A stretch of 64,000 bases of DNA from Leptotrichia sp. oral taxon 223. Lineage in GTDB: Bacteria > Fusobacteriota > Fusobacteriia > Fusobacteriales > Leptotrichiaceae. This document shows positions 1 through 64,000 of this stretch, in pieces. Location of the stretch: NCBI RefSeq assembly GCF_013394795.1, contig NZ_JABXYU010000001.1, positions 620,001 through 684,000 on the forward strand. Direction: 5' to 3'. The notes beneath the pieces were generated by a model. That model did no database searches. It saw only the letters and a program-made list of their open reading frames with translations, and was not told where the DNA came from. The position numbers and the translations under genes are program-made. Positions within the stretch are counted from its first letter, which is position 1; each line of letters opens with the position of its first letter.

Positions 1-78
1 GATTTCCATTTTCTTCCATTTTTTCATTTTCAATTTTTCTTTTCCTGCTTCAATAATACTATCCAATTTTTTTGTCAC
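1..78 (-). CDS. N-terminal fragment of an unknown gene (clipped by window edge)
   Basis: An open frame on the minus strand runs off the left edge. A GTG at 76-78 sits a few bases after a strong GGAGGGGAG ribosome site, so I take it as the start; an in-frame ATG at 121-123 is possible but has no such site. The visible residues (start V/M-TKKLDSIIEAGKEKLK) are lysine-rich and give no family. Too short to assign a function. The gene reads away from the aminotransferase at 261-1481, on the same strand and downstream of it. Confidence 0.35.
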   Translation of the reverse strand, partial: MTKKLDSIIEAGKEKLKMKKWKKMEI

Positions 79-260
79 GAACTCCCCTCCTACATCTATT
101 CTTTCTACAGCATTTCCACTCATCAATCAAAAAGTTGCTCACTTTTTTCATTAATATCTCTCCATCCTTTTTTACAAAATTTTTATTCAAGTAGAAAATT
201 TCATTTTTCTTGTATATTATACCACAATACCCCTAAAAAAGTAAAACATAAAATCAAATT

Positions 261-1481
261 CTATTTACAAAATTTCGGAAATTCAACTTTCAGCACTTCA
301 TAAAGCCTTTCCAGCATTTTTTCCAAATATTTCGTTGGCACAGCCAGATTTACCCTCTCAAATCCATCTCCAGCCTTTCCAAACGTATATCCCTCACTAA
401 AGAATATTTTTACTTTTTTATTCATAAACTCTGCAAGTTCTTTATTTTTAAGTCCCAATGCCCGAAAATCCAGCCATTGTAAATAAGTTCCCTCAATTAA
501 CGGGGCTTTTAAATTGATGAACTTTTCTTCAAAAAATTTATTCACCAATTTCTGATTTTTATCAACTAATAACAAAAATTCATCCAGCCATTCTTCTGCT
601 TCTGTATAAGCCAGTTCACATGCCTTATATGATAATGTTGCAAAAACATGCATCGACATTTTTTCCATTTCAGTCTTGAATTTTTTACGTAGTTTCTCAT
701 TTTTGATAATTATATTTGAGATTCCTGCTCCAGCTAGATTAAAACTCTTTGTAGGGGCAGTACATGTTATTGTAATTTCAGCAAATTTTTCTGACAAAGT
801 CTGAAAAACCGTATGTTTATGCCCAGCCATCACAATATCAAAATGAATCTCATCAGAAATCACAATCAAATTATTCTCAACCGCAATTTTCCCAATTTTT
901 TCCAAATCTTCCCTGCTCCATACGATTCCAAGCGGATTATGAGGACTGCACAAAAGCAATACCTTATTATTTTCATCTCTCGCAAATTCCTCAAATTTTT
1001 CAAAATCAATAGAATACTTGGCTTTCCCATTCTCATTTTTACTTTCAACTAAGCCGCAATCCACTAATTTTCTTTTATTTGAAGTAATCGCGCTATAAAA
1101 CGGATAATAAACAGGCGTAAACGTAATCACACCTTCATTCTCCTTCGCAAAAGCCTTAATCGCAACATATATAGCTGAAACCACTCCAGGAGTACATAAA
1201 ATCCAGTCTTTTTCCACTTTAAAACCGTGCCTTCTCTCCATCCATCCTATAACAGCCTCATAATATTTCGGATAAGTCCCCGAATACCCTAAAACCGCCT
1301 CATCAATATACTTCTTCAGCCCTTCCGTTATCTCAGGAGCAATCTTTAATTCCATGTCCGCCACAGAAAATGGAACAATATCGTCTTCCAGCTCTGGAAG
1401 CACTTCATACATCTGCTCCCATTTGTACGATCCTTGCCCTTTTCTGCTTAGGATTGTTTCAAAATCATATTTTTTTGACAT
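261..1481 (-). CDS. PatB/MalY-family PLP-dependent aminotransferase-fold C-S lyase (cystathionine beta-lyase type)
   Basis: A 406-residue fold-type I PLP enzyme. Visible landmarks are NPLG at 182-185, the SDEIH motif near 209-213 whose Asp contacts the PLP ring nitrogen, and TAPTKSFNLAG near 241-251 with K245 as the probable Schiff-base lysine. The opening (DDIVPFSVADMELK) and the layout match the PatB/MalY group, whose members cleave the C-S bond of cystathionine or cysteine, giving pyruvate, ammonia and a thiol or H2S. The length is normal for the family (about 390-400). Cytoplasmic. It starts at ATG with a GGAAGAAG site. It could also act as a real aminotransferase; the exact substrate cannot be read from sequence. 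Confidence 0.85.
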   Translation of the reverse strand: MSKKYDFETILSRKGQGSYKWEQMYEVLPELEDDIVPFSVADMELKIAPEITEGLKKYIDEAVLGYSGTYPKYYEAVIGWMERRHGFKVEKDWILCTPGVVSAIYVAIKAFAKENEGVITFTPVYYPFYSAITSNKRKLVDCGLVESKNENGKAKYSIDFEKFEEFARDENNKVLLLCSPHNPLGIVWSREDLEKIGKIAVENNLIVISDEIHFDIVMAGHKHTVFQTLSEKFAEITITCTAPTKSFNLAGAGISNIIIKNEKLRKKFKTEMEKMSMHVFATLSYKACELAYTEAEEWLDEFLLLVDKNQKLVNKFFEEKFINLKAPLIEGTYLQWLDFRALGLKNKELAEFMNKKVKIFFSEGYTFGKAGDGFERVNLAVPTKYLEKMLERLYEVLKVEFPKFCK

Positions 1482-1514
1482 TTTTTCACTTCTTCCTTTT
1501 TCAACAAATTTATA

Positions 1515-2261
1515 CTAAATTTTCAGTTTTTCCTGTAACTTTTCAATTTTATAATATTCATTTAGAAATATTGGTATTGATGGATAAATTTTTACTTTAT
1601 TTTTACTTTTTAGTAATTCATTTTGAAATTTCAATATTTTATTTTTTTCTACATCTTTAAATTTCATTTCTAATATGTTTTCTGAATTATTAATATAAAA
1701 TTTTATAATTTCCTTATATTGTGATTTAAGAGCCGTCATTCCCATGTTTCCAGTTTCATTTTTTATTTTCTTTTTAAAAACCTTAAAATCCTCCAACTTT
1801 TCTTCAAAGTTATTTTTTTCATAAATATAATTGCAACCAATAGGCTTATGATACGCTTCTATCATTGGAAAACTTAAATATAATTTACCATTCTCGGTTT
1901 CATTTTCAAAAAAACTGTTTATTTCCGATATTTCATTTATTCTTTCATATATTTTTTCAATATTTTTATATTCTTCATTTAATTTTGAATGTAAATCATA
2001 ATCAAAAAATAAATATACATAAGATATTTCACTTGCTTTAAATTCTTTACTGATTTTATCTGAATATTTGTATTTTATATATCTGATAACGTCTATATTT
2101 TCATCATACTTTTCTTTAATATCTTTATAAAAAGCATAAATTGTTCCAATTTTTGCCCAAATAGCTTCCCCTTTTATTTGAAATTCATTTATTATATGCT
2201 CTATAAGTTTTTTATCAGGATCTTTCCCTTCCGTAAGCATCAAAATTTTACTCATATTCAA
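1515..2261 (-). CDS. TOPRIM/RloB-like partner protein of the adjacent AAA ATPase (putative defence effector)
   Basis: A 248-residue protein whose start overlaps the end of the upstream ATPase gene by 14 bases, so the two are very probably translated together. The N-terminus (KILMLTEGKDPDKKLIEHII) has the hydrophobic strand plus Glu-Gly of a TOPRIM-like domain. A second strand ends in acidic residues (VYLFFDYDLH), and a later FPMIEAYHKP segment resembles the conserved part of RloB, DUF4435 and related nuclease partners. Such proteins pair with AAA/OLD-type ATPases in PARIS, RloAB, AbiL-like and Gabija-like phage defence. Family assignment is by motif reading only and I cannot say which system it belongs to. 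The second half is lysine- and isoleucine-rich without a clear domain. Confidence 0.55.
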   Translation of the reverse strand: MNMSKILMLTEGKDPDKKLIEHIINEFQIKGEAIWAKIGTIYAFYKDIKEKYDENIDVIRYIKYKYSDKISKEFKASEISYVYLFFDYDLHSKLNEEYKNIEKIYERINEISEINSFFENETENGKLYLSFPMIEAYHKPIGCNYIYEKNNFEEKLEDFKVFKKKIKNETGNMGMTALKSQYKEIIKFYINNSENILEMKFKDVEKNKILKFQNELLKSKNKVKIYPSIPIFLNEYYKIEKLQEKLKI

Positions 2262-3369
2262 ATACCTCTGTACGATACATTTTTTCTATATTGTGGTATT
2301 CCTCTATTTTTTTATCAGTAATTTCTGAAAATTGTTTAATTTTACCTTTATCATTTAAAACAAAATAACAGTCTGGACGTAAAATTTCATTATCTATCAA
2401 ACTTGTCGAATGTGAAGATAATGCTACTTGTTCTATATTGTCATTTGAAAATAATCTTTCAAGTATGAATTTTGATAATGAATAATGAAAATAGGCATCA
2501 AACTCATCTATAAATAAAAAACTTACGTTTTTTATAGAAATTTCCATCCAAAAAAATAACAATGCCAAAATTTTAGTTCCACTTGAAGCAATTTTATAAA
2601 AATCCACTTGTTTTCCTGACTTAAACTCTATCAGTATTCTATCCTCATTTTGTACTAATTTTTGCTTTATTCCAGCTTCTTCTAAAAATTTCTCAAATTC
2701 TTTAACTTTATTTAAATCTATTATCCCTTTTAATATTTTCTCACTTCCATTACTATAACCCATATAAGTATTTCCTTCCTGCAAGGAACGAATCCATAAC
2801 ATATTGTCAATGAAATCAAAAAATTTATATAATGCCTTTTCTTTTATAAGCAAGATATTTCCTTTAATATACTTTACTAACGATATTTTTTCAAATTCAT
2901 TAACAGACAAATCTTTGTTAAAATTTTCAAAATTTTTAACATAATCTTCTATTTCAATTTTTACTATTTTTTTATTTTTGTTATACTCAATGCACAATTT
3001 ATCATTTATATAAAGTTTTTCTTCTACTATTGTTTCACTATCAATTTTTTTATATTCATACTTTACCTTCTCACTATCAAATTGAAAAATGTAGCAAAAA
3101 AAAGCATTATCTTTATTGCTTAAATTATAATTTAAATAATTTTTGTATTCATTAAGTCTTTTCTCTTTATCTGTTAAATGGTTAATAATATCAAAAATTG
3201 CAAGCCCGACATTTGATTTACCACTTCCATTTTTTCCCAATATCAACATTTTAGAAATTATATTATTTTCTATTATATTTTCTTTAAAATTATAATTTCC
3301 AATATTTCCAAAATCCAATGTAATATTTTCAAAATTCTTAAAATTTTGAACTGTGAATGTTTTTAACAT
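2248..3369 (-). CDS. AAA ATPase of the SMC/ABC-like AAA_15/AAA_21 group (putative defence ATPase)
   Basis: A 373-residue ATPase. It opens with FTVQNFKNFENITLDF, typical of RecF/OLD-like heads. Walker A is GKNGSGKS at 45-52, an ABC-like signature is ASSGTKIL at 261-268, Walker B is FLFIDEFD near 284-291, and an H-loop is LSSHSTS near 318-323. The inserted middle (about 70-250) is much shorter than an SMC coiled coil. This layout matches the ATPases of phage-defence pairs (AriA of PARIS, RloA, AbiLi, Septu PtuA). It is followed with a 14-base overlap by the TOPRIM-like gene, which supports a two-protein complex. ATG start with a GGAGGGAAG site 5-7 bases upstream. A chromosomal housekeeping role is not excluded. 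Confidence 0.7.
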   Translation of the reverse strand: MLKTFTVQNFKNFENITLDFGNIGNYNFKENIIENNIISKMLILGKNGSGKSNVGLAIFDIINHLTDKEKRLNEYKNYLNYNLSNKDNAFFCYIFQFDSEKVKYEYKKIDSETIVEEKLYINDKLCIEYNKNKKIVKIEIEDYVKNFENFNKDLSVNEFEKISLVKYIKGNILLIKEKALYKFFDFIDNMLWIRSLQEGNTYMGYSNGSEKILKGIIDLNKVKEFEKFLEEAGIKQKLVQNEDRILIEFKSGKQVDFYKIASSGTKILALLFFWMEISIKNVSFLFIDEFDAYFHYSLSKFILERLFSNDNIEQVALSSHSTSLIDNEILRPDCYFVLNDKGKIKQFSEITDKKIEEYHNIEKMYRTEVFEYE

Positions 3370-3405
3370 CTTCCCTCCTTACATCCCTTTTTAAAATTTT
3401 TTCCT

Positions 3406-3900
3406 CTACTCATGCTCCTTACAGCTCATCTCCTCAACTACAAGTTTAAACACACAAACTGCTTTCAACATTCGTTCATCAAACTCCCATTCTGTTTTTC
3501 CAGTATTATGTTTCATCAGTTCCAGCAATGCCTTCACTTTTTCCTGCGAATCTTCAATAATCTCAACTTTTCCATTTCCGATTACACTTTGAAATCTAGC
3601 GGTATAATTGCAGGCTTTATCGCCTTTTGTGTAAATTTCGTGATTTGTGTCAAGTTCAAAGCCTGCATGACTGTTTTTTCTTATTATATCGAGTTTTCGT
3701 CCTGTTCTCGCACCGTGAAAGTAAAATGTATAGTTTCCATTTTCTTCGGTGAAGCCAAAATTTAATGGAACAATATACACCTTTCCGTTATCGTTTAAGC
3801 CAAGACGGCAACAGTCACAGGCTTTTATAATTTCTTTTATTTTTTCGTTGTCTGTAATTTCTCTGTCCCGTCTTCGCATTTTTACCTTTTTATTTTCCAT
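3406..3900 (-). CDS. Pyridoxamine 5'-phosphate oxidase-like FMN-binding split-barrel protein (NimA-like)
   Basis: A 164-residue single-domain protein. The opening MRRRDREITDNEKIKEII, then CCRLGLNDNGKVYIVPLNFGF and FHGARTGRKLDIIRKN, are the usual landmarks of the NimA/PPOX-like flavin split barrel found in many anaerobes. Members bind FMN, and some reduce nitroimidazoles or other small molecules. The substrate of this one is unknown. The length is normal (about 150-165). It stands alone between the ATPase pair and fhs, all on the minus strand, and may be read from the fhs transcript because no clear terminator is seen between them. Confidence 0.75.
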   Translation of the reverse strand: MENKKVKMRRRDREITDNEKIKEIIKACDCCRLGLNDNGKVYIVPLNFGFTEENGNYTFYFHGARTGRKLDIIRKNSHAGFELDTNHEIYTKGDKACNYTARFQSVIGNGKVEIIEDSQEKVKALLELMKHNTGKTEWEFDERMLKAVCVFKLVVEEMSCKEHE

Positions 3901-3939
3901 TTTTATATTTTTCCATTCTATTATATCTGTATATTAAAT

Positions 3940-5610
3940 TTAAAATAATCCTGAAATTACCCCATTTTCATCAATGTCAATTAACTCTGCCGCTGGCTTT
4001 CTAGGCAACCCCGGCATATCGATGATTTCTCCAGCCATTGCTACTAAGAATCCTGCTCCAGCTGATAATCTTACTTCATTGATTGTAATTATGAAGCCTG
4101 TTGGACGTCCTAGCAGATTTGGGTTATCTGATAATGATTTTTGTGTTTTTGAGATACATATTGGCAATTTATCATAGCCATTTTCTACATATTTTTTAAT
4201 ATTATTAAGTGCTTTTGGTGCAAAATTCACTCCATCTGCTCCGTAAATTTCTTTTGCGATTTTTTCTATTTTTTCCTGAATTGACAAGTTTAAATCATAA
4301 AGTGGAGTGTATTTTTTATCTGATTTTTCATTCTTTTCAATGGCGTTCATAACTTTTTCCACAAGCTCTTTTCCACCTTCTCCACCTTTTTCCCAGATTT
4401 CGCAGTTGGCAACTTCCACGTCCATTTTTGCACAGAAGTCTTTTATCACTTGAATTTCAGCGTCAGTATCAGTTATAAATTTGTTAATTGCCACAACAAC
4501 TGGCAAATTGTACTTTTGCATGCTTTCAATATGTTTTTCAAGGTTTACAAGTCCTTTTGTCAATGTTTCAATATTTTCCGACTTCAAATCCTTGTCTCCG
4601 CCGTGATGCTTCAATGCACGAACTGTCGCAACGATTACAATAACATTTGGCTCCAAGTTCCCAAGCCTAGCTTTTATATCCAAAAATTTCTCAGCTCCCA
4701 AATCAGCCGCAAATCCAGCTTCCGTAACCACATAATCCGACAATTTCAAAGCCATTTTTGTAGCCAGCAACGAATTACATCCATGTGCAATATTCGCAAA
4801 AGGTCCACCGTGAATAAATACAGGAGTGTTTTCTAAAGTCTGTACCAAATTAGGCTTTATTGCATCTTTTAGCAATGCAGCTACTGCCCCTTGAATATTA
4901 AGCTGCTTAACTTTAAGCATTTCCCCTTTTCTGTCATATGCAAAAACTATTTCGCCAATTCTTTCCTTCAAATCGGTAATAGAGTCAGCAAGACAGAAAA
5001 TCGCCATAATTTCCGAAGCAACCGTTATTTGAAACGAATTTTCACGAGGCACGCCATTCACTTTTGGTCCAAGCCCAACGACAATGCTTCTTAAATTTCT
5101 GTCATTCATATCAAGCACACGTTTAAAAGTAATATTATTCACATCAATATCAAGTTCATTTCCAAAATGTATATGATTGTCAATGCACGCAGAAATCAAG
5201 TTATGTGCAGCTGAAATTGCGTGAATATCCCCCGTAAAATGCAAGTTTATCTCTTCCATAGGTACTACTTGCGACATTCCGCCACCAGCAGCTCCACCTT
5301 TCATCCCAAACACAGGCCCCAAAGACGGCTCCCTAAGTGCGGCAATCGACTTATACCCAAACTTGTTCAACGCCTGAGTCAATCCAACAGTAACAGTGGA
5401 CTTTCCTTCCCCTGGAGGCGTAGGAGTAACAGCCGTCATCAAAATCAATTTCCCATCTTTTTTCCCTGCATTTCTTTTTAGCACTTCCAAACTAACTTTA
5501 GCCTTATATTTCCCATAAGGCTCAAAATCATCCTCCATAAGCCCAATACTTTCTGCAATCTCACCGATTTTTTTCAATTTCGCATTTTGAGCAATTTCAA
5601 TATCCGTCAT
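3940..5610 (-). CDS. fhs: Formate--tetrahydrofolate ligase
   Basis: A 556-residue enzyme that joins formate to tetrahydrofolate using ATP, giving 10-formyl-THF for purine and fMet-tRNA synthesis. The ATP loop TPPGEGKST lies at 64-72 and the length matches the family (about 555-560). Conserved stretches such as [18 protein letters not shown] and [12 protein letters not shown]-like sequence are present. The start ATG follows AGGAGG by 8 bases. Upstream is a leader of about 200 bases with a consensus promoter (5822-5850) and a terminator-like hairpin ending about 35 bases before the start codon, so expression is probably set by early termination (see the leader entry). No folD or purine genes are nearby. 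Confidence 0.97.
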
Positions 5611-5644
5611 CCTAACATCCTCCTGTATTTTTTATTATTTATAT

Positions 5645-5758
5645 AAAAATCGAAAAAGCCATAAATTAGTAACTAAAAGACTTTTCCGATATTCATTTAT
5701 AATTTGTTCATTTTTTATAATTTTTTCTTTAGAAATTCATATTAGTTACTAATTTCTA
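5645..5758 (-). promoter_or_regulatory. Candidate transcription attenuator in the fhs leader
   Basis: Read on the minus strand, the leader first gives TAGAAATT/AATTTCTA (5751-5758 with 5730-5737), an 8-bp hairpin. Then comes a terminator-like hairpin with arms CGGAAAAGTC (5679-5688) and GGCTTTTTCG (5651-5660), which pair over all 10 positions if G-U is allowed, followed by ATTTTT. The 18-base loop of that hairpin holds TTAGTTACTAATTT, a perfect 14-base complement of AAATTAGTAACTAA (5742-5755), which lies partly inside the first hairpin. The two arrangements exclude each other, the usual design of an attenuator or riboswitch. I recognise no known aptamer (not the ZTP or THF motifs). Confidence 0.5.
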
Positions 5759-5821
5759 CAAGTGAGTCTCTTTCCCTAAATTAACCTACAATTCTAATTA
5801 ACATCATCTTCTCATAAATAC

Positions 5822-5850
5822 ATCATATTATATCTTTTTATAATTGTCAA
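5822..5850 (-). promoter_or_regulatory. Sigma70-type promoter for fhs
   Basis: On the minus strand TTGACA (5845-5850) is separated by 17 bases from TATGAT (5822-5827). This puts the transcript start near 5815 and gives a leader of about 205 bases before fhs. Direct match to the consensus; no experiment behind it. Confidence 0.65.
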
Positions 5851-5991
5851 TATTTTTAACAGTAATTCGTCTTTTTCATTTTTTTAAAAAACTGTTTTTA
5901 CAAGGATAAATATGAGACTTAATCTTCAATTTTGGAAGAATGCAAGATAATAAAGAATCAAGATTTAATATTAGATTGTTTTATTTAATAT

Positions 5992-6160
5992 CAGTTTTTA
6001 CTATTTTTACTGTTTTCTTTCTTTTTTTCGCAGGATTGCTCATTGCCGCAAATCCTGCACCTATGGCTAGACTACGACTTTTATTTGCCCAACTCCGAAA
6101 CTCCTCCTTTCAGTCGTCAAACAGTCGTAGCTGAACAAATAAAAGCTCCGTCGATTTATT
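5992..6160 (+). repeat. Modular palindromic repeat, family 1, copy A
   Basis: One of three related elements in this window (others 6231-6433 and 11371-11600). Read on the plus strand it holds a hydrophobic peptide-like stretch (VFTIFTVFFLFFAGLLIAAN), then CTATGGCTAGACTACGAC, then a large imperfect hairpin with arms 6078-6097 and 6126-6145 (CTTTTATTTGCCCAACTCCG against CGTAGCTGAACAAATAAAAG), and ends in GCTCCGTCG. It lacks a block of about 58 bases that copies B and C carry between the peptide and the CTATGG segment. It faces copy B head to head. The gap from the fhs promoter (5850) to polC (6627) otherwise holds only family 2 repeats. Confidence 0.75.
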
Positions 6161-6165
6161 AAAAC

Positions 6166-6230
6166 AAAAAAGTTATATTTTAAAATAATTAAAATATAAT
6201 TTTCATTTTTCAAACAGATTTTAGTATAAA
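6166..6230 (+). repeat. Family 2 intergenic repeat (partial), ending in TTTAGTAT
   Basis: The stretch AAAATATAATTTTCATTTTTC then AAACAGATTTTAGTATAA matches the right end of a second dispersed repeat found at 6487-6553, 23403-23514, 50646-50739 and 58152-58276. Here it fills the gap between copies A and B of family 1. Similarity was judged by eye in AT-rich sequence. Confidence 0.45.
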
Positions 6231-6433
6231 TAATCCGTCGGAGCATTTTTCTGTGCTGGCAAAACTGTCTGAGCATAGCGAGTTTTTTGTCAGTGCAGAA
6301 AAATGTCGTAGACTAGCCATAGGTTATTGCGTAGCAATCTTGCCACAATTTTGATTATTAGGATAAACCTTTACTGCAAGATAAGGTTTTGAGGCAATGA
6401 GCAATCCTACGAAAATAAAAAGAAAAAACATAA
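6231..6433 (-). repeat. Modular palindromic repeat, family 1, copy B
   Basis: Same outer parts as copies A and C (CCGTCGGAGC at one end, GTCGTAGACTAGCCATAGG after the hairpin), but the hairpin arms are of different sequence: 6244-6266 (CATTTTTCTGTGCTGGCAAA-type) against 6281-6305, still complementary. The apex is GTCTGAGCATAGCG. The block TTGCGTAGCAATCTTGCCAC to GCAAGATAAGG is present. On the minus strand a short frame from an ATG gives MFFLFIFVGLLIASKPYLAV and stops after KIATQ; a one-base insertion relative to copy C puts the rest out of frame. Confidence 0.75.
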
Positions 6434-6486
6434 TAATATGAAAAAATATTTATTAATCAAAATATCTAAAAAATAATTTAATGATT

Positions 6487-6553
6487 ATGAATTAGCTATT
6501 AAACAACCCTATTATAAAAATTTATTCCTATTTTTAAACGGGGTTTAGTATAA
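6487..6553 (+). repeat. Family 2 intergenic repeat, right half
   Basis: ATGAATTAGCTATTAAACAA followed by CCTATTTTTAAACGGGGTTTAGTATAA lines up with the right half of the copies at 50646-50739 and 58152-58276. It lies about 75 bases downstream of the polC stop codon. Boundaries are approximate. Confidence 0.45.
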
Positions 6554-6626
6554 CATATTTTATGCTTAAAAAATATAGATTAAAATGTTGTCAATATTGA
6601 AAACAAAATTGATTTTGTATTATTTT

Positions 6627-9600
6627 CTAAAATAATGTCTGCTGATTTGTTGCTGACAAATCCTTTAAACATCCATATTCTTTCATCAGTTCCACAATCG
6701 TTTTATTCAATTTTGTACGTTTTACTAAATCTTCGATTGATAAAAAGTCAACTTTTCGTTCAGAAACGATATTTTCAGCAACAGCTTCTCCTAGTCCATC
6801 CATTGCGATTAATGGCATTCTGATTTTGCCGTCCTGTATTGTGAAAAGTTTTGCTTCTGATTTATAAATGTCAATTTGTTCCAGTTCGATTTTACGGTAA
6901 TGCATTTCAATCAAAATTTCATATAGAAATAATTCTTGCTTTTCTTTAGCGTTTAAGTTTCCTTTTCTGTCCATTTCCATTTTTGCACGTTTCAATTCTT
7001 CTACTGGTCTGAACATTGTTGTCATTTTAAAATCTCCGACTTTTCTATTTAGGAAAGCTGTGTAAAATTCTATTGGATAATGCACTTTAAAATAAGCGAT
7101 TCTTACTGCCATCATTACATAAGCCACCGCATGCCCTTTTGGGAACATATATTTTATTTTTTCGCATGAATCAATGTACCACTGCTCTACACCGTGTTCT
7201 TTCATCGTTTTAGAATATTCCTGCCACTTTTCACGATTTTTGGTAGGCTGTCCTTTTCTTACAAATTCCATTATGGAAAAGGCTAATGATTTATCTAGTC
7301 CATCGTCAATCAGCTTATTCATAATGTCATCCCGCACTGTGATAATCTGACTCAAGGTTGCAATTCCACTTCTTACATAATCCTGTGCATTATTCAGCCA
7401 AACGTCCGTTCCGTGTGAAAGTCCAGAAATTCTGACTAATTCCGCAAAAGTTTTTGGACGTGTGTCAACTAACATCTGTTTTACGAAAGATGTACCAAAT
7501 TCGGGTATTCCTGATGTACCTGTCGGCGAGCCGATTTCATCGGGAGTTACACCAAGTACTTCTGTACCGCTGAATAAACTCATTACTTCCTTATCATCAA
7601 GCGGAATCGTATAAATATCAACACCTGTCAAATCCTGTAAAATTCTAAGCGTTGTCGGATCGTCGTGTCCCAGTATATCCAGTTTTACAAGCTGTTCGTC
7701 CATTACGTGATAATCAAAATGGGTTGTCTTGGAAGCTGATTTCATATCGTTTGCTGGACGCTGGATTGGGCAAAAATCGTAAATTGACTTGTCCTTTGGA
7801 ACGACTATCATTCCACCAGGATGCTGTCCAGTAGTTTTTCTAGCCCCTTCACAGCCTTTTGCGATTCTCATAACTTCTGCTTTTCTTTCCTTTATTTCAG
7901 GCGTTCCTTCCACTTCTTCAAGATACTTTTTCACATACCCAAAAGCATTCTTTTCAGCAAGCGTAGAAATCGTTCCAGCACGAAAGACATTGTCACTTCC
8001 AAACAGCTCTTCCGTATATTTATGAATTTCCCCTTGATATTCCCCAGAAAAGTTCAAATCAATATCTGGTACCTTATCTCCATTAAATCCCATAAACACT
8101 TCAAACGGGATTGCATGTCCATCTTTTATATATTTTGTACCACATTCTGGACAAGTTTTGTCAGGATAGTCAACTCCACTTCCTTCCTCATTCATAAATT
8201 CCGTATGCTTACATTTTGGACATCTGTAATGTGGATAAAGTCCATTTACTTCGGTAATTCCCATAAGATAGGCAACTATTGAAGATCCTACCGAACCACG
8301 TGAACCTACAAGATAACCTGCGTCCACCGATTTATGCACAAGTTTCTGTGCAATCAGATAAAGCACCGCAAATCCATTTTGAATAATCGAATTAAGCTCC
8401 TTTTCCACTCTTTCCTTCAGGCTTTCATCAATATTTTCCCCATAAAGTTCCTCAAGTTTCTTATAAGTCATTTCCCTTACTTCATCTTCTGCCCCATCAA
8501 TTTTTGGCGGATAGAATCCAGTTGGAATTGGACGCACCTGTTCTATTATATCGCTAATTTTATGGGTATTTTCGACAACGACTTCCTGAGCCACTTCTTC
8601 TCCCAGATAATCAAACGCCTCCAACATTTCTTCGGTAGTTTTAAAATACAATTTTCTATCAAAAAACTCATATCCTCTCACTCCTTCCGAAGTTTCAGTT
8701 TTCCACATCATTCCACTTCCCAAAAGAAGAACATTCCTGTTAATCGCTTCACGCTCTTCAAGATAATGTGCATCCCCTGTGGCAACTACAATTTTATTCT
8801 GACTTTTTCCAAGTTCGTAAAAATACTTGTTCATTTCCTTTATTATATCGTAACTTTCAATTTCCTTGCTCGTTCTTTCCACCATGTCAGCATAGTTTGT
8901 ATGTGGATGAATCTCGATATAATCATAAAATCTCGCTTTTTCCTCAATGTCATCTTTTTCCGCCCCACGTAAATAAAGATTTACAAGTTCTCCCTTATTT
9001 CTTTCAGAAGCCGAAGCAGAACTTGCAATTAGTAGATTTTTCCTCATGCTGTTTAACAAAGTTTTTGGTATTCTAGGTCTTCTCATTCCAAAAAATTCTA
9101 TGTTGGAACGTGATACAAGCTCGTATAGGTCACGAAGCCCAGCCTGATTTTTTACCAAAATCATCGTGTTCAATGTTTCAGAATTTTGAATATTTGGCTG
9201 TAAATCCGTATTAATCTCAATCAATTTCAAAATCCCTTTACTTAAAATCATATTTAAAAATTTCTGAAAAACTTCCGCAGTAGCCTTTGCATCATCAACA
9301 GCCCTATGGTGTGTTTCAAGCGTAATTCCAAAATATTTTACCAAATTAGCAAGTCCATATCCTCTCAAATCTGGAAGCAATGTTCTAGCCAAAGGCAATG
9401 TATCAATCACGCTCGGAGAATACTCAAGTCCTTGCTCTATAGTTTTTTGCTTGATAAATCCCACGTCAAATTTCGCATTGTGGGCAACTACCGTTGTATC
9501 AGTACAAAATTCTAGAAATCTTGGCAGTACAGTTTCTATTTTTTCAGCATTTGCAACCATTTCATCAGTAATCGTTGTAAGCTCTGTTATTTTTGGCGGA

Positions 9601-11024
9601 ATTGGAATTTCAGGATTTACAAATTCAGAAAATTCTCCAATAATTTCCCTTCCACGCATTTTCACAGCCCCAATTTCAATTATCTTGTCATTAAACGGAT
9701 CAAACCCTGTCGTTTCAATATCAAATACAACATAAATTTCATCTTCAATCATCTTGTCCTTAGGATTTGTAATCAAGTCCTGCTCATCATCGACTACATA
9801 CGCCTCCATCCCAAAAATAACCTTAAAATCCTCATTTGCCTCCTTAAACGCAAACGGAAATGAATGCACTACTCCGTAATCTGTTACAGCAATCCCACTA
9901 TGCCCAAATTCTTTAGCCCTTTTCGCATAATCCTTGATTGACATAACTCCGCTCATTTCACTCATATTCGTATGTGCATGAAGTTCTATTCTTTTTTTCG
10001 GAGCATTGTCTTCCTTTTTCACATCTTTAGATTCTATAGCTTCCACTCTTTGAGTTCTGACATATTTTTCCCCACTATACATATCCGCCTCAAAACTTCC
10101 AGTAACTTTTATCCACTCCCCAAGTTTTACCTTAATATCCTCATCCGTGTTAAAAAATATTCTACAACTAACAGAGTCTGTATAATCTGTAATCATAAAA
10201 TCACACATTAACTTCCCATTTTTAGTTTCCCTCATATCCACATTAAAAATTTTTCCTTCTAGTGCCACATCATCGCCATTGTTCAAAATATCAAGTGTAG
10301 AAAATGGCATTGCATCTATATCAGGAATTTTTTTCCATTTATAATTACCTTTATTGTTGCCTCCATTAGCATTCCCGCCATTTGAATAACCGTTTCCGTT
10401 ATTTCCGTTATTAAAATTTCCGTTTCCTCCGTAATTATTTCCATTACCATTGCTCATACTAACATTTTCATACTTTGGAAGTTCACTTGCTTTTACCGAA
10501 TTTAATTCATTTTGAGCCTTAATTTTAGCCTTCACTTCCTCAAAATCCCCATTTACAAACTCAATTTTTATCGAATTATCCATACATTCATAAATTTTTC
10601 TTGTAAGTTCTTCCTTTGCCTCAGTTCGTCTTGCCTCTTCTATCAAATGGTGCGATGGTAATTTTATAAACACCGTATTTTCCAAACTTTCCACTTCATA
10701 ACTTGCAAAAATATACTGATACCTCTTGCTCTCATGCTTATAATTCTCAATCGCAAATTTTACAAATCCAACAACATCCTTCTGTATCAGCTCAGGATTA
10801 ACATCCATCTTAATCTTCAATTTCAGCCCATTCTCAAAACTCTTATAAAGCAGCTGCCTCAAGTCCTGTATCTCACTATGTGCAACCAGACTGCTTACCT
10901 TTATGAATATCTCCATCTCCCTTTTCCTAGAAAACAGATTAACATACTCAATCTCAAAATTCTTAATTCCATATTTTCTAAAAAAATCTTCTGATGGCTT
11001 AACCTTCAAATACTTCGTACTCAT
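6627..11024 (-). CDS. polC: DNA polymerase III alpha subunit, PolC type (with 3'-5' proofreading exonuclease)
   Basis: A 1465-residue replicative polymerase. In order: N-terminal domain (1-180), a Gly/Asn-rich linker (about 191-227), an OB fold (about 250-330), a PHP domain starting IELHAHTNMSEMSG (H349, H351), which is split by an inserted DEDD exonuclease (FDIETTG, D435/E437), then the polymerase core with a four-Cys zinc site (CPKCKHTEF and CPECGTKY) and the catalytic PDIDLNF motif. This order is diagnostic of PolC. In PolC bacteria it is the main fork polymerase, working with DnaE, whose gene is also in this window. ATG start; a purine-rich AGGGGG lies further upstream than usual. The gene is monocistronic here, with a 770-base gap before it. 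Confidence 0.97.
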   Translation of the reverse strand: MSTKYLKVKPSEDFFRKYGIKNFEIEYVNLFSRKREMEIFIKVSSLVAHSEIQDLRQLLYKSFENGLKLKIKMDVNPELIQKDVVGFVKFAIENYKHESKRYQYIFASYEVESLENTVFIKLPSHHLIEEARRTEAKEELTRKIYECMDNSIKIEFVNGDFEEVKAKIKAQNELNSVKASELPKYENVSMSNGNGNNYGGNGNFNNGNNGNGYSNGGNANGGNNKGNYKWKKIPDIDAMPFSTLDILNNGDDVALEGKIFNVDMRETKNGKLMCDFMITDYTDSVSCRIFFNTDEDIKVKLGEWIKVTGSFEADMYSGEKYVRTQRVEAIESKDVKKEDNAPKKRIELHAHTNMSEMSGVMSIKDYAKRAKEFGHSGIAVTDYGVVHSFPFAFKEANEDFKVIFGMEAYVVDDEQDLITNPKDKMIEDEIYVVFDIETTGFDPFNDKIIEIGAVKMRGREIIGEFSEFVNPEIPIPPKITELTTITDEMVANAEKIETVLPRFLEFCTDTTVVAHNAKFDVGFIKQKTIEQGLEYSPSVIDTLPLARTLLPDLRGYGLANLVKYFGITLETHHRAVDDAKATAEVFQKFLNMILSKGILKLIEINTDLQPNIQNSETLNTMILVKNQAGLRDLYELVSRSNIEFFGMRRPRIPKTLLNSMRKNLLIASSASASERNKGELVNLYLRGAEKDDIEEKARFYDYIEIHPHTNYADMVERTSKEIESYDIIKEMNKYFYELGKSQNKIVVATGDAHYLEEREAINRNVLLLGSGMMWKTETSEGVRGYEFFDRKLYFKTTEEMLEAFDYLGEEVAQEVVVENTHKISDIIEQVRPIPTGFYPPKIDGAEDEVREMTYKKLEELYGENIDESLKERVEKELNSIIQNGFAVLYLIAQKLVHKSVDAGYLVGSRGSVGSSIVAYLMGITEVNGLYPHYRCPKCKHTEFMNEEGSGVDYPDKTCPECGTKYIKDGHAIPFEVFMGFNGDKVPDIDLNFSGEYQGEIHKYTEELFGSDNVFRAGTISTLAEKNAFGYVKKYLEEVEGTPEIKERKAEVMRIAKGCEGARKTTGQHPGGMIVVPKDKSIYDFCPIQRPANDMKSASKTTHFDYHVMDEQLVKLDILGHDDPTTLRILQDLTGVDIYTIPLDDKEVMSLFSGTEVLGVTPDEIGSPTGTSGIPEFGTSFVKQMLVDTRPKTFAELVRISGLSHGTDVWLNNAQDYVRSGIATLSQIITVRDDIMNKLIDDGLDKSLAFSIMEFVRKGQPTKNREKWQEYSKTMKEHGVEQWYIDSCEKIKYMFPKGHAVAYVMMAVRIAYFKVHYPIEFYTAFLNRKVGDFKMTTMFRPVEELKRAKMEMDRKGNLNAKEKQELFLYEILIEMHYRKIELEQIDIYKSEAKLFTIQDGKIRMPLIAMDGLGEAVAENIVSERKVDFLSIEDLVKRTKLNKTIVELMKEYGCLKDLSATNQQTLF

Positions 11025-11175
11025 TTTTCTATCTATGCCCCCTATTTCTTTTTCTATTTTTTATCAAATAACTTTAAATCAACTTCTATTCTCAAATCTT
11101 TTCACTAAGTTATTTTCTTGATTTTTTTTAATTATTTTAGTTAATAAAAATTTTCTATTAATTTATATTTTACGT

Positions 11176-11202
11176 AAAGGGGATCAATCGCCATCCCCTT
11201 TT
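11176..11202. terminator. GC-rich hairpin upstream of polC
   Basis: AAAGGGGAT (11176-11184) pairs perfectly with ATCCCCTTT (11193-11201) and is followed on the plus strand by TTTATTT, the form of an intrinsic terminator. No plus-strand gene precedes it, so it may belong to the polC leader on the minus strand or be a relic. Confidence 0.4.
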
Positions 11203-11370
11203 ATTTCGCAATATTAGTTATTTCAATTTCTTCAAATTATAACATCTGAAGATTTTGGCGAAAGTGCTACGCACTAATCCCAGCTTGTCTAAGCATTTTT
11301 TAGTTTAATCATAACAGGTAATTTTATTAAAAAGGTTTAGATTATAACAAAATAAACTTTTTTAATTTTA

Positions 11371-11600
11371 ATAAACCGACGGAGCTTTTATTTGTTCAAC
11401 TACGATTGTTTGACGACTAAAAGGAGGCGTTTCGGAGTTGGGCAAATAAAAGTCGTAGTCTAGCCATAGGTATTGCGTAGCAATCTTGCCACAATTTTAA
11501 TTATCAGGATAAACCTTTACTGCAAGATAAGGATTTGCGGCAATGAGCAATCCTGCGAAAATATAAAGAGAAAAAACATAAGTAAAAATAGTAAAAACTG
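11371..11600 (-). repeat. Modular palindromic repeat, family 1, copy C (most complete)
   Basis: Holds all parts: CCGACGGAGC, hairpin arms 11385-11404 and 11433-11452 (CTTTTATTTGTTCAACTACG against CGGAGTTGGGCAAATAAAAG), GTCGTAGTCTAGCCATAGG, the palindrome ATTGCGTAGCAAT, ATCTTGC paired with GCAAGAT across about 40 bases, and a final hairpin AGGATTTGC/GCAATCCT. On the minus strand a frame reads a hydrophobic stretch, then GLLIAANPYLAVKVYPDN, then a TAA at 11497-11499, and continues in frame past that stop to LWLDYDFYLPNSETPPFSRQ and a final TAA. The rest of the gap between fda and polC (11025-11738) shows nothing further that I can name except the hairpin at 11176. Confidence 0.75.
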
Positions 11601-11731
11601 TTATTAACAAAAAAATATAAAAAAATTTAGAAATCAACTTAATTGCTGATTACAAAGAATAAATTTAATTTAAATAAACCAATTTTATTATATAATTTTT
11701 ACAAAATTTTAGCAACACAATTTTCTGAAAT

Positions 11732-11765
11732 AAAAAAACTGACTCATTTTTTTAAAACAAGCCAG
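11732..11765 (-). terminator. Intrinsic terminator of fda
   Basis: On the minus strand CTGGCTTGTTTT pairs with AAAATGAGTCAG (G-U allowed), loop of three, directly followed by seven T. It lies about 30 bases past the fda stop codon. Confidence 0.75.
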
Positions 11766-11794
11766 CCCTCATATTTACCTTATTTTTATAAAAA

Positions 11795-12679
11795 TTATTT
11801 TATTGAAGCTGCATAAATTTCTTCAATAGCTGCTTTCAAAGTTTTGTTAAATTCTTCATCGCTTTGCTGTGCGAACAATCCTTCGGTTAATGCTCTTGAG
11901 AAACTTGCAATTACTCCTTTATTTTTAGAAAGAATTTCGTTTGCTTTTTCTCTTGGGTAACCTCCTGATAATGCGACAACTCTCACTACTCTTGGATGTT
12001 TTGTCAAATCTTCATAAAAGTTTTCAACTGTTGGCAATGTTACTTTTAACATAACATTTGAGGTTTCAGGCAATTTATCAAGATGTTTTTTGATTTCATT
12101 TTTTAATATTGTTTCACATTCTGCTTTATCAACATTGTGAATATCCACTTCTGGTTCAATTATTGGAACAAGTCCTGCTGCAATAATTTTGTTTGCAATT
12201 TCAAACTGCTGATCTACAACTTTTTCAATTCCTGTTTGTGATGCCTTTTTTATAACAGAACGCATTTTTGTCCCAAAAATGTGTCTTTCATTTGCTCTTT
12301 TCAAAAGTTCATCCAATTCTGGCATTGGTTTCATTATTTGAACCCCATCTTCTAATTCTTCAAGTCCTTTGTCAACTTTTAAGAATGGCAAAACTTTCTT
12401 TTCTTCCCACAAGAAATTTGCTGTATATTTTCCATCAATTTTTCTATCCATAGTTTGCTCAAATAAAATAGCACCCAAAATTTTTGTATCGTTAAATGCT
12501 GGACTTTTTATAATTCTAGTTCTCATTTTATGAATCAAGTCAAACATCTCTGCATCATTTGAATACTCACTTTCGTCAATTCCATACAATTTCAATGCTT
12601 TCGGAGTGCTTCCTCCACTTTGATCCAATGCTGCAATAAATCCTTTTCCATTTCTCATTTTTTCCAATCTTTCTTTCAT
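11795..12679 (-). CDS. Fructose-bisphosphate aldolase, class I
   Basis: About 294 residues from the chosen start. It splits fructose 1,6-bisphosphate into dihydroxyacetone phosphate and glyceraldehyde 3-phosphate in glycolysis. The sequence is of the bacterial class I (Schiff-base) type: [20 protein letters not shown] near the N-terminus, [11 protein letters not shown] in the middle, VMLKVTLPT with the probable active-site lysine, then [18 protein letters not shown], and a C-terminus similar to staphylococcal Fda. The frame opens 7 codons earlier, but GGGAGGAATTTACG stands directly before the ATG at 12679, so I start there. It has its own promoter (12737-12764) and terminator. Confidence 0.93.
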
Positions 12680-12736
12680 CGTAAATTCCTCCCAAATCAA
12701 AATAATTTGATTTACAAACTTTTTATCTCTATCTTT

Positions 12737-12764
12737 ATCATAGCACTTTTTCTAAAAAAGTCAA
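12737..12764 (-). promoter_or_regulatory. Sigma70-type promoter for fda
   Basis: On the minus strand TTGACT (12759-12764), 16-base spacer, TATGAT (12737-12742), about 60 bases before the aldolase start. Confidence 0.55.
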
Positions 12765-12867
12765 TTAAAATTTATAAATAAAAATTAGCAATATGCAAAT
12801 GGACTTTAATTCAAGCCAAGAAATTGCTTTTTAAATATATTTCTCAAAATTTCCTTTAATTTCCCCA

Positions 12868-12896
12868 TTGATTAGACTTTTTTTTTATGATATAAT
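12868..12896 (+). promoter_or_regulatory. Sigma70-type promoter for yebC
   Basis: TTGATT (12868-12873), 17-base spacer rich in T, TATAAT (12891-12896). The ATG of yebC follows 30 bases later with an AGGAGG site. Confidence 0.65.
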
Positions 12897-12925
12897 TTTT
12901 CATATAATTAATTTAGGAGGAAAAA

Positions 12926-13645
12926 ATGGGAAGACATGGTACAATAGCTGGGCGTAAGGAAGCACAGGATAAAAAAAGAGCCGCATCATTCACAAAACTT
13001 GTCAGACTTATAACAGTTGCAGCAAGAGGTGGAGAAAATCCTGAATTTAACGTTGCCCTAAAACATGCAATCGAAAAAGCAAAGGCAATCAATATGCCTA
13101 ATGACAACATTAACAGAGCAATCAAGAAAGGAGCAGGAACTGACGGCTCAACAGCCTTTGAAACATTAAATTACGAAGGTTACGGCCCTGCGGGAGTTGC
13201 AATCATTGTAGAAGCTCTTACAGATAACAAAAACAGAACTGCTTCATCTGTAAAAATGGCTTTTGATAGAAATGGCGGAAACCTCGGAGTTTCTGGATCA
13301 GTTTCATATATGTTCGGAAGAAAAGGTGAAATTATCATTGAAAAAACTGACGACATTGATGAAGAAGCATTAATGGAAGTAGCGCTTGAAGCTGGAATGG
13401 AAGATATGGAAACTTTGGAAGACAGTTTTTACATTACAACTGAAACAGAGAACTTTGATACAGTGGCGGATGCCTTAAGGGATGCAGGATACACATTGCT
13501 AGAAGCAGATATTCAATATTTGCCATCTATCGAAGTTGACACTCTTGGTGAAGAAGACTTGCAGAAATTAAGAAAATTAATTGACACTCTGGAAAATGAC
13601 GATGATGTCCAAAAAGTTCATCACAACTACGCTGGAGAACTATAA
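12926..13645 (+). CDS. YebC/PmpR family protein (translation or transcription factor)
   Basis: A 239-residue protein with the full family pattern: MGRHGTIAGRKEAQDKKRA, then FTKLVRLITVAARGGENPEFN, NMPNDNINRAIKKGAG, YEGYGPAGVAIIVEALTDNK and GGNLGVSGSVSYMF. The family was long annotated as a transcriptional regulator; recent work assigns some members to relief of ribosome stalling, so the role here is left open. Three-domain layout and length are normal. Monocistronic: its own promoter upstream and a perfect-stem terminator 26 bases after the stop codon. Confidence 0.95.
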   Translation: MGRHGTIAGRKEAQDKKRAASFTKLVRLITVAARGGENPEFNVALKHAIEKAKAINMPNDNINRAIKKGAGTDGSTAFETLNYEGYGPAGVAIIVEALTDNKNRTASSVKMAFDRNGGNLGVSGSVSYMFGRKGEIIIEKTDDIDEEALMEVALEAGMEDMETLEDSFYITTETENFDTVADALRDAGYTLLEADIQYLPSIEVDTLGEEDLQKLRKLIDTLENDDDVQKVHHNYAGEL

Positions 13646-13671
13646 AAAATATCTATAAATTTATAAATTTT

Positions 13672-13704
13672 AATTGCGGAATTAATTTCCGCAATTATTT
13701 TTAT
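13672..13704 (+). terminator. Intrinsic terminator of yebC
   Basis: AATTGCGGAA (13672-13681) pairs perfectly with TTCCGCAATT (13687-13696), five-base loop, followed by ATTTTTAT. Confidence 0.85.
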
Positions 13705-13770
13705 CATAAATTGGAATATTAAAAATGCAACATTTAAAAAAATTTAGTATAAAAAAAGGAGCTACATTTT

Positions 13771-14499
13771 ATGAAAAAAACTGGAGAAGAAACAATCACT
13801 CCAATAAAAAATATGAAAATCATTCAGCGAAACGATTTTCAAAATTTCACGCTTGATTCTGTTTTAATTTCTGATTTTGTAAAAATTAACCGAAAAACTA
13901 AAAAAATTCTTGATATTGGCACTGGCAGCGGAATTATCGCATTACTTCTGGCACAACGCTCAAAAGCACAAATTACAGGCATTGAATTACAAAAAACAAT
14001 GGCAGAAATTGCCATAAGAAACATTAAAATTAATGAATTTGAAAATCAGGTTAAAATAATAAATGAAGATATAAAAAATTATAAAAATATTTTTAACCGT
14101 AACGAATTTGATACCATCGTTACAAATCCCCCATATTTTGAATTTACTGGCGACATTTCCCAGACAAACGATTTGGAGCAGCTGGCAAATGCAAGGCATA
14201 ATATCAATTTGACATTTGAAGAAATAATAAAAATTTCTTCTTATTTATTAAAAAATATGGGAAGTTTCTCAATCGTATTCCGAAGTAAACGCCTAGCAGA
14301 AGTTCTATCACTTTTACAAAAATACAATTTAGAACCAAAACGAATGAGAAACTGCTATACAAAATGGAATGAAAATTCAAAAATTTGTCTTTTGGAAGCA
14401 ATAAAGGATGCAAAGAAAGGATTTTCTATTGAAATGCCAATTTTTGTTTATGATGAAAATGGAAGAAAAAGTGAATATGTTGAGAATTTATATGAATAG
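13771..14499 (+). CDS. TrmN6-type tRNA1(Val) (adenine37-N6)-methyltransferase
   Basis: A 242-residue class I SAM-dependent methyltransferase. Motif I is ILDIGTGSGIIALLLAQRS (about 47-64), and the N6-adenine motif is NPPY at 119-122. The N-terminal part (QRNDFQNFTLDSVLISDFV) and the ARHNINLTFEEII segment match the YfiC/TrmN6 family, which methylates A37 of tRNA-Val. The length is normal. Substrate is by family only; rRNA or other targets cannot be excluded. A ribosome site AGGAG lies 12 bases before the ATG, just after a TTTAGTAT element. It converges with fucO across a gap that holds two hairpins. Confidence 0.8.
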   Translation: MKKTGEETITPIKNMKIIQRNDFQNFTLDSVLISDFVKINRKTKKILDIGTGSGIIALLLAQRSKAQITGIELQKTMAEIAIRNIKINEFENQVKIINEDIKNYKNIFNRNEFDTIVTNPPYFEFTGDISQTNDLEQLANARHNINLTFEEIIKISSYLLKNMGSFSIVFRSKRLAEVLSLLQKYNLEPKRMRNCYTKWNENSKICLLEAIKDAKKGFSIEMPIFVYDENGRKSEYVENLYE

Positions 14500-14631
14500 A
14501 AAATTTAATATATGTTTTTATTTTCTTTATATTTTAAAAATTAGGTGTTTTTTAATTGTTCCTTGAATATTTTATTATATGATCTATCTAATAAAAAAGT
14601 TGTTGAAGAAAGAGTGTTTATTATCAATTTC

Positions 14632-14765
14632 CGAGATTTTAATTTTTCAGTAAAAGACAACTTGTCTGAGCTTTTCTATTTTATTTAAATTGGTAATAAC
14701 TTTACGAAACGATAATAACTTTTGTTAAAAGCGAGTTTTGTCTTTTGCTGTAAAATTGAAATTCG
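14632..14765. repeat. Long imperfect palindrome with GTCTGAGC...GCGAG apex
   Basis: Arms of about 31 bases (14632-14662 and 14734-14765) pair imperfectly, best over CAGTAAAAGACAACT against AGTTTTGTCTTTTGCTG. The loop of about 70 bases starts with GTCTGAGC and ends with GCGAG, the same apex words as repeat copy B at 6267-6282 although the stems differ. It lies in the convergent gap between the TrmN6-type gene and fucO; the gap has no gene. Confidence 0.5.
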
Positions 14766-14777
14766 AGAAGCGGGAGT

Positions 14778-14805
14778 GCAGAGGTATGGCGTCTGATACC
14801 TCTGC
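14778..14805. other. Perfect 10-bp hairpin GCAGAGGTAT/ATACCTCTGC
   Basis: GCAGAGGTAT (14778-14787) and ATACCTCTGC (14796-14805) with an eight-base loop GGCGTCTG. It is unusually GC-rich for this genome. No T run follows on either strand except a run of seven A on the plus side, so it is a poor terminator; possibly the end module of the neighbouring palindrome. Confidence 0.5.
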
Positions 14806-14893
14806 GTAAAAAAACTAAAAATAAGAATTAGTAAAATCACTTGATAAAATATTTAAAACTAAATCATTAAAGACATTTACATAATTTCAAAAA

Positions 14894-16042
14894 TTATAAT
14901 AATTTTTTATACAATTCTTTTATATCTTCTAAATTTGTATCTCGTGGATTTCCACCTGTACAAACGTCATTTAATGCAGATTCAGCAATAAAGTCCAAAT
15001 CCTTTATATCCATAATTCCTTTTAAGTTGTCTGGGATTCCAACATCGTTTGCCAGTTCCCTTACTTTATCAATCGCAGCTTTTCTATATTCTTCTGGCGA
15101 CATTTTTCTTGTATGTTTTACACCAAATGCTTTTGCAATATCTCTAAATTTTTCTCCAGTAAATTCAGCATTGTATTCCATTACAGTTGGAAGAATTATC
15201 GCATTTGCAATTCCATGCGGAGTTCCATAAAATGCTCCCAATGGATGAGCCATCGAATGTACAATTCCAAGTCCCACATTTGAAAATCCCATTCCAGCTA
15301 TATATGAAGCCAGTGCCATTTTTTCACGTCCTTCAGGCTCATTATTCACAGCGCTTCTCAAATATTTTGCAATTAGTTCGATAGCTTTCAAATGGAACAT
15401 ATCCGTCATTTCCCAAGCCGCTTTTGTCGTAAAGCCTTCAATTGCATGAGTTAAAGCATCCAGTCCAGTTGCAGCAGTCAGTTCTTTTGGCATGCTCATC
15501 ATCATCGCTGGATCGACAATTGCTATAATTGGTAAATCATGGGGATCTACACAGACAAATTTTCTGTCTTTTTCAACATCTGTGATTACATAGTTAATTG
15601 TAACTTCTGCAGCAGTTCCAGCTGTTGTCGCAACAGCGATAATTGGTACACATTTATTTTTAGTATCAGCAACACCCTCAAGGCTTCGTACATCTGAAAA
15701 TTCAGGATTATTTATAATAATAGCAATCGCCTTTGCAGTATCCATTGGTGAACCTCCACCAATCGCAATAATATAGTCAGCACCTGAAGATTTGTACTTT
15801 TCAACACCATCTTTTACATTTTCAATAGTCGGATTCGGCTGAATATCAGAAAAAACTTCATAATCTAAATTTTCCTTATCCAGCAAATCTGTAATTTTTG
15901 ACACTCCACCAAATTTTAAAAGCCCCTTATCTGTACATATAAACGCTTTTTTAAATTTATTTTTCTTCACTTCATCTCCAATATGGTTTATTGCTCCAAA
16001 ACCATGATATGAAATTTCATTTAAAATAATTCTTTGTGCCAT
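14894..16042 (-). CDS. fucO: Lactaldehyde reductase / iron-containing alcohol dehydrogenase
   Basis: A 382-residue group III alcohol dehydrogenase that looks co-linear with E. coli FucO almost throughout. Signature stretches are IAIGGGSPMDTAKAI, TTAGTAAEVTINYVITD and CVDPHDLPIIAIVD. The metal ligands fall at D195, H199, H262 and H276, one residue off the numbering I recall for FucO. It reduces L-lactaldehyde (from fucose or rhamnose breakdown) to 1,2-propanediol with NADH, and may also handle other short aldehydes or diols. No fucose or rhamnose genes lie nearby, so here it may serve general redox balance. It has its own promoter (16095-16122). Confidence 0.9.
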   Translation of the reverse strand: MAQRIILNEISYHGFGAINHIGDEVKKNKFKKAFICTDKGLLKFGGVSKITDLLDKENLDYEVFSDIQPNPTIENVKDGVEKYKSSGADYIIAIGGGSPMDTAKAIAIIINNPEFSDVRSLEGVADTKNKCVPIIAVATTAGTAAEVTINYVITDVEKDRKFVCVDPHDLPIIAIVDPAMMMSMPKELTAATGLDALTHAIEGFTTKAAWEMTDMFHLKAIELIAKYLRSAVNNEPEGREKMALASYIAGMGFSNVGLGIVHSMAHPLGAFYGTPHGIANAIILPTVMEYNAEFTGEKFRDIAKAFGVKHTRKMSPEEYRKAAIDKVRELANDVGIPDNLKGIMDIKDLDFIAESALNDVCTGGNPRDTNLEDIKELYKKLL

Positions 16043-16094
16043 TTTTTCTACCTCTTTTCAAATTTATATTTTTTTAATAAACATTTCTACTTTA

Positions 16095-16122
16095 ATTATA
16101 CGACACTTTTTTCACTTTTCAA
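16095..16122 (-). promoter_or_regulatory. Sigma70-type promoter for fucO
   Basis: On the minus strand TTGAAA (16117-16122), 16-base spacer, TATAAT (16095-16100), about 50 bases before the fucO start. Confidence 0.6.
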
Positions 16123-16190
16123 GTCTAAATGATGTATTTTATTTTAAATAATAAAAATTCTGGTTTGATACTAAACTCTATTTAAAAAAT

Positions 16191-16225
16191 AGAAAAAAAA
16201 AGTCCTCATAACTTTAAGGACTTTT
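16191..16225 (-). terminator. Intrinsic terminator of murA
   Basis: On the minus strand AAAAGTCCT (16217-16225) pairs with AGGACTTTT (16198-16206), followed by a long T run. The run is continued by a TTTAAATAGAGTTTAGTATC element (16167-16192), which resembles the tail of repeat family 2. Confidence 0.8.
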
Positions 16226-16250
16226 AATGATTTTAAAATATTATATTTGA

Positions 16251-17519
16251 TTAAACATCTAGCTTAATTCTTTCTATTTGAGCACCAACTGTGTTTAATT
16301 TTAATTCTAATTTGTCGTATCCTCTGTCTATATGGTAAACTCTGTTCACAATTGTTTCACCATCTGCCGCAAGTGCTGCTAAAACCAGTGCCGCTCCCGC
16401 TCTCAAGTCTGAAGACATCACTTCTGCACCTGTTAACGGAAGCCCTCCATTTATAAAGGCTACTCCATGTCTTATGGTAATATCTGCTCCCATTCTGTTA
16501 AATTCAGGCACGTGCATGAATCTATTTTCAAATACAGTTTCTTCCATTGAGCTTCCACCATTTACAAGGGTTTGAAGCAGCATCATTTGAGGCTGCATAT
16601 CTGTTGGAAATCCAGGATGTGGCAATGTTTTTATTTTTGACGGCTTCAAGTCTTTTGCTTTCCCTATTACAGTTAAAATATCTCCGTTTTGCTCAAATTT
16701 CACTCCCATAGCTTCCAATTCTGATTTAAATACTCCCAGATCTTCAAGCCTTGCATCCTGTATTTTCAAATCTCCCTCTGTAATTAATGACGCTATTACA
16801 TAAGTTCCTGCCTCAATTCTATCTGGCATAATTGAATATTCCACTGCATGAAGCTCTTTAACCCCTTCAATTTCAATATTAGGTGTACCAAGTCCTGTAA
16901 TTTTAGCCCCCATTTTGTTTAGAAAATTTCCTAAGTCAACAATTTCAGGCTCTCTTGCTGCATTTGAAATAACAGTTTTTCCTGGTGTCTTTACTGCTGC
17001 CATCATAATATTCTGTGTAGCCCCGACGCTTGGGAAACCTAAAGGAATTTCCGCACCTCTTAAATTATCTGATTTTGCGTGAATATATCCGTGAACTCTT
17101 GTAATATCTGCACCTAGCATTTCAAATCCTTTTAGATGCAAGTCAACTGGACGTGAACCAATGGCGCATCCTCCAGGCAACGAAACAACAGTTTCATCCA
17201 AGTTTGCAATCATAGGCCCCATTACTAAAAATGAAGCTCTCATTTGCTTTACAATTTCATAACTCGCTTCATTTCTTTTAAAGCCATTGTTTATTATTCT
17301 GTAAGTGTTATCATCCAGTTTTTCAGTCTGCATTCCTAGATCTTCAAGTAATCTCATTGTTACTCTTATATCACGTAAATTTGGCACATTTCTTAAAGTG
17401 TACTCCCCTTTGGCAACAAGTGTTGCGATAATTATTGGAAGTGCTGCATTTTTCGCTCCACTTACTTTAATTACACCGTTTAAAGGCGTCTTTCCTTTTA
17501 TTCTAAATCCATCAACCAC
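16251..17519 (-). CDS. murA: UDP-N-acetylglucosamine 1-carboxyvinyltransferase
   Basis: A 422-residue enzyme for the first committed step of peptidoglycan synthesis: transfer of enolpyruvate from PEP to UDP-GlcNAc. The active-site loop is [17 protein letters not shown] with C118 as the PEP-binding, fosfomycin-sensitive cysteine. K23 and N24 in [10 protein letters not shown] are the conserved substrate contacts. Length is normal. The start is GTG at 17519, eight bases after GGAGG, and it overlaps the last codons of the upstream YueI-type gene, so the two are co-translated. A clear terminator follows. Confidence 0.97.
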
Positions 17520-18111
17520 GTTTTTTTCCTCCTAATTTTTGACATATTGGACATTTTGATCCAAAGAGTTTATCCATAAAAGTTAATTCTTTATAATTTT
17601 TTGCGTATTCTGGCATTTCTTTTTTTATAATATCCATATGAAAATCACAAATTGCACTTTCCATCGCTTCATAATATACATCTGGCAAATGTTTCAGATG
17701 GCACATCTCCAACTTCGATGTTGCCACAATTTCATCTCCAGCTTCGTGTACAATGGCATCTTTTGCTGCTACTACAAGTGCTATTTGCCCTGAACAGACT
17801 AGATTATCTATCATTTTATATGGTATCTTTTTCTTTTTAGCTATTTCAATATATTTTTTTATATCATCAAAGTTTGCATGACGTGAAATTACCATTTTTG
17901 CCACATCTTTATTTTCCAAAGCCTCTTCTATTTCATAATAAATCCCTTTTTCCTTTATTTCATCAAAGGTAAGAGCCTTTATAATCCGTTCTTTATATTC
18001 TCCAAGAAATAAGCTTTTTTCAGCTTGCGCATTTACAGCTCTGTCTGTCGCTTCCTCCATACATTTCATAACGTCGTCTGTTCCATAACTTCTATTAACG
18101 TTAATTCCCAT
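17512..18111 (-). CDS. YueI family protein (DUF1694)
   Basis: About 199 residues from the chosen start. The core [20 protein letters not shown] and the following pattern ([39 protein letters not shown]) match B. subtilis YueI. These are small cytoplasmic proteins of unknown function with a ribosomal-L7Ae-like look. The C-terminal tail (about 150-205) carries CPICQK, a possible half zinc site not usual for the family. The frame opens six codons earlier, but GGAGAAG stands the right distance from the ATG at 18111. It overlaps murA by eight bases, which points to shared expression rather than shared function. Confidence 0.7.
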
Positions 18112-18300
18112 TCTACTTCTCCAATTCATCTAAATATTCAAAATCTTTTTTAAAATCCATTATATCTTGTCATTATACTACTTTTTTTTACATTTCTCAA
18201 CCATTTTTTCTAACTTTTATATATTTTTAATAAAATAGTTTACAAATGCTATTTCCACTTATTTTTTAGTATATTTTTAAAGAAATTTTTATATAAAAAA

Positions 18301-18720
18301 TTAAAAAATCAACATAGTCAATACAAAAACTACTTTAAATATAAGAAATATTTGAACAAATTTAGTTATTTTCGGTATTTCTTCCCTTCCTTCATCTTTT
18401 CTTATGGAAAAAAACAGAAGTGAAAAGAAAATAACGTATAAGATAGCACCTCTAATAGAAATGTTAAATGTATATAAATAAATTACTTCCAGCAAAAGAA
18501 AGGCATATATTTTAAAAGTCGTTCTTTTACTTATGAAAAACATATTTATCAAATTATAGTTTGCGTACATATAAAGTAAAATTAGCATAACGATTCCTAG
18601 ATATGGAGTTACTATTCCCATTTTTTTTATTATTAGAAATACAAAATACGTTACTATTGTAATTAATAATACTCGCAACTTTTCATCCTTATGTCTTCTT
18701 AATTCACGATTTTCCTTCAT
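18301..18720 (-). CDS. Small integral membrane protein, unknown function
   Basis: A 139-residue protein with a basic N-terminus (MKENRELRRHKDEKLR) and four or five hydrophobic spans at about 16-36, 37-62, 71-106 (probably two) and 121-139. No family recognised. Its start lies five bases after the stop codon of the xer gene, so it is the last gene of the nadK-recN-xer run. No T-rich hairpin was seen after it; the 170 bases before the YueI-type gene hold nothing I can name. Confidence 0.6.
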   Translation of the reverse strand: MKENRELRRHKDEKLRVLLITIVTYFVFLIIKKMGIVTPYLGIVMLILLYMYANYNLINMFFISKRTTFKIYAFLLLEVIYLYTFNISIRGAILYVIFFSLLFFSIRKDEGREEIPKITKFVQIFLIFKVVFVLTMLIF

Positions 18721-18725
18721 TTTGT

Positions 18726-19730
18726 CTAATCATCTCCTAACTTTATGTTATCATAAATCATTTTTAGTTTGGACTTTTCCACATGTGTATAGATTTCAGT
18801 TGTTGTAATGTTGGCATGTCCTAATATTTCTTGAACGATACGCACGTCTGCACCATTTCCAAGTAAAATTGTCGCAAGTGAATGTCTAAAAATATGCGGA
18901 TAAACATTTTTTTCAATTTTTGCATTTTTCGCAATCGTCTTTAAATCCTTCCAGAACTTTTCCCGTCGGGTATTTGGAAAAATCTTAAAACTTTCGCTCG
19001 CATTTTTCAATTTTGGCCTGTAAATAGTCAAATAATTTTTTATTTCATTTTCAAGACTGTCATAAATCGGTATTATACGGTATTTTGAACCTTTTCCAAG
19101 TACCTTTATAAATTCATAGTCCTGATTTTCCACGTCTTTTATTTCGAGATTCAATATTTCTGAAATTCTTGCTCCAGTTGCAATTAGAATTTTAATAATC
19201 AGCTTATTTCTCATCCCTTCAGGCGTGTGCGGACAATTATCCACGATTTGCTTCATTTCCTTTAATGTTAAAATTTCAGGAAGCCTCTGCTCACGTTTCA
19301 AAGTTTTTACCATGCCCGTCGGATCTTTTTCCACATCCCTATTCAAATAGCAGAATTTATAAAATGTCTTTAATGCCGAAACTTTTCTCAAAACCGAATT
19401 TCTTCTCAATTTTTCATTCAATTTTTCTATATATTTAAAAATATCCTTTTCTTCAATTTCAGAAAAATTTTTTTGAACAAATAGAAAAAACTGTATCAAA
19501 TCCCGATTATATCCAGTAACAGTGTTTTGGGAACTCCCCTTTTCAAATTCCAGAAAATCAAGAAATTCCCTGATCTGCATTTTATTTTCACGTGATATTT
19601 TTTTCTTTTTCCCTTTTATTTTTTCTTCTGAATTAGTTTCATTATTTTTTTCCTCAGTATTAGAAATGCTTTTGATTAAATCTAAATTTCCATTTTCCAC
19701 ATTTTCTATATCAATACTTTTTTGTCCCAT
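18726..19730 (-). CDS. Tyrosine recombinase, XerC/XerD type
   Basis: A 334-residue site-specific recombinase. All catalytic residues are visible: R188 in GARISE, K213 in GKGSKYR, H279 and R282 in HIFRH, H305 in GHANITTTE and the nucleophile Y314 in IYTHV. An N-terminal SAM-like core-binding domain spans about 50-135. The first 48 residues are a charged, low-complexity extension unusual for XerD. Xer proteins resolve chromosome dimers at dif with FtsK, and also serve mobile elements; being fixed between recN and a housekeeping gene favours the chromosomal role. It overlaps recN by 25 bases. No dif-like site was found nearby. Confidence 0.85.
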   Translation of the reverse strand: MGQKSIDIENVENGNLDLIKSISNTEEKNNETNSEEKIKGKKKKISRENKMQIREFLDFLEFEKGSSQNTVTGYNRDLIQFFLFVQKNFSEIEEKDIFKYIEKLNEKLRRNSVLRKVSALKTFYKFCYLNRDVEKDPTGMVKTLKREQRLPEILTLKEMKQIVDNCPHTPEGMRNKLIIKILIATGARISEILNLEIKDVENQDYEFIKVLGKGSKYRIIPIYDSLENEIKNYLTIYRPKLKNASESFKIFPNTRREKFWKDLKTIAKNAKIEKNVYPHIFRHSLATILLGNGADVRIVQEILGHANITTTEIYTHVEKSKLKMIYDNIKLGDD

Positions 19731-21385
19731 AGCCCCATTATCTCCTTAGCGTGATTAACAGACGCTTCCGTAATGTTATCTCCTGAAATGATTCTTGCAA
19801 TTTCCCTTACTCTTTCTTCTGTATTTAATTCCCGTACCTTTGTTTCTGTAAAGTTATTTTCAATTTCCTTTTTGATAAAAAACTGCTGTTGTGCCTTTCC
19901 AGCAATCTGTGGCGAATGCGTTACACAAATAATCTGAGTATTTCTTGAAAGCTCCCGTAATTTTTCTGCAACTCTTCTCACTGTTTCCCCGGAAATTCCA
20001 GTATCAATTTCATCAAAAATCAGGACAGAAATATTGTCGACCGTAGAAAATACCGTTTTAAGAGCCAGCATTATACGTGAAATTTCTCCTCCAGACGCTA
20101 TTTTGGCAAGCGGCTTAAACGTTTCCCCAACATTTGTCGTAATTAGAAATTCCGCATTATTTATCCCATGAGCTGTAATTTCCTCCGTCTTTGTAATTTC
20201 CACTTTAAATTTTGCATTTTCCATATTTAAGTCGCTTAACTGAATGTCAATTGTATTCTGAAGGCTTTCAGAAATTTCCATACGAATCTCACTAAGTCTT
20301 TCGCTATCAATGAAATACTGGCTTACCAGTTCTTTTTTCTGTGCTTTTAAGTCTTCCAGCTCCTCATTTTCAAATTCTACAAGTGATAAATCCTTTTCAA
20401 TTTTATCCCGATATTCAAGAATCTCCGTAATTGTCGAACCATACTTCAATTTCAGCTTATTTATAGCATTGATTCTTTCTACAACTTTTTCCAGCCTGTC
20501 ATCATCCATCTCAACATCTCCAGCCAGATTGTCCACAGAATACGAAATATCTTCCACTTCATACAAAACTGACTCAATTTTATCATATAGCTCTCCATAC
20601 GACTCAGACAAGTCTGAAAGCTGCTCCAGATTTCTTCTCGCTCTACCAAGTGCCGTTAAAATCGAAAACTCGCCTTCCTTTAACAATTGCGAAGTTTCAT
20701 CCAGCTTTTCATTTATTTTTCCGGCATTAAATAATATTTTATACTCTTCTTCCAGTTCGTCATCTTCATTTTCCTCTAATTCCAAACTCTCAATTTCATT
20801 GAACTGAAATTCCAAAATATCCTTCTTTTCAGCAATTTTTGCTTTTTCATTTTCAATATTTCTTATTTTTGAATTCAATTTTTTTATTTCATTTACATTT
20901 TCACGTATTTTTTTAGAAAGTTCCCTTCCTTCATCATCCAAAAATCTGTCCAGAAGATGCAGATGATACTCATCGTTTAATAAGAACTGATGTTCATGCT
21001 GCCCGACTAAATCAATAATATTTACCATAAGCTCTTTTAACCTGGACAAAGTCAGCCTTGCCCCGTTCACTGTTATTTTCGACTTTGCATTCCTGTCAAA
21101 ATATCTAGTTATAATAAGCTCGTCATCTTCAATTTCAAATCCAAGCTCATTCAGCCTTCTCTTCTGATTCTCATTCAGCTCAAAGACACCTTCTGCAAAA
21201 AGGCTGTCTTCCCCATTTCTAATCATATCAGCATGACTTCTTTCACCAATTAATAGTGAAATTCCATCCAAAATAATTGATTTCCCGGCCCCTGTTTCTC
21301 CAGTCAACGCAATAAATTTCTCATTAAATTCCAAATCCAGATTTTTTATTATTGCTAGATTATTTAATCTTAATTCCCTTAGCAT
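19706..21385 (-). CDS. recN: DNA repair protein RecN
   Basis: A 559-residue SMC-like protein. Walker A GETGAGKS is at 29-36, long coiled coils run through about 155-390, and the C-terminal half carries an ABC signature (ASGGEISRIMLAL) and Walker B (LIFDEIDTGISG). The LVGQHEHQFLL segment is typical of RecN. It holds broken DNA ends together for recombinational repair. nadK-recN neighbourhood is common in bacteria and is seen here (nadK ends 92 bases upstream). The ATG follows a weak GGAAAAAAATG context. Confidence 0.95.
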   Translation of the reverse strand: MLRELRLNNLAIIKNLDLEFNEKFIALTGETGAGKSIILDGISLLIGERSHADMIRNGEDSLFAEGVFELNENQKRRLNELGFEIEDDELIITRYFDRNAKSKITVNGARLTLSRLKELMVNIIDLVGQHEHQFLLNDEYHLHLLDRFLDDEGRELSKKIRENVNEIKKLNSKIRNIENEKAKIAEKKDILEFQFNEIESLELEENEDDELEEEYKILFNAGKINEKLDETSQLLKEGEFSILTALGRARRNLEQLSDLSESYGELYDKIESVLYEVEDISYSVDNLAGDVEMDDDRLEKVVERINAINKLKLKYGSTITEILEYRDKIEKDLSLVEFENEELEDLKAQKKELVSQYFIDSERLSEIRMEISESLQNTIDIQLSDLNMENAKFKVEITKTEEITAHGINNAEFLITTNVGETFKPLAKIASGGEISRIMLALKTVFSTVDNISVLIFDEIDTGISGETVRRVAEKLRELSRNTQIICVTHSPQIAGKAQQQFFIKKEIENNFTETKVRELNTEERVREIARIISGDNITEASVNHAKEIMGLWDKKVLI

Positions 21386-21477
21386 TTTTTTCCTTTCACT
21401 ATTTTATTTTTTTTTAACTTTATTTCCTAATTATTTCAGACAAATAATATTATAAATTTTTAAAAATTAACAAATAA

Positions 21478-22320
21478 TTACAATACAGAATCTCCCCATT
21501 TTAGTTTTTGTCTTAAAATACTGTAATAATCGCTATTTGTTGGTTTTACTATTTTAATTTTTTTCTTTGATAATCTTGCAGACACTAAATCATTGGGCTG
21601 TATCTGAAACCACTGATTCCCATCAATATTCAAATGAACCGAATCATCTCTTGAAGTTGCTTTAAAACTAAGAACTTCGCATCCGTCTACGATAATTGGA
21701 CGGGCTGTCAAGCTTTGTGGAGCCAGCGGCGTTATTGAAAGAGCATTTAGTCCAGGATAGACAATTGAACCTCCTGCCGAGAGCGAATAGGCTGTCGAAC
21801 CTGTGGGAGTTGCCACAATTATTCCATCAGCCCTGTATTTATTCACAAAAACATCATTTGAGTACACTTCAACTTGTATCAGATGTGCCTCATGTCCGCC
21901 TTTTGTTATTACAAGCTCATTTAACGCATAAAAAATATTGTCCTCGTACTTTACTTCAAGAAAAGCCCTTTCTTCCAGCTTATAATTTCCATTTTCATAA
22001 TTCTGCAGCATTTTAACAGCATCCTGCGGCTTTACTTCCGCAAGATAGCCAAGAGAACCCATATTTATCGCAAGAACTGGAATATTGCTTGTAATTGCCT
22101 CTTTTGCGGAAATCAGCATTGTTCCATCTCCGCCAAGTGAAATTATCAAGTCTGCCTTTTCCACGCCAAAAACTTCCTGAATCCCTTTCTTTTGTAAATA
22201 ATCATAAAAATCCTTTAACAGCTCTTCATTTCCATATCCACTTTTTATAATTCTTACTTTTTTTATTTCATTTTTTTTATCCAGATTATCATTATTTCCC
22301 GTTTTTTCAAAATTTTCCAT
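21478..22320 (-). CDS. nadK: NAD kinase
   Basis: A 280-residue enzyme that phosphorylates NAD to NADP. The GGDGT motif is at 63-67, the NE motif is in ALNELVITKG, and the TGSTAYSLSAGGSIV loop is present. The first 20 residues are a polar, Asn/Lys-rich tail without family counterpart. Probably first gene of the nadK-recN-xer run. The 338-base gap before it holds a terminator for the gene at 22659 and a TTTAGTATTT word on the minus strand (near 22361-22392), but no clear consensus promoter that I could pick. Confidence 0.95.
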   Translation of the reverse strand: MENFEKTGNNDNLDKKNEIKKVRIIKSGYGNEELLKDFYDYLQKKGIQEVFGVEKADLIISLGGDGTMLISAKEAITSNIPVLAINMGSLGYLAEVKPQDAVKMLQNYENGNYKLEERAFLEVKYEDNIFYALNELVITKGGHEAHLIQVEVYSNDVFVNKYRADGIIVATPTGSTAYSLSAGGSIVYPGLNALSITPLAPQSLTARPIIVDGCEVLSFKATSRDDSVHLNIDGNQWFQIQPNDLVSARLSKKKIKIVKPTNSDYYSILRQKLKWGDSVL

Positions 22321-22488
22321 AATAAAACCTCTTTTTCCTTAATTAAAATATTCTAAAATTAAATACTAAATTTCGATATTTAGAAATTTTACCTTTGTGA
22401 ATTATTGTATCATTTTTAAAGATTTTTTTCCATTAGTTTTAAAAATATTTTTTTAGTTTGTCACAACATATTATACAATCTGTGTACC

Positions 22489-22534
22489 AAAAAAATTATG
22501 AGTCAATATTATTAAAAATAAAAACTCATAATTT
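22489..22534 (-). terminator. Intrinsic terminator downstream of the secreted protein gene at 22659
   Basis: On the minus strand AAATTATGAGT (22524-22534) pairs perfectly with ACTCATAATTT (22493-22503), loop of about 20 bases, then a T run. It lies about 125 bases past the stop codon. Confidence 0.55.
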
Positions 22535-22658
22535 ATAATCTTAATATTCTAAAATAAACTTATATTTATACTATTTTAAAATTGAGCCTGTAAATTACAA
22601 TTACTCTTAAATTTTAATTTTTTTTATAAATACAAACTTAATTTTAGGTATTTTTTAA

Positions 22659-23138
22659 TTATTTTAAATAGAAATATTCATTTGGCTTGTAATTTTTATT
22701 AGAAGATTTATAATACGCCAATCTTTCTCCGAAAAATGTGCTTTTTCCTTTTCTCAAATCATTTAAAAGAGCTTTTGAATTTTCCTTTCCTAAAATATGA
22801 ATTGTTTTAATTTCAGCACTAGCAGATATTTGAGGATGATCCCAGTTAATTTTCTTCTGCGGATCTACTTCCATGCAAGTCGCATAAATGTTTATATGGC
22901 TAAGACTAGAATCTTTATAAAAGGTTCTATAAGTTGATATAAGACATTGCTGATTTTTGATATAATTCATACTTCCATTTTTCATATCCTGTTCTATATT
23001 TTCCGGTAATTTCTCAAATGGAATTTTTTTTGTAAATAAAATACTATCAGCTTTAAATGAAGTGCTTTTAGCAAAAATATTAAACGAAACAAAAAACACA
23101 CAAAGAGTAAATAACAGTTTTATACTATTTTTCTTCAT
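22659..23138 (-). CDS. Secreted protein of unknown function
   Basis: About 159 residues from the ATG at 23138, chosen because AAGGAGAGAGG stands before it and because it opens a clean signal peptide (MKKNSIKLLFTLCVFFVSFN then IFAKS, cleavage probable after FA-K or AKS). The mature part is basic and has two cysteines (in NQQCLIS and YATCMEV) that could form a disulfide. No domain recognised. It stands alone; downstream is a terminator, upstream a gene-free gap with a family 2 repeat. Confidence 0.6.
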   Translation of the reverse strand: MKKNSIKLLFTLCVFFVSFNIFAKSTSFKADSILFTKKIPFEKLPENIEQDMKNGSMNYIKNQQCLISTYRTFYKDSSLSHINIYATCMEVDPQKKINWDHPQISASAEIKTIHILGKENSKALLNDLRKGKSTFFGERLAYYKSSNKNYKPNEYFYLK

Positions 23139-23402
23139 AACCTCTCTCCTTACTTTATATAAAAAATATTTTAACACATATCAAACTACTTTAAAACCAA
23201 ATTTGTATATGAATTTAGTTTATTTGAATATATTTTATCATTCAGTATCCATTTTTTCAATATATTTTCCTTTTATTCTCATGTGTAGTTTTAAAAATTT
23301 CTAACGTTTTTATAATATATAAAAATATCTTTAAATTATTATATTAAAACAGAAAAAATTGTAAGCTAAGTATTTTTACTTTGCAAATAAAAAATAATAT
23401 AA

Positions 23403-23514
23403 CACTAAATCTTATTTAAAAAAACAGAAATTATATTTTATTATTTGCTGACAAGGAGTTTTGGTTCCTTGCAAAAAAATTCATGATTAATCTTCAAATG
23501 GAAAATAGTATAAA
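23403..23514 (-). repeat. Family 2 intergenic repeat
   Basis: On the minus strand: ATACTATTTTCCATTTGAAG, TTAATCATGAATT, a hairpin CAAGGA/TCCTTG, CAGCAAATAATAAAATATAA, then TTTCTGTTTTTTTAAATAAG and ATTTAGTG. It lines up with 50646-50739 nearly end to end, apart from the extra hairpin. The 23178-23600 gap holds nothing else that I can support. Confidence 0.5.
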
Positions 23515-23600
23515 ATAAAAAATGAAGATTTTTAAAAATGTCCCCAAATATATTTTTAAATCTCTTCAAACTATGTAAATACTATATTTTATTTATAAAG

Positions 23601-23677
<77 letters not shown>

Positions 23678-23712
23678 ATTTTTTGATTATTAATTTAATT
23701 ATTAAAAAAAAA

Positions 23713-23806
23713 TGGCGGAGAAGGAGGGATTTGAACCCTCGATCCAAGTTTTAGCCCGGATACTCCCTTAGCAGGGGAGCGCATTCGGCCTCTCTGCCAC
23801 TTCTCC
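23713..23806 (-). tRNA. tRNA-Ser (anticodon GCT)
   Basis: A minus-strand cloverleaf of 94 bases with the long variable arm of a serine tRNA. Acceptor GGAGAAG with CTTCTCC, anticodon stem-loop CCCTGCTAAGGG (GCT), TTCAAATC T-loop and encoded CCA. Confidence 0.95.
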
Positions 23807-23824
23807 AAAAATATATATTTTAAA

Positions 23825-23911
23825 TGGCGGGTGAACTGGGATTCGAACCCAGACATCTTGCGATTTCGCCGGTTTTCAAGACCGGTCCCTTAGCCGTTCG
23901 GACATCCACCC
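23825..23911 (-). tRNA. tRNA-Ser (anticodon TGA)
   Basis: A minus-strand cloverleaf of 87 bases with a long variable arm. Acceptor GGGTGGA/TTCACCC, anticodon stem-loop CCGGTCTTGAAAACCGG (TGA), TTCGAATC T-loop and encoded CCA. First gene of the three-tRNA cluster. Confidence 0.95.
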
Positions 23912-23926
23912 ACACGTTACTCAGTT

Positions 23927-23956
23927 AGTATATCATATATTTTTATAATTTGTCAA
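23927..23956 (-). promoter_or_regulatory. Promoter of the tRNA-Ser/Ser/Arg cluster
   Basis: On the minus strand TTGACA (23951-23956), 18-base spacer, TATACT (23927-23932), about 15 bases before the first tRNA. Confidence 0.6.
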
Positions 23957-24025
23957 TAACTTTTTCATAAATTTTATTAAAATTTGTGTATAGGGGCATA
24001 AAATAACCTACACCCCTTATTTCTA

Positions 24026-24436
24026 TTAGTCTACAAATAATAAATCTGTAATTTTTTCTATAAAAGGAATTTTAAATTCTTTTTTCAAAATTGATGATAC
24101 TGTTGCAATAATTTGGAAAACAGATAATATTACAAAAATTACGAAAAATAAAATATTTCCCACGACTATAATAATATTTAAAAATGTTGAAATTAACAAT
24201 AGCACTGTTACTGCCAATGTCTGTTTTGCATAGGTTCTTACAAATCCATTTTCCTGTTCCAGAATTAATGCGATTATTGGTATCAATAGGCTAAATCCCA
24301 TTGAAAAACTCAATTTTACTGGAAATGAAGCGGCTTCAATTCTAAATCCTGCAAAAAAGCTCAGGTTTATAAGAAAAGCTGCGGCATAGGCTCGTAATCC
24401 TGCAATTGATTTGTTTTCACTCGTATTGTTGTCCAT
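24026..24436 (-). CDS. DUF4870-like small membrane protein
   Basis: A 136-residue protein with hydrophobic spans at about 12-30, 43-60, 70-92 and 94-115. The ENGFVRTYAKQTLAVTVLL segment resembles the conserved FVRFHAKQ element of DUF4870/Tic20-like proteins, whose function in bacteria is not settled. Acidic, cytoplasmic N-terminus. The start has GGAGGAGTG upstream. It is a single gene just upstream of the tRNA promoter on the same strand; no family-defining partner is nearby. Confidence 0.6.
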   Translation of the reverse strand: MDNNTSENKSIAGLRAYAAAFLINLSFFAGFRIEAASFPVKLSFSMGFSLLIPIIALILEQENGFVRTYAKQTLAVTVLLLISTFLNIIIVVGNILFFVIFVILSVFQIIATVSSILKKEFKIPFIEKITDLLFVD

Positions 24437-24550
24437 ATACTCACTCCTCCTGATTTTAATATATTTTTGGATTTTATTTACTTTAGCTGCTTAAAAGAAT
24501 TTTAACATAAAAGATATAAAAAATCAAATTGAAAAATTCGTGTATTAGCA

Positions 24551-24579
24551 TTGATAAAAAAAGCAATATGTGATAAAAT
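24551..24579 (+). promoter_or_regulatory. Sigma70-type promoter for tpiA
   Basis: TTGATA (24551-24556), 17-base spacer, TAAAAT (24574-24579), followed 44 bases later by the tpiA start. Confidence 0.6.
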
Positions 24580-24622
24580 AAAAGAAAATGTAAAATATTA
24601 AATAAATAATGGAGGAGAAACT

Positions 24623-25390
24623 ATGAGAAAAGTAATAGTAGCTGGAAACTGGAAAATGAACAAGACCGCAAAAGAGGCTGCACAATTCTTCAATGAATTA
24701 AAAACTTTAGTAGCAGATGTGAAAAATGCAGGAATCATAATTGGAGCGCCTTTCACTGCATTAGAAACAGCAACTAGAGAAACTGCAGGAAGCAACATTA
24801 AAATTGCTGCTGAAAATATGAACGCTAAAGAAAGCGGAGCATATACTGGAGAAGTTTCACCATTGATGTTAAAAGATTTAGGTGTAGAATATGTAATTTT
24901 AGGACATTCTGAAAGAAGAGAATATTACCACGAAACTGATGAAATCATCAATGAAAAAGTAAAATCAGCATTGGCTCACGATTTAAAACCGATTTTATGT
25001 ATTGGAGAAAAATTGGAGCAAAGAGAAGCTGGAACTACTAATGATGTTGTAAAAACTCAAATTGTTGGTGGATTAAAAGACGTAACAGCTGCTGAAATGG
25101 CAAACGTTGTACTTGCTTACGAACCAGTATGGGCAATTGGAACAGGAAAAACTGCCACTCCAGAACAAGCTCAGGAAGTTCATGCATTCATCAGAGGATT
25201 ATTAACTGACTTGTACGGAAAAGAAGTTGCAGAAAACGTAACAGTTCAATACGGCGGATCAATGAACGATGGAAATGCAGCTGACTTAATCGCTCAAACA
25301 GACATTGACGGTGGATTAGTAGGAGGAGCAAGCTTAATTCCTGAAAAATTCGCTGTAATAATAAAAGCCGGAGATGCAGCAGCTAAATAA
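24623..25390 (+). CDS. tpiA: Triosephosphate isomerase
   Basis: A 255-residue TIM barrel that interconverts dihydroxyacetone phosphate and glyceraldehyde 3-phosphate. Catalytic residues are K11 in GNWKMN, H95 in LGHSERR and E167 in AYEPVWAIGTG; the phosphate loop YGGSM and GLVGGASL close the barrel. ATG with GGAGGAG seven bases upstream. secG follows 62 bases later without a terminator, so tpiA-secG probably form one transcript that ends at the hairpin at 25700. It works with the aldolase at 11795, encoded elsewhere in the window. Confidence 0.98.
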   Translation: MRKVIVAGNWKMNKTAKEAAQFFNELKTLVADVKNAGIIIGAPFTALETATRETAGSNIKIAAENMNAKESGAYTGEVSPLMLKDLGVEYVILGHSERREYYHETDEIINEKVKSALAHDLKPILCIGEKLEQREAGTTNDVVKTQIVGGLKDVTAAEMANVVLAYEPVWAIGTGKTATPEQAQEVHAFIRGLLTDLYGKEVAENVTVQYGGSMNDGNAADLIAQTDIDGGLVGGASLIPEKFAVIIKAGDAAAK

Positions 25391-25452
25391 TTAACTTAAA
25401 AAATAAAAATTGATTAGCTATTCTCTTGTTTTGTAGATTATAGGAGGAACAC

Positions 25453-25659
25453 GTGTTAGAAAATTTATTAATTGTAGCTCTAGTAATATTATCAATCATT
25501 ATGATAAGCGTAATTTTACTACAGCCAGACAGAAGCCAAGGTTTAGCAAAAAGTTCTGCTAATATTTTGGATGAAGAAAAAGAAGGAATTGAAAAATTTA
25601 CAGAAATCGTCGCAACATTATTTCTAGTTGTCGCAATCTTATTCCAAATTGTAAGATAA
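25453..25659 (+). CDS. secG: Preprotein translocase subunit SecG
   Basis: A 68-residue membrane protein with two spans (about 2-20 and 49-67) and the QPDRSQGLAKSSANIL loop that replaces the usual QxGKGxGLG-type segment between them. It is a small non-essential part of the SecYEG channel. The start is GTG, five bases after AGGAGG. It follows tpiA, a common neighbour in Gram-positive and fusobacterial genomes, and is followed by an intrinsic terminator. Confidence 0.85.
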   Translation: MLENLLIVALVILSIIMISVILLQPDRSQGLAKSSANILDEEKEGIEKFTEIVATLFLVVAILFQIVR

Positions 25660-25699
25660 TCTTTGAAAAGTAAATTTTTTTGATTTTTTATAAAAATAT

Positions 25700-25733
25700 T
25701 AAAATCACAGTTAGAACAATGGCTGTGATTTTT
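25700..25733 (+). terminator. Intrinsic terminator of tpiA-secG
   Basis: AAAATCACAG (25700-25709) pairs perfectly with CTGTGATTTT (25722-25731), then TT. It sits inside the longest open frame of the next gene, which argues that this gene starts later, at 25782. Confidence 0.85.
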
Positions 25734-25781
25734 TCTAATTTTAATTTTAGTTTTTTTGATATTAAGGAAGGAAAATATATT

Positions 25782-28700
25782 ATGAAAATTAGTTATAAAG
25801 GAATTGGATCTGATTTAAAAAATATATTGTTTAAAGAATTTGAAAAGAATGAAGATACGCTTTTTGTATTTGAAAATTCGGCTTCGTTTTTTGAGATAAA
25901 GAGGGAATTTTTACAGAATGAGGAAATACAGCAGGAATTAGGGATTTTTCAGAATTTTAAGATGATGAATAGTTATGATTTTTATGAGAATGTCTTTGTT
26001 ACTGATAAAATTGTGGTAAAAGAAGAAAAACAGGTTGTGCTGTTTTACAATGCTTTGACTGAGAAGTTAAAAAAGGATATGAAGGTAAATAACTATTATG
26101 ATATTATTGATGTTGCCTATAATTACTATAATTTATTTGCGGAATTGCAGGAATATAAGATTGATTTGGAAAAAATTGAGCTGGAAAAGTGGCAAGTTGA
26201 AACTTTTGGAACTTTGATTGAGATTGATAATGAGATAAAAAAGTGTGTGCAGCAGAAAGGGCTTATCTTACCATATATGCTTAGAAATGTGGAAAATATA
26301 TCAGATAATTTTTTGAAGAAGTTTTCTAAAATTTGCTTTGTAAATAAAGTTAAAATTACGCCATTTGAAAAGGAGTTAATTGAAGATATTGAAAATAGAG
26401 GAATTGCTGTAGAAAATATTTTGCAGCTTTTGGAAAATGATTTTAATGAGGAAAAATTGAAAATAAATGACAGTTTTTCGATTCCTGATAAAAATGAGTT
26501 TTTGGAAAATTTTGGGACAAATATTGAGATTTTTGAGTATGAAAATAAATTTTCACAGCTTTTGGGGCTTGTAAAAAAGCTGGATGAAATTGAAATTTTG
26601 AATAATGAAACAAAAAATGAAATTAAAGAAAACTATGATAATAAAAAAGAAATAAAATTAAAAAATGATAAGTATTTTCAGAATGAAAAAATAACTGCGG
26701 ATACAAAAATTATTCAAAATATGAAAAATATTAATAGAAAAAAAATTGAAGATTTAAAAAAGGACGAAAATTACGTAAATTATAAGATTTATGATTTGCA
26801 GGATAATGGAGAAGATGGGAAAAAGGATTATCAGCTTTTAAGGCAGGAAAAAATTTCTTCCAATTTGGAACTTACGATGCAGAAAACGAAGATTTATAAG
26901 ATATTGGAATTGATTTGCAATATTTTGGAAAATGTTAAAATTATTGGGAAAAAATTGGAAAATGATGATTTTGATTCTGAAATTAAAAAAAATAATAATG
27001 TTGAACATATTCAAAATGAAGATTTAAAACTTTCTGATAGTAAAATGGAAAAAAATTTTGAAAATGTGAAATTTATAAAAAATTATAGACAGTCTTTAAA
27101 AATCAGAATGAAAGATTTGTATGCCGCTTTTAAATCTAATGATTTTTTGAAAATTTTTGGCTTAAAAAAGTCGTATGATTTTTTTATGGAAATTATAGGG
27201 CAGGATTATAAATATATTTCAAGAGATGAAATTTTTAAGATTGCAGAAAAATTGAATAGCAGGCTTACTGGAACAGCAGATATTGAAATTGCGGGACTGA
27301 TTAATTTTATTAATGAAATTGAAATGATTTTTGACTATCAGACGCTTGAGGAATATGGGAATTATCTTGAAATGATTTTTGATAGAAGTGGAGAAATTGA
27401 TAAGGATGTCAGAGATAAATATTTTGAGGCATTGTCGGAAATGGTAGTGCTGGAAGACTTTTCATTTGATAATCTTTGGAAAGGATTTTTTAATGAAAAT
27501 GGTGTTTCGGCAAGTTTATTAAAATTGTTTTTGAAATATTTGGATAAGAAGTCAATCAGCCTGAATCTTGAGGAAAGCGATGAACAGGACAGTGAAAATA
27601 TTTCAAGATATTCAATTAATTCATTTTCAGCAATTTCAGAAACACAAAAGGAAAATCTGATATTTCTTAATATTCAGGACACATTTCCAAAAATAAATAT
27701 AAACAATTATTTATTTACAAAAATTCAACGTGCAAAAATGGGACTTCCTGTAAGCGATGATGAAAAGCAAATTGAGATTTTTAAATTTTATCAAAATATT
27801 TTAGGAGCAAAAAATGTATATTTGTCCTATGTAAAAAATCTGGATGAAAACATAGATTCCGCTGGAGTTGTTGAGGAAATTAAGCTGAAATATGGAATAG
27901 AGGCACAAAAAAATAAAATAGATGAAAATGACGAGCTGAATTTTATTAAGAAATACTTTTTGGAAAATGTGGAAAAGTCTTGGGAATCAAGAGAAATTGG
28001 GAAATTTATTCCAACGAAACTGAAAAAGGATTTGGATAAGATTAAGGCTGAAAAAGTGAGTTTGGGGTATTATTCCTTTGAGGAAATGCAGAATTTTGAG
28101 TATGGATATTATTTGAAAAAGATGATTGGAAATACAGAAGTTGAAAAAATTGAGGATAAAGTTGATAATCTGATGTTTGGAAACATTATTCATGGGCTTT
28201 ATGAAAGAATCGTAATGGAAAACAAAGAACTGCTTGAGCAGAGGAAATTTGTTATAAATAATGAGGAAATTAAGGAAACGTTAAAAAATATCTTAAATTC
28301 ACTTGAGTACAAAATTCCGAAGGAATATCTGGAATTTTATAAAAAAGTTTCGTTTGAGGAAATTGTAAAATCTGTTGAAAAAATATTGCAAAAATTGATG
28401 AAAACACTGGAAAATGAAGAAGAAATCGAAATTTATTCGGAAGAAAGAATAAAACTGAAATCTGAAAAGGAAATTTATGAAAATATTTTTATAAACGGAA
28501 TGATTGACTTACATATAAAATTGAAAAACAAGGAGATTTTGTATGACTATAAATCTGGTATTTTGAAAAATAAAAAAGGGGAAGAAAAGAAGGAAAAAGT
28601 CGTAAATGCCTTTAAACAGCTGGATTATTATTCTGTTATGCTGCCTGAAAAAAATGGGCAGGAAATAGAGAGATTTGTGGTAGATGTTTGGGATGGCGAT

Positions 28701-28889
28701 ATAATTGGCGATACAAGGGAAAAGGACGAAGATTTTCTAAATGAGGAAGATATTCGGGAAGTTGTGAAAAAATATTATGAAACCGATTATTATGATATTG
28801 GTGATGTAAGAGATGTGCAAAATTACACTTATCAAACTTTTAAGAATGTATGCAGAAGGGAGGATGAATTAAATGGAGAAAGCAAGTAA
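25782..28889 (+). CDS. AddB/RexB-like PD-(D/E)XK nuclease subunit
   Basis: About 1035 residues from the ATG at 25782, chosen because GGAAGGAAA precedes it and a terminator lies upstream inside the longer frame. The C-terminus holds a RecB-type nuclease: GNIIHGLYERIV (about 804-815), then GMIDLHI near 907 and ILYDYKSG near 920 give the D...D-x-K pattern. The N-terminal two thirds look like a degenerate helicase body. It overlaps the helicase gene by 17 bases, the addBA/rexBA order. Unlike classical AddB it lacks the four-cysteine iron-sulfur cluster (one Cys near the end). Very Lys/Glu/Asn-rich stretch around 280-440. Role: processing of double-strand breaks for recombination and degradation of foreign linear DNA. 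Confidence 0.7.
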   Translation: MKISYKGIGSDLKNILFKEFEKNEDTLFVFENSASFFEIKREFLQNEEIQQELGIFQNFKMMNSYDFYENVFVTDKIVVKEEKQVVLFYNALTEKLKKDMKVNNYYDIIDVAYNYYNLFAELQEYKIDLEKIELEKWQVETFGTLIEIDNEIKKCVQQKGLILPYMLRNVENISDNFLKKFSKICFVNKVKITPFEKELIEDIENRGIAVENILQLLENDFNEEKLKINDSFSIPDKNEFLENFGTNIEIFEYENKFSQLLGLVKKLDEIEILNNETKNEIKENYDNKKEIKLKNDKYFQNEKITADTKIIQNMKNINRKKIEDLKKDENYVNYKIYDLQDNGEDGKKDYQLLRQEKISSNLELTMQKTKIYKILELICNILENVKIIGKKLENDDFDSEIKKNNNVEHIQNEDLKLSDSKMEKNFENVKFIKNYRQSLKIRMKDLYAAFKSNDFLKIFGLKKSYDFFMEIIGQDYKYISRDEIFKIAEKLNSRLTGTADIEIAGLINFINEIEMIFDYQTLEEYGNYLEMIFDRSGEIDKDVRDKYFEALSEMVVLEDFSFDNLWKGFFNENGVSASLLKLFLKYLDKKSISLNLEESDEQDSENISRYSINSFSAISETQKENLIFLNIQDTFPKININNYLFTKIQRAKMGLPVSDDEKQIEIFKFYQNILGAKNVYLSYVKNLDENIDSAGVVEEIKLKYGIEAQKNKIDENDELNFIKKYFLENVEKSWESREIGKFIPTKLKKDLDKIKAEKVSLGYYSFEEMQNFEYGYYLKKMIGNTEVEKIEDKVDNLMFGNIIHGLYERIVMENKELLEQRKFVINNEEIKETLKNILNSLEYKIPKEYLEFYKKVSFEEIVKSVEKILQKLMKTLENEEEIEIYSEERIKLKSEKEIYENIFINGMIDLHIKLKNKEILYDYKSGILKNKKGEEKKEKVVNAFKQLDYYSVMLPEKNGQEIERFVVDVWDGDIIGDTREKDEDFLNEEDIREVVKKYYETDYYDIGDVRDVQNYTYQTFKNVCRREDELNGESK

Positions 28890-31800
28890 TATAAATAATA
28901 AAGAGCAGAATAAAATTATTTTGAAGGCAAGCGCAGGAACTGGAAAAACTTATAGATTATCGCTGGAATACATTGCAAACTTAATAAGAGGCGTAAATTA
29001 TAAAAATATCGTTGTAATGACTTTTACGAAAAAGGCTACTGCCGAAATTAAAGAGCGTATTTATGATTTTCTGTATCAGATTGCATTTGAAAAATATGAC
29101 TGGATAGGATTGGAAAACAGCCTGAAAGAACTTTATGGATTTTCTGACAGCGAAATTTTGAAGGAAAATTTGCAAAATGTATATTTTGAAATGATAAAAA
29201 ATAAGGATGAAATCAGGATTTACACGATTGACGGATTTACAAACAGAATTTTTAAAAATACTATTGCTCCATATTTTGGTATTTACAATTATGAAACAAT
29301 TGACAAGGAAGAAGATGAGTTTTACAACGATATTTTGATAAAAATAATTGGAAACAGCTATTATTTTGAAAAATTTAAGTTTATATTGAATGAGGAAAAA
29401 GACAGAAAAAATATTTCAACTTATGTGAAAATTGTAAAATCGCTATTGGACATGCAGGAGAAATTTTTGCTGGCTGGCGATAGTTACAAGGAAGCAAATT
29501 TAATTTTAAAAAATAATAAATCAAGTAGAAGTTTTGTAGAGAATTTTGAAAATATTTTTGAAAACGTGAAAAAAATTGCTGAGATAAAAGGAAAAAAAGT
29601 TATTGAAATATTGAATGGAAAATTTACTGATATTTTTAAAAAGTTTGAAGAACTGAATCAAAATAATTTTGATATTTCTGCTGTGCAAGATAAAAAAATA
29701 GAATTAATATTGGAAAAATCGGATGATATTTTTGCTAAAGGTAATATTTGGAATGGAAAAAAAACTGGCGGAAAAGATGTCAAGGAACTGCTGGATGAAA
29801 TGAAAGAAGAGCAGAATATTTTGCGGGAAACAGTTTCAAATTATATTTTTAATGAGGAAGTATTGCCGACTGACAAAAAAATAAAGGAATTGGCAAAAAT
29901 TATATTCGATATTGCAGAACAAATGAAATTAAATACAAAAAGATTTACTCACACGGATATTTCCACCTACACATATAAGTTTATTTTTGACAAGGAACTG
30001 GGATTTGTAAAGACTGATAATAAGAATAGCAACGCAGTTACTGAAGATTTTCTAGAACTTATCGGTGGGCAGATTGATACAATTATGATTGATGAGTTTC
30101 AGGATACGAGTATTTTACAATGGAAAATTTTAGAATTACTGCTTTCAAGTGCAAAAAATATAATTTGTGTTGGCGATGAGAAACAAAGTATTTATAACTG
30201 GCGTGGCGGAGAAAAGGAACTTTTTGAAAATTTGGAAAATTTAATCGGTGGAAATGTTCAGAATCTGGAAAAATCCTATCGAAGCCACAAGCAGATTATT
30301 GAAAATGTGAATAAAATTTTTACCAACTATAATGAAAACTGGAAATACACAAATTCATTGTATCGTGATGACAAGGACTATCAAAAGGGTTATTTTGGAT
30401 ATTATTTTCAAGAAAGAAAATCTAGATATGGAGACGAGGAAGAAAAGCCTGAAAAAGCATACGAGGAAATGATACGAAACTTGAAGGAAGGAAAAATTCA
30501 GAATTTTGGTAAAAGCTGTATAATTTGTCGTGGAAATAGGGAACTTGCGGAAATAACGGCAAGACTGAATGAGGAAAAAATTCCGTTTACGCTTGAAAGC
30601 AACTCTTCGATTCTGGATTACAGGGCTGTTAAACCGCTGTACAAGCTGATAAAATTTTTTGTTTATCATAATTTTATTTATTTATTGGAATTTATGCGAA
30701 GTGATTTGATTGGCTGCCTAAATGATCACGTAAAATATTTAGTGGAAAATAAAGATTTAATTGAAAAATATATTACAACAAATATTGATTTTTCTCATAA
30801 AAATTTGGAAAATGAGAATAGTTTTGAATATTTTGTAGAAAACTTGGAAAATTTTGAAAAAAAACAAAATTTAATGGAATATAAAAATATTGATTTTATG
30901 GAAAGAAATAGACTTTCGCTTTCTGAAACTTTGGAAAAAATAAAGGATCTTTACAAGCTTTCAATTAATTTGAACGACAAATATGCGAAAGAAAACTTTT
31001 CAAAAAAAATTATTCAAGACTTTGATGTGACAAGTTTTTATTCAACAAACAGCGATATAAAAAATATTTTTCAATTTTTCAATATTCTAAAGGAATTTGA
31101 CAACTTGTACGAATTTGTTGTACATATTGAAGATGAAAAGGACAACTTGCGGCAAATAAGCAGTTCGGATGAAAACGCCATAAATCTGATGACAATCCAT
31201 AAATCCAAAGGACTGGAATTTGACACGATAATCTATTACCGAAAAGGGAAGACTGGCGGAAATAATTTTAAAACTTTTGAAACATATTTTGACTACGACG
31301 ATAATTTTTCCAGCGTAACTAATTTTTTAATAACATTTTCAAAATATGCTAAAAATGTGAAAAATATAAAAGAATATGGAATAATCGCTGAAAAAAATGC
31401 CCAAAAGGAAAAAATGGAAGAAATAAATGCAGACTATGTGGCTTTGACACGTGCGAAAAAAAATTTGCTACTATACTTTGAGGCTTACATAACAAAAAAT
31501 GGATATTCTGATGATTTAGTCAATAAACTAATTGATGTTTACGATGAAAATACAGAATTTGGAATTGGAAAAATTACTGAAACAGAAAGAAAAATTCACC
31601 AAATTCCTGAAAACTCTAATGAAAATACTGAACTTTGCAAAAATAAAATAAATAATAAAATATTAAAAACTTATTTTTCTGATGATAAATTTAAAATAAA
31701 AAAATCAAGTATAACTTTGGAAAAGGAGTTTAAACGTAAAAAAGGGCTTGCAATGCACTACTACTTTGAACACATTTTAAATAACTTGAAAACTGATAAA

Positions 31801-32154
31801 TTAATTGCAAAATCTGCTCTTTTGAGCCGATACGGAAATATGCTGGGAAAAAAAATTGTAGAAGAATTAATTGTCAGAATGGAAAAATTCATTGAAAAAA
31901 ATAGTGATATTTATAATGAGAAATACAAAGTTTACACGGAATTTGAAATTTATGATTCTGATGGGAAAAAGCGTATTATTGATAGAATTAACATTGATGA
32001 GGAAAATAAGAAAATCTATATTTATGATTACAAGACTGGATTTGAGCCTGAAACGAATGAGAAGTATCAGGAGCAGATTAATGAGTATAGGGATATTTTA
32101 AGCAAAAAAGTTTCAACAGATTATGAAATTGATGTGAAATTATTGGAAGTTTAA
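28873..32154 (+). CDS. AddA/RexA-like UvrD-family helicase with C-terminal nuclease
   Basis: A 1093-residue superfamily 1A helicase-nuclease. Walker A ASAGTGKT is at 19-26, motif Ia is VMTFTKKATAEIKER, motif II is IMIDEFQDTS, motif III/IV include GDEKQSIYNWRGGE, motif V is MTIHKSKGLEFDTII and motif VI is DYVALTRAKKNLLLYF. A C-terminal PD-(D/E)XK nuclease is seen as RIIDRINID and IYIYDYKTG (about 1036-1056). This is the AddA layout. With the preceding gene it should form a heterodimer that unwinds and cuts DNA ends. No Chi site can be inferred. The start has AAGGGAGG seven to ten bases upstream inside the addB-like gene. Confidence 0.85.
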   Translation: MEKASNINNKEQNKIILKASAGTGKTYRLSLEYIANLIRGVNYKNIVVMTFTKKATAEIKERIYDFLYQIAFEKYDWIGLENSLKELYGFSDSEILKENLQNVYFEMIKNKDEIRIYTIDGFTNRIFKNTIAPYFGIYNYETIDKEEDEFYNDILIKIIGNSYYFEKFKFILNEEKDRKNISTYVKIVKSLLDMQEKFLLAGDSYKEANLILKNNKSSRSFVENFENIFENVKKIAEIKGKKVIEILNGKFTDIFKKFEELNQNNFDISAVQDKKIELILEKSDDIFAKGNIWNGKKTGGKDVKELLDEMKEEQNILRETVSNYIFNEEVLPTDKKIKELAKIIFDIAEQMKLNTKRFTHTDISTYTYKFIFDKELGFVKTDNKNSNAVTEDFLELIGGQIDTIMIDEFQDTSILQWKILELLLSSAKNIICVGDEKQSIYNWRGGEKELFENLENLIGGNVQNLEKSYRSHKQIIENVNKIFTNYNENWKYTNSLYRDDKDYQKGYFGYYFQERKSRYGDEEEKPEKAYEEMIRNLKEGKIQNFGKSCIICRGNRELAEITARLNEEKIPFTLESNSSILDYRAVKPLYKLIKFFVYHNFIYLLEFMRSDLIGCLNDHVKYLVENKDLIEKYITTNIDFSHKNLENENSFEYFVENLENFEKKQNLMEYKNIDFMERNRLSLSETLEKIKDLYKLSINLNDKYAKENFSKKIIQDFDVTSFYSTNSDIKNIFQFFNILKEFDNLYEFVVHIEDEKDNLRQISSSDENAINLMTIHKSKGLEFDTIIYYRKGKTGGNNFKTFETYFDYDDNFSSVTNFLITFSKYAKNVKNIKEYGIIAEKNAQKEKMEEINADYVALTRAKKNLLLYFEAYITKNGYSDDLVNKLIDVYDENTEFGIGKITETERKIHQIPENSNENTELCKNKINNKILKTYFSDDKFKIKKSSITLEKEFKRKKGLAMHYYFEHILNNLKTDKLIAKSALLSRYGNMLGKKIVEELIVRMEKFIEKNSDIYNEKYKVYTEFEIYDSDGKKRIIDRINIDEENKKIYIYDYKTGFEPETNEKYQEQINEYRDILSKKVSTDYEIDVKLLEV

Positions 32155-32247
32155 AGTGATTTTTGAAAAAAACGGATTTTTCTATTTCAAAAATAAGATT
32201 AATAGGTTATAATAGTATGAAATGATTAAAATTTAGGAGGAAAAAAT

Positions 32248-33168
32248 ATGTCAATATTAGTTTTTGGACACAAAAATCCAGATACAGATACAATTTGTTC
32301 GGCGATTGCTTATGCAGAACTGAAAAATAAATTGGGAAAAGATGTTAAGGCTGTAAGACTTGGAGAAATTAATGAGGAAACTAAGTATGCTTTGAATTAT
32401 TTTAAGGCTGAAAAGCCTGAATTGGTGGAAAATGTGGCTGGAAAAGAGATTATTTTAGTAGACCATAATGAAAGAACTCAAACTGCTGAAAGATTTGAAG
32501 AGGCAAAAGTTTTGGAACTAATTGATCATCACAGAATTTCAAACTTTAATGTGGATGAGCCTTTGTATGCAAGAGTAGAGCCTGTCGGATGTACTGCGAC
32601 AATTATTTTAAAATTATTTAAGGAAAATAATCTTGTACCAAGCAAGGAAACTGCTGGACTTATGTTAAGTGCGATTATTTCAGATACACTACTTTTCAAA
32701 TCTCCAACTTGTACAGAATGTGATGTGAAGGCTGGTAAGGAATTGGCTGAAATCGCTGGAGTAAATGCGGATGAGTATGGTCTTGAAATGTTAAAGGCTG
32801 GAACTGCACTTGGGAATAAGTCTGAAGCGGAATTATTAAATATGGATATGAAAATATTTGAAATTGATGGTGCAAAAATTGGTGTGGCGCAAGTTAATAC
32901 TGTAAATGAATCGGAAGTTTTGGAAAGAAAAGAAAAATTGCTTGCTGAAATTGACAATATTATTACAAAAGAAGGGCTGAAATTCTTTATGCTTGCAATT
33001 ACAAATATTTTGACAAATGACTCTGCAGCTCTTGTTTCAGGAGATGGAAATGATGTCATTGAAAAAGCATTTGGAGAAAAAGTTTACAACCATTTAGTAA
33101 CTTTGAAAGGTGTAGTTTCAAGAAAGAAACAAATCATTCCGCCATTGACAAAAGCGATTCAAGGGTAA
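32248..33168 (+). CDS. ppaC: Manganese-dependent inorganic pyrophosphatase (family II)
   Basis: A 306-residue DHH-family enzyme that hydrolyses pyrophosphate and so drives biosynthetic reactions. Metal ligands are H8, D12 and D14 (GHKNPDTDT), D72 (VDHNE), H94 (IDHHR) and D146 (ISDTLLF). The C-terminal DHHA2-type domain closes with SRKKQIIPPLTKAI, whose RKK binds pyrophosphate. Length is normal. It starts with GGAGG eight bases upstream. A TATAAT lies about 40 bases before the start, with a weak -35. The next small gene follows after 32 bases. Confidence 0.96.
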   Translation: MSILVFGHKNPDTDTICSAIAYAELKNKLGKDVKAVRLGEINEETKYALNYFKAEKPELVENVAGKEIILVDHNERTQTAERFEEAKVLELIDHHRISNFNVDEPLYARVEPVGCTATIILKLFKENNLVPSKETAGLMLSAIISDTLLFKSPTCTECDVKAGKELAEIAGVNADEYGLEMLKAGTALGNKSEAELLNMDMKIFEIDGAKIGVAQVNTVNESEVLERKEKLLAEIDNIITKEGLKFFMLAITNILTNDSAALVSGDGNDVIEKAFGEKVYNHLVTLKGVVSRKKQIIPPLTKAIQG

Positions 33169-33200
33169 ATTTACAAAAATTAAAAATAAGGATTTTAAAA

Positions 33201-33560
33201 ATGGCAATAGTAAAATTTAAGAAAAGGGAAGAGCTGAAAATATTATTTGCAATAAAGCTGCCTATGATAATTTCCGAACTTTATAAGGAAGTCAGAAATA
33301 AAAAGACAGCAAACGAGATAATAAGAAATTCCCTTAATATGGCAAAAAATCGTGTGATTAATACATTGGAGCTGGTGGATAGTTTTGGAAACCAGTTTTC
33401 TGTGCTTGTTATTTATGACAACATTCTGGAGGAAAAAGAACTTTTGAAATATAATATGGAAATTGAAAATATTGATTTTAGAATTCTGGAATTTGATTTT
33501 AATGGTAAAATGGAAATCGAAGAAATGATAACGCACATAAAAAGACTATACAATAAATAG
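33201..33560 (+). CDS. Hypothetical cytoplasmic protein
   Basis: A 119-residue protein without signal peptide or membrane span. Alternating helix and strand are likely: a basic helical first half (KTANEIIRNSLNMAKNRVIN) and a beta-rich second half (FSVLVIYDN, IDFRILEFDF). No family recognised. It starts 32 bases after ppaC with a weak AAGGA site and is probably on the same transcript; there is no terminator between them. Confidence 0.6.
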   Translation: MAIVKFKKREELKILFAIKLPMIISELYKEVRNKKTANEIIRNSLNMAKNRVINTLELVDSFGNQFSVLVIYDNILEEKELLKYNMEIENIDFRILEFDFNGKMEIEEMITHIKRLYNK

Positions 33561-33650
33561 TTATGTAATTTGGTAAATTTTATTTATTTAAGTGATGAAT
33601 TTTCATATGTGAATAAAAAATTATAGCTTAAAATAAAGTGAGGGATGTTT

Positions 33651-34286
33651 ATGAAGAAAAAAATAGTAGTATTGGTTAGCATTTTGATGTTATTAATGGC
33701 AACTGTTGTAAATGCTAAGGGAAAAAAATCAAAGGAAGAAAAGAAATTTGAAAAAGCTATGCAAGGTTTTCAATTGGAAGCGGTTATAAAAACAACAAAA
33801 GGGGATATTTCATTTTATCTATATCCTGAAGCCGCTCCAAAAAATGTTGCAAACTTTGTATTTTTAGCAAAAAACAATTTCTACAATGGATTGACTTTTT
33901 TCAGGGTTATTCCAAATGCACTTGTTCAAGGCGGAGATCCTGCTGGAAATGGAACTGGTACAGCAGGCTATTTTCTAGCAGATGAATTTACAAAATGGCT
34001 GACTTTTGACGTTGAAGGAATACTGGCAATGGCAAATTCAGGACCAAATACTAACAGCAGCCAGTTTTTCATAACTATGCAGCCAATGAAAAATCTGAAT
34101 GGAAAACATACAATTATCGGTGGAACAAAAAATCGTGAAGACTTAAGTGTATTAAGAACTTTGCGGCAAGATGACAAAATATTAGACATTGACATTAAAG
34201 GTAAAAAAGTCGATAAATTTCTGGATTATTTCCCAGACGAAGTCAGCGAATGGGAAGCTAAACTGAAAAAACCTGAAAACAATTAA
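33651..34286 (+). CDS. Exported cyclophilin-type peptidyl-prolyl isomerase
   Basis: About 211 residues from the ATG at 33651; another ATG six bases earlier leaves no room for the GAGGG ribosome site. A signal peptide (MKKKIVVLVSILMLLMATVV then NAKG) leads to a Lys-rich linker and a cyclophilin domain from about residue 38 with FFRVIPNALVQGGDPAGNG, SSQFFIT and HTIIGG, which carry the usual proline-site residues. It should catalyse proline isomerisation in the periplasm or at the outer membrane. A terminator follows directly. Confidence 0.9.
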   Translation: MKKKIVVLVSILMLLMATVVNAKGKKSKEEKKFEKAMQGFQLEAVIKTTKGDISFYLYPEAAPKNVANFVFLAKNNFYNGLTFFRVIPNALVQGGDPAGNGTGTAGYFLADEFTKWLTFDVEGILAMANSGPNTNSSQFFITMQPMKNLNGKHTIIGGTKNREDLSVLRTLRQDDKILDIDIKGKKVDKFLDYFPDEVSEWEAKLKKPENN

Positions 34287-34295
34287 TCCTGGAGG

Positions 34296-34322
34296 CTCTC
34301 AATTAATAGTTGGGAGTTTTTT
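34296..34322 (+). terminator. Intrinsic terminator of the cyclophilin gene
   Basis: CTCTCAA (34296-34302) pairs with TTGGGAG (34310-34316), one G-U pair, then TTTTTT. Confidence 0.75.
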
Positions 34323-34360
34323 CTTTGCTTTTTTTTATTTGTCAAAATTCTTAAACTCAG

Positions 34361-34389
34361 TTCACAAGTTACAGTAAAAATGTTATAAT
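34361..34389 (+). promoter_or_regulatory. Sigma70-type promoter for the methyltransferase gene
   Basis: TTCACA (34361-34366), 17-base spacer, TATAAT (34384-34389); the ATG lies 37 bases further on. Confidence 0.6.
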
Positions 34390-34425
34390 AACATATAATT
34401 TAAATTAAAAGAAACGAGGAAATTA

Positions 34426-35166
34426 ATGCACAAGGAATTTGCTGAAATTTACGATATTTTTATGAAATATGTAAATTATGACGAATGGTATAAATTTTTG
34501 AGAATGTTTATAAAAAACAAGGGAACTGTTTTGGATCTAGGTTGTGGAACAGGAGAATTTATATGGCGATTTTTAAGAGATGAATTTTCAGTCGTTGGAG
34601 TGGATTTATCTGAAAAAATGCTGGAAATATCTGAAAAAAAATTATTAAAAAGGAATTTGGTACATAATTACAAATTAGTGAAGGAAAATATTGTACATTA
34701 TGATAATGTAAGCAAAAATAATGAAATTCAGCAAGTTGACTATATTATTTGTAATTTTGACACCGTAAATTATTTAAAAAATGAAAAGGAATTTTTGAAA
34801 TTTATTGAAAAATGTAATCAGAATTTGAAAAAAGACGGATATTTAATTTTTGATGCTGTAACAGAAGATATTTTTGAGGAAATATTTGAAAATGATGTAT
34901 TTCTGGATGAAGAGCCTGAATATACAAGCATCTGGCGACACGAACAGTTAAGTGAAAGAAAGCATCTGGTGGAAATTGACTTATTTATCCGTGAGAATGA
35001 AAGTGATAACTTATTTAGGAAATATAATGAAGTGCAGTACAAATTTATCTACGAGCCTGAATGGATTGTGGAAACTGTTCAGAATAACGGTTTTGAAGTG
35101 TTTGACACTGCTTCTAATCCTGAATTTGGAGAAAGCAGAATATTTTTTGTACTAAAAAAATTGTAA
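34426..35166 (+). CDS. Class I SAM-dependent methyltransferase (YqeM-like)
   Basis: A 246-residue protein. Motif I is VLDLGCGTGEFIWRF (about 35-49), followed by VVGVDLSEKMLEISEKK, and YIICNFDTVNYL is the motif around the post-II aspartate. Start (MHKEFAEIYDIFMKYVNYDEW) and the C-terminal WIVETVQNNGFEVFD block resemble B. subtilis YqeM, whose substrate is unknown. Length is normal for that group. It has its own promoter and a GAGGAAA ribosome site. Confidence 0.8.
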   Translation: MHKEFAEIYDIFMKYVNYDEWYKFLRMFIKNKGTVLDLGCGTGEFIWRFLRDEFSVVGVDLSEKMLEISEKKLLKRNLVHNYKLVKENIVHYDNVSKNNEIQQVDYIICNFDTVNYLKNEKEFLKFIEKCNQNLKKDGYLIFDAVTEDIFEEIFENDVFLDEEPEYTSIWRHEQLSERKHLVEIDLFIRENESDNLFRKYNEVQYKFIYEPEWIVETVQNNGFEVFDTASNPEFGESRIFFVLKKL

Positions 35167-35275
35167 TTATTGTTAAAATTTAAAAATATTAAATTGATAA
35201 AAATTGTAGGAGTTTTAGGTTTTAGTGAATTTATAAATCAGAAGATAAATAAAATTTTAAAAAGGAAGTCGTATT

Positions 35276-35644
35276 ATGAAATTAGAAGACAAAAAAGAAA
35301 TTTTGAAAAAAGAAAATGAAATAACTGACGAAAAGAAAACTGTACAAGCGGAAGAAAAAAAACAAAAACAAAAGATTTTTGAAATAGAAAAAAAACTAGG
35401 TAGGCATAATAATGAAAAAGAATTAAAAAATAGAAGAAACAACAAATTAATGAAATACTTTGCCCTTGCAACAAATATGGTTTATATTTTGGCATTACCA
35501 GTATTAATTATGCTGGGATTTTATTTACTTTTGAAAAAATACCTGTTTAAGACAGATCAGCCAATTGTTCTGATTATTTTTCTCATTATAGGAGCAGTTT
35601 CTGGCTACTGGTCACTAATAAAGCAGGTAAATAACATAAAATAA
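35276..35644 (+). CDS. AtpZ/AtpI-like membrane protein
   Basis: A 122-residue protein: a long, highly charged Lys/Glu helix (1-58), then two membrane spans (about 60-85 and 95-113) with a short polar loop and SGYWSLIKQV at the end. The two-span pattern, ALPVLIMLGFYLLLKKY and the glycine-containing second span resemble AtpZ, an accessory of F-type ATP synthases. It is followed after 24 bases by an AtpI-like gene. No atpBEFHAGDC genes follow, which is odd. Assignment rests on pattern and gene order only. Confidence 0.5.
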   Translation: MKLEDKKEILKKENEITDEKKTVQAEEKKQKQKIFEIEKKLGRHNNEKELKNRRNNKLMKYFALATNMVYILALPVLIMLGFYLLLKKYLFKTDQPIVLIIFLIIGAVSGYWSLIKQVNNIK

Positions 35645-35668
35645 TTATAGCTTTAGAAAGGAAGAAAA

Positions 35669-36079
35669 ATGCTGGAAAAAATGCCAAAAAACATAAAAAA
35701 AGCATATATTATTTCTATTTTTATTATGATATTAATCCTTCTTCTAGGGATAATTTTTAAGTGTGTAGAATTTTATTTTGGATATTTAACTGGGGCAGTA
35801 ATTTCTACTATAAATATAAATTTGCTTGTGAATGGTGTGCATAATATCTTATACTTTCAGGATAGGGGTAAATTACGTGGAAATATTGAATATTTGAAGA
35901 GAATGTTAATATTTTGTGTGGGAATGTTTATAGTTGGGAAAGTAAGCCAGAAATATTTTGAAAGTCATGTACTGACAAATCTTCTGGCAACTGGAATTGG
36001 AACATTAAATTTTAAAATTTCATATTTTTTATGTTATTTGTATGAAAAAATAATTTCTAAAAAAAATAAATTTTTATAA
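35669..36079 (+). CDS. ATP synthase subunit I (AtpI)-like membrane protein
   Basis: A 136-residue protein with spans at about 11-31, 34-52, 77-93 and 102-122. The pattern (AYIISIFIMILIL, then FYFGYLTGAVISTININLLV, and the TNLLATGIG turn) resembles AtpI, the assembly factor for the c-ring. It follows the AtpZ-like gene by 24 bases with a GAAAGGAAG ribosome site. Its stop codon overlaps by six bases the end of cbiB on the opposite strand, so the remaining ATP synthase operon is not here. Confidence 0.5.
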   Translation: MLEKMPKNIKKAYIISIFIMILILLLGIIFKCVEFYFGYLTGAVISTININLLVNGVHNILYFQDRGKLRGNIEYLKRMLIFCVGMFIVGKVSQKYFESHVLTNLLATGIGTLNFKISYFLCYLYEKIISKKNKFL

Positions 36080-37078
36080 AAACATATTAACAAAAAAATA
36101 CAATATAAAATATACAATCGAATTAAATATACTATTAAACATTCCATTTATAATCAAATAAATTATAGAAAAACAAAATATCGCTACAAAACTTGTAACA
36201 TACATCAATAGTATATTTTTTTTAATATCTTCTAATCTAAATTCCTTTTTCTTGTCTCCTATTGTCGGCTTTTCCACTTCTTTTCCAAAATACGAAACTT
36301 TTCCGCCAAACTGCACTCCTAATGCTCCTGCAACTGCACTTTCTGAATGAGCCGAATTTGGGCTTGCGTGATTCTTCCTATCCCTTTTAAATATTTTCCA
36401 GGCATTTTTGTAATTATATCTTAAAATATAACTTGCTGCTGTTATAAAAATTCCTGAAATTCTAGCTGGAATAAAGTTTACCACATCGTCTAATTTTGCT
36501 GAAAATGTACCAAACTTTGCATATTTCTCATTTTTATATCCGACCATTGAATCAAGTGTATTTATTGCCTTATAAGCCATTGCAAGCGGAAGCCCACCCA
36601 CAAACATATAAAACATCGGTGCAATCACACCATCCACCTTATTTTCCGAAATAGTTTCCATCGTACTTCTAATAATCATAACCTTATCCATTTTTTCAGT
36701 GTCCCGTGAAACAAGATAAGACAATTTCTCCCTTGCCACTTTCAAGTTTCCTAATTTTAAGATTCTATAAACCTTTTTTCCTTCACGAGCCAGCGATTTT
36801 ACCGAGAATACCGTGTACATCAAATAAATTTCAAAAATCTGCAAAACTTTTACAATTTTTGTCAATTTCACAAATCCATACATTACTAAAAATGTACTTG
36901 TAACTACTAAAATACCTAAAACTGCTCCACCAATAAAGCTTCCCTTTTTCCCGTATAATTTTTTCTCTAAAAATGTAATCATTTTACCAATAACCTGGAC
37001 TGGATGTGTAATTTTCTCCGGATCTCCGAAAATCAAGTCCAAAATAAATGCAATCCATATTTTTATTAAAAAATTCAT
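36074..37078 (-). CDS. cbiB: Adenosylcobinamide-phosphate synthase
   Basis: A 334-residue polytopic membrane protein of cobalamin synthesis, which joins aminopropanol phosphate (or its precursor) to adenosylcobyric acid. Family landmarks: FGDPEKITHPVQVIGKMI at the N-terminus, SRDTEKMDK, ATMETISENKVDGVIAPMFY-like sequence (RSTMETISENKVDGVIAP), INTLDSMVGYKNEKY, FIPARISG and SPNSAHSESAVAGALGVQFGG. Length is normal. No other cobalamin gene is in the window. It converges with the AtpI-like gene and follows pgeF on the same strand after a 31-base gap. Confidence 0.93.
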   Translation of the reverse strand: MNFLIKIWIAFILDLIFGDPEKITHPVQVIGKMITFLEKKLYGKKGSFIGGAVLGILVVTSTFLVMYGFVKLTKIVKVLQIFEIYLMYTVFSVKSLAREGKKVYRILKLGNLKVAREKLSYLVSRDTEKMDKVMIIRSTMETISENKVDGVIAPMFYMFVGGLPLAMAYKAINTLDSMVGYKNEKYAKFGTFSAKLDDVVNFIPARISGIFITAASYILRYNYKNAWKIFKRDRKNHASPNSAHSESAVAGALGVQFGGKVSYFGKEVEKPTIGDKKKEFRLEDIKKNILLMYVTSFVAIFCFSIIYLIINGMFNSIFNSIVYFILYFFVNMFL

Positions 37079-37109
37079 TACTATCTCCTATGCCTTTTTT
37101 CTGTAAATT

Positions 37110-37889
37110 TTATTTAAAACTAATCATAGCTGCAGCTCTTCCAGCATTTTTTCCTTCCCTTCTGTAAGAATGAAATTTCTCATCAAACGTACTTTCAGTT
37201 GCCACGATCAAATTTTCCTTTTTTATCCCAAATTTAAGTGCCATAAGTTCATTAAATTTTGTATTATCAAAGTGATACTTTCCTGTTTTTTCATTAAACC
37301 AAAATGACTTTTCCACAATTTCTCTGTTACTTTTCCCAAATTTTTCTAAAAATTTATCATAAAATTCGTTTCCAACTTCATAATCTTTCTGCCCAATCCC
37401 AATTCCTAACGCCATTACCACATTCTCTACTTGCGTCCCATAATTTTTTTGCATTTCCAAAAGCCCTGACTTCATCATTTCCTTAAATGTCCCCGGCCAT
37501 CCTGAATGCCACACTCCTATAACCTGATTTTCCTTATCGTATACAAAAATCGGCAAACAATCCGCATAAAACGTAAAAATTGCAATATCTTTCCTTTTTG
37601 TCAGAAATCCATCAACATCTTCTTCTTTTTCATAATAATATTTTGTTATATCTTCATCAATAATTTTCACATTGTTAGAATGTGTTTGAAATGCCATCAC
37701 TTCTTGTTTATCTGTTAAATTCAACTCTTCTAGCAACTTTTCACGATTTTTTTTCTGGATACCTTCTATTTGATTTTCAATTGGGCAGTAATCAGACATA
37801 TTTCCAGCGATTTTTTTTGTATAAACCGCTGTGATACCGTATTTTTCAAACTCTTCAATATAATAATAATTTTCCTTTTCTATAAACAT
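37110..37889 (-). CDS. pgeF: Peptidoglycan editing factor / YfiH-LACC1 family protein
   Basis: A 259-residue protein of the YfiH family. The metal-site residues are H70 (FQTHSNNV), C111 (YADCLPI) and H128 (WHSGWPG); in most relatives the last motif is AHAGWRG. Members act as purine nucleoside phosphorylase/adenosine deaminase-like enzymes, or in E. coli remove wrongly inserted serine from peptidoglycan precursors. Which of these applies here is not known. Length is normal (about 245-270). ATG start with AAGGATAG upstream. Confidence 0.85.
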   Translation of the reverse strand: MFIEKENYYYIEEFEKYGITAVYTKKIAGNMSDYCPIENQIEGIQKKNREKLLEELNLTDKQEVMAFQTHSNNVKIIDEDITKYYYEKEEDVDGFLTKRKDIAIFTFYADCLPIFVYDKENQVIGVWHSGWPGTFKEMMKSGLLEMQKNYGTQVENVVMALGIGIGQKDYEVGNEFYDKFLEKFGKSNREIVEKSFWFNEKTGKYHFDNTKFNELMALKFGIKKENLIVATESTFDEKFHSYRREGKNAGRAAAMISFK

Positions 37890-37912
37890 AATTATCTATC
37901 CTTACCTATTTT

Positions 37913-38620
37913 TTACATACTGTTTTCTAAATTTGACAACATCGCTTCCACCATCTTTATTTGTTCATCTAGATTTTTTACATGCCAAGTATTATTTACT
38001 TTATGCATATCAACAGTTATAGTCATTTCCACATAATTTTCTTCTTTTTTTAATTCATCTTCTATAACTCTACTTATAGCATCCATAATTTTAGAAAAAG
38101 CTTCTTTTTTCTCCATTTTTTTCATTTGAGCCATCATATCGTCTGCATCTTTATATTGTAGTTTTTTTAAAACAAGTTTAAAAACTTCATATTCATTTTC
38201 AAATTTTGAATCACTCTCTTTACTACCAAAAACTTTTACTTTTTGAGTAACTTGTGCTTCTTCATCATTAAAAAATCTAATTTCTTCTATTTTATTTTTT
38301 TGATGCTCAATACTTTTTTCTAACATACTAACCATCATTTGTTTCATTGCCTGAGCACCGAATATTTCATCTCCACTAAATGATTGTTTTGATATCGCAT
38401 TTTCTATAAAGTTTTTAATAATGGCTCTTACTTTATTTTTGTATTTTTTATTGTCAGCTTCAAAACCTTTTTTTACTTCTAAAGACTCTTTTTTCATTTT
38501 TTGTTCAGAAATTTTATAGTTTTCACTTCTTGTAACAATGTAGTCCAATTTAGAATCAAACCCAAACATTTCTAAAGATAATATCACTAATAATGTTATA
38601 ACTAATTTTTTTATTTTCAC
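37913..38620 (-). CDS. Secreted protein of unknown function
   Basis: A 235-residue protein with a signal peptide (MKIKKLVITLLVILSLEMFG). The mature part is rich in Lys, Met and Glu and is probably helical in the middle, with beta strands near RFFNDEEAQVTQKVKVFG and YVEMTITVDMHKVNNTWHVK, the last resembling the end of DUF4878/lumazine-like secreted stress proteins. I recognise no family with confidence. The start is GTG at 38620 behind a GAGGT ribosome site. It lies between the YeiH-type transporter and pgeF, all on the minus strand. Confidence 0.6.
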   Translation of the reverse strand: MKIKKLVITLLVILSLEMFGFDSKLDYIVTRSENYKISEQKMKKESLEVKKGFEADNKKYKNKVRAIIKNFIENAISKQSFSGDEIFGAQAMKQMMVSMLEKSIEHQKNKIEEIRFFNDEEAQVTQKVKVFGSKESDSKFENEYEVFKLVLKKLQYKDADDMMAQMKKMEKKEAFSKIMDAISRVIEDELKKEENYVEMTITVDMHKVNNTWHVKNLDEQIKMVEAMLSNLENSM

Positions 38621-38655
38621 AGTACCTCATTTCCTTGTAATTATTTTTGATCTTT

Positions 38656-39588
38656 TTATAAAAACATCATTATCATATACCCTGAAATTATCGAAAAAAT
38701 CCAAAGAGTAACGCCATACAAAAGATTTTTCCCAGTCATTTTTTTTATAGTCTGTACATTTAATGAAGTTCCAATCATATAAAGTGCAAGGGATAACAGC
38801 ATTTTCCCTATTTGAGTAAGTAAACTGTAAATTGCTGGTAAATTTATTATTGTTGCAATAATTGAAGCTAAAATGAAAAATAATATAAAAATTGGAAATT
38901 TAATCTTTTTATTTTCAGATTTATTTAAAATGCTAAGAACGATAACTATTGGAATAATCCAGAGAGTTCTGGTAAGTTTCATAATTGTGGCTATTCTCAA
39001 GGCTTCTGTGCTGTGAAAAGCTGCAGCTGATACTACCGAACTGGTATCGTGTATGCTTAGTGCAGTCCATATTCCAGTTTGTTCAGCATTTAGCTTAAAA
39101 TAATTAATAAAAAACGCAAAAAGAAATAATGCGACTGTATTTAAAATAAATACTATCCCAGTAGACAAGGCAATATCCTCATCAGAAGCCTCAATTACTG
39201 GAGAAGTTGCCGCAATAGCACTTCCACCGCAAATTGCAGTCCCAAACACAATTAATTGTGATAACTTCTTTTCCATTTTAAAAATTTTTGCCAAAAATAA
39301 CCCAATACTTATAACTACAATCAAACTAATTGCCGTCTGAAAAATCCCTTTACTTCCAACAGCAACAACCTTGCTTATGCTAAGTCCAAATCCAAAAAAT
39401 ACGACAGCTGAATTTAGCGTAAGTTTTCGTATTTTCCCTAAATTTTTTGGAACTAGAATTAAACTGAAACTTGCCAGAATAATTCCCATAAGAAGAGATA
39501 TTCCCGAAGCAAAAGCGTGAACACTTTTAATTAATGGAAGTATTAATGCAATTACACATCCCGCATAAAATATTATTTTTTTATTCAT
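38656..39588 (-). CDS. YeiH-type putative sulfate exporter family transporter
   Basis: About 310 residues from the ATG at 39588, which has AGGAG seven bases upstream; seven codons earlier there is another ATG without such a site. A membrane protein with eight to ten spans. Family landmarks: FGTAICGGSAIAATSPVIEA, DEDIALSTGIVFILNTVALF, WTALSIHDTSSVVSAA and TRTLWIIPIVIVLS, typical of the UPF0324/YeiH group. Members are proposed to export sulfite or sulfate and related anions; the substrate is not proven. No LysR regulator is next to it. Confidence 0.88.
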   Translation of the reverse strand: MNKKIIFYAGCVIALILPLIKSVHAFASGISLLMGIILASFSLILVPKNLGKIRKLTLNSAVVFFGFGLSISKVVAVGSKGIFQTAISLIVVISIGLFLAKIFKMEKKLSQLIVFGTAICGGSAIAATSPVIEASDEDIALSTGIVFILNTVALFLFAFFINYFKLNAEQTGIWTALSIHDTSSVVSAAAFHSTEALRIATIMKLTRTLWIIPIVIVLSILNKSENKKIKFPIFILFFILASIIATIINLPAIYSLLTQIGKMLLSLALYMIGTSLNVQTIKKMTGKNLLYGVTLWIFSIISGYMIMMFL

Positions 39589-39630
39589 TTTATATCTCCT
39601 AACTTTCAAAATATTTACAAAAGGTTTTTA

Positions 39631-40521
39631 TTATTTTTTCCTATTACCAAAATAATCCGTCAATTCTAAAAATAACTGATTCCCCTCAAATTCGTCAAAA
39701 ATAATCTTTTTCGCTTTTTCCAAATACTCCTGTAGCAGCCTTTTACTTTCTTCAAGCCCAAAAATACTCGGATAAGTAGTCTTGTCATTTTCAATATCAT
39801 TTGATTTTTTCCCAATTTTCTCAAAATTCCCTTCAATATCTAGAATATCATCCTTAATCTGAAAGGCAATTCCCAATAATTCTGAATATTCCACCATTTT
39901 TTCACGCTTTTCACTTTCAACATCCAAAGCAATCATCGGCAATTCAATCGCAGCAGTCAGTAATTTTCCAGTCTTATGAGCGTGAATATATTTTAATGTG
40001 TCAATTTCCACTTTCTTATTTTCAGACTCCATATCCACAAACTGCCCGCCGACCATTCCAAAAAATCCTGCATATTCAGATAATCTTGAAATAATCTCAA
40101 TTTTATTTTTATCCCCTAAACTTTTAGAATTAGCAATTATTCCAAAGGCTTCCGTCAAAAGAACATCTCCCACAAGAACCCCGATTGCTTCATTGTATTT
40201 TTTATGAACTGTAAATTTACCACGTCTGTAATCATCATTGTCCATCGCTGGCAAATCATCGTGAACAAGTGAATAGCAATGAATAAACTCGAGTGCAGCG
40301 GCAATTTCCTTAATTTTATCATAACTTTTACAATTATTTTTTTCAAACAAATCACAAATCATATACATCAAAATAGGACGTATTCGCTTTCCTCCGTTCA
40401 TAACTGCATATTCCATTGCCTCTGCCAATTTTTCAGGATATTTACCCCTATAATTCCCAAGTAATTCCCTCAGGCTATTCTCCACAACCTTCTTTTTCTC
40501 TTCCAAATATTCCCGTAACAT
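39631..40521 (-). CDS. ispA: Polyprenyl synthetase (farnesyl/geranylgeranyl diphosphate synthase)
   Basis: About 296 residues from the ATG at 40521, preceded by GGGGGATAAA. The first aspartate-rich motif is DDLPAMD at 88-94 and the second DDILD at 224-228, with GGKRIRPIL (substrate binding) near 43-51. It builds C15 or C20 prenyl diphosphates from IPP for undecaprenyl phosphate and other lipids. xseB and rsmD lie just upstream on the same strand (rsmD-xseB-ispA order of transcription); xseB-ispA linkage is common in bacteria and supports the assignment. Confidence 0.93.
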   Translation of the reverse strand: MLREYLEEKKKVVENSLRELLGNYRGKYPEKLAEAMEYAVMNGGKRIRPILMYMICDLFEKNNCKSYDKIKEIAAALEFIHCYSLVHDDLPAMDNDDYRRGKFTVHKKYNEAIGVLVGDVLLTEAFGIIANSKSLGDKNKIEIISRLSEYAGFFGMVGGQFVDMESENKKVEIDTLKYIHAHKTGKLLTAAIELPMIALDVESEKREKMVEYSELLGIAFQIKDDILDIEGNFEKIGKKSNDIENDKTTYPSIFGLEESKRLLQEYLEKAKKIIFDEFEGNQLFLELTDYFGNRKK

Positions 40522-40630
40522 TTTATCCCCCGTCACTCAAATTTTTATTTTAAATAAAATCTACTTAAAAACTGAACTCAAAAATTTTAAATATTCTGCT
40601 TCTATACCTTCAAAAATCTATCTTTAATTT

Positions 40631-40852
40631 TTATTCAAACTCTTCCATTTCCACTTTTCCATTTTTTTCAAGCACCTTCATAACTTTCCCTTCCCCAGCT
40701 TCAAGCAATTTTTCCGAATCCTTAATAAGCTTAATCGCCTTTTCATATTCAGAAATTGAATCATCTAGCGACAATTCCTCACTTTCCAATTTTTCCAAAA
40801 TTTCATCAATTTGTGTAATATTTTCTTCATAACTTTGTTTTTTTACTGCCAT
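40631..40852 (-). CDS. xseB: Exodeoxyribonuclease VII small subunit
   Basis: A 73-residue helical protein with the XseB pattern: YEENITQIDEILEKLESEEL followed by SLDDSISEYEKAIKLIKDSE. It partners XseA in a nuclease that degrades single-stranded DNA from both ends. xseA is not in the window. It is followed by ispA 109 bases on, a frequent arrangement. Ribosome site AAGGAG before the ATG. Confidence 0.93.
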   Translation of the reverse strand: MAVKKQSYEENITQIDEILEKLESEELSLDDSISEYEKAIKLIKDSEKLLEAGEGKVMKVLEKNGKVEMEEFE

Positions 40853-40879
40853 TTTTATTTCTCCTTATTTTTTATTTTT

Positions 40880-41434
40880 TCAATCTTCAAACCTATAAAA
40901 ACTAACCACCTTCTTATTATAATCCCTCTCATCGTATTTCACAAAATTACCAATGTTATCAGCCATTTTCTCATACGTGCTATGTTCTGAAATTATAATT
41001 CCATCCTTTTCCAAAAGATTTTCTTCCGAAATTTTTTCAATCGTTTTTGTTGAAATATTTTCCTTGTAAGGCGGATCTAAAAAGATTATATCAAATGCTT
41101 CACTTTTTCTTGCCAAAATTTCTATCGCTCGAAAAACATCATTTTTATAAGCACGGCATTTTTCTTCCACGCCAAGATGATTCACATTTTCAATAATTAC
41201 TCTAAGTGCCTCCTTATCCTCTTCAATCATAATCGCCCTTTTTGCCCCACGGCTAAGTGCTTCAAATGAAACATTCCCAGTTCCTGAATACAAGTCCAGA
41301 AACTTTGCATCAACAACTTTTTCTCCAATTATACTGAAAATTGCCTCCTTTATTCTTTCCAGTGTTGGCCTGGTTTCTCTCCCCTCCCTCGACTTTATTC
41401 TCCTATTTTTCAACGTTCCTGCTATAATTCTCAT
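40880..41434 (-). CDS. rsmD: 16S rRNA (guanine966-N2)-methyltransferase
   Basis: A 184-residue class I methyltransferase. MRIIAGTLKNRRIKSREGRE is the family N-terminus, LDLYSGTGNVSFEALSRGA the SAM motif and DPPY at 120-123 the N2-guanine catalytic motif. It methylates G966 of 16S rRNA during 30S assembly. Length is normal (about 180-190). Lies 27 bases before xseB on the same strand, probably one transcript. Confidence 0.94.
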   Translation of the reverse strand: MRIIAGTLKNRRIKSREGRETRPTLERIKEAIFSIIGEKVVDAKFLDLYSGTGNVSFEALSRGAKRAIMIEEDKEALRVIIENVNHLGVEEKCRAYKNDVFRAIEILARKSEAFDIIFLDPPYKENISTKTIEKISEENLLEKDGIIISEHSTYEKMADNIGNFVKYDERDYNKKVVSFYRFED

Positions 41435-41527
41435 TTTTCCCTCATTTCAATTTTTGTGATTCTCTCTATATTTGAATTAATCTGTGTATATTTTACTACA
41501 TTTCTGGCAAAATTACCAATATTTACC

Positions 41528-42298
41528 CTACTTAAATTTTATTGAAATTTTTCCATCCAGATTTACTCCACTCTCTAGTAGTTCGTAATGCTCTTTTGTA
41601 TTATTTTTACTAATATTTTTAAATTCATAATCTTTAAAATTTATACTGTCAATTTTTAAATCCGATTTATTATAAACATTTACATACAATATTTCCGCCT
41701 TATTTTTGTTAAAAAAATTGTCAACTAGCTCAAAACTGTACACAAAATCCTTATTTCTTGAAAATTTTGTATTTACCAAATCATAATAAACAGCGATTTT
41801 CCCTTCTTCCATCGACGGAATAACCTTTGAAATGGCAAACCATTCACGCTGGATACTATCTGTAACTTGACTCTCATAAATATTTTCATCAAATTTTATA
41901 ACTGCCCTCAAATTTTGTGCCTTTTTATAGTCTGTCAAAAACTTTATATTTTTTACAAATTTCCCTCGGTTATTCGTATTTTTATTACTAAAATCCTCTT
42001 TTAAGCTCTTCTCAATATTTGTGTCCAGCCAGAACATAAACGTCGATTTCACATTATAATTCCCAATATTCTCAAATGTATAAACACTTTCAACCTTTAT
42101 TGTTTTATTTTTCTCAATCGTAATATTCAAATCTTCCCTCTTTATAATTAGCGGCTCCTGTCTTACAATTTTTAAATTCCCAATTGCCAAAAATTCTGAT
42201 TTCGCAGAAAATGTTACAATATTTATTGTAAAAAATATCATCATTATGAATGTTACTTTAAAAGATTTTTTTAATTTTTTATTATTTAAAAAAAACAT
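41528..42298 (-). CDS. Secreted or membrane-anchored protein of unknown function
   Basis: A 256-residue protein with an N-terminal hydrophobic span (about 14-31, VTFIMMIFFTINIVTFSAKS), either a signal peptide or an anchor. The rest looks beta-rich, with EDLNITIEKNKTIKVESVYT and a conserved-looking YTFENIGNYNVKSTFMFWLD, similar in style to DUF4424-type exported proteins, but I cannot confirm the family. It starts 24 bases after the end of the dnaE C-terminal frame on the same strand and is followed by rsmD. Confidence 0.55.
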   Translation of the reverse strand: MFFLNNKKLKKSFKVTFIMMIFFTINIVTFSAKSEFLAIGNLKIVRQEPLIIKREDLNITIEKNKTIKVESVYTFENIGNYNVKSTFMFWLDTNIEKSLKEDFSNKNTNNRGKFVKNIKFLTDYKKAQNLRAVIKFDENIYESQVTDSIQREWFAISKVIPSMEEGKIAVYYDLVNTKFSRNKDFVYSFELVDNFFNKNKAEILYVNVYNKSDLKIDSINFKDYEFKNISKNNTKEHYELLESGVNLDGKISIKFK

Positions 42299-42322
42299 AT
42301 CTCAACTCCTTTAATTTTTTTA

Positions 42323-42937
42323 TCATTTCAACTTTATCCTTTCAATTCCCACTAATTTCCCAATTTTCCTAATAAACTTGAGCGACAGATTCACATTATA
42401 CTTTTTAGACAATCTCACAACTTCCTTTTTCTCATTAGTTTTAAATGCCAAAAATACTTGATTATCGCCTTTATTTTTTAAAATAATCTCTTTTAGTTTT
42501 TGATTTTTTTCTTTCACTTCTTCGTCAATTAAAATGTATAATTTCAGATTCTTGTTTTCTTCCAGATTTTCAATGTTGCAAATGTTGTTTAAAATTACTG
42601 TATTTTTATTTTGCTCGGAATTTACAATTCCTTCCAGCACCATAATTTGCCCTTCCGTGATTTTATAGCCAAAAGTTATGTATTCTCTTGGAAAACAGAT
42701 TACTTCAATGCTTTTTTGAAAATCTTCCATTTCAAATTTTACCATCGGCTCTTTTCCAGCCCGTGTTGCAAATTTTTTCACATTTTTTACTATTCCAATA
42801 ATTCGTACTCTTTTTAGCTCTTTTTGAGAAATTTCTGATATTTTATTATGGGAAATTATATTTATTAGATTTTTTTTCTCATTTAAAGGATGGCTTGAAA
42901 CGTAGATTCCCAAATATTCCTTTTCGTTTTGAAGCAA
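42323..42937 (-). CDS. dnaE: DnaE C-terminal part (OB fold), separated from the main frame by a frameshift
   Basis: This 204-residue frame is not a gene of its own. It opens with LQNEKEYLGIYVSSHPL, the block that in DnaE proteins follows the polymerase tail region (usually EKELLGFYLSGHPL), then carries the OB fold (RVRIIGIVKNVKKFATRAGK). The preceding frame (42883-45879) ends in sequence that reads DEFPQKVLLQNEKEYLG if one base is added to the run of seven A (minus strand) at 42960-42966. So 42323-45879 is one dnaE gene with a -1 type frame change. Confidence 0.85.
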   Translation of the reverse strand: MLQNEKEYLGIYVSSHPLNEKKNLINIISHNKISEISQKELKRVRIIGIVKNVKKFATRAGKEPMVKFEMEDFQKSIEVICFPREYITFGYKITEGQIMVLEGIVNSEQNKNTVILNNICNIENLEENKNLKLYILIDEEVKEKNQKLKEIILKNKGDNQVFLAFKTNEKKEVVRLSKKYNVNLSLKFIRKIGKLVGIERIKLK

Positions 42938-45879
42938 GACTTTTTGGGGAAATTCATCATTTTTTTCATCTGGAAATCAACTGACATTTCTTTTTTACCG
43001 CCGAATAAAATCATTTGCAAATCTTCTTCGGACTCGTATTTTTTCTGGCTGTATTCCAGAAGTTTATCAATGGATCTATATTTTTCAAACCTGTTTCCAT
43101 CAAGCCCATCCAATGCTCCCGATAAAATTAGTGATTCCAGCTGTTTTTTTGTAATTCCGTTTTGTTTCATCCGATATCCAAAATCTTTGTAGGAAACAAA
43201 CTTTCCATTTTTTCGTTCTTTTTTTATTTCATTAATTAATGCTGCCCCCACGCCTTTTATCGCAAAAAGTCCAAATCTTATTCCAACCTTTCCAAAATTT
43301 TCATTATTCACCTGATTTTCTTCAATTTTAAAATCATAATCAGACAAATTCACATCTGGCAAAAATATATTAATTCCTTTTTCCTTAGCTTCATTCACAA
43401 AAACAACAAATCTATCCAGATTATGCACTTCGGTTGTCATTATCGCAGCAAAAAATTCTAATGGATAATTTGCTTTAAAATATGCTGTCCAGTAAACAAT
43501 CAGAGCGTAAGCTGCCGAATGTGACTTGTTAAATCCATATCCACCAAATTTTTCCACTAAATCATAAATTTCGTTTGCCTTTTTCGATAAAACTCCCTTA
43601 TTTTGAGCATTTGTTACAAATTTTTCACGATTTTTCTTCATTAGTTCAGGATTTTTCTTTCCAATTGCACGCCGCAGCTCATCAGCTTCTCCAAGTGAAT
43701 AATTTGCCATTTCACTCACAATTTTCATAACCTGCTCCTGATACAAAATTATCCCGTAAGTTTCCTCAAGTATGTATTTTAGCGAATCATCAATATATTT
43801 TATCTCAGTCCTGTTATTTTTCACATTGATAAAATCATCCACCATTCCACTTCGCAAAGGTCCTGGACGGTACAGTGCAAGCAATGCAATTATGTCCTCA
43901 AATTTTTCAATTTTCATTTTCTTCATAAGGCTTCTGATTCCAGCCGACTCACATTGAAAAACTCCCATTGTATCAGCCTTTGTAAGCAATTCATACGTTT
44001 TTTCATCATTTAGAGGAATATCATTTAATACAATTTTTGTTTTTCGTCTTTTTTCAATATTTTCCACAGTTTTTCGCAAAATCGTGAGATTTTTCAAGCC
44101 AAGAAAATCCATTTTTAAAATTCCCAGCTCTTCCAGTTCCTTCATCTGATACTGTGTCGAAACAATCTTCGTCTTCCCATCAGAATAAGTCGGAATCTCA
44201 TCACTTAGCACATCTTTGGAAATAACGACTCCAGCTGCATGAACAGAAGCATGCCGCACTTTTCCCTCCAATTTAAGCGAATAATCAATTACCCTTTTTA
44301 TTTCTTTGTCAGTTTCATACATTTTTCTAATTTCAGGGATATTGTTCAGGGCATCTTTCAGTTCTGTATTAAACGGTATCATTTTAGCAATTTTATCGAC
44401 TTTTACAAGTGAAACATTTAACACACGCCCTACATCACGAATCGCAAGCCTTGCCTTTAGCGTTCCAAACGTAATGATATGTGCCACATATTCCGCTCCA
44501 TATTTATTCACCACATAATTTATAACAATTTCCCGCTGTTCCTGATCAAAATCTATGTCAATATCAGGCATCGAAATACGTTCAGGATTCAAAAAACGTT
44601 CAAAAATCAAGTTATATTCAAGTGGATCAATTTCCGTAATATTCAAAGCATACGATACAATGCTTCCAGCTGCAGAACCCCTTCCAGGCCCAACGTAAAC
44701 CCCATTTTCACGTGAAAATTTTATAAAATCCCAGACAATGATAAAATATCCATTGTATCCCATTTTATCAATAATTTCCAGCTCATACTCTGCACGCTTC
44801 AAAACATTTTCCAAATTATTTTTTAATAATTCTTCCCGAATTTTAACTTCTTTCAATTTTTGCCCAGCAATTTCATCTTTTGCAATTTCTTTTTCAATTA
44901 TCTCAAAATTTTTATCCAGCTGCAATTTTTCAGAATCTGAAACAGATTTTTTCAAATATTTGTGAAAAAGTCCCTTAAATACTAGATTTCGTAAAAACTC
45001 CTTTTCACTTACATTTTGCGGCAACGAATATTTTGGAAATTTAAAATGATGAAACTCAAAATCAACATTGCAGTTTTCCGCAATTTTTTCCACATTATTA
45101 ATTCCAGTTTCGTAAAATTCGCTATATTCCTTATTTTCAAAACTTTTTTCTATTTCATTTTCAGATTTTAGATATAAATCATCATACAAAATTTCACTAT
45201 TTTCCGATTTTTCTGTATCAATTTTGCTTCCCTCTTTTATTGATTCCACAATTTTCTGCAAAACTGCATCTTTCCGATTTGGATAATAAACATCGTTTGT
45301 AATAACAAAATTATTAAATTTATTTTTACGCACAATGTCAAAAAGCATTTTCCTAGCCTTTTCCAGCCTTTCCACAGCAGGAACTTCAATAAAGAAATTA
45401 TCCCCAAAATCCTTACCAAGTTTCTCAATAACCCTTCTAACCTGAGTATTTTCCAAGTCCAGAATACCCTTTACAACCTCACTATTTATCCCGCCTGACA
45501 AAATATACAAGTCATCCGAATATTTTTTCAATTCATCATATTTAATTTTATTTCGATTCCGTGTGAACCTGCTATATGAAATTGACGACAACTTAGACAA
45601 ATTTTTATACCCATTCTGATTTTTAGCAAGCAAAGTAAGTGAATACTCCCCCACTTTCTCCAGCCCATCCAGAAACACCTCAAGTCCAATAATCGGCTTT
45701 ATTCCAGCATTTTTACACTTCTTAAAAAACTCAATCACCCCAAACATCGAAGTATCCGTAATTGCAAGTACTTTTGCCCCAATTTCCTTAGCTCTTCCAA
45801 CATATTCATCAATCTTCCCAACACCTTCAAGTAGCGAATACTCCGTATGCAATTTCAAATGTACAAATTTATTTCCCAT
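42883..45879 (-). CDS. dnaE: DNA polymerase III alpha subunit DnaE (main part; frameshifted before the C-terminus)
   Basis: A 998-residue frame. PHP domain at the start (FVHLKLHTEYSLLEGVGKI), polymerase core with PDIDIDFDQ at 438-446, YGPGRGSAAGS-type loop (VGPGRGSAAGSIVSYAL), LYRPGPLRSGMVDDF and the helix-hairpin-helix near FAIKGVGAALINEIKK. No proofreading insert, as expected for DnaE beside PolC; in PolC bacteria DnaE extends primers before hand-off. The last 27 or so residues after 42966 are out-of-frame noise; the true C-terminus lies in 42323-42937. Joined length would be about 1180 residues, normal for DnaE. Confidence 0.93.
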   Translation of the reverse strand: MGNKFVHLKLHTEYSLLEGVGKIDEYVGRAKEIGAKVLAITDTSMFGVIEFFKKCKNAGIKPIIGLEVFLDGLEKVGEYSLTLLAKNQNGYKNLSKLSSISYSRFTRNRNKIKYDELKKYSDDLYILSGGINSEVVKGILDLENTQVRRVIEKLGKDFGDNFFIEVPAVERLEKARKMLFDIVRKNKFNNFVITNDVYYPNRKDAVLQKIVESIKEGSKIDTEKSENSEILYDDLYLKSENEIEKSFENKEYSEFYETGINNVEKIAENCNVDFEFHHFKFPKYSLPQNVSEKEFLRNLVFKGLFHKYLKKSVSDSEKLQLDKNFEIIEKEIAKDEIAGQKLKEVKIREELLKNNLENVLKRAEYELEIIDKMGYNGYFIIVWDFIKFSRENGVYVGPGRGSAAGSIVSYALNITEIDPLEYNLIFERFLNPERISMPDIDIDFDQEQREIVINYVVNKYGAEYVAHIITFGTLKARLAIRDVGRVLNVSLVKVDKIAKMIPFNTELKDALNNIPEIRKMYETDKEIKRVIDYSLKLEGKVRHASVHAAGVVISKDVLSDEIPTYSDGKTKIVSTQYQMKELEELGILKMDFLGLKNLTILRKTVENIEKRRKTKIVLNDIPLNDEKTYELLTKADTMGVFQCESAGIRSLMKKMKIEKFEDIIALLALYRPGPLRSGMVDDFINVKNNRTEIKYIDDSLKYILEETYGIILYQEQVMKIVSEMANYSLGEADELRRAIGKKNPELMKKNREKFVTNAQNKGVLSKKANEIYDLVEKFGGYGFNKSHSAAYALIVYWTAYFKANYPLEFFAAIMTTEVHNLDRFVVFVNEAKEKGINIFLPDVNLSDYDFKIEENQVNNENFGKVGIRFGLFAIKGVGAALINEIKKERKNGKFVSYKDFGYRMKQNGITKKQLESLILSGALDGLDGNRFEKYRSIDKLLEYSQKKYESEEDLQMILFGGKKEMSVDFQMKKMMNFPKKSCFKTKRNIWESTFQAIL

Positions 45880-45913
45880 AATTTCTACCTAATTTCTATT
45901 TTTATAAAAATAC

Positions 45914-46705
45914 CTAAAGTTCTTTTATCACTTCATAAATACCATCTTCATCATTTGACAGAGTAATTTTATCTTTTGAAAATTCCTGTTTCAATTCTTC
46001 CGTAGCATTCCCCATAAGATATCCATATTTCACAAACTTCAACATTTCCAAATCATTCCACTGATCTCCAAACGCCATTGTTTCTTCTGGGGAAATATCA
46101 TATTTTTTCAACAGTTCCTTTATTGCCAGCCCTTTATTCACTTCCTTATTCAAACATTCCAAATAATATGGTTTTGAAAATACAAAATTAATATGCGGTA
46201 ATTTTTCTTCCAGTTCCTTTTTCAATTCTAATAAAATCGCATTTTCCGCAATAAATAACGCCTTTGTGGAAGTTTTTCCAATAAATTCGTCAAAATTTCT
46301 TACATAATACGGAATTTCCACACTTTCTGAATATTTTACACCTTCGTCTGTTTCATTTTCAATATATAGCTTGTCATTCATATATAAATTCAGATGAATT
46401 CTCTTTTCTCTCGAGATTCTAATAAGCTCCTTAACATCCTGTGCCTCAACAGGCTTCTCAAAAATAACTTCACTATTCAAAGGATTTACAACTCTTCCTC
46501 CATTATAGTTAATTACTGGATTTTTTATCCCCAACATTTCCACAAAAGGCTTTGACGAAGAAAAGGTTCTCCCAGTTGCAATAAATATTTTCACTCCCTT
46601 TTCTTCCAGTTTTCTCAATTTTCTTATCAAATTTTCCGAAACCTTATGCTCACTTGTCAGCACTGTTCCATCCAAATCCATAAATATCGCTTTTGTATTA
46701 TTCAT
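45914..46705 (-). CDS. Cof-type HAD-superfamily phosphatase
   Basis: About 263 residues from the ATG at 46705, which follows AAGGAAGGG. HAD motif I is FMDLDGTVLTSEH (nucleophile D11 from this start), motif II is IATGR and motifs III/IV are KGLAIKELLKKY and MAFGDQWNDLEML. The C2B cap and length fit the Cof/YidA group, which removes phosphate from sugar phosphates, FMN or PLP. The natural substrate cannot be read from sequence. It lies between the large ParB-like protein gene and dnaE on the minus strand. Confidence 0.88.
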   Translation of the reverse strand: MNNTKAIFMDLDGTVLTSEHKVSENLIRKLRKLEEKGVKIFIATGRTFSSSKPFVEMLGIKNPVINYNGGRVVNPLNSEVIFEKPVEAQDVKELIRISREKRIHLNLYMNDKLYIENETDEGVKYSESVEIPYYVRNFDEFIGKTSTKALFIAENAILLELKKELEEKLPHINFVFSKPYYLECLNKEVNKGLAIKELLKKYDISPEETMAFGDQWNDLEMLKFVKYGYLMGNATEELKQEFSKDKITLSNDEDGIYEVIKEL

Positions 46706-46732
46706 TTTAATTCCCTTCCTTATTAACAAATT

Positions 46733-48514
46733 TTAAAATAACTTACCAAACAAATTTATTACAAAAAAATCTATAAATCCAATTTCATAATCATCTTCAA
46801 AAATGCCGCTATTTTCAATTTTCATAACTTTTTCCGTCTTGTACTCAACCACATTATCATCTTGCAAATAAAATTCTTTTAAATCTTTTTCCAAATTATT
46901 CAAAAATTCCTCTTCTCCAAAATTATCAAGTGCTATAAAAAATTTTACATAAGTTTCGTATTTTTTTATTTCTCCATATTTTTTCAATATCCCCTGAAAA
47001 ATTTCAGGATTTTTCAAGTTTTTCAAAAATTCCTTTTTCTTTTCTAAAACAAGAAACTCTTTTACTCCAAAAAGAACTTTTTTATTTTTTGTATTTATCG
47101 CAATTTCTATATTTTCAGTCATTATATTCTCATATTTAGTAGATTTTCCTTCTGCTTTAAGCAAATTTTTTAATTTTAATAAACAAAAAAAATCATTTTG
47201 CAATTTTTCGTATTCATTCACGACAAAGCAATCTTTCTCATTTATTTTCAAAAATATTTCAACAATTGGTAAAAATACTTCAAGGATATAGTTCAGTGTG
47301 TTTACTTCAATATTGTCAAATTTCATTTTTGGTTTAGTTATTTGCTCTTTTTCAAAGTTATTTTCCTCAATAATATTTTCTCCATTCATATTGCTAAAAT
47401 CATTATTTTCCTGAGCATTTAAAATTTTTATATAATTCAAAATATATTTAGCAAAATAAGTCCATATTTCATTATTTGCCATTTTTTTAGATTCAAACAA
47501 ATAGCTGGAATATCTATTAGAAAGTTTTTCTATTCCATTTCTAAAATAACTTACAATTTCATTTTCTAATTCTGTTTCTGCTTGCATTTCATCTTTAAAA
47601 TTAGAATTTATCAATTCATTATCAATCTTTTCCAATTTTTTACATTTTTCAATTAATTCTTGCGTCTGAATTTCACAAATATTTTCCAAATCTTTATTTT
47701 CGTTTGTTTTTACTAAATTTATAAAGTTAATTACACTATACAAATATCCTACATTTTTCCCATGATTTTTACTCAAATAATATTTATGTTCTAAAAAAAA
47801 CAAAAAAACATCATCTGGATTACCTTCATAATTTTTAATTATTTCATTTTCAGAAAGTATCATTTTTATTGGTAAAAATATATTCATATACCAATTTTTA
47901 GCTGTTTCCTTCAAATCCAAATTTTCATTTTTTCTCTTGTCTAAAAGATTTTTATAACTTTCGATTTCTTCCTTCAAATATTTATATTTTATTGGCTCTG
48001 AAAGAAAAATATCAGAAAGTCCTGTTTCCTTCTCAAAAATCATATTCTCCCTGTAAATAACCTTATCCTTCGTATCCTTTGTTGGCAAAAACTCCTCCAC
48101 TTGTGCCTCAATTGTCGCAAAATTTAAAAATTTTGCCACCGAAACCCTGTGATTGCCATCATAAACATAGTAATTATCCTTTATTTTGTAAAGAATAACC
48201 GTCGGAAGCATACTATCTGACGTATATCCAATGTAAATATTTATCCATCTCTGTTTTACCACATTATTTTTAGGAACAAAATTTTTATCAAAATCTGCAT
48301 ATTTTTCAACACTTCCTACTATTTTATCAAGCGGAATTTCCTTTATCCCTAAATTCACACTATTATAGGCATTTTCTTCCTTTTGAATTTCCGAAAACGA
48401 CTTTAAATTCTCCTTTTTCTTAAAATTAAATCCAAATATACCTCTTGAAGATTTCAAAAATTTTTTATAAGCCTCTTCCGCCTCCATCACATTCATCAAA
48501 GTCCTATTTTCCAT
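46733..48514 (-). CDS. Large protein with N-terminal ParB/sulfiredoxin-like domain, otherwise unknown
   Basis: A 593-residue protein. Around 56-140 it has a ParB-like fold pattern: IKEIPLDKIVGSVEKY, then LPTVILYKIKDNYYVYDGNH and the motif DGNHRVSVAKF at 119-129, which in ParB and sulfiredoxin relatives forms the nucleotide-binding box. The remaining 450 residues are helical, Lys/Asn/Glu-rich and match nothing I know; a low-complexity patch lies near 370-395. There is no helix-turn-helix of ParB type and no parA nearby, so plasmid or chromosome partition is unlikely. A nucleotide- or DNA-linked role is possible. ATG start with GGAGG upstream. Confidence 0.65.
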   Translation of the reverse strand: MENRTLMNVMEAEEAYKKFLKSSRGIFGFNFKKKENLKSFSEIQKEENAYNSVNLGIKEIPLDKIVGSVEKYADFDKNFVPKNNVVKQRWINIYIGYTSDSMLPTVILYKIKDNYYVYDGNHRVSVAKFLNFATIEAQVEEFLPTKDTKDKVIYRENMIFEKETGLSDIFLSEPIKYKYLKEEIESYKNLLDKRKNENLDLKETAKNWYMNIFLPIKMILSENEIIKNYEGNPDDVFLFFLEHKYYLSKNHGKNVGYLYSVINFINLVKTNENKDLENICEIQTQELIEKCKKLEKIDNELINSNFKDEMQAETELENEIVSYFRNGIEKLSNRYSSYLFESKKMANNEIWTYFAKYILNYIKILNAQENNDFSNMNGENIIEENNFEKEQITKPKMKFDNIEVNTLNYILEVFLPIVEIFLKINEKDCFVVNEYEKLQNDFFCLLKLKNLLKAEGKSTKYENIMTENIEIAINTKNKKVLFGVKEFLVLEKKKEFLKNLKNPEIFQGILKKYGEIKKYETYVKFFIALDNFGEEEFLNNLEKDLKEFYLQDDNVVEYKTEKVMKIENSGIFEDDYEIGFIDFFVINLFGKLF

Positions 48515-48579
48515 TTTTCCTCCAAATATTCACTTTTTCTAAAATATTTCAATAACTGTACAACTTTTTTAACATTTCT

Positions 48580-49191
48580 TTATTTTTCAATAGTAAATAT
48601 CCTATATCCAAACGTATTTGACACCATTGTATCTCCAACCATTGTATCCTGATAATTCATAAAATTGGACAAATGTATATGTCCATGAATCCACAATTTT
48701 GGCTTAAAATGCTTTATAACCTTATGAAAAACCCTAAAACCATTATGAACACCATCGTCTCTATCGTGAATTCCTTCAGGCGAAGCATGGCTCAAAACAA
48801 TATCAACACCTTTACGAAGAAAAAAAATATTTTTTAAAATTTTCATTTTCATCTGACTTTCACTATACTGATGTTCCTGAAACGAATAAACCTTGCTCCC
48901 ATCAAGCCCCAATATCCGCAATCCCTTATATTTTATAAATTTACCATTAATTACCTTTGCAAATTCTATCGGACAATCCCTATTATACGTATGATTGCCA
49001 TTAACACAAATCAAATCCTTATTCAGCACTGAAACAAGATAATCCAGATAATTGTTGGAAACATCACCAGCAGACATTATAAAATCTATATCCTTAAATC
49101 TCTGCTTCAATAAATCCTCTTCCATATCCGCCAAAATCTCAATATCACTCACACACAGAAACTTATATTTTTTCTTTTTGCTTTTCTTCAT
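48580..49191 (-). CDS. Metallophosphoesterase family protein
   Basis: A 203-residue calcineurin-like phosphoesterase: VSDIE at 15-18, GD at 42-43, GNHTY at 65-69, LSHASPEG (H135) and GHIH at 170-173. Two motifs depart from the norm: the first is D-x-E (D16, E18) rather than D-x-H, and GNH is followed by Thr rather than Asp/Glu. The metal site may therefore be altered, though the rest is intact. Some small relatives act on phosphodiesters or nucleotides. The start ATG has no strong ribosome site. It is followed 66 bases on by the ParB-like gene. Confidence 0.8.
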   Translation of the reverse strand: MKKSKKKKYKFLCVSDIEILADMEEDLLKQRFKDIDFIMSAGDVSNNYLDYLVSVLNKDLICVNGNHTYNRDCPIEFAKVINGKFIKYKGLRILGLDGSKVYSFQEHQYSESQMKMKILKNIFFLRKGVDIVLSHASPEGIHDRDDGVHNGFRVFHKVIKHFKPKLWIHGHIHLSNFMNYQDTMVGDTMVSNTFGYRIFTIEK

Positions 49192-49280
49192 TTATTTTAA
49201 TCTCCAATTTCAAACATATAATTATTTTTTTATTTAAAAATTTATCCTTATAATTTCAGATAAGTTATTTTTATTTAATT

Positions 49281-50420
49281 CTATGAAACAACTTCAATTA
49301 AATTTTCCACAAAATAATCTATATCTTCAATAGTAGTGTCTTTCCCAATGCTAATTCTAAATGAACCTTTCAATTCCTCATCAGTAAGTCCCATAGCCTT
49401 CAAAACGTGTGAATTTTCAAGCGATCCTGACATGCATGCTGAACCGCCGCTTATGCAGATTCCTCTTAAATCTAGTGCTACCAGTAGCATTTGTATATCC
49501 ACTCCTTCTATGTAGACATTTGTTGTTGTTTTTATTCTATCCGCTTTTTCTCCATTTATTTTTATTTTTTTTCCAAGTTTTACAATTTCAGTTTTCAGTT
49601 TATTTTCTAGATAAGTTTGTAATTTTTCTTCTTTTTCTGACATTTCTTCCAAATTTTCATAAACTTCCTCAAGTGCCACACCAAGCCCCAAAACTCCGTG
49701 GACATTCTCTGTTCCAGCTCGTCTGTTCCTTTCCTGCGAGCCACCCCAGATTTCCTTTTCAACCGAATATTTTTTATCAATAAATACAAATCCTGCTCCC
49801 TTAGGTCCATAAAATTTATGTGCTGTCACCGTCAAAGCTCCTATTTTCAAATCTTTTGGCAAAATTTCCAATTTCCCTATTGCCTGAACTGCATCTGTAT
49901 GAAAAAATATATTTCTCTCTGCCAAAATTTCTCCAATCTTCCTAATTGGCTGAATAACTCCAGTTTCATTATTCACAAACATTATCGATACAAGGGCGGT
50001 ATCTTCCCTCAATTCCCGTTTCAATTCCTCAATATCCACAACTCCATTTTCATCAACGCCAATATACGAAACTTCATATCCTTCATTTTCCAACTGCTCA
50101 AAGGTTTTCAAAATCGTAGAATGTTCTATTTTAGACGTTATAATATGTTTCCCCTTATCCTTATTCGCCTTCAAAAATCCCCTTATCAAAAGATTATTCC
50201 CCTCAGCCCCACCAGATGTAAATACAATTTCAGTCGTTTCCACCTTCAAATTCTGCGCTATAATATGTCTTGCCCTTTCCACAGTTGATTTTGCCCGTTG
50301 TCCCAAAGTATGTACAGACGATGGATTTCCATAATTTTCACTAAACGATTTTGTCATCTCTTCTATCACTTTGTCGGACATTTTCGTAGTTGCGGCATTA
50401 TCTAAATATACTATTTTCAT
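49281..50420 (-). CDS. Cysteine desulfurase (NifS/IscS family)
   Basis: A 379-residue PLP enzyme that takes sulfur from cysteine for Fe-S clusters and thio-modified tRNA. The Schiff-base lysine is K202 in TAHKFYGPKGAG, H100 (SKIEHST) stacks on PLP, and the persulfide cysteine is C329 in SGGSACMSGS. The loop length around C329 is of the group I (NifS/IscS) type. No iscU or mnmA gene is adjacent, so its sulfur acceptor is unknown. ATG start behind AGGAGAAG. Confidence 0.92.
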   Translation of the reverse strand: MKIVYLDNAATTKMSDKVIEEMTKSFSENYGNPSSVHTLGQRAKSTVERARHIIAQNLKVETTEIVFTSGGAEGNNLLIRGFLKANKDKGKHIITSKIEHSTILKTFEQLENEGYEVSYIGVDENGVVDIEELKRELREDTALVSIMFVNNETGVIQPIRKIGEILAERNIFFHTDAVQAIGKLEILPKDLKIGALTVTAHKFYGPKGAGFVFIDKKYSVEKEIWGGSQERNRRAGTENVHGVLGLGVALEEVYENLEEMSEKEEKLQTYLENKLKTEIVKLGKKIKINGEKADRIKTTTNVYIEGVDIQMLLVALDLRGICISGGSACMSGSLENSHVLKAMGLTDEELKGSFRISIGKDTTIEDIDYFVENLIEVVS

Positions 50421-50645
50421 TTTTAACTTTCTTCTCCTTTTTTCAATTCATTATTTTATCAAAATTTATTTATAGCGTTAAAGCTATTTTAAAAAATTCT
50501 AGTTATGCTATTCAAAATTTCTAATTCATTTAATTCTTAATTCAAATTTGAAAAGAACCAAACATATTTTTTATCCGCTGTGTATCCAGCAAATTTTGAC
50601 ATATCTTCTTAACAAGCAAAGCAATAAATAGTTTTCCCCGAAAAG

Positions 50646-50739
50646 TTTCATACTATTTCCCGTTTGAATAGCAGATTAGTTATGAATTCTGTTAGCAAAC
50701 AACATAAAATATAATTTCTGTTTTTTATGGAATTTATAT
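50646..50739 (+). repeat. Family 2 intergenic repeat
   Basis: TTTCATACTATTTCCCGTTT, GATTAGTTATGAATT, TAGCAAACAACATAAAATAT, AATTTCTGTTTTTTATGG and AATTTATAT line up with the minus-strand copy at 23403-23514 and with 58152-58276. The rest of the 50421-50894 gap holds nothing else I can support. Confidence 0.5.
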
Positions 50740-50894
50740 CAATCCCGGCCTCACTGATTCCATGTTGCTCCGAATAATTATTTTCTGAAAAATTTCAATT
50801 TATATCCATAATTTTCATTCCCCAAAAACATCCAAATATTTGTCATAATTATATCATTAAAAAAATTTTCTTTCAATAAAAATAAAAATTTCCC

Positions 50895-50923
50895 TTGACA
50901 TTAAGGGAAAAATCCGATATAAT
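50895..50923 (+). promoter_or_regulatory. Consensus promoter of tRNA-Thr
   Basis: TTGACA (50895-50900), 17-base spacer, TATAAT (50918-50923): a perfect match, 18 bases before the tRNA. Confidence 0.85.
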
Positions 50924-50941
50924 AATTTTGTTGATTTTTTT

Positions 50942-51017
<76 letters not shown>

Positions 51018-51055
51018 CTTTATAAAGATCACTCATATTATAATTTAGAACTATT

Positions 51056-51616
51056 TTATTTCGGTAAAATAGTTTTTTTATTTATAAATCTCAACTTTTT
51101 ATATTCCAAGTCATTCAAAATAATTTCAATTCTCCGATTATTGTATCTCCCTTCTACAGTTTCATTTGTATCCGCAGGCACTTCCCCACCTTTTCCTGTA
51201 ATTTTTACAATAGAAAATCTTTTATCCAGTCCATATTCCTGCAATAATTTAGCTGCATTTCTTGCTCTTGCCAACGATAATTTCAAATTATGCTTTTTTG
51301 AACCAGTCGAATCTGTATGCCCTATAATTTCAAGGGAACCTTTTTCTATATGGGTATTAAGCATATTTGCAATGTATTTCAAATCATAACTTTCAGATTC
51401 ATTCATTTTTTCTCCATCTACTTTAAATCCACGAACTATGCATTTTCCATATGTCAAATCACAAGGTGGAAAACCGCAAATTATCTGAGTTGACATTGGG
51501 GGTTCTGGAATATAATTAGTATTTTCCGTATTAATTTTTTCTTCTTTTTTTAAAATTTCCTCTGCCTGCATATTTATACCTGTTATTATCACCAAAAGTA
51601 TAATTAATTTTTTCAT
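51056..51616 (-). CDS. OmpA-family protein (peptidoglycan-binding domain, no barrel)
   Basis: A 186-residue protein with a signal peptide (MKKLIILLVIITGINMQAEE) and a C-terminal OmpA-like domain from about 65: FKVDGEKMNESESYDLKYIA, LEIIGHTDSTGSKKHNLKLS, ARNAAKLLQEYGLDKRFSIV and NNRRIEIIL. This domain binds peptidoglycan non-covalently, so the protein should sit in the periplasm. There is no beta-barrel or lipobox. A CGFPPCDLTYGKC segment (three Cys) precedes the domain. It follows a shorter homologue by 35 bases; the two look like a tandem duplication. Confidence 0.88.
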   Translation of the reverse strand: MKKLIILLVIITGINMQAEEILKKEEKINTENTNYIPEPPMSTQIICGFPPCDLTYGKCIVRGFKVDGEKMNESESYDLKYIANMLNTHIEKGSLEIIGHTDSTGSKKHNLKLSLARARNAAKLLQEYGLDKRFSIVKITGKGGEVPADTNETVEGRYNNRRIEIILNDLEYKKLRFINKKTILPK

Positions 51617-51651
51617 AATCCTTTTTCTTTAACTCCTTTAAAATTTAAATC

Positions 51652-52104
51652 TTATTTACTTTGCTGATTTTCAAATTCCACATTATTCAAAAAAATCTCA
51701 ACCCTTCGATTATTGTATCTGCCTTCAGCTCTTTCGTCTGTATCCACAGGCGAATTTGCCCCTTCGCCTTTTATTTTTCCAAAGGAAAATCTTTTATCCA
51801 GCCCATATTTCCTCATTAGTTTTGCAAAGTTTTTTGCTCTTGTTTCTGATAATTTTAAATTATGTTTTCGTGAACCTGTAGAATCTGTATGCCCTATAAT
51901 ATCAATTGTTCCAGATTTACCATATTTATTCAAATCATTGATAATCTCCCTGATAGTTGATGCTTCAGATTCATCCAGAACATTTCCATCTATCTTAAAA
52001 CCTCTTATAACACATTTTTTTTCTTCTGACGAACACGGAAGTCCTAAATGTGCCATTGCATTCACACCAAATACCATCACCAAAAATATAACTGCTTTCT
52101 TCAT
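51652..52104 (-). CDS. OmpA-family protein, shorter tandem paralogue
   Basis: About 150 residues from the ATG at 52104; GGAG eight bases upstream favours it over a GTG three codons earlier. A signal peptide (MKKAVIFLVMVFGVNAMAHL) leads almost directly into the OmpA domain: VIRGFKIDGNVLDESEAS, IDIIGHTDSTGSRKHNLKLS and GRYNNRRVEIFL. Two cysteines (PCSSEEKKC) precede the domain. It is close in sequence to the gene at 51056 throughout the domain. A TGTGGTATAAT element (-10 at 52139-52144) lies just upstream. Confidence 0.88.
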   Translation of the reverse strand: MKKAVIFLVMVFGVNAMAHLGLPCSSEEKKCVIRGFKIDGNVLDESEASTIREIINDLNKYGKSGTIDIIGHTDSTGSRKHNLKLSETRAKNFAKLMRKYGLDKRFSFGKIKGEGANSPVDTDERAEGRYNNRRVEIFLNNVEFENQQSK

Positions 52105-52290
52105 TGCTACCACTCCTTAATACATTGTTTTCACTAAAATTATACCACATTTTTACAAAAAAAAAGAAAAATCTGATAAAATCAAATCTCTCTTTTTTAT
52201 CTTATAGCAATTCTAATTTAAAACGAAAATGGAAATTCATTGCTTTTTACATATTTTTATTATAATTTTTAAGTAAACTAACTATAAATA

Positions 52291-53301
52291 TTATTTTTTA
52301 ACTTTTTTAGCCAATAATTTATTATGTTCCTTTATCACTTCATTAAAGTTTGCAAGTACATTTTCTGGTGTCCCTTCCTCAGTCTGTGCAAAGAAGCTGT
52401 CGCTTACAGATGAGTGTGAAGCTTTTTCCTTTTTCTCTATTCTTTGGATAAATACGTTTACAGACTGCTTAAATTTATTTGCTTTCTGAATGAACTCACT
52501 GTGATCTCCAGGATTGTATCCTTCCTTTCCAAGCTGTTTTGTATTCTTTATGGATTTTTCAAATTTGTTAAAAAGTTTATCCATCTTTTCCTGAATTTTT
52601 TTGAATTTCTTAGCATTTCCCTTTACTGTAAAATCGCTTGCATCCAGCCCTTGCTTATGGATTTCCTTTATGATCTTGTCGCCTTCCTCAATAAATATGA
52701 ACTGATTATATGTTATAAACTGTTTTCGTTTGTCATAATCTTTTATCATTAATTTTTTGATTTCATTAGATTTTTTTTCAAAAACTTCTTTGTAGCTTTT
52801 TGTCACTTGATTGTATTTATCTAGCGAGGCAAGTAATTCTGTATGCAATGTCTGCGCTTTTGCGTAATTATCTTTCAAATATTGTTTATTTTTATAATAA
52901 GTTCTCATTTCTTCTGCAACTGGCAGCATTTTTTCAAGTATTGGAATCATAGCTATCGCCTTTTTATCCAGTTCGTCTTTTTTTTCTTTGCTTTCTGATA
53001 ATTCCTTTAATTTATCAATAAAGTTTTTATCTATCGCAATATTCGCTTCAATATCTTCAGTCTGAATATTTTTAAACTTCTTATCCATTCCCGCATCTTC
53101 AAAATAATACAAAAGTCCTTTATCGATATTTAATATTCTGTTATAAAACCGTATATGTTTATTATATTTATCTTTGTTTTTTTCTAATACAATCTGTTCC
53201 TTGGAAACACCACTCAACGATTTTTTTTCTACCTTCCCTGTCTGCCACGATAAAAAAACAATAACCAGCATTATTACTACTATTGCTCCTATTTTTTTCA
53301 T
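52291..53301 (-). CDS. YiiG/DUF3829-family envelope protein
   Basis: A 336-residue protein with an N-terminal span (MKKIGAIVVIMLVIVFLSWQ) that may be a signal peptide or an anchor; there is no lipobox cysteine. The pattern KYNKHIRFYNRILNIDKGLL, then YYKNKQYLKDNYAKAQTLHT and the helical C-terminal half match DUF3829, the family of E. coli YiiG. Function unknown. It has a perfect promoter (53416-53444) and stands alone. Confidence 0.75.
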   Translation of the reverse strand: MKKIGAIVVIMLVIVFLSWQTGKVEKKSLSGVSKEQIVLEKNKDKYNKHIRFYNRILNIDKGLLYYFEDAGMDKKFKNIQTEDIEANIAIDKNFIDKLKELSESKEKKDELDKKAIAMIPILEKMLPVAEEMRTYYKNKQYLKDNYAKAQTLHTELLASLDKYNQVTKSYKEVFEKKSNEIKKLMIKDYDKRKQFITYNQFIFIEEGDKIIKEIHKQGLDASDFTVKGNAKKFKKIQEKMDKLFNKFEKSIKNTKQLGKEGYNPGDHSEFIQKANKFKQSVNVFIQRIEKKEKASHSSVSDSFFAQTEEGTPENVLANFNEVIKEHNKLLAKKVKK

Positions 53302-53415
53302 ATAACTTTTTCAATCCTCCTTTATTTTACAATATCTAATTTATTTTAAAAATTTTTATTAACTAAGTTTTAACTTCTTTGAGTTTGATTTTAAATTTAT
53401 TTTACTACCTATACA

Positions 53416-53444
53416 ATTATAATAATTTTTACAGATAATGTCAA
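53416..53444 (-). promoter_or_regulatory. Consensus promoter of the DUF3829 gene
   Basis: On the minus strand TTGACA (53439-53444), 17-base spacer, TATAAT (53416-53421). It runs back to back with the promoter at 53476-53504 on the other strand. Confidence 0.75.
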
Positions 53445-53475
53445 ATAAAAATAATATATTTGTAAAAAAATTTAT

Positions 53476-53504
53476 TTTACATATTTTGAATAATGTTATA
53501 TAAT
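53476..53504 (+). promoter_or_regulatory. Sigma70-type promoter of the thioredoxin-like gene
   Basis: TTTACA (53476-53481), 17-base spacer, TATAAT (53499-53504), 40 bases before the start codon. Confidence 0.65.
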
Positions 53505-53544
53505 CTAGTTGAGAGTTTTAAATTTATAGAAAGAAGGGATAAAA

Positions 53545-54045
53545 ATGAAAAAATTATTACTTATTATTTCAATGTTTATGGTATTTTTAGTTGGATACGG
53601 GAAGGCAAAACCTCTTGAGGTAAATATGGAAGCTGGAACAAAAATTCCTAGTTTCGAGTTAAGGGATTTTAATGGGAAATATATAAAAAACAGAAAAATA
53701 TTCAATAACGGTAAGCCTACATTATTAGTATTTGCCGCTGAATGGTGCCCGCATTGCCATGCTGAATTAGCAGAAGTCCAAAAATTTTATGAAGAAAATA
53801 AGGATAGCGTAAACGTGGCAGTCGTATTTACAAGCAGAAGAACAAATTTAACAGCGACAAAACAGTTTGTTGCAGAAAACAAATTTACCTTCCCTGTTTA
53901 TTATGACGCTACTCAGTCATTAATGAATGGCTTTAAAATTAAAAACGTTCCAACAAACATAATGATACAAAATTCAGTTATAGAAAATGTTAACGAAGGA
54001 ATAATGGATTATGATGGTTTAAAACAGGCATTTTATCTTAACTAA
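53545..54045 (+). CDS. Exported TlpA-like thioredoxin-fold protein
   Basis: A 166-residue protein with a signal peptide (MKKLLLIISMFMVFLVGYGK) and a TlpA/ResA-type domain. The redox motif is C68-P-H-C71 in FAAEWCPHCHAEL, and the cis-proline is in NVPTNIMIQ. The motif CPHC is more oxidising than the CGPC of cytoplasmic thioredoxin. It probably handles disulfides or reduces a periplasmic partner; that partner is unknown. AGAAGGG ribosome site, own promoter, own terminator. Confidence 0.88.
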   Translation: MKKLLLIISMFMVFLVGYGKAKPLEVNMEAGTKIPSFELRDFNGKYIKNRKIFNNGKPTLLVFAAEWCPHCHAELAEVQKFYEENKDSVNVAVVFTSRRTNLTATKQFVAENKFTFPVYYDATQSLMNGFKIKNVPTNIMIQNSVIENVNEGIMDYDGLKQAFYLN

Positions 54046-54142
54046 TCTTTGTCAATTGAATAATTTTAAAAAAATAGTAACTTTTATAATTTTTTGAGCT
54101 AAATTTTAAAATAATTTATTATGAGTTTACTAAAATAATATA

Positions 54143-54196
54143 AAACATGATCTAACGGCTAAATATAAAAATTAGTTTTAAGGATCATGTTTTTTG
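54143..54196 (+). terminator. Intrinsic terminator of the thioredoxin-like gene
   Basis: AAACATGATC (54143-54152) pairs perfectly with GATCATGTTT (54183-54192), then TTTT. The loop holds a further CTAA/TTAG pairing. Confidence 0.75.
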
Positions 54197-54261
54197 ATAT
54201 ATACAGGCTCCCTTTAATATTAAGCTGATCATCGTCAATAACCTGTCTGATTGCATCATTT

Positions 54262-54798
54262 CTAGTATTTATCACCTTCATCACCTGAATAGAATTCTAT
54301 CGTATCCAGCTCCATCGGCTCCGGCCCATCTTTCCCTTCTACCAATACATGGTTTAAACTATTGTGCAAATAATAACTTATTTTTTTACCTCTGTATTCT
54401 ATAGTCATTCTTTTATCCGCTATTCCATCAGGCAATACTCCTTCAAAGCAATAAAGTTTACCTTTTACAGGATTTACAGTGAAAAGCGTACGAACAGTTT
54501 TAAATGTTATTTTATTATCTTTGGCATCTTGAAATTCCACTTCTTCCACTTTTACTTTCATTCCATCTTGATGGACTTTAAATTTGAGCAAAGTTCCCAA
54601 AGACGTATCTCCTTTATAATGAATCTTTTGCCCTTCACAAGTTTTACTAACAGTTTCATAAAACGACATAAGATGAGCGCCTATTCCTGTAGCATGCAAT
54701 TTGTCCAATCTTTTATAAGGTTTATCCAATCCAATAAGAGGAATCATAATAAATAATAATAAAAATACCAACAATTTCTTAAAAAAGCTATTTTTCAT
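54262..54798 (-). CDS. Exported protein of unknown function, probably frameshifted near its end
   Basis: About 178 residues from the ATG at 54798, chosen because it opens a signal peptide (MKNSFFKKLLVFLLLFIMIP) behind AAGGATG. The mature part has two cysteines (KTCEGQ, LYCFEG) and looks beta-rich; no family recognised. The frame ends FYSGDEGDKY-stop, but the next frame continues in protein-like sequence (TRNDAIRQVIDDDQLN) to a stop at 54159-54161. Dropping one G of the GG at 54275-54276 would join them as SGDE-VINTRNDA. So this may be a disrupted gene or a sequence error. Confidence 0.55.
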   Translation of the reverse strand: MKNSFFKKLLVFLLLFIMIPLIGLDKPYKRLDKLHATGIGAHLMSFYETVSKTCEGQKIHYKGDTSLGTLLKFKVHQDGMKVKVEEVEFQDAKDNKITFKTVRTLFTVNPVKGKLYCFEGVLPDGIADKRMTIEYRGKKISYYLHNSLNHVLVEGKDGPEPMELDTIEFYSGDEGDKY

Positions 54799-54992
54799 AA
54801 AAACCACATCCTTATATGCTTTCTTACTTAATAAGCCTGATTCTTTTTTTGTTTTCAAGTATATTTACTGTACAATTCTTAATTTTGTACCGAGTGCAAA
54901 TGTCAGTGTTATTGACAACGAGATAATCATAACAGTAACAGGAGCAAAACAGTTTTAGCACATGAACACATTAGCCGTGCTGAGGCTCATAG

Positions 54993-55039
54993 AAAAATAT
55001 GGGCTTATCTTAAAGATATTAAGAAATATTAGCCCATAT
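54993..55039 (-). terminator. Intrinsic terminator of the zinc-ribbon/PspA/SPFH operon
   Basis: On the minus strand ATATGGGCT (55031-55039) pairs perfectly with AGCCCATAT (54997-55005), then TTTTCT. It lies just past the SPFH gene. Confidence 0.75.
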
Positions 55040-55061
55040 GATTTTTATCTGATTATAGAAA

Positions 55062-56054
55062 TTAATATAATTTTGTACCGCATTCCGGGCAGAATTTGCT
55101 GCCATTTGTTTTTGTACCGCATTCTGGACAGAACTTCGGTGCAGCGCTATTTCCTGTGGATTGAGCATTTCCTGAAGATTGTTGATTATTTTGCATTTGA
55201 TTTGGCTGGTTCATTTGGTTCATCTGATTTGACATTTGCTGTCCCATCATCATTCCCATTTGCATACCTGCCATGTTTCCAGCCATATTTCCTGCACCTC
55301 CTCCATTTTCCATTGAGTCAGCCATAGCCACTTGAGTATATTTGTTTATATCTCCAACCATGCTTTGGCCTGCTGCCTTTTCCTGCATTCTCTTAATTTC
55401 TTCCGGGTAACTGAAGCTGGAAATAGAAAAACTAGGAATAGAAAGTCCTATTTTTCGCATCTCAAAGTCCATGTCTTCCTTTATTCCATTTCCTATTTCA
55501 AATGAATTTATTTGAAGGTTGAACATATCCTTCCCTTCTCTTGCTATCCATTTCATAAGAAGCTGATCCAGCATTGAAATTACCCTCTCCTTTACGTCGC
55601 CAATATCAAACTGCTGTTTAATTCCGGCAATTTTATCAATCAGCACGTTATAATTATCAATTTTGCACGCCATTGTACCAAAGGCCCTTATAGGCATTCC
55701 CCCTGGAAGTCCTGGTGCCGGAATATTAATAGCGTTCTTAGTTCCCCATCTTACAGTAACTTCCTTTGTATTGATAAAAAGCACTTCTGCTCTCATTCCT
55801 GAGTTAAATCCAAATTTAAATCCTTTCAATGTTGACAAAAAAGGAACTATTTGTGACGCAATATCATAACTCCCTTCATCTTCAAATACTCCTTCCACTT
55901 TTCCATTAAAAAGAAAAATCGCATCCTGCCCAGGGCGTATAATTAATCTTGATCCTTTTTTTATTTCCTTGTTTGACCATTTCCAAAAGAGCATTTCATC
56001 ATTATACTGTTCCCATTCTACCACATTCGCCAGCTGATTTCCAAATAATCCCAT
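55062..56054 (-). CDS. SPFH-domain protein with C-terminal zinc ribbons (YdjI-like)
   Basis: A 330-residue protein. An SPFH/band-7-like domain fills about 10-220 (start VVEWEQYNDEMLFWKW, then RLIIRPGQDAIFLFNGKV). A Met/Asn/Gly/Gln-rich linker follows (about 248-300), and two CPECGTK knuckles end the protein, forming one four-Cys zinc ribbon. No membrane span. This is the layout of B. subtilis YdjI, which works with PspA at the membrane. It is the last gene of the zinc-ribbon/pspA/SPFH run, 23 bases after pspA. Confidence 0.88.
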   Translation of the reverse strand: MGLFGNQLANVVEWEQYNDEMLFWKWSNKEIKKGSRLIIRPGQDAIFLFNGKVEGVFEDEGSYDIASQIVPFLSTLKGFKFGFNSGMRAEVLFINTKEVTVRWGTKNAINIPAPGLPGGMPIRAFGTMACKIDNYNVLIDKIAGIKQQFDIGDVKERVISMLDQLLMKWIAREGKDMFNLQINSFEIGNGIKEDMDFEMRKIGLSIPSFSISSFSYPEEIKRMQEKAAGQSMVGDINKYTQVAMADSMENGGGAGNMAGNMAGMQMGMMMGQQMSNQMNQMNQPNQMQNNQQSSGNAQSTGNSAAPKFCPECGTKTNGSKFCPECGTKLY

Positions 56055-56077
56055 AGTAAATTTCTCCTTTCAAATTT

Positions 56078-56764
56078 TTACAATCCCATTTCCTTTTTCA
56101 GTCTTTCCATTTCATCATCAACTGCTGATGAGCTTTCTAATTCTTCGCTGTCATATTTTTTCATAAGATCATCCACTTCATCTTTTTTTGGAGAATTAAG
56201 CTCTATAGTGGCATTTGCTTCATCCAACATTCTGTCAGCTTTTTCTTCAATAGAATTAAATGATGACATTTTCCCGCTAATTCCATCAGAAGATGTCATT
56301 GCGCTAATCTTTTGAGCAGATTTTGCCATTTTTATTTTTGCCTTTATTTCATTTTTTCTTGCATTAAGCTTTTGTATATCTGATGTAAGCTTATCGTGCA
56401 TTTCACGCATTTTCAAAGAATTTTCAACTGCAACCATTTTTTCTTTTTCCAGGGATTCCAGCTTTATCTTAATAGAACCCTTTTTTTCCAGAAACATTCT
56501 CGCATCAGCTTCATTTCCTGCCTGAAGAGCTTTTTTCGCATAATCTTCCATTTTCTTAATTTCATTTTCGCATTCTGCAACTTTTCTCTTGGCTGCACTT
56601 TCCTGTGCCATTACAGCAACTGTTTCAGCCTTTACACTCCCCAGATCCTTTTCCATATCCCGTAAATACTGATCTATCATTTTTTCAGGATCCTCCATTT
56701 TGTCTAATAACGCATTGATATTAGATGCCATTATTGTTTTAAATCTTCCTAAAATACTAGCCAT
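56078..56764 (-). CDS. pspA: PspA/IM30 family membrane-stress protein
   Basis: A 228-residue, almost wholly helical coiled-coil protein. The N-terminal amphipathic helix (GRFKTIMASNINALLDKM) and MIDQYLRDMEKDLGSVK are typical of PspA/IM30/Vipp1. Family members form ESCRT-III-like rods and rings that mend or protect the inner membrane. Gene order zinc-ribbon protein, PspA, YdjI-like protein is close to the pspA-ydjGHI operon of B. subtilis, where the partners tie PspA to the membrane. Ribosome site AGGAGG. Confidence 0.9.
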   Translation of the reverse strand: MASILGRFKTIMASNINALLDKMEDPEKMIDQYLRDMEKDLGSVKAETVAVMAQESAAKRKVAECENEIKKMEDYAKKALQAGNEADARMFLEKKGSIKIKLESLEKEKMVAVENSLKMREMHDKLTSDIQKLNARKNEIKAKIKMAKSAQKISAMTSSDGISGKMSSFNSIEEKADRMLDEANATIELNSPKKDEVDDLMKKYDSEELESSSAVDDEMERLKKEMGL

Positions 56765-56793
56765 TTCAATTCCTCCTATTATTTTTTATAAAT

Positions 56794-57846
56794 TTATTTA
56801 CTCATAAAGTAAATTATTATTGACACTACGATTATTGCCGCTATAACAGCTAACGCTATCTTGACTACAGATTTTGGATATTCTCCTACTATAATGCCAT
56901 TTTCCCCATTTATAACAACTTGGTAGGATTTCCCGTTAAAAGAATATGACATTGAATACACAGGCAATAATAAAAGCCTATAATATTCATTGCTCCAGTA
57001 AACATTAAATCTTATATTTCTCACTCTGTCATACTTTCTTAGCACTTCTGAGCTGATTGTATCGTGTATTCTATTTTTCATTATTTGTTTAGATTCTTCA
57101 TACCCTTCTCTCATTGGAACTTTAAAAATTTCAGAATTATATCCTGACAAGTATCCTGAATCAAAATCTATTGTTTCTTCCACATTAAAGCCGCCTAGAC
57201 TTTTTATAAGCCTGTCATTTAATGTTTTTGAAGCTCTCATTATTATATTTTTAAATTCATTTTCAACATTTCCGTTTACATAATACCAGTCTGTAACTGT
57301 CCTCGTTTTTGTCTTTCCATCTTCCACATAAGTTTCTGTCCTATCTATTCCGCCTTCAGCAGCATAGTTGCTGTCTGCATTATTGTCAAAAGACCAGTAC
57401 GGCAGATATATTCCAGTAACTTTTCCGCTTTGATACAAATTTTTTAGAACATTTGGAGCAAACCATCTCTTTTTTATCCAATCTGAAAAAAGCCGTCCAA
57501 CTTCCTTTATGTCCACCGCAAAAGGCCTCATTCCGTCAGGTTCAAGAACAGACACCGCCTTTTCGCTCATTACGATATTCGAATCACAATATGGACATTT
57601 TTTTGAAGTTTCAAGAGAATTTATTTCAATTGTGGCTCCACATGAGCTGCACTCTATTACTGTCTTCTCTTCAGGCACTTCATTTTTTATTCTCTCTTCA
57701 TATTCATCTATGCTGTGCTTTTTCCATGTAAGAACTTCAGGCAATTTTACTTCCGTTTCACAATTTTCACATTTCAGATTTTTAGACTTTGAATCAAATC
57801 GCATCATTCCTCCACAGTTTTTACACCTAAAATCATCATTCTTCAT
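56794..57846 (-). CDS. Zinc-ribbon membrane protein (YdjG/YdjH-like)
   Basis: A 350-residue protein. Two zinc ribbons lie at the N-terminus (CKNCGGMM with CENC near 8-29, and CSSCGA with CPYC near 66-88), a long soluble middle follows with TGIYLPYWSFDNNADSNY, and a membrane span (about 326-346) ends it. This resembles the YdjG/YdjH proteins encoded next to pspA in B. subtilis. It is the first gene of the operon, with pspA 29 bases downstream. A TGTGGTATAAT element (-10 at 58074-58079) lies about 230 bases upstream, so the leader is long; no aptamer was recognised in it. Confidence 0.82.
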   Translation of the reverse strand: MKNDDFRCKNCGGMMRFDSKSKNLKCENCETEVKLPEVLTWKKHSIDEYEERIKNEVPEEKTVIECSSCGATIEINSLETSKKCPYCDSNIVMSEKAVSVLEPDGMRPFAVDIKEVGRLFSDWIKKRWFAPNVLKNLYQSGKVTGIYLPYWSFDNNADSNYAAEGGIDRTETYVEDGKTKTRTVTDWYYVNGNVENEFKNIIMRASKTLNDRLIKSLGGFNVEETIDFDSGYLSGYNSEIFKVPMREGYEESKQIMKNRIHDTISSEVLRKYDRVRNIRFNVYWSNEYYRLLLLPVYSMSYSFNGKSYQVVINGENGIIVGEYPKSVVKIALAVIAAIIVVSIIIYFMSK

Positions 57847-58151
57847 AGTTATCCCTTCCTTATTTGAATAATACCGCTTTATACATTTAAATATAAGATT
57901 AAGTATTAATTAAAAAATTAATTTTCAAATAAAAAGTTTAATCTGTACTCAATCTCTTTTCGGATTCACATAACAAAAATCACATCAATTTTCAAATTGG
58001 TAAATAGCTATAACTATCAGTTCAATCTCAAGTTAATTTTTTCACAATTAATTGCATTTTTTACTTTCACTATATTATACCACAAAAAAATGTAAAAAGT
58101 TGAAATAAACTATATTAAAATAAATTGTTATTATCATAATATATTTTATTT

Positions 58152-58276
58152 AATACTATTTCTCATTTAAAGAATAGAAAATAAAAATTCATGGAATTAA
58201 AGTCATTTTTTTTGACAAAGCTATTAAATTATTTATTATAGAATTTTACTTCTATTTTTTAAATAGGATTTAATAT
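58152..58276 (+). repeat. Family 2 intergenic repeat
   Basis: ATACTATTTCTCATTTAAAG, ATTCATGGAATT, TTGACAAAGCTATTAAATTA, then TTACTTCTATTTTTTAAATA and GGATTTAATAT follow the order seen at 50646-50739 and 23403-23514. It lies in the 710-base divergent gap between the zinc-ribbon gene and the small secreted protein. The rest of that gap holds only promoter-like AT-rich sequence. Confidence 0.45.
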
Positions 58277-58556
58277 GAATAATCAAAGAAAAAAATAAAA
58301 AGTTTATTATATCTAAATAATTTATATGGCCCGTATATTGAAAGGTAAACAATATGACTTATATTAGAGTGTATATGAAAGTTCTCATTTTTCTTTAATC
58401 TTTCTATGCTATAATAATTATGATAAATTGAATCTGTTAATTATTGAAACAAAAAATTCAATTTTATACAGATGAGGTATCACATCCATATCAGCTTGGC
58501 ATATTTTTGTTTTTTCATAATGTAAAATTTAAATTTATTATTCGGAGGGATATATT

Positions 58557-58973
58557 ATGATTAAAAAACTTAAATTACCGTTATCTTTAATTTTAGCCTT
58601 TTTAGTATCAGCAATTATAGGTTTTTCGAACGTACAGGCACGAAGCATCTCCAAATCAACATTAATAGCACAACTCCAAAGCAGATATCAATGGGTATAC
58701 ATAGAAAACTCAGGAAGCTTCACTCAACTTAGCTCTTCAGTTACTGGCGGATATGACAAAGCAGCACAGGATTATGCAAAATACTTATCAAATATGGGAA
58801 GAACTAAAATTTATATAGTAAATTCCGGATTAAACAATGCCCTTAAACAATATGTTGGATACACTCCTGCTACTCCTGATCCAGAAGTAGCAAAAGCTGT
58901 AAAAGCAAGAGGAATTACATTGTATTGTTTTGAAGCTGATGTTTATTATCGTCCTGCTCCAGTTGTTAACTAA
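58557..58973 (+). CDS. Small secreted protein of unknown function
   Basis: A 138-residue protein with a long signal peptide (MIKKLKLPLSLILAFLVSAI, cleavage probably after VQA, before RSISK). The mature part has repeated aromatic residues (SRYQWVYIEN, YDKAAQDYAKYL), a Gly/Ser-rich patch and a single Cys. No family recognised. AGGAGGGA-like ribosome site (CGGAGGGATAT) before the ATG. A TATAAT at about 58421 may be its -10 box, giving a leader of some 130 bases with small hairpins (GATG/CATC at 58472-58487). Confidence 0.6.
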   Translation: MIKKLKLPLSLILAFLVSAIIGFSNVQARSISKSTLIAQLQSRYQWVYIENSGSFTQLSSSVTGGYDKAAQDYAKYLSNMGRTKIYIVNSGLNNALKQYVGYTPATPDPEVAKAVKARGITLYCFEADVYYRPAPVVN

Positions 58974-59197
58974 TTCTAATCTATATAAAATATTAAGAAT
59001 AGACCGTACTATCTTTCTATCTTTAAAAATTTTTCTAAAGATTGTAAAAATTTTAACATTATAAAAAAATATGCCAAGCTTTTTAAATTTTTTTATATTT
59101 TGTTATTAGGGTGTGCTTTAAAATTATCAGATTAATAAAAATTAAATAAATCTAGCTGCTCTTCCTTTAAGATAGAATTGCTATATTATAGTTGATT

Positions 59198-60220
59198 TTA
59201 ATAAATAAACATCGAATCCCCAAAACTATAAAACCTGTACTTTTCCTCAATTGCCTTCCTATATGCCTCAAAAACAAATTCTTTTCCTCCAAATGCTGAA
59301 ATTAGCATAATTAGTGTAGATTTTGGCAAATGGAAGTTTGTAATAATTGCATCAACAATTTTAAAATTATAATCTCCATAAATGAAAATATTTGTATCAC
59401 CCTCAGAGGCTATTAATTTACCATTTTCATCAACAGAAGATTCCAGCGTTCTTACTGATGTAGTTCCTACTGCAATTACACGATTCCCTCTTTCTTTAGC
59501 TTTGTTAATAATTTTAGCCGTTTCTTCGGGTATTCTGTATCTTTCGCTGTGCATTTTATGATCCAGAACATTTTCCACCTGCACTGGACGAAATGTCCCA
59601 AGTCCCACATCTAAAAATACTTCTGCGATAATAACCCCCTTTTCACGAATTTTCTCCAAAAGTTCATTTGTAAAATGAAGCCCTGCAGTTGGTGCTGCTA
59701 CTGATTCCCCTTCCTTAGCATAAACAGTCTGATATCGATTCTTATCCTCCAGTTTTTCTATAATATACGGTGGAAGCGGCATTTCTCCCAATTTATCCAA
59801 AATTTCCTCAAATCTTCCTTCAAAATTAAATTTTACAATTCTGTTTCCATCTTCCTTAATTTCCAGCAGTTCTGCCTCCAAGACTCCTTCCAGAAATATA
59901 AGTTTCTGCCCGATTTTCAATTTTTTTGCAGGCTTTAGCAAAACTTCCCACATATGCATATCATGTCTTTTCAATAAAAAACATTCCAGCACAGCTCCAT
60001 TTTCCTTATGCCCAAACAGTCTTGCCGGAATAACTTTCGTACGGTTAATTACAAGAACATCGTCTTTTTTTAAATAATCTACAATATTATAAAATTTTTT
60101 ATGTTCCAATGTTTTTTCTTTTTTATTTAATACCAGTAATTTTGAATGATCTCTCGGATTTACAGCGTACTGCGCTATCAGTTCCTCAGGCAGTTCAAAA
60201 TCAAAATCTGAAATTTTCAT
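59198..60220 (-). CDS. queA: S-adenosylmethionine:tRNA ribosyltransferase-isomerase
   Basis: A 340-residue enzyme that transfers and rearranges the ribose of SAM to make epoxyqueuosine in tRNA wobble positions. Family landmarks: [71 protein letters not shown] and [19 protein letters not shown]. Length is normal. No tgt gene is adjacent. A terminator for the upstream gene separates it from 60322. ATG with GGAGAAAT upstream. Confidence 0.96.
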
Positions 60221-60282
60221 TTAATTTATTTCTCCTATTTTCTATATTTTCTTTTTTTATTTTTTCTTCATTTCAAAGGAAA

Positions 60283-60304
60283 CAGGGAATTTAATAATTC
60301 CCTG
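60283..60304 (-). terminator. Intrinsic terminator of the secreted lysozyme-like gene
   Basis: CAGGGAATT (minus strand, 60296-60304 reversed) pairs perfectly over nine bases with AATTCCCTG (60283-60291), four-base loop, followed by TTTCCTTT. Confidence 0.7.
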
Positions 60305-60321
60305 CCATAATTGTTATTCAA

Positions 60322-61404
60322 TTAATATGCTCTTCCAATTTCAAATGTTTTATAAGTGTCTACTCTGTTGTACCATCCTTGCAGCCATCTTCTCTCGTTT
60401 CTTGGAGCATTTCTCACACGTCTTGCTAATACATCCTTCGCAGAGTTGCTAAATTCTACTAATGCACTTTGTCCTACTGCTGTTCCCTTCATATTTTCAA
60501 GCACTTGTCTTAATCCCCATGCTATGTTATTATATGAAGAAACGCCTTTTAATCCCTCACCTTTAAAGTTCACATAATCAATTAACGCATAAAGCCCATT
60601 AGGAGTATTCATCATTCTGTCAAACTGATTTTTTAAATTTTCTTTATTTGAAGAGGCTTCAAGCATTTTATCAAGCGAACTTTTTAATCTGTCGTAAATA
60701 AACATTACTTGAATATCCCTTGTATTATCAAAAAATGCGATTAATTCCTGAATATCCTTATCACCACTAGCTTTTTTAGCCATTAATTCTGACTTGCTGC
60801 TCCAAGGCGAATATCTAAATTCAGAAAGCAGTTTTGGCAATGTAATACCTTGCTGTTTATAGTAAGCAACCATGTCAGGCAAGCTATCTCCAAATCCTTT
60901 TCTGCCACCACTTGCTTTAAACCAGGTAAAATGCCCTATTCCAAGCGACGGGAAGTTTTCCCCATCATTCCAGTCAACTAAATTGTTTCTAACACCTCCT
61001 GTTTCATTTTGGAAAATTTTTTCAGCTACAGCCAGCAGCTGCTCTTTTGATAATTTCATATCAGGAGTCCCTTGCTGTGTTTTTCTATTCGCTGTATAAG
61101 TATTTACATTTGGACGCTCATAACTTCCGCTGTCCCGCATATTTCTCAAACTTGTATTTACATTTAAGTCAATGCTTTTATTATTATATTGATTCTTTAT
61201 TAATTTTTCCAATTGAGAATTACTAACGCTTGTTCTTGTTGAAGCTACCAATTTTGGCTCAGGTTTTGGCGTATTTACAGTTTCAACATTTTCTGATGTT
61301 GAGACCACCTCCTTAATACTCTCACTTCCAAATGATATTATTGAATACGTTAATCCTAATAATAACGCTCCTGTCTTTTTGAAAATTCTCCTATCATTAA
61401 TCAT
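60322..61404 (-). CDS. Exported protein with a lysozyme-like NETGG...GIGHFTW domain
   Basis: A 360-residue protein with a signal peptide (about 1-27), a Ser/Thr/Asn-rich linker (30-115) and a globular C-terminal domain. The domain has IFQNETGGVRNNLVDWNDGE (E134) and PSLGIGHFTWFKASGG (155-166), a pattern found in a poorly described family of secreted bacterial proteins. The Glu followed about 20 residues later by G-x-GH recalls lysozyme folds, so a role in cutting or remodelling peptidoglycan is a fair guess, not a finding. It ends with a perfect terminator. Confidence 0.65.
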   Translation of the reverse strand: MINDRRIFKKTGALLLGLTYSIISFGSESIKEVVSTSENVETVNTPKPEPKLVASTRTSVSNSQLEKLIKNQYNNKSIDLNVNTSLRNMRDSGSYERPNVNTYTANRKTQQGTPDMKLSKEQLLAVAEKIFQNETGGVRNNLVDWNDGENFPSLGIGHFTWFKASGGRKGFGDSLPDMVAYYKQQGITLPKLLSEFRYSPWSSKSELMAKKASGDKDIQELIAFFDNTRDIQVMFIYDRLKSSLDKMLEASSNKENLKNQFDRMMNTPNGLYALIDYVNFKGEGLKGVSSYNNIAWGLRQVLENMKGTAVGQSALVEFSNSAKDVLARRVRNAPRNERRWLQGWYNRVDTYKTFEIGRAY

Positions 61405-61478
61405 TAACTCATCTCCATTCTTTTTTATTAAACAATTCTTGATTTCTAAACTAAAAAATTTAAAAATCCAAAATTTTG

Positions 61479-61946
61479 CTAATTTTCAATTTTATTTAAT
61501 AATTTCTGTCCCACGACAACTCTATCCAATCCAGCTAAATCCTTTATAACTTCCACATTTTTAAAACCTGAACTTGTCATAATCTTGGCAACATTTTTCC
61601 CCTGCTTATAGCCTATTTCAAATAATAAATATCCAAAATCAACTAAATAATCAGCTGCCTTCTGACAAATCTCATAATAAAAATATAATCCGTCATTTTC
61701 TGCAAAAAGTGCTTCGCTTGGCTCATGCAATAAAGTGTCATCTGACATAATACCAGCTTCATTAAGGGAAATATACGGTGGATTTGACACTATCATATCA
61801 AACTGCTTAAATTCAACATTTTCAAATAAGTCTGATTTTAAAAATTTTATATTTGAAACTTTCAGAAGTTGTTTATTTTTTTCAGCAGTTTCAAGCGCCT
61901 TTTCAGAAATATCCACGCCTAATACATAGGAATCTTTTATTTCCAA
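61479..61946 (-). CDS. prmC: PrmC C-terminal part (methyltransferase domain), separated by a frameshift
   Basis: This frame holds most of the PrmC methyltransferase domain, including the catalytic NPPYIS motif (in DMIVSNPPYISLNEAG) and LFAENDGLYFYYEI. Read upstream without a start codon it continues into [18 protein letters not shown], the SAM-binding motif I, which proves that the true frame extends past its first ATG. The N-terminal part is in another frame at 61964-62632. One base added in the A run near 62032-62036 (minus strand) would join them. Confidence 0.85.
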   Translation of the reverse strand: MEIKDSYVLGVDISEKALETAEKNKQLLKVSNIKFLKSDLFENVEFKQFDMIVSNPPYISLNEAGIMSDDTLLHEPSEALFAENDGLYFYYEICQKAADYLVDFGYLLFEIGYKQGKNVAKIMTSSGFKNVEVIKDLAGLDRVVVGQKLLNKIEN

Positions 61947-61963
61947 TGCGGCTGTTATTCCTA

Positions 61964-62632
61964 TTATACCACTTCCAACGCCAATATCAAGTATTTTTGG
62001 ATGAATTTTTGAATTTTTTTCAAAGTTTTTATTTTTAAAATGTTATTTTTTAAAATATTAATCATTTTTTCAACCAAAACTTCTGTATCCTGACGTGGAA
62101 TTAAAACTCCCTTGTCAACGTAAAATTTTCTTCCATAAAATTCCTGTTCGTTCAGCAAATACTGAACTGGAAATTTTTCACGTCCAATTTTTTGAATAAA
62201 ATATCTGATTCTTTCGATTTTTTCATCTTCAATTTCATCCCTGTACCTTGTAAAAAGCATCATTCTATCCACATTCAAAACATGTGAAAATACAATTTCA
62301 GCAATTAACTTACTCTCATCAATACTATTTTTTTCAAGATACAAAATGCTTTTATCAAGCAGTAATTTTAACTGCTTTTCAGATCTTTCCATATTTTCAA
62401 AATCGTTATTGTCAGATATTTTCTTATTGTTGCTTATCACGTTGTTCAGTTTTTCTCTAATTTTTTTCAAGTCATCTTCTGATAATATACGCTCAAATTC
62501 AGCATAAAGCATAATTCTTTCCATTTCCATTACTTCCGAAATTACACTTTCCGCTGTCAATCTGGCGTTTTTTATATTTTTTTTTTCCAAATAATTAACC
62601 GATTTATTCAAAATATCCAGCAAATTATTCAT
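61964..62632 (-). CDS. prmC: PrmC N-terminal part: two PrmC_N domains in tandem (frameshifted before the catalytic domain)
   Basis: About 222 residues from the ATG at 62632, which overlaps the prfA stop codon. PrmC methylates the GGQ glutamine of release factors. Residues 3-62 ([20 protein letters not shown] onward) and 88-146 ([20 protein letters not shown] onward) are two copies of the helical PrmC_N domain; ordinary PrmC has one. Then come [18 protein letters not shown] and [13 protein letters not shown], the classical link to the methyltransferase domain. After about residue 200 the frame is lost. prfA-prmC order fits their joint work. Confidence 0.88.
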
Positions 62633-63707
62633 TGCTATTTCCAACTTCTTTTAATAATTCTGCCTGCTCATAAGCAATCAGGGCATCTATCATCTCGTCC
62701 AAATCACCATCCAGAACGCCATCCAGCCTATGAAGCGTCAATTTAATCCTGTGATCGGTAACTCTTCCTTGAGGAAAGTTGTAAGTTCTGATTTTTTCAG
62801 ATCTGTCTCCACTTCCAACTTGCGAACGTCTTTCATTTTCAACTGCGCTTCTTTGTTTCTCATATTCCATTTCATACAGTTTAGAAGCCAATACTTTCAT
62901 TGCAGCTTCCTTATTTTTTATTTGTGAACGTCCATCTTGCGAAGTTACTACAAGTCCAGTTGGCAAGTGAGTAATTCTTACAGCAGAATCAGTAGTATTT
63001 ACGTGCTGTCCACCTGCTCCGCTTGATCTGTATGTATCAATTTTCAAGTCACTTGGATTAATTTCAACTGCGCTTACATCGTCTATTTCAGGTAATACTG
63101 CAACTGTAATTGTAGATGTGTGAACCCTTCCAGAAGACTCGGTAGCTGGAACTCTTTGCACACGGTGAACTCCGCTTTCAAATTTCAATCTTGAATAAGC
63201 GCCATGCCCTTTAATTAAAAATGTTACTTCCTTCAGTCCCCCAACCCCAATTTCACTTTTGTCAATGACTTCAGTTTTCCAACGGTTTCTTTCTGCATAT
63301 CTAGTAAACATTCTGAAAATATCAGCCGCAAATAATGCTGCTTCATCTCCACCCGCTCCAGCACGGATTTCCATGATAACATTTTTATCATCATTAGGAT
63401 CTTTTGGAAGCAGAAGTATTTTTAATTCTTCTTCAAGATGTGGAATTTCTTCTTCAATCGAATGAATTTCCTCATGCATCATTTCCTTCATTTCCGTATC
63501 TTTTTCAGCTTTCAGATCTTCTTTCAGGCTTTCCATTTCTTCTTTACGCTTTTTATAGTATGTATATTTTTGTACAACTTCATCAATGCTGTTTAAAGCC
63601 TTATTATACTCCATAATTTTCTTTGGATCTGAAACGACTTCAGGATCCATAAGCATTTCTGTGAGTTCCTTATGCTTTAAGACAACATCGTCCAATTTTT
63701 GAAACAT
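62625..63707 (-). CDS. prfA: Peptide chain release factor 1
   Basis: A 360-residue class I release factor reading UAA and UAG. The PAT tripeptide (187-189, [13 protein letters not shown]) is the RF1-type codon-reading motif, and GGQ at 232-234 ([17 protein letters not shown]) is the catalytic loop, methylated by PrmC encoded right after it with overlapping ends. [15 protein letters not shown] and [17 protein letters not shown] are further family landmarks. ATG start; a weak AGGAG lies upstream. Confidence 0.98.
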
Positions 63708-63849
63708 AATTTATTTTTCAACTCCTAAATTTCTATTTTATTTAAATAATTTTTGAACTTTCTACGTTAATTTTCCCAGTAAAATTATTCAAAGTTAAAT
63801 AACTTCCAACGCTAAGTATTATAGCATATTTTTTAACTTTTTTCAATTT

Positions 63850-64000
63850 TTAATTATATAAAATCCCAAATTGCAGCATCACAAATAATATAATAAATGC
63901 AACTGAAAATCCAAGCAGCCCACCTGCCAGAACTTCCCTTATGCTATGAATCCCAGATTTAACACGGCTCTGAGCTACTAGTCCCGCCATAAAGAATCCT
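63850..64000 (-). CDS. PAP2-family phosphatase, C-terminal end (clipped by window edge)
   Basis: The minus-strand frame entering from the right edge reads GFFMAGLVAQSRVKSGIHSI then REVLAGGLLGFSVAFIILFV and stops at 63850. SR-x(4-5)-GIHS with a following EVLAGGLLG matches the last motif of PAP2 phosphatases (SR...GxHxxxD), with Glu where Asp is usual, and two membrane spans. It would act on a lipid phosphate such as undecaprenyl pyrophosphate. Only the last 50 residues are visible. Confidence 0.65.
   Translation of the reverse strand, partial: GFFMAGLVAQSRVKSGIHSIREVLAGGLLGFSVAFIILFVMLQFGILYN

Follow-up and report, generated by a model that had tools for sequence, protein, structure and literature searches.

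A conserved terminator core in the fhs leader of Leptotrichia: a candidate transcription attenuator

The leader of fhs in Leptotrichia sp. oral taxon 223 can be read as a transcription attenuator of that gene, in which a switch would act on a conserved core by occupancy. From the sequence comparisons presented here, we assign this reading a probability of about 0.5; that the leader is a regulated attenuator of some kind is probable. Attenuation had been proposed in a preliminary description of the same DNA, and it gains support from two sides: a terminator core is conserved in nine of the 13 Leptotrichia genomes compared, and the element has been called independently, as the fhsA motif, in the text of a published paper (PMC11109978). 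The comparison also corrects the preliminary picture, as it points to the terminator core and away from an aptamer built on a pseudoknot of the upstream hairpin P1. Throughout, the window is the whole stretch of 64,000 nucleotides that was analysed.

Layout of the fhs leader in the window

The gene, its promoter and the elements between them are as follows.

5822..5850, minus strand: near-consensus promoter TTGACA-17-TATGAT, with 11 of 12 consensus matches
5732..5756, minus strand: P1, a weak hairpin (GAAATT...AATTTC); the 14-base complement (5755-5742) lies in its 5' arm and loop
5697..5709, minus strand: conserved 13-base flank GAACAAATTATAA, just upstream of P2, with 1 of 13 columns varying over nine genomes
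5673..5696, minus strand: candidate upstream open reading frame (uORF) ATG...TAG (MNIGKVF), spanning the P2 5' arm, with its stop in the P2 loop
5649..5690, minus strand: P2, a terminator-like hairpin (5' arm 5690-5679, loop 5678-5661, 3' arm 5660-5649)
5663..5676, minus strand: loop segment TTAGTTACTAATTT, complementary to P1 in the window genome only, among the genomes compared
5641..5649, minus strand: U-rich tract 3' of P2
5619..5624, minus strand: Shine-Dalgarno sequence AGGAGG of fhs, with an anti-Shine-Dalgarno energy of about -10 kcal/mol
3940..5610, minus strand: fhs, formate-tetrahydrofolate ligase, 556 aa, with its start at 5610

All the parts listed in the preliminary description are present, namely the promoter, a leader of about 205 bases between promoter and fhs, a terminator-like hairpin about 35 bases before the gene (35-38 bases from P2 to the start codon) and a perfect 14-base complement. 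Transcription would start near 5815. The promoter is retained in the relatives with the same leader type, including L005, L007 and L010. Upstream of it, about 770 bases (5851-6626) separate the promoter from polC (6627-11024) in the window; several relatives have the end of the upstream gene near the promoter.

The P2 hairpin has the features of an intrinsic terminator. P2 alone folds with -15.6 kcal/mol and P1 with only -2.8 kcal/mol. An automatic terminator scan reported no terminator in 5000-7800, P2 included; the scan admits loops of up to 8 bases and the P2 loop has 18. The leader as a whole is as stable as its shuffles (z -0.03), and its overall stability is not taken as evidence.

The 14-base complement pairs 5755-5742 exactly with 5676-5663. 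When the leader was dinucleotide-shuffled 3000 times, pairings of at least 14 bases arose in 3 shuffles (0.001), and shuffling only the region upstream of the hairpin gave P values of 0.002-0.003. Among 312 tiles of 205 bases from the window, the best pairing was 12 bases long. On its 3' side, all 14 bases lie inside the P2 loop and none is shared with the P2 stem. The pairing would thus compete with P1, and with P2 only in the way that a pseudoknot would. A fold with the 14-bp helix has a predicted energy of -21.7 kcal/mol versus -24.4 kcal/mol for the fold with P1 and P2, which makes it 2.7 kcal/mol worse.

Conservation of the leader across Leptotrichia

The comparison covered 13 genomes of the genus, with fhs found in all 13, and a pattern search covered 98 genomes of the class. 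The P2 arms occur in nine of the 98, all of them Leptotrichia (9/13 in the genus, 0/85 elsewhere), and the P2 core precedes fhs in each of the nine. Across these genomes a single column of the 44 in the flank and P2 arms varies, whereas 107 of the 209 fhs fourfold sites do (Fisher, 4e-11). Within the six genomes with a long leader, variable columns number 1/44 in the core, 23/112 in the other leader sequence and 53/81 in the sequence before the promoter (core against remaining leader, P 0.003).

Conservation does not extend to the P2 loop, which differs among the nine genomes in sequence and in length (by up to 5 bases). The nine genomes yield seven distinct alignment rows, in which 15 of 16 P2 positions are paired throughout and one is unpaired in every row. 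Variation affects two pairs, each on one side only and both still pairing as G-U; no two-sided compensatory change was found at any P2 pair in these rows. On this alignment, the P2 stem is backed by conservation rather than by compensatory change.

The hairpin is absent in four of the 13 genomes. In L005 a Shine-Dalgarno sequence follows the same promoter directly, without P2, and L011-L013, whose fhs is 92% identical, carry unrelated leaders; control by P2 would thus be dispensable in these four. The preliminary description had named a leader not conserved among related fhs genes as evidence against its proposal, and on this point the result is divided between a hairpin missing from 4/13 genomes and a P2 core that is near-invariant in 9/13. 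L003 keeps the core, and a promoter of the same type was not found there. Just upstream of fhs in L013, on the opposite strand, Rfam matches an L10_leader (RF00557, 51.9 bits; L013:1122-1294, minus strand).

L007 and L010 both retain promoter and core, with only 47 and 69 bases between the start and the core. No P1 is recognisable by eye in either, and P2 is unchanged. Since both leaders are short and have no significant loop complement, the core appears to suffice in these two genomes.

These observations bear on the function proposed with the published motif. The fhsA motif (WRC-63-1) is described as a weak riboswitch candidate before fhs in Leptotrichia, with 52 representatives; its P2 terminator hairpin follows another hairpin, and a pseudoknot from loop to hairpin was proposed as the antiterminator (PMC11109978, NAR 2024). 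Under the reading as a folate riboswitch, tetrahydrofolate or a one-carbon derivative would raise or lower the stability of the P1-P2 loop pseudoknot, which would prevent P2 and allow readthrough. We regard this as unlikely, although it has in its favour a published proposal resting on more representatives than the set analysed here, the perfect 14-base complement of the window, and a 13-base loop complement (with G-U) in L004 and L009 (P 0.003-0.006 by run length, 0.002-0.005 by energy).

The pairing itself is poorly kept. P1 is common to six of the 13 genomes (the window and five relatives), and its pairing is intact in each of these, the one change being A-U/G-U. The window's 14 loop pairs, by comparison, form in 69.5% of the scorable cells of the six long-leader genomes. 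Four are broken in three or all five of the relatives (column pairs 66-158, 67-157 and 76-148 in five of the six genomes, 73-151 in three of the six), five further pairs are gapped in five of the six, and none of the 14 shows a two-sided change in these genomes. Measured by duplex energy, the loop complement reaches significance in three of the nine core genomes, L001 (0.002), L004 (0.005) and L009 (0.002); in the remaining six, L002, L003, L006, L007, L008 and L010, it does not (0.10 to 0.73). The partner in L004 and L009 is another upstream segment than in L001, and the loop complementarity may have more than one origin. Judged by these alignments, there is no pseudoknot shared among the 13 genomes. 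The preliminary description had seen in the mutually exclusive pairings the switch itself, a claim that the comparison does not bear out: none of the five relatives that have P1 keeps the complement, and relatives with an unchanged P2 have another or a shorter sequence in the upstream half of the leader.

Nor does the leader contain a large conserved aptamer. Before the core, its evolution is not much slower than that of fourfold sites, with 23 of 112 columns variable versus 72 of 215. A riboswitch has a conserved aptamer-like domain ahead of its expression platform, whereas here the sequence before the core varies, is replaced or is shortened in relatives that keep P2. The absence of a recognisable P1 from L007 and L010 and the energetic cost of a 14-bp helix that takes in no P2 stem base argue in the same direction.

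Occupancy of the core as a proposed switch

We infer that transcription terminates at P2 and that passage beyond it is regulated. About 35 bases ahead of fhs, RNA polymerase would run into the P2 terminator, and only polymerases that pass it would make fhs mRNA. Because the 14-base pairing is confined to the window genome, and P2 persists in two relatives that have no recognisable P1, control, if fhs is attenuated, probably runs through the P2 core; the P1-loop pseudoknot would be at most a lineage-specific addition. Most likely, the switch would act on the flank and the 5' arm of P2, where an occupant would prevent the arm from pairing.

As the leading candidate for this occupant we tentatively propose a ribosome on the frame MNIGKV(F/S/Y)-stop, which would cover the P2 arm and end in the loop; an RNA-binding protein or another factor would be the next candidate. 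Start, frame and stop position of the seven-codon uORF are kept in all nine cores, with the peptide MNIGKVF in seven, MNIGKVS in L002 and MNIGKVY in L007. Three of its four variable columns are silent third positions (GTC/GTT, TTT/TTC, TAA/TAG), and the fourth is the second-position column that yields S or Y; changes are few overall. No Shine-Dalgarno sequence precedes the frame in the nine cores (anti-Shine-Dalgarno energy -0.6 kcal/mol in most, range -0.6 to -3.0). Moreover, conservation of the 5' arm would be expected in any case for one strand of a hairpin, and AT-rich loops often contain stops. The case for a functional uORF is suggestive only. A separate upstream frame, noted by eye in L006 and L008, was rejected as a leader peptide, as it is interrupted in L001 and its changes are mostly non-silent.

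P2 could instead be a fixed, unregulated terminator that caps upstream readthrough or ends a short leader RNA, with fhs expressed from constant partial readthrough. P2 does resemble an ordinary AT-rich terminator for which there is no known effector, and the proximity of the upstream gene's end to the fhs promoter in several relatives would suit such a role. We nevertheless consider it improbable: between a strong promoter and that promoter's own gene, P2 is poorly placed as an insulator, the 13 bases before it are conserved beyond the needs of a terminator, and four relatives lack it.

It is very improbable that the core serves as an operator on the DNA or as a second promoter, with no RNA switch. 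Its arms do form an inverted repeat whose sequence is invariant, but the distance between them differs by up to 5 bases (half a helical turn), which fits an RNA loop and hardly the two half-sites of an operator. In its own genome, BLAST found no second copy of the core with a meaningful score (next best E 0.008), no conserved -35-like sequence was seen by eye before the flank, and no Bacillus-type PurR was found. PurR was rejected as a DNA-level regulator since PF09182 matches only frames of 686 and 689 aa, long frames unlike PurR, as judged by length alone.

Other Fusobacteriota and known systems

Short frames that run into a terminator before fhs are not restricted to Leptotrichia. The 94 fhs loci loaded comprise 13 of the genus and 81 of other genera, and 31 of the latter, found by searches and by reading, have a CTAAGT...ACTTAG terminator before fhs. 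We tabulated 29 of them; L169 and L173, which resemble L163 by eye, are outside the table. In 29 of 29 a frame led by a Shine-Dalgarno sequence ends at or in the terminator hairpin, a count drawn from loci selected for the terminator, many of them close relatives, and hence not 29 independent events. These loci are L014-L016, L136-L139, L148-L158, L161-L167, L170, L172, L190 and L201, and they belong to seven genera (g5 12, g27 5, g15 4, g21 3, g25 3, g22 1, g26 1). The stop lies between 4 bases before and 36 bases after the start of the CTAAG motif. No stop occurs ahead of the hairpin in 27 of the 29 frames, and in L163 and L167 the sole stop is the final one, 4 bases before the hairpin; the two other reading frames have 1 to 8 stops each. 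The frame in which the hairpin is read varies by genus, which argues against one conserved peptide. Literature searches, which covered few subscription journals, returned no mention of this layout before fhs in Fusobacteriota.

A purine riboswitch lies ahead of the frame in 24 of the 29 loci by Rfam positions, the exceptions being L163, L166, L167, L170 and L172; genus g4 has ZTP riboswitches before fhs instead, in the loci scanned. The order of elements is possibly that of a relay from purine riboswitch to uORF to terminator. In L148-L150 (genus g21), the riboswitch seemingly has its own terminator-like hairpin, followed by the uORF and a second terminator, giving two attenuators in series. 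Another purine riboswitch follows fhs in L148 (3146-3243), L162 (3169-3266), L163 (3161-3258) and L138 (3144-3241), with an apparently ordinary terminator and then a frame resembling purL by eye. Second fhs copies occur in G023, G053 and G068, of a related family.

A wider and more speculative scheme, which we think doubtful as a whole, would place fhs in Fusobacteriota under a terminator read by translation. A ribosome on a short frame would decide fhs transcription, the Leptotrichia frame would be cut to seven codons and sense formylation, and a riboswitch would gate the frame elsewhere. A frame this short over the P2 arm would let even a ribosome at the initiation step obstruct the hairpin. 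If formyl-Met-tRNA ran short, slow initiation would keep the arm unpaired and increase fhs expression, and the leader would sense 10-formyl-tetrahydrofolate, the product of its own gene. In most other genera that have the layout, the purine riboswitch in front could gate translation of the frame, which would complete the relay. A leader whose terminator is read by a ribosome would report on initiator-tRNA formylation or on translation, with a direct tie to the enzyme that supplies the formyl group. The recurrence of the frame-into-terminator layout in several genera offers a testable alternative to a search for a folate ligand.

When comparing the window leader with known RNA families, no Rfam 15 family exceeds its gathering threshold, and the only matches at E up to 10 are two eukaryotic ones, set aside as chance matches. 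As plausible signals, the preliminary description had suggested folate, formate, glycine or purine. Riboswitches for purine (RF00167) and ZTP (RF01750) do precede fhs in related genera, and neither matches the window leader even at E up to 10. The preliminary view that no known class fits stands for Rfam 15, and is superseded in so far as the element is already in print as the fhsA motif (PMC11109978), the only paper found to describe it; a search for the name fhsA found no other. Viral contigs contained no fhs relative, and their four matches to an 18-base core pattern were in no case followed by the other arm.

The fhs leaders of other Fusobacteriota share with the window leader a short frame that ends at or inside a terminator close upstream of fhs. 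They differ from it in their strong Shine-Dalgarno sequences, in frames of 16-51 aa with no sequence homology to the Leptotrichia uORF, in the CTAAGT...ACTTAG terminator and in the purine riboswitch that mostly stands in front. Outside the phylum, the fthC motif of Streptococcus (uORFC-39-1) is described as a uORF candidate for which sensing through initiator tRNA was proposed (PMC11109978). It resembles the window leader in its one-carbon gene, its terminator and a uORF stop that is often in a hairpin; with an SD-like region, three hairpins, and a different gene and phylum, the likeness is one of layout only, as far as the text of that paper describes it.

The closest system is the fhsA motif itself, of which the window leader, by its fit to the text description, would be an already known representative. 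The two share the gene, the genus, the P2 terminator and, in the window, a preceding hairpin able to pair with the P2 loop. Set against the published motif, the 13 Leptotrichia genomes leave its shared pseudoknot unsupported, and they add a start-to-stop frame over the 5' arm of P2 that is absent from the text on the fhsA motif.
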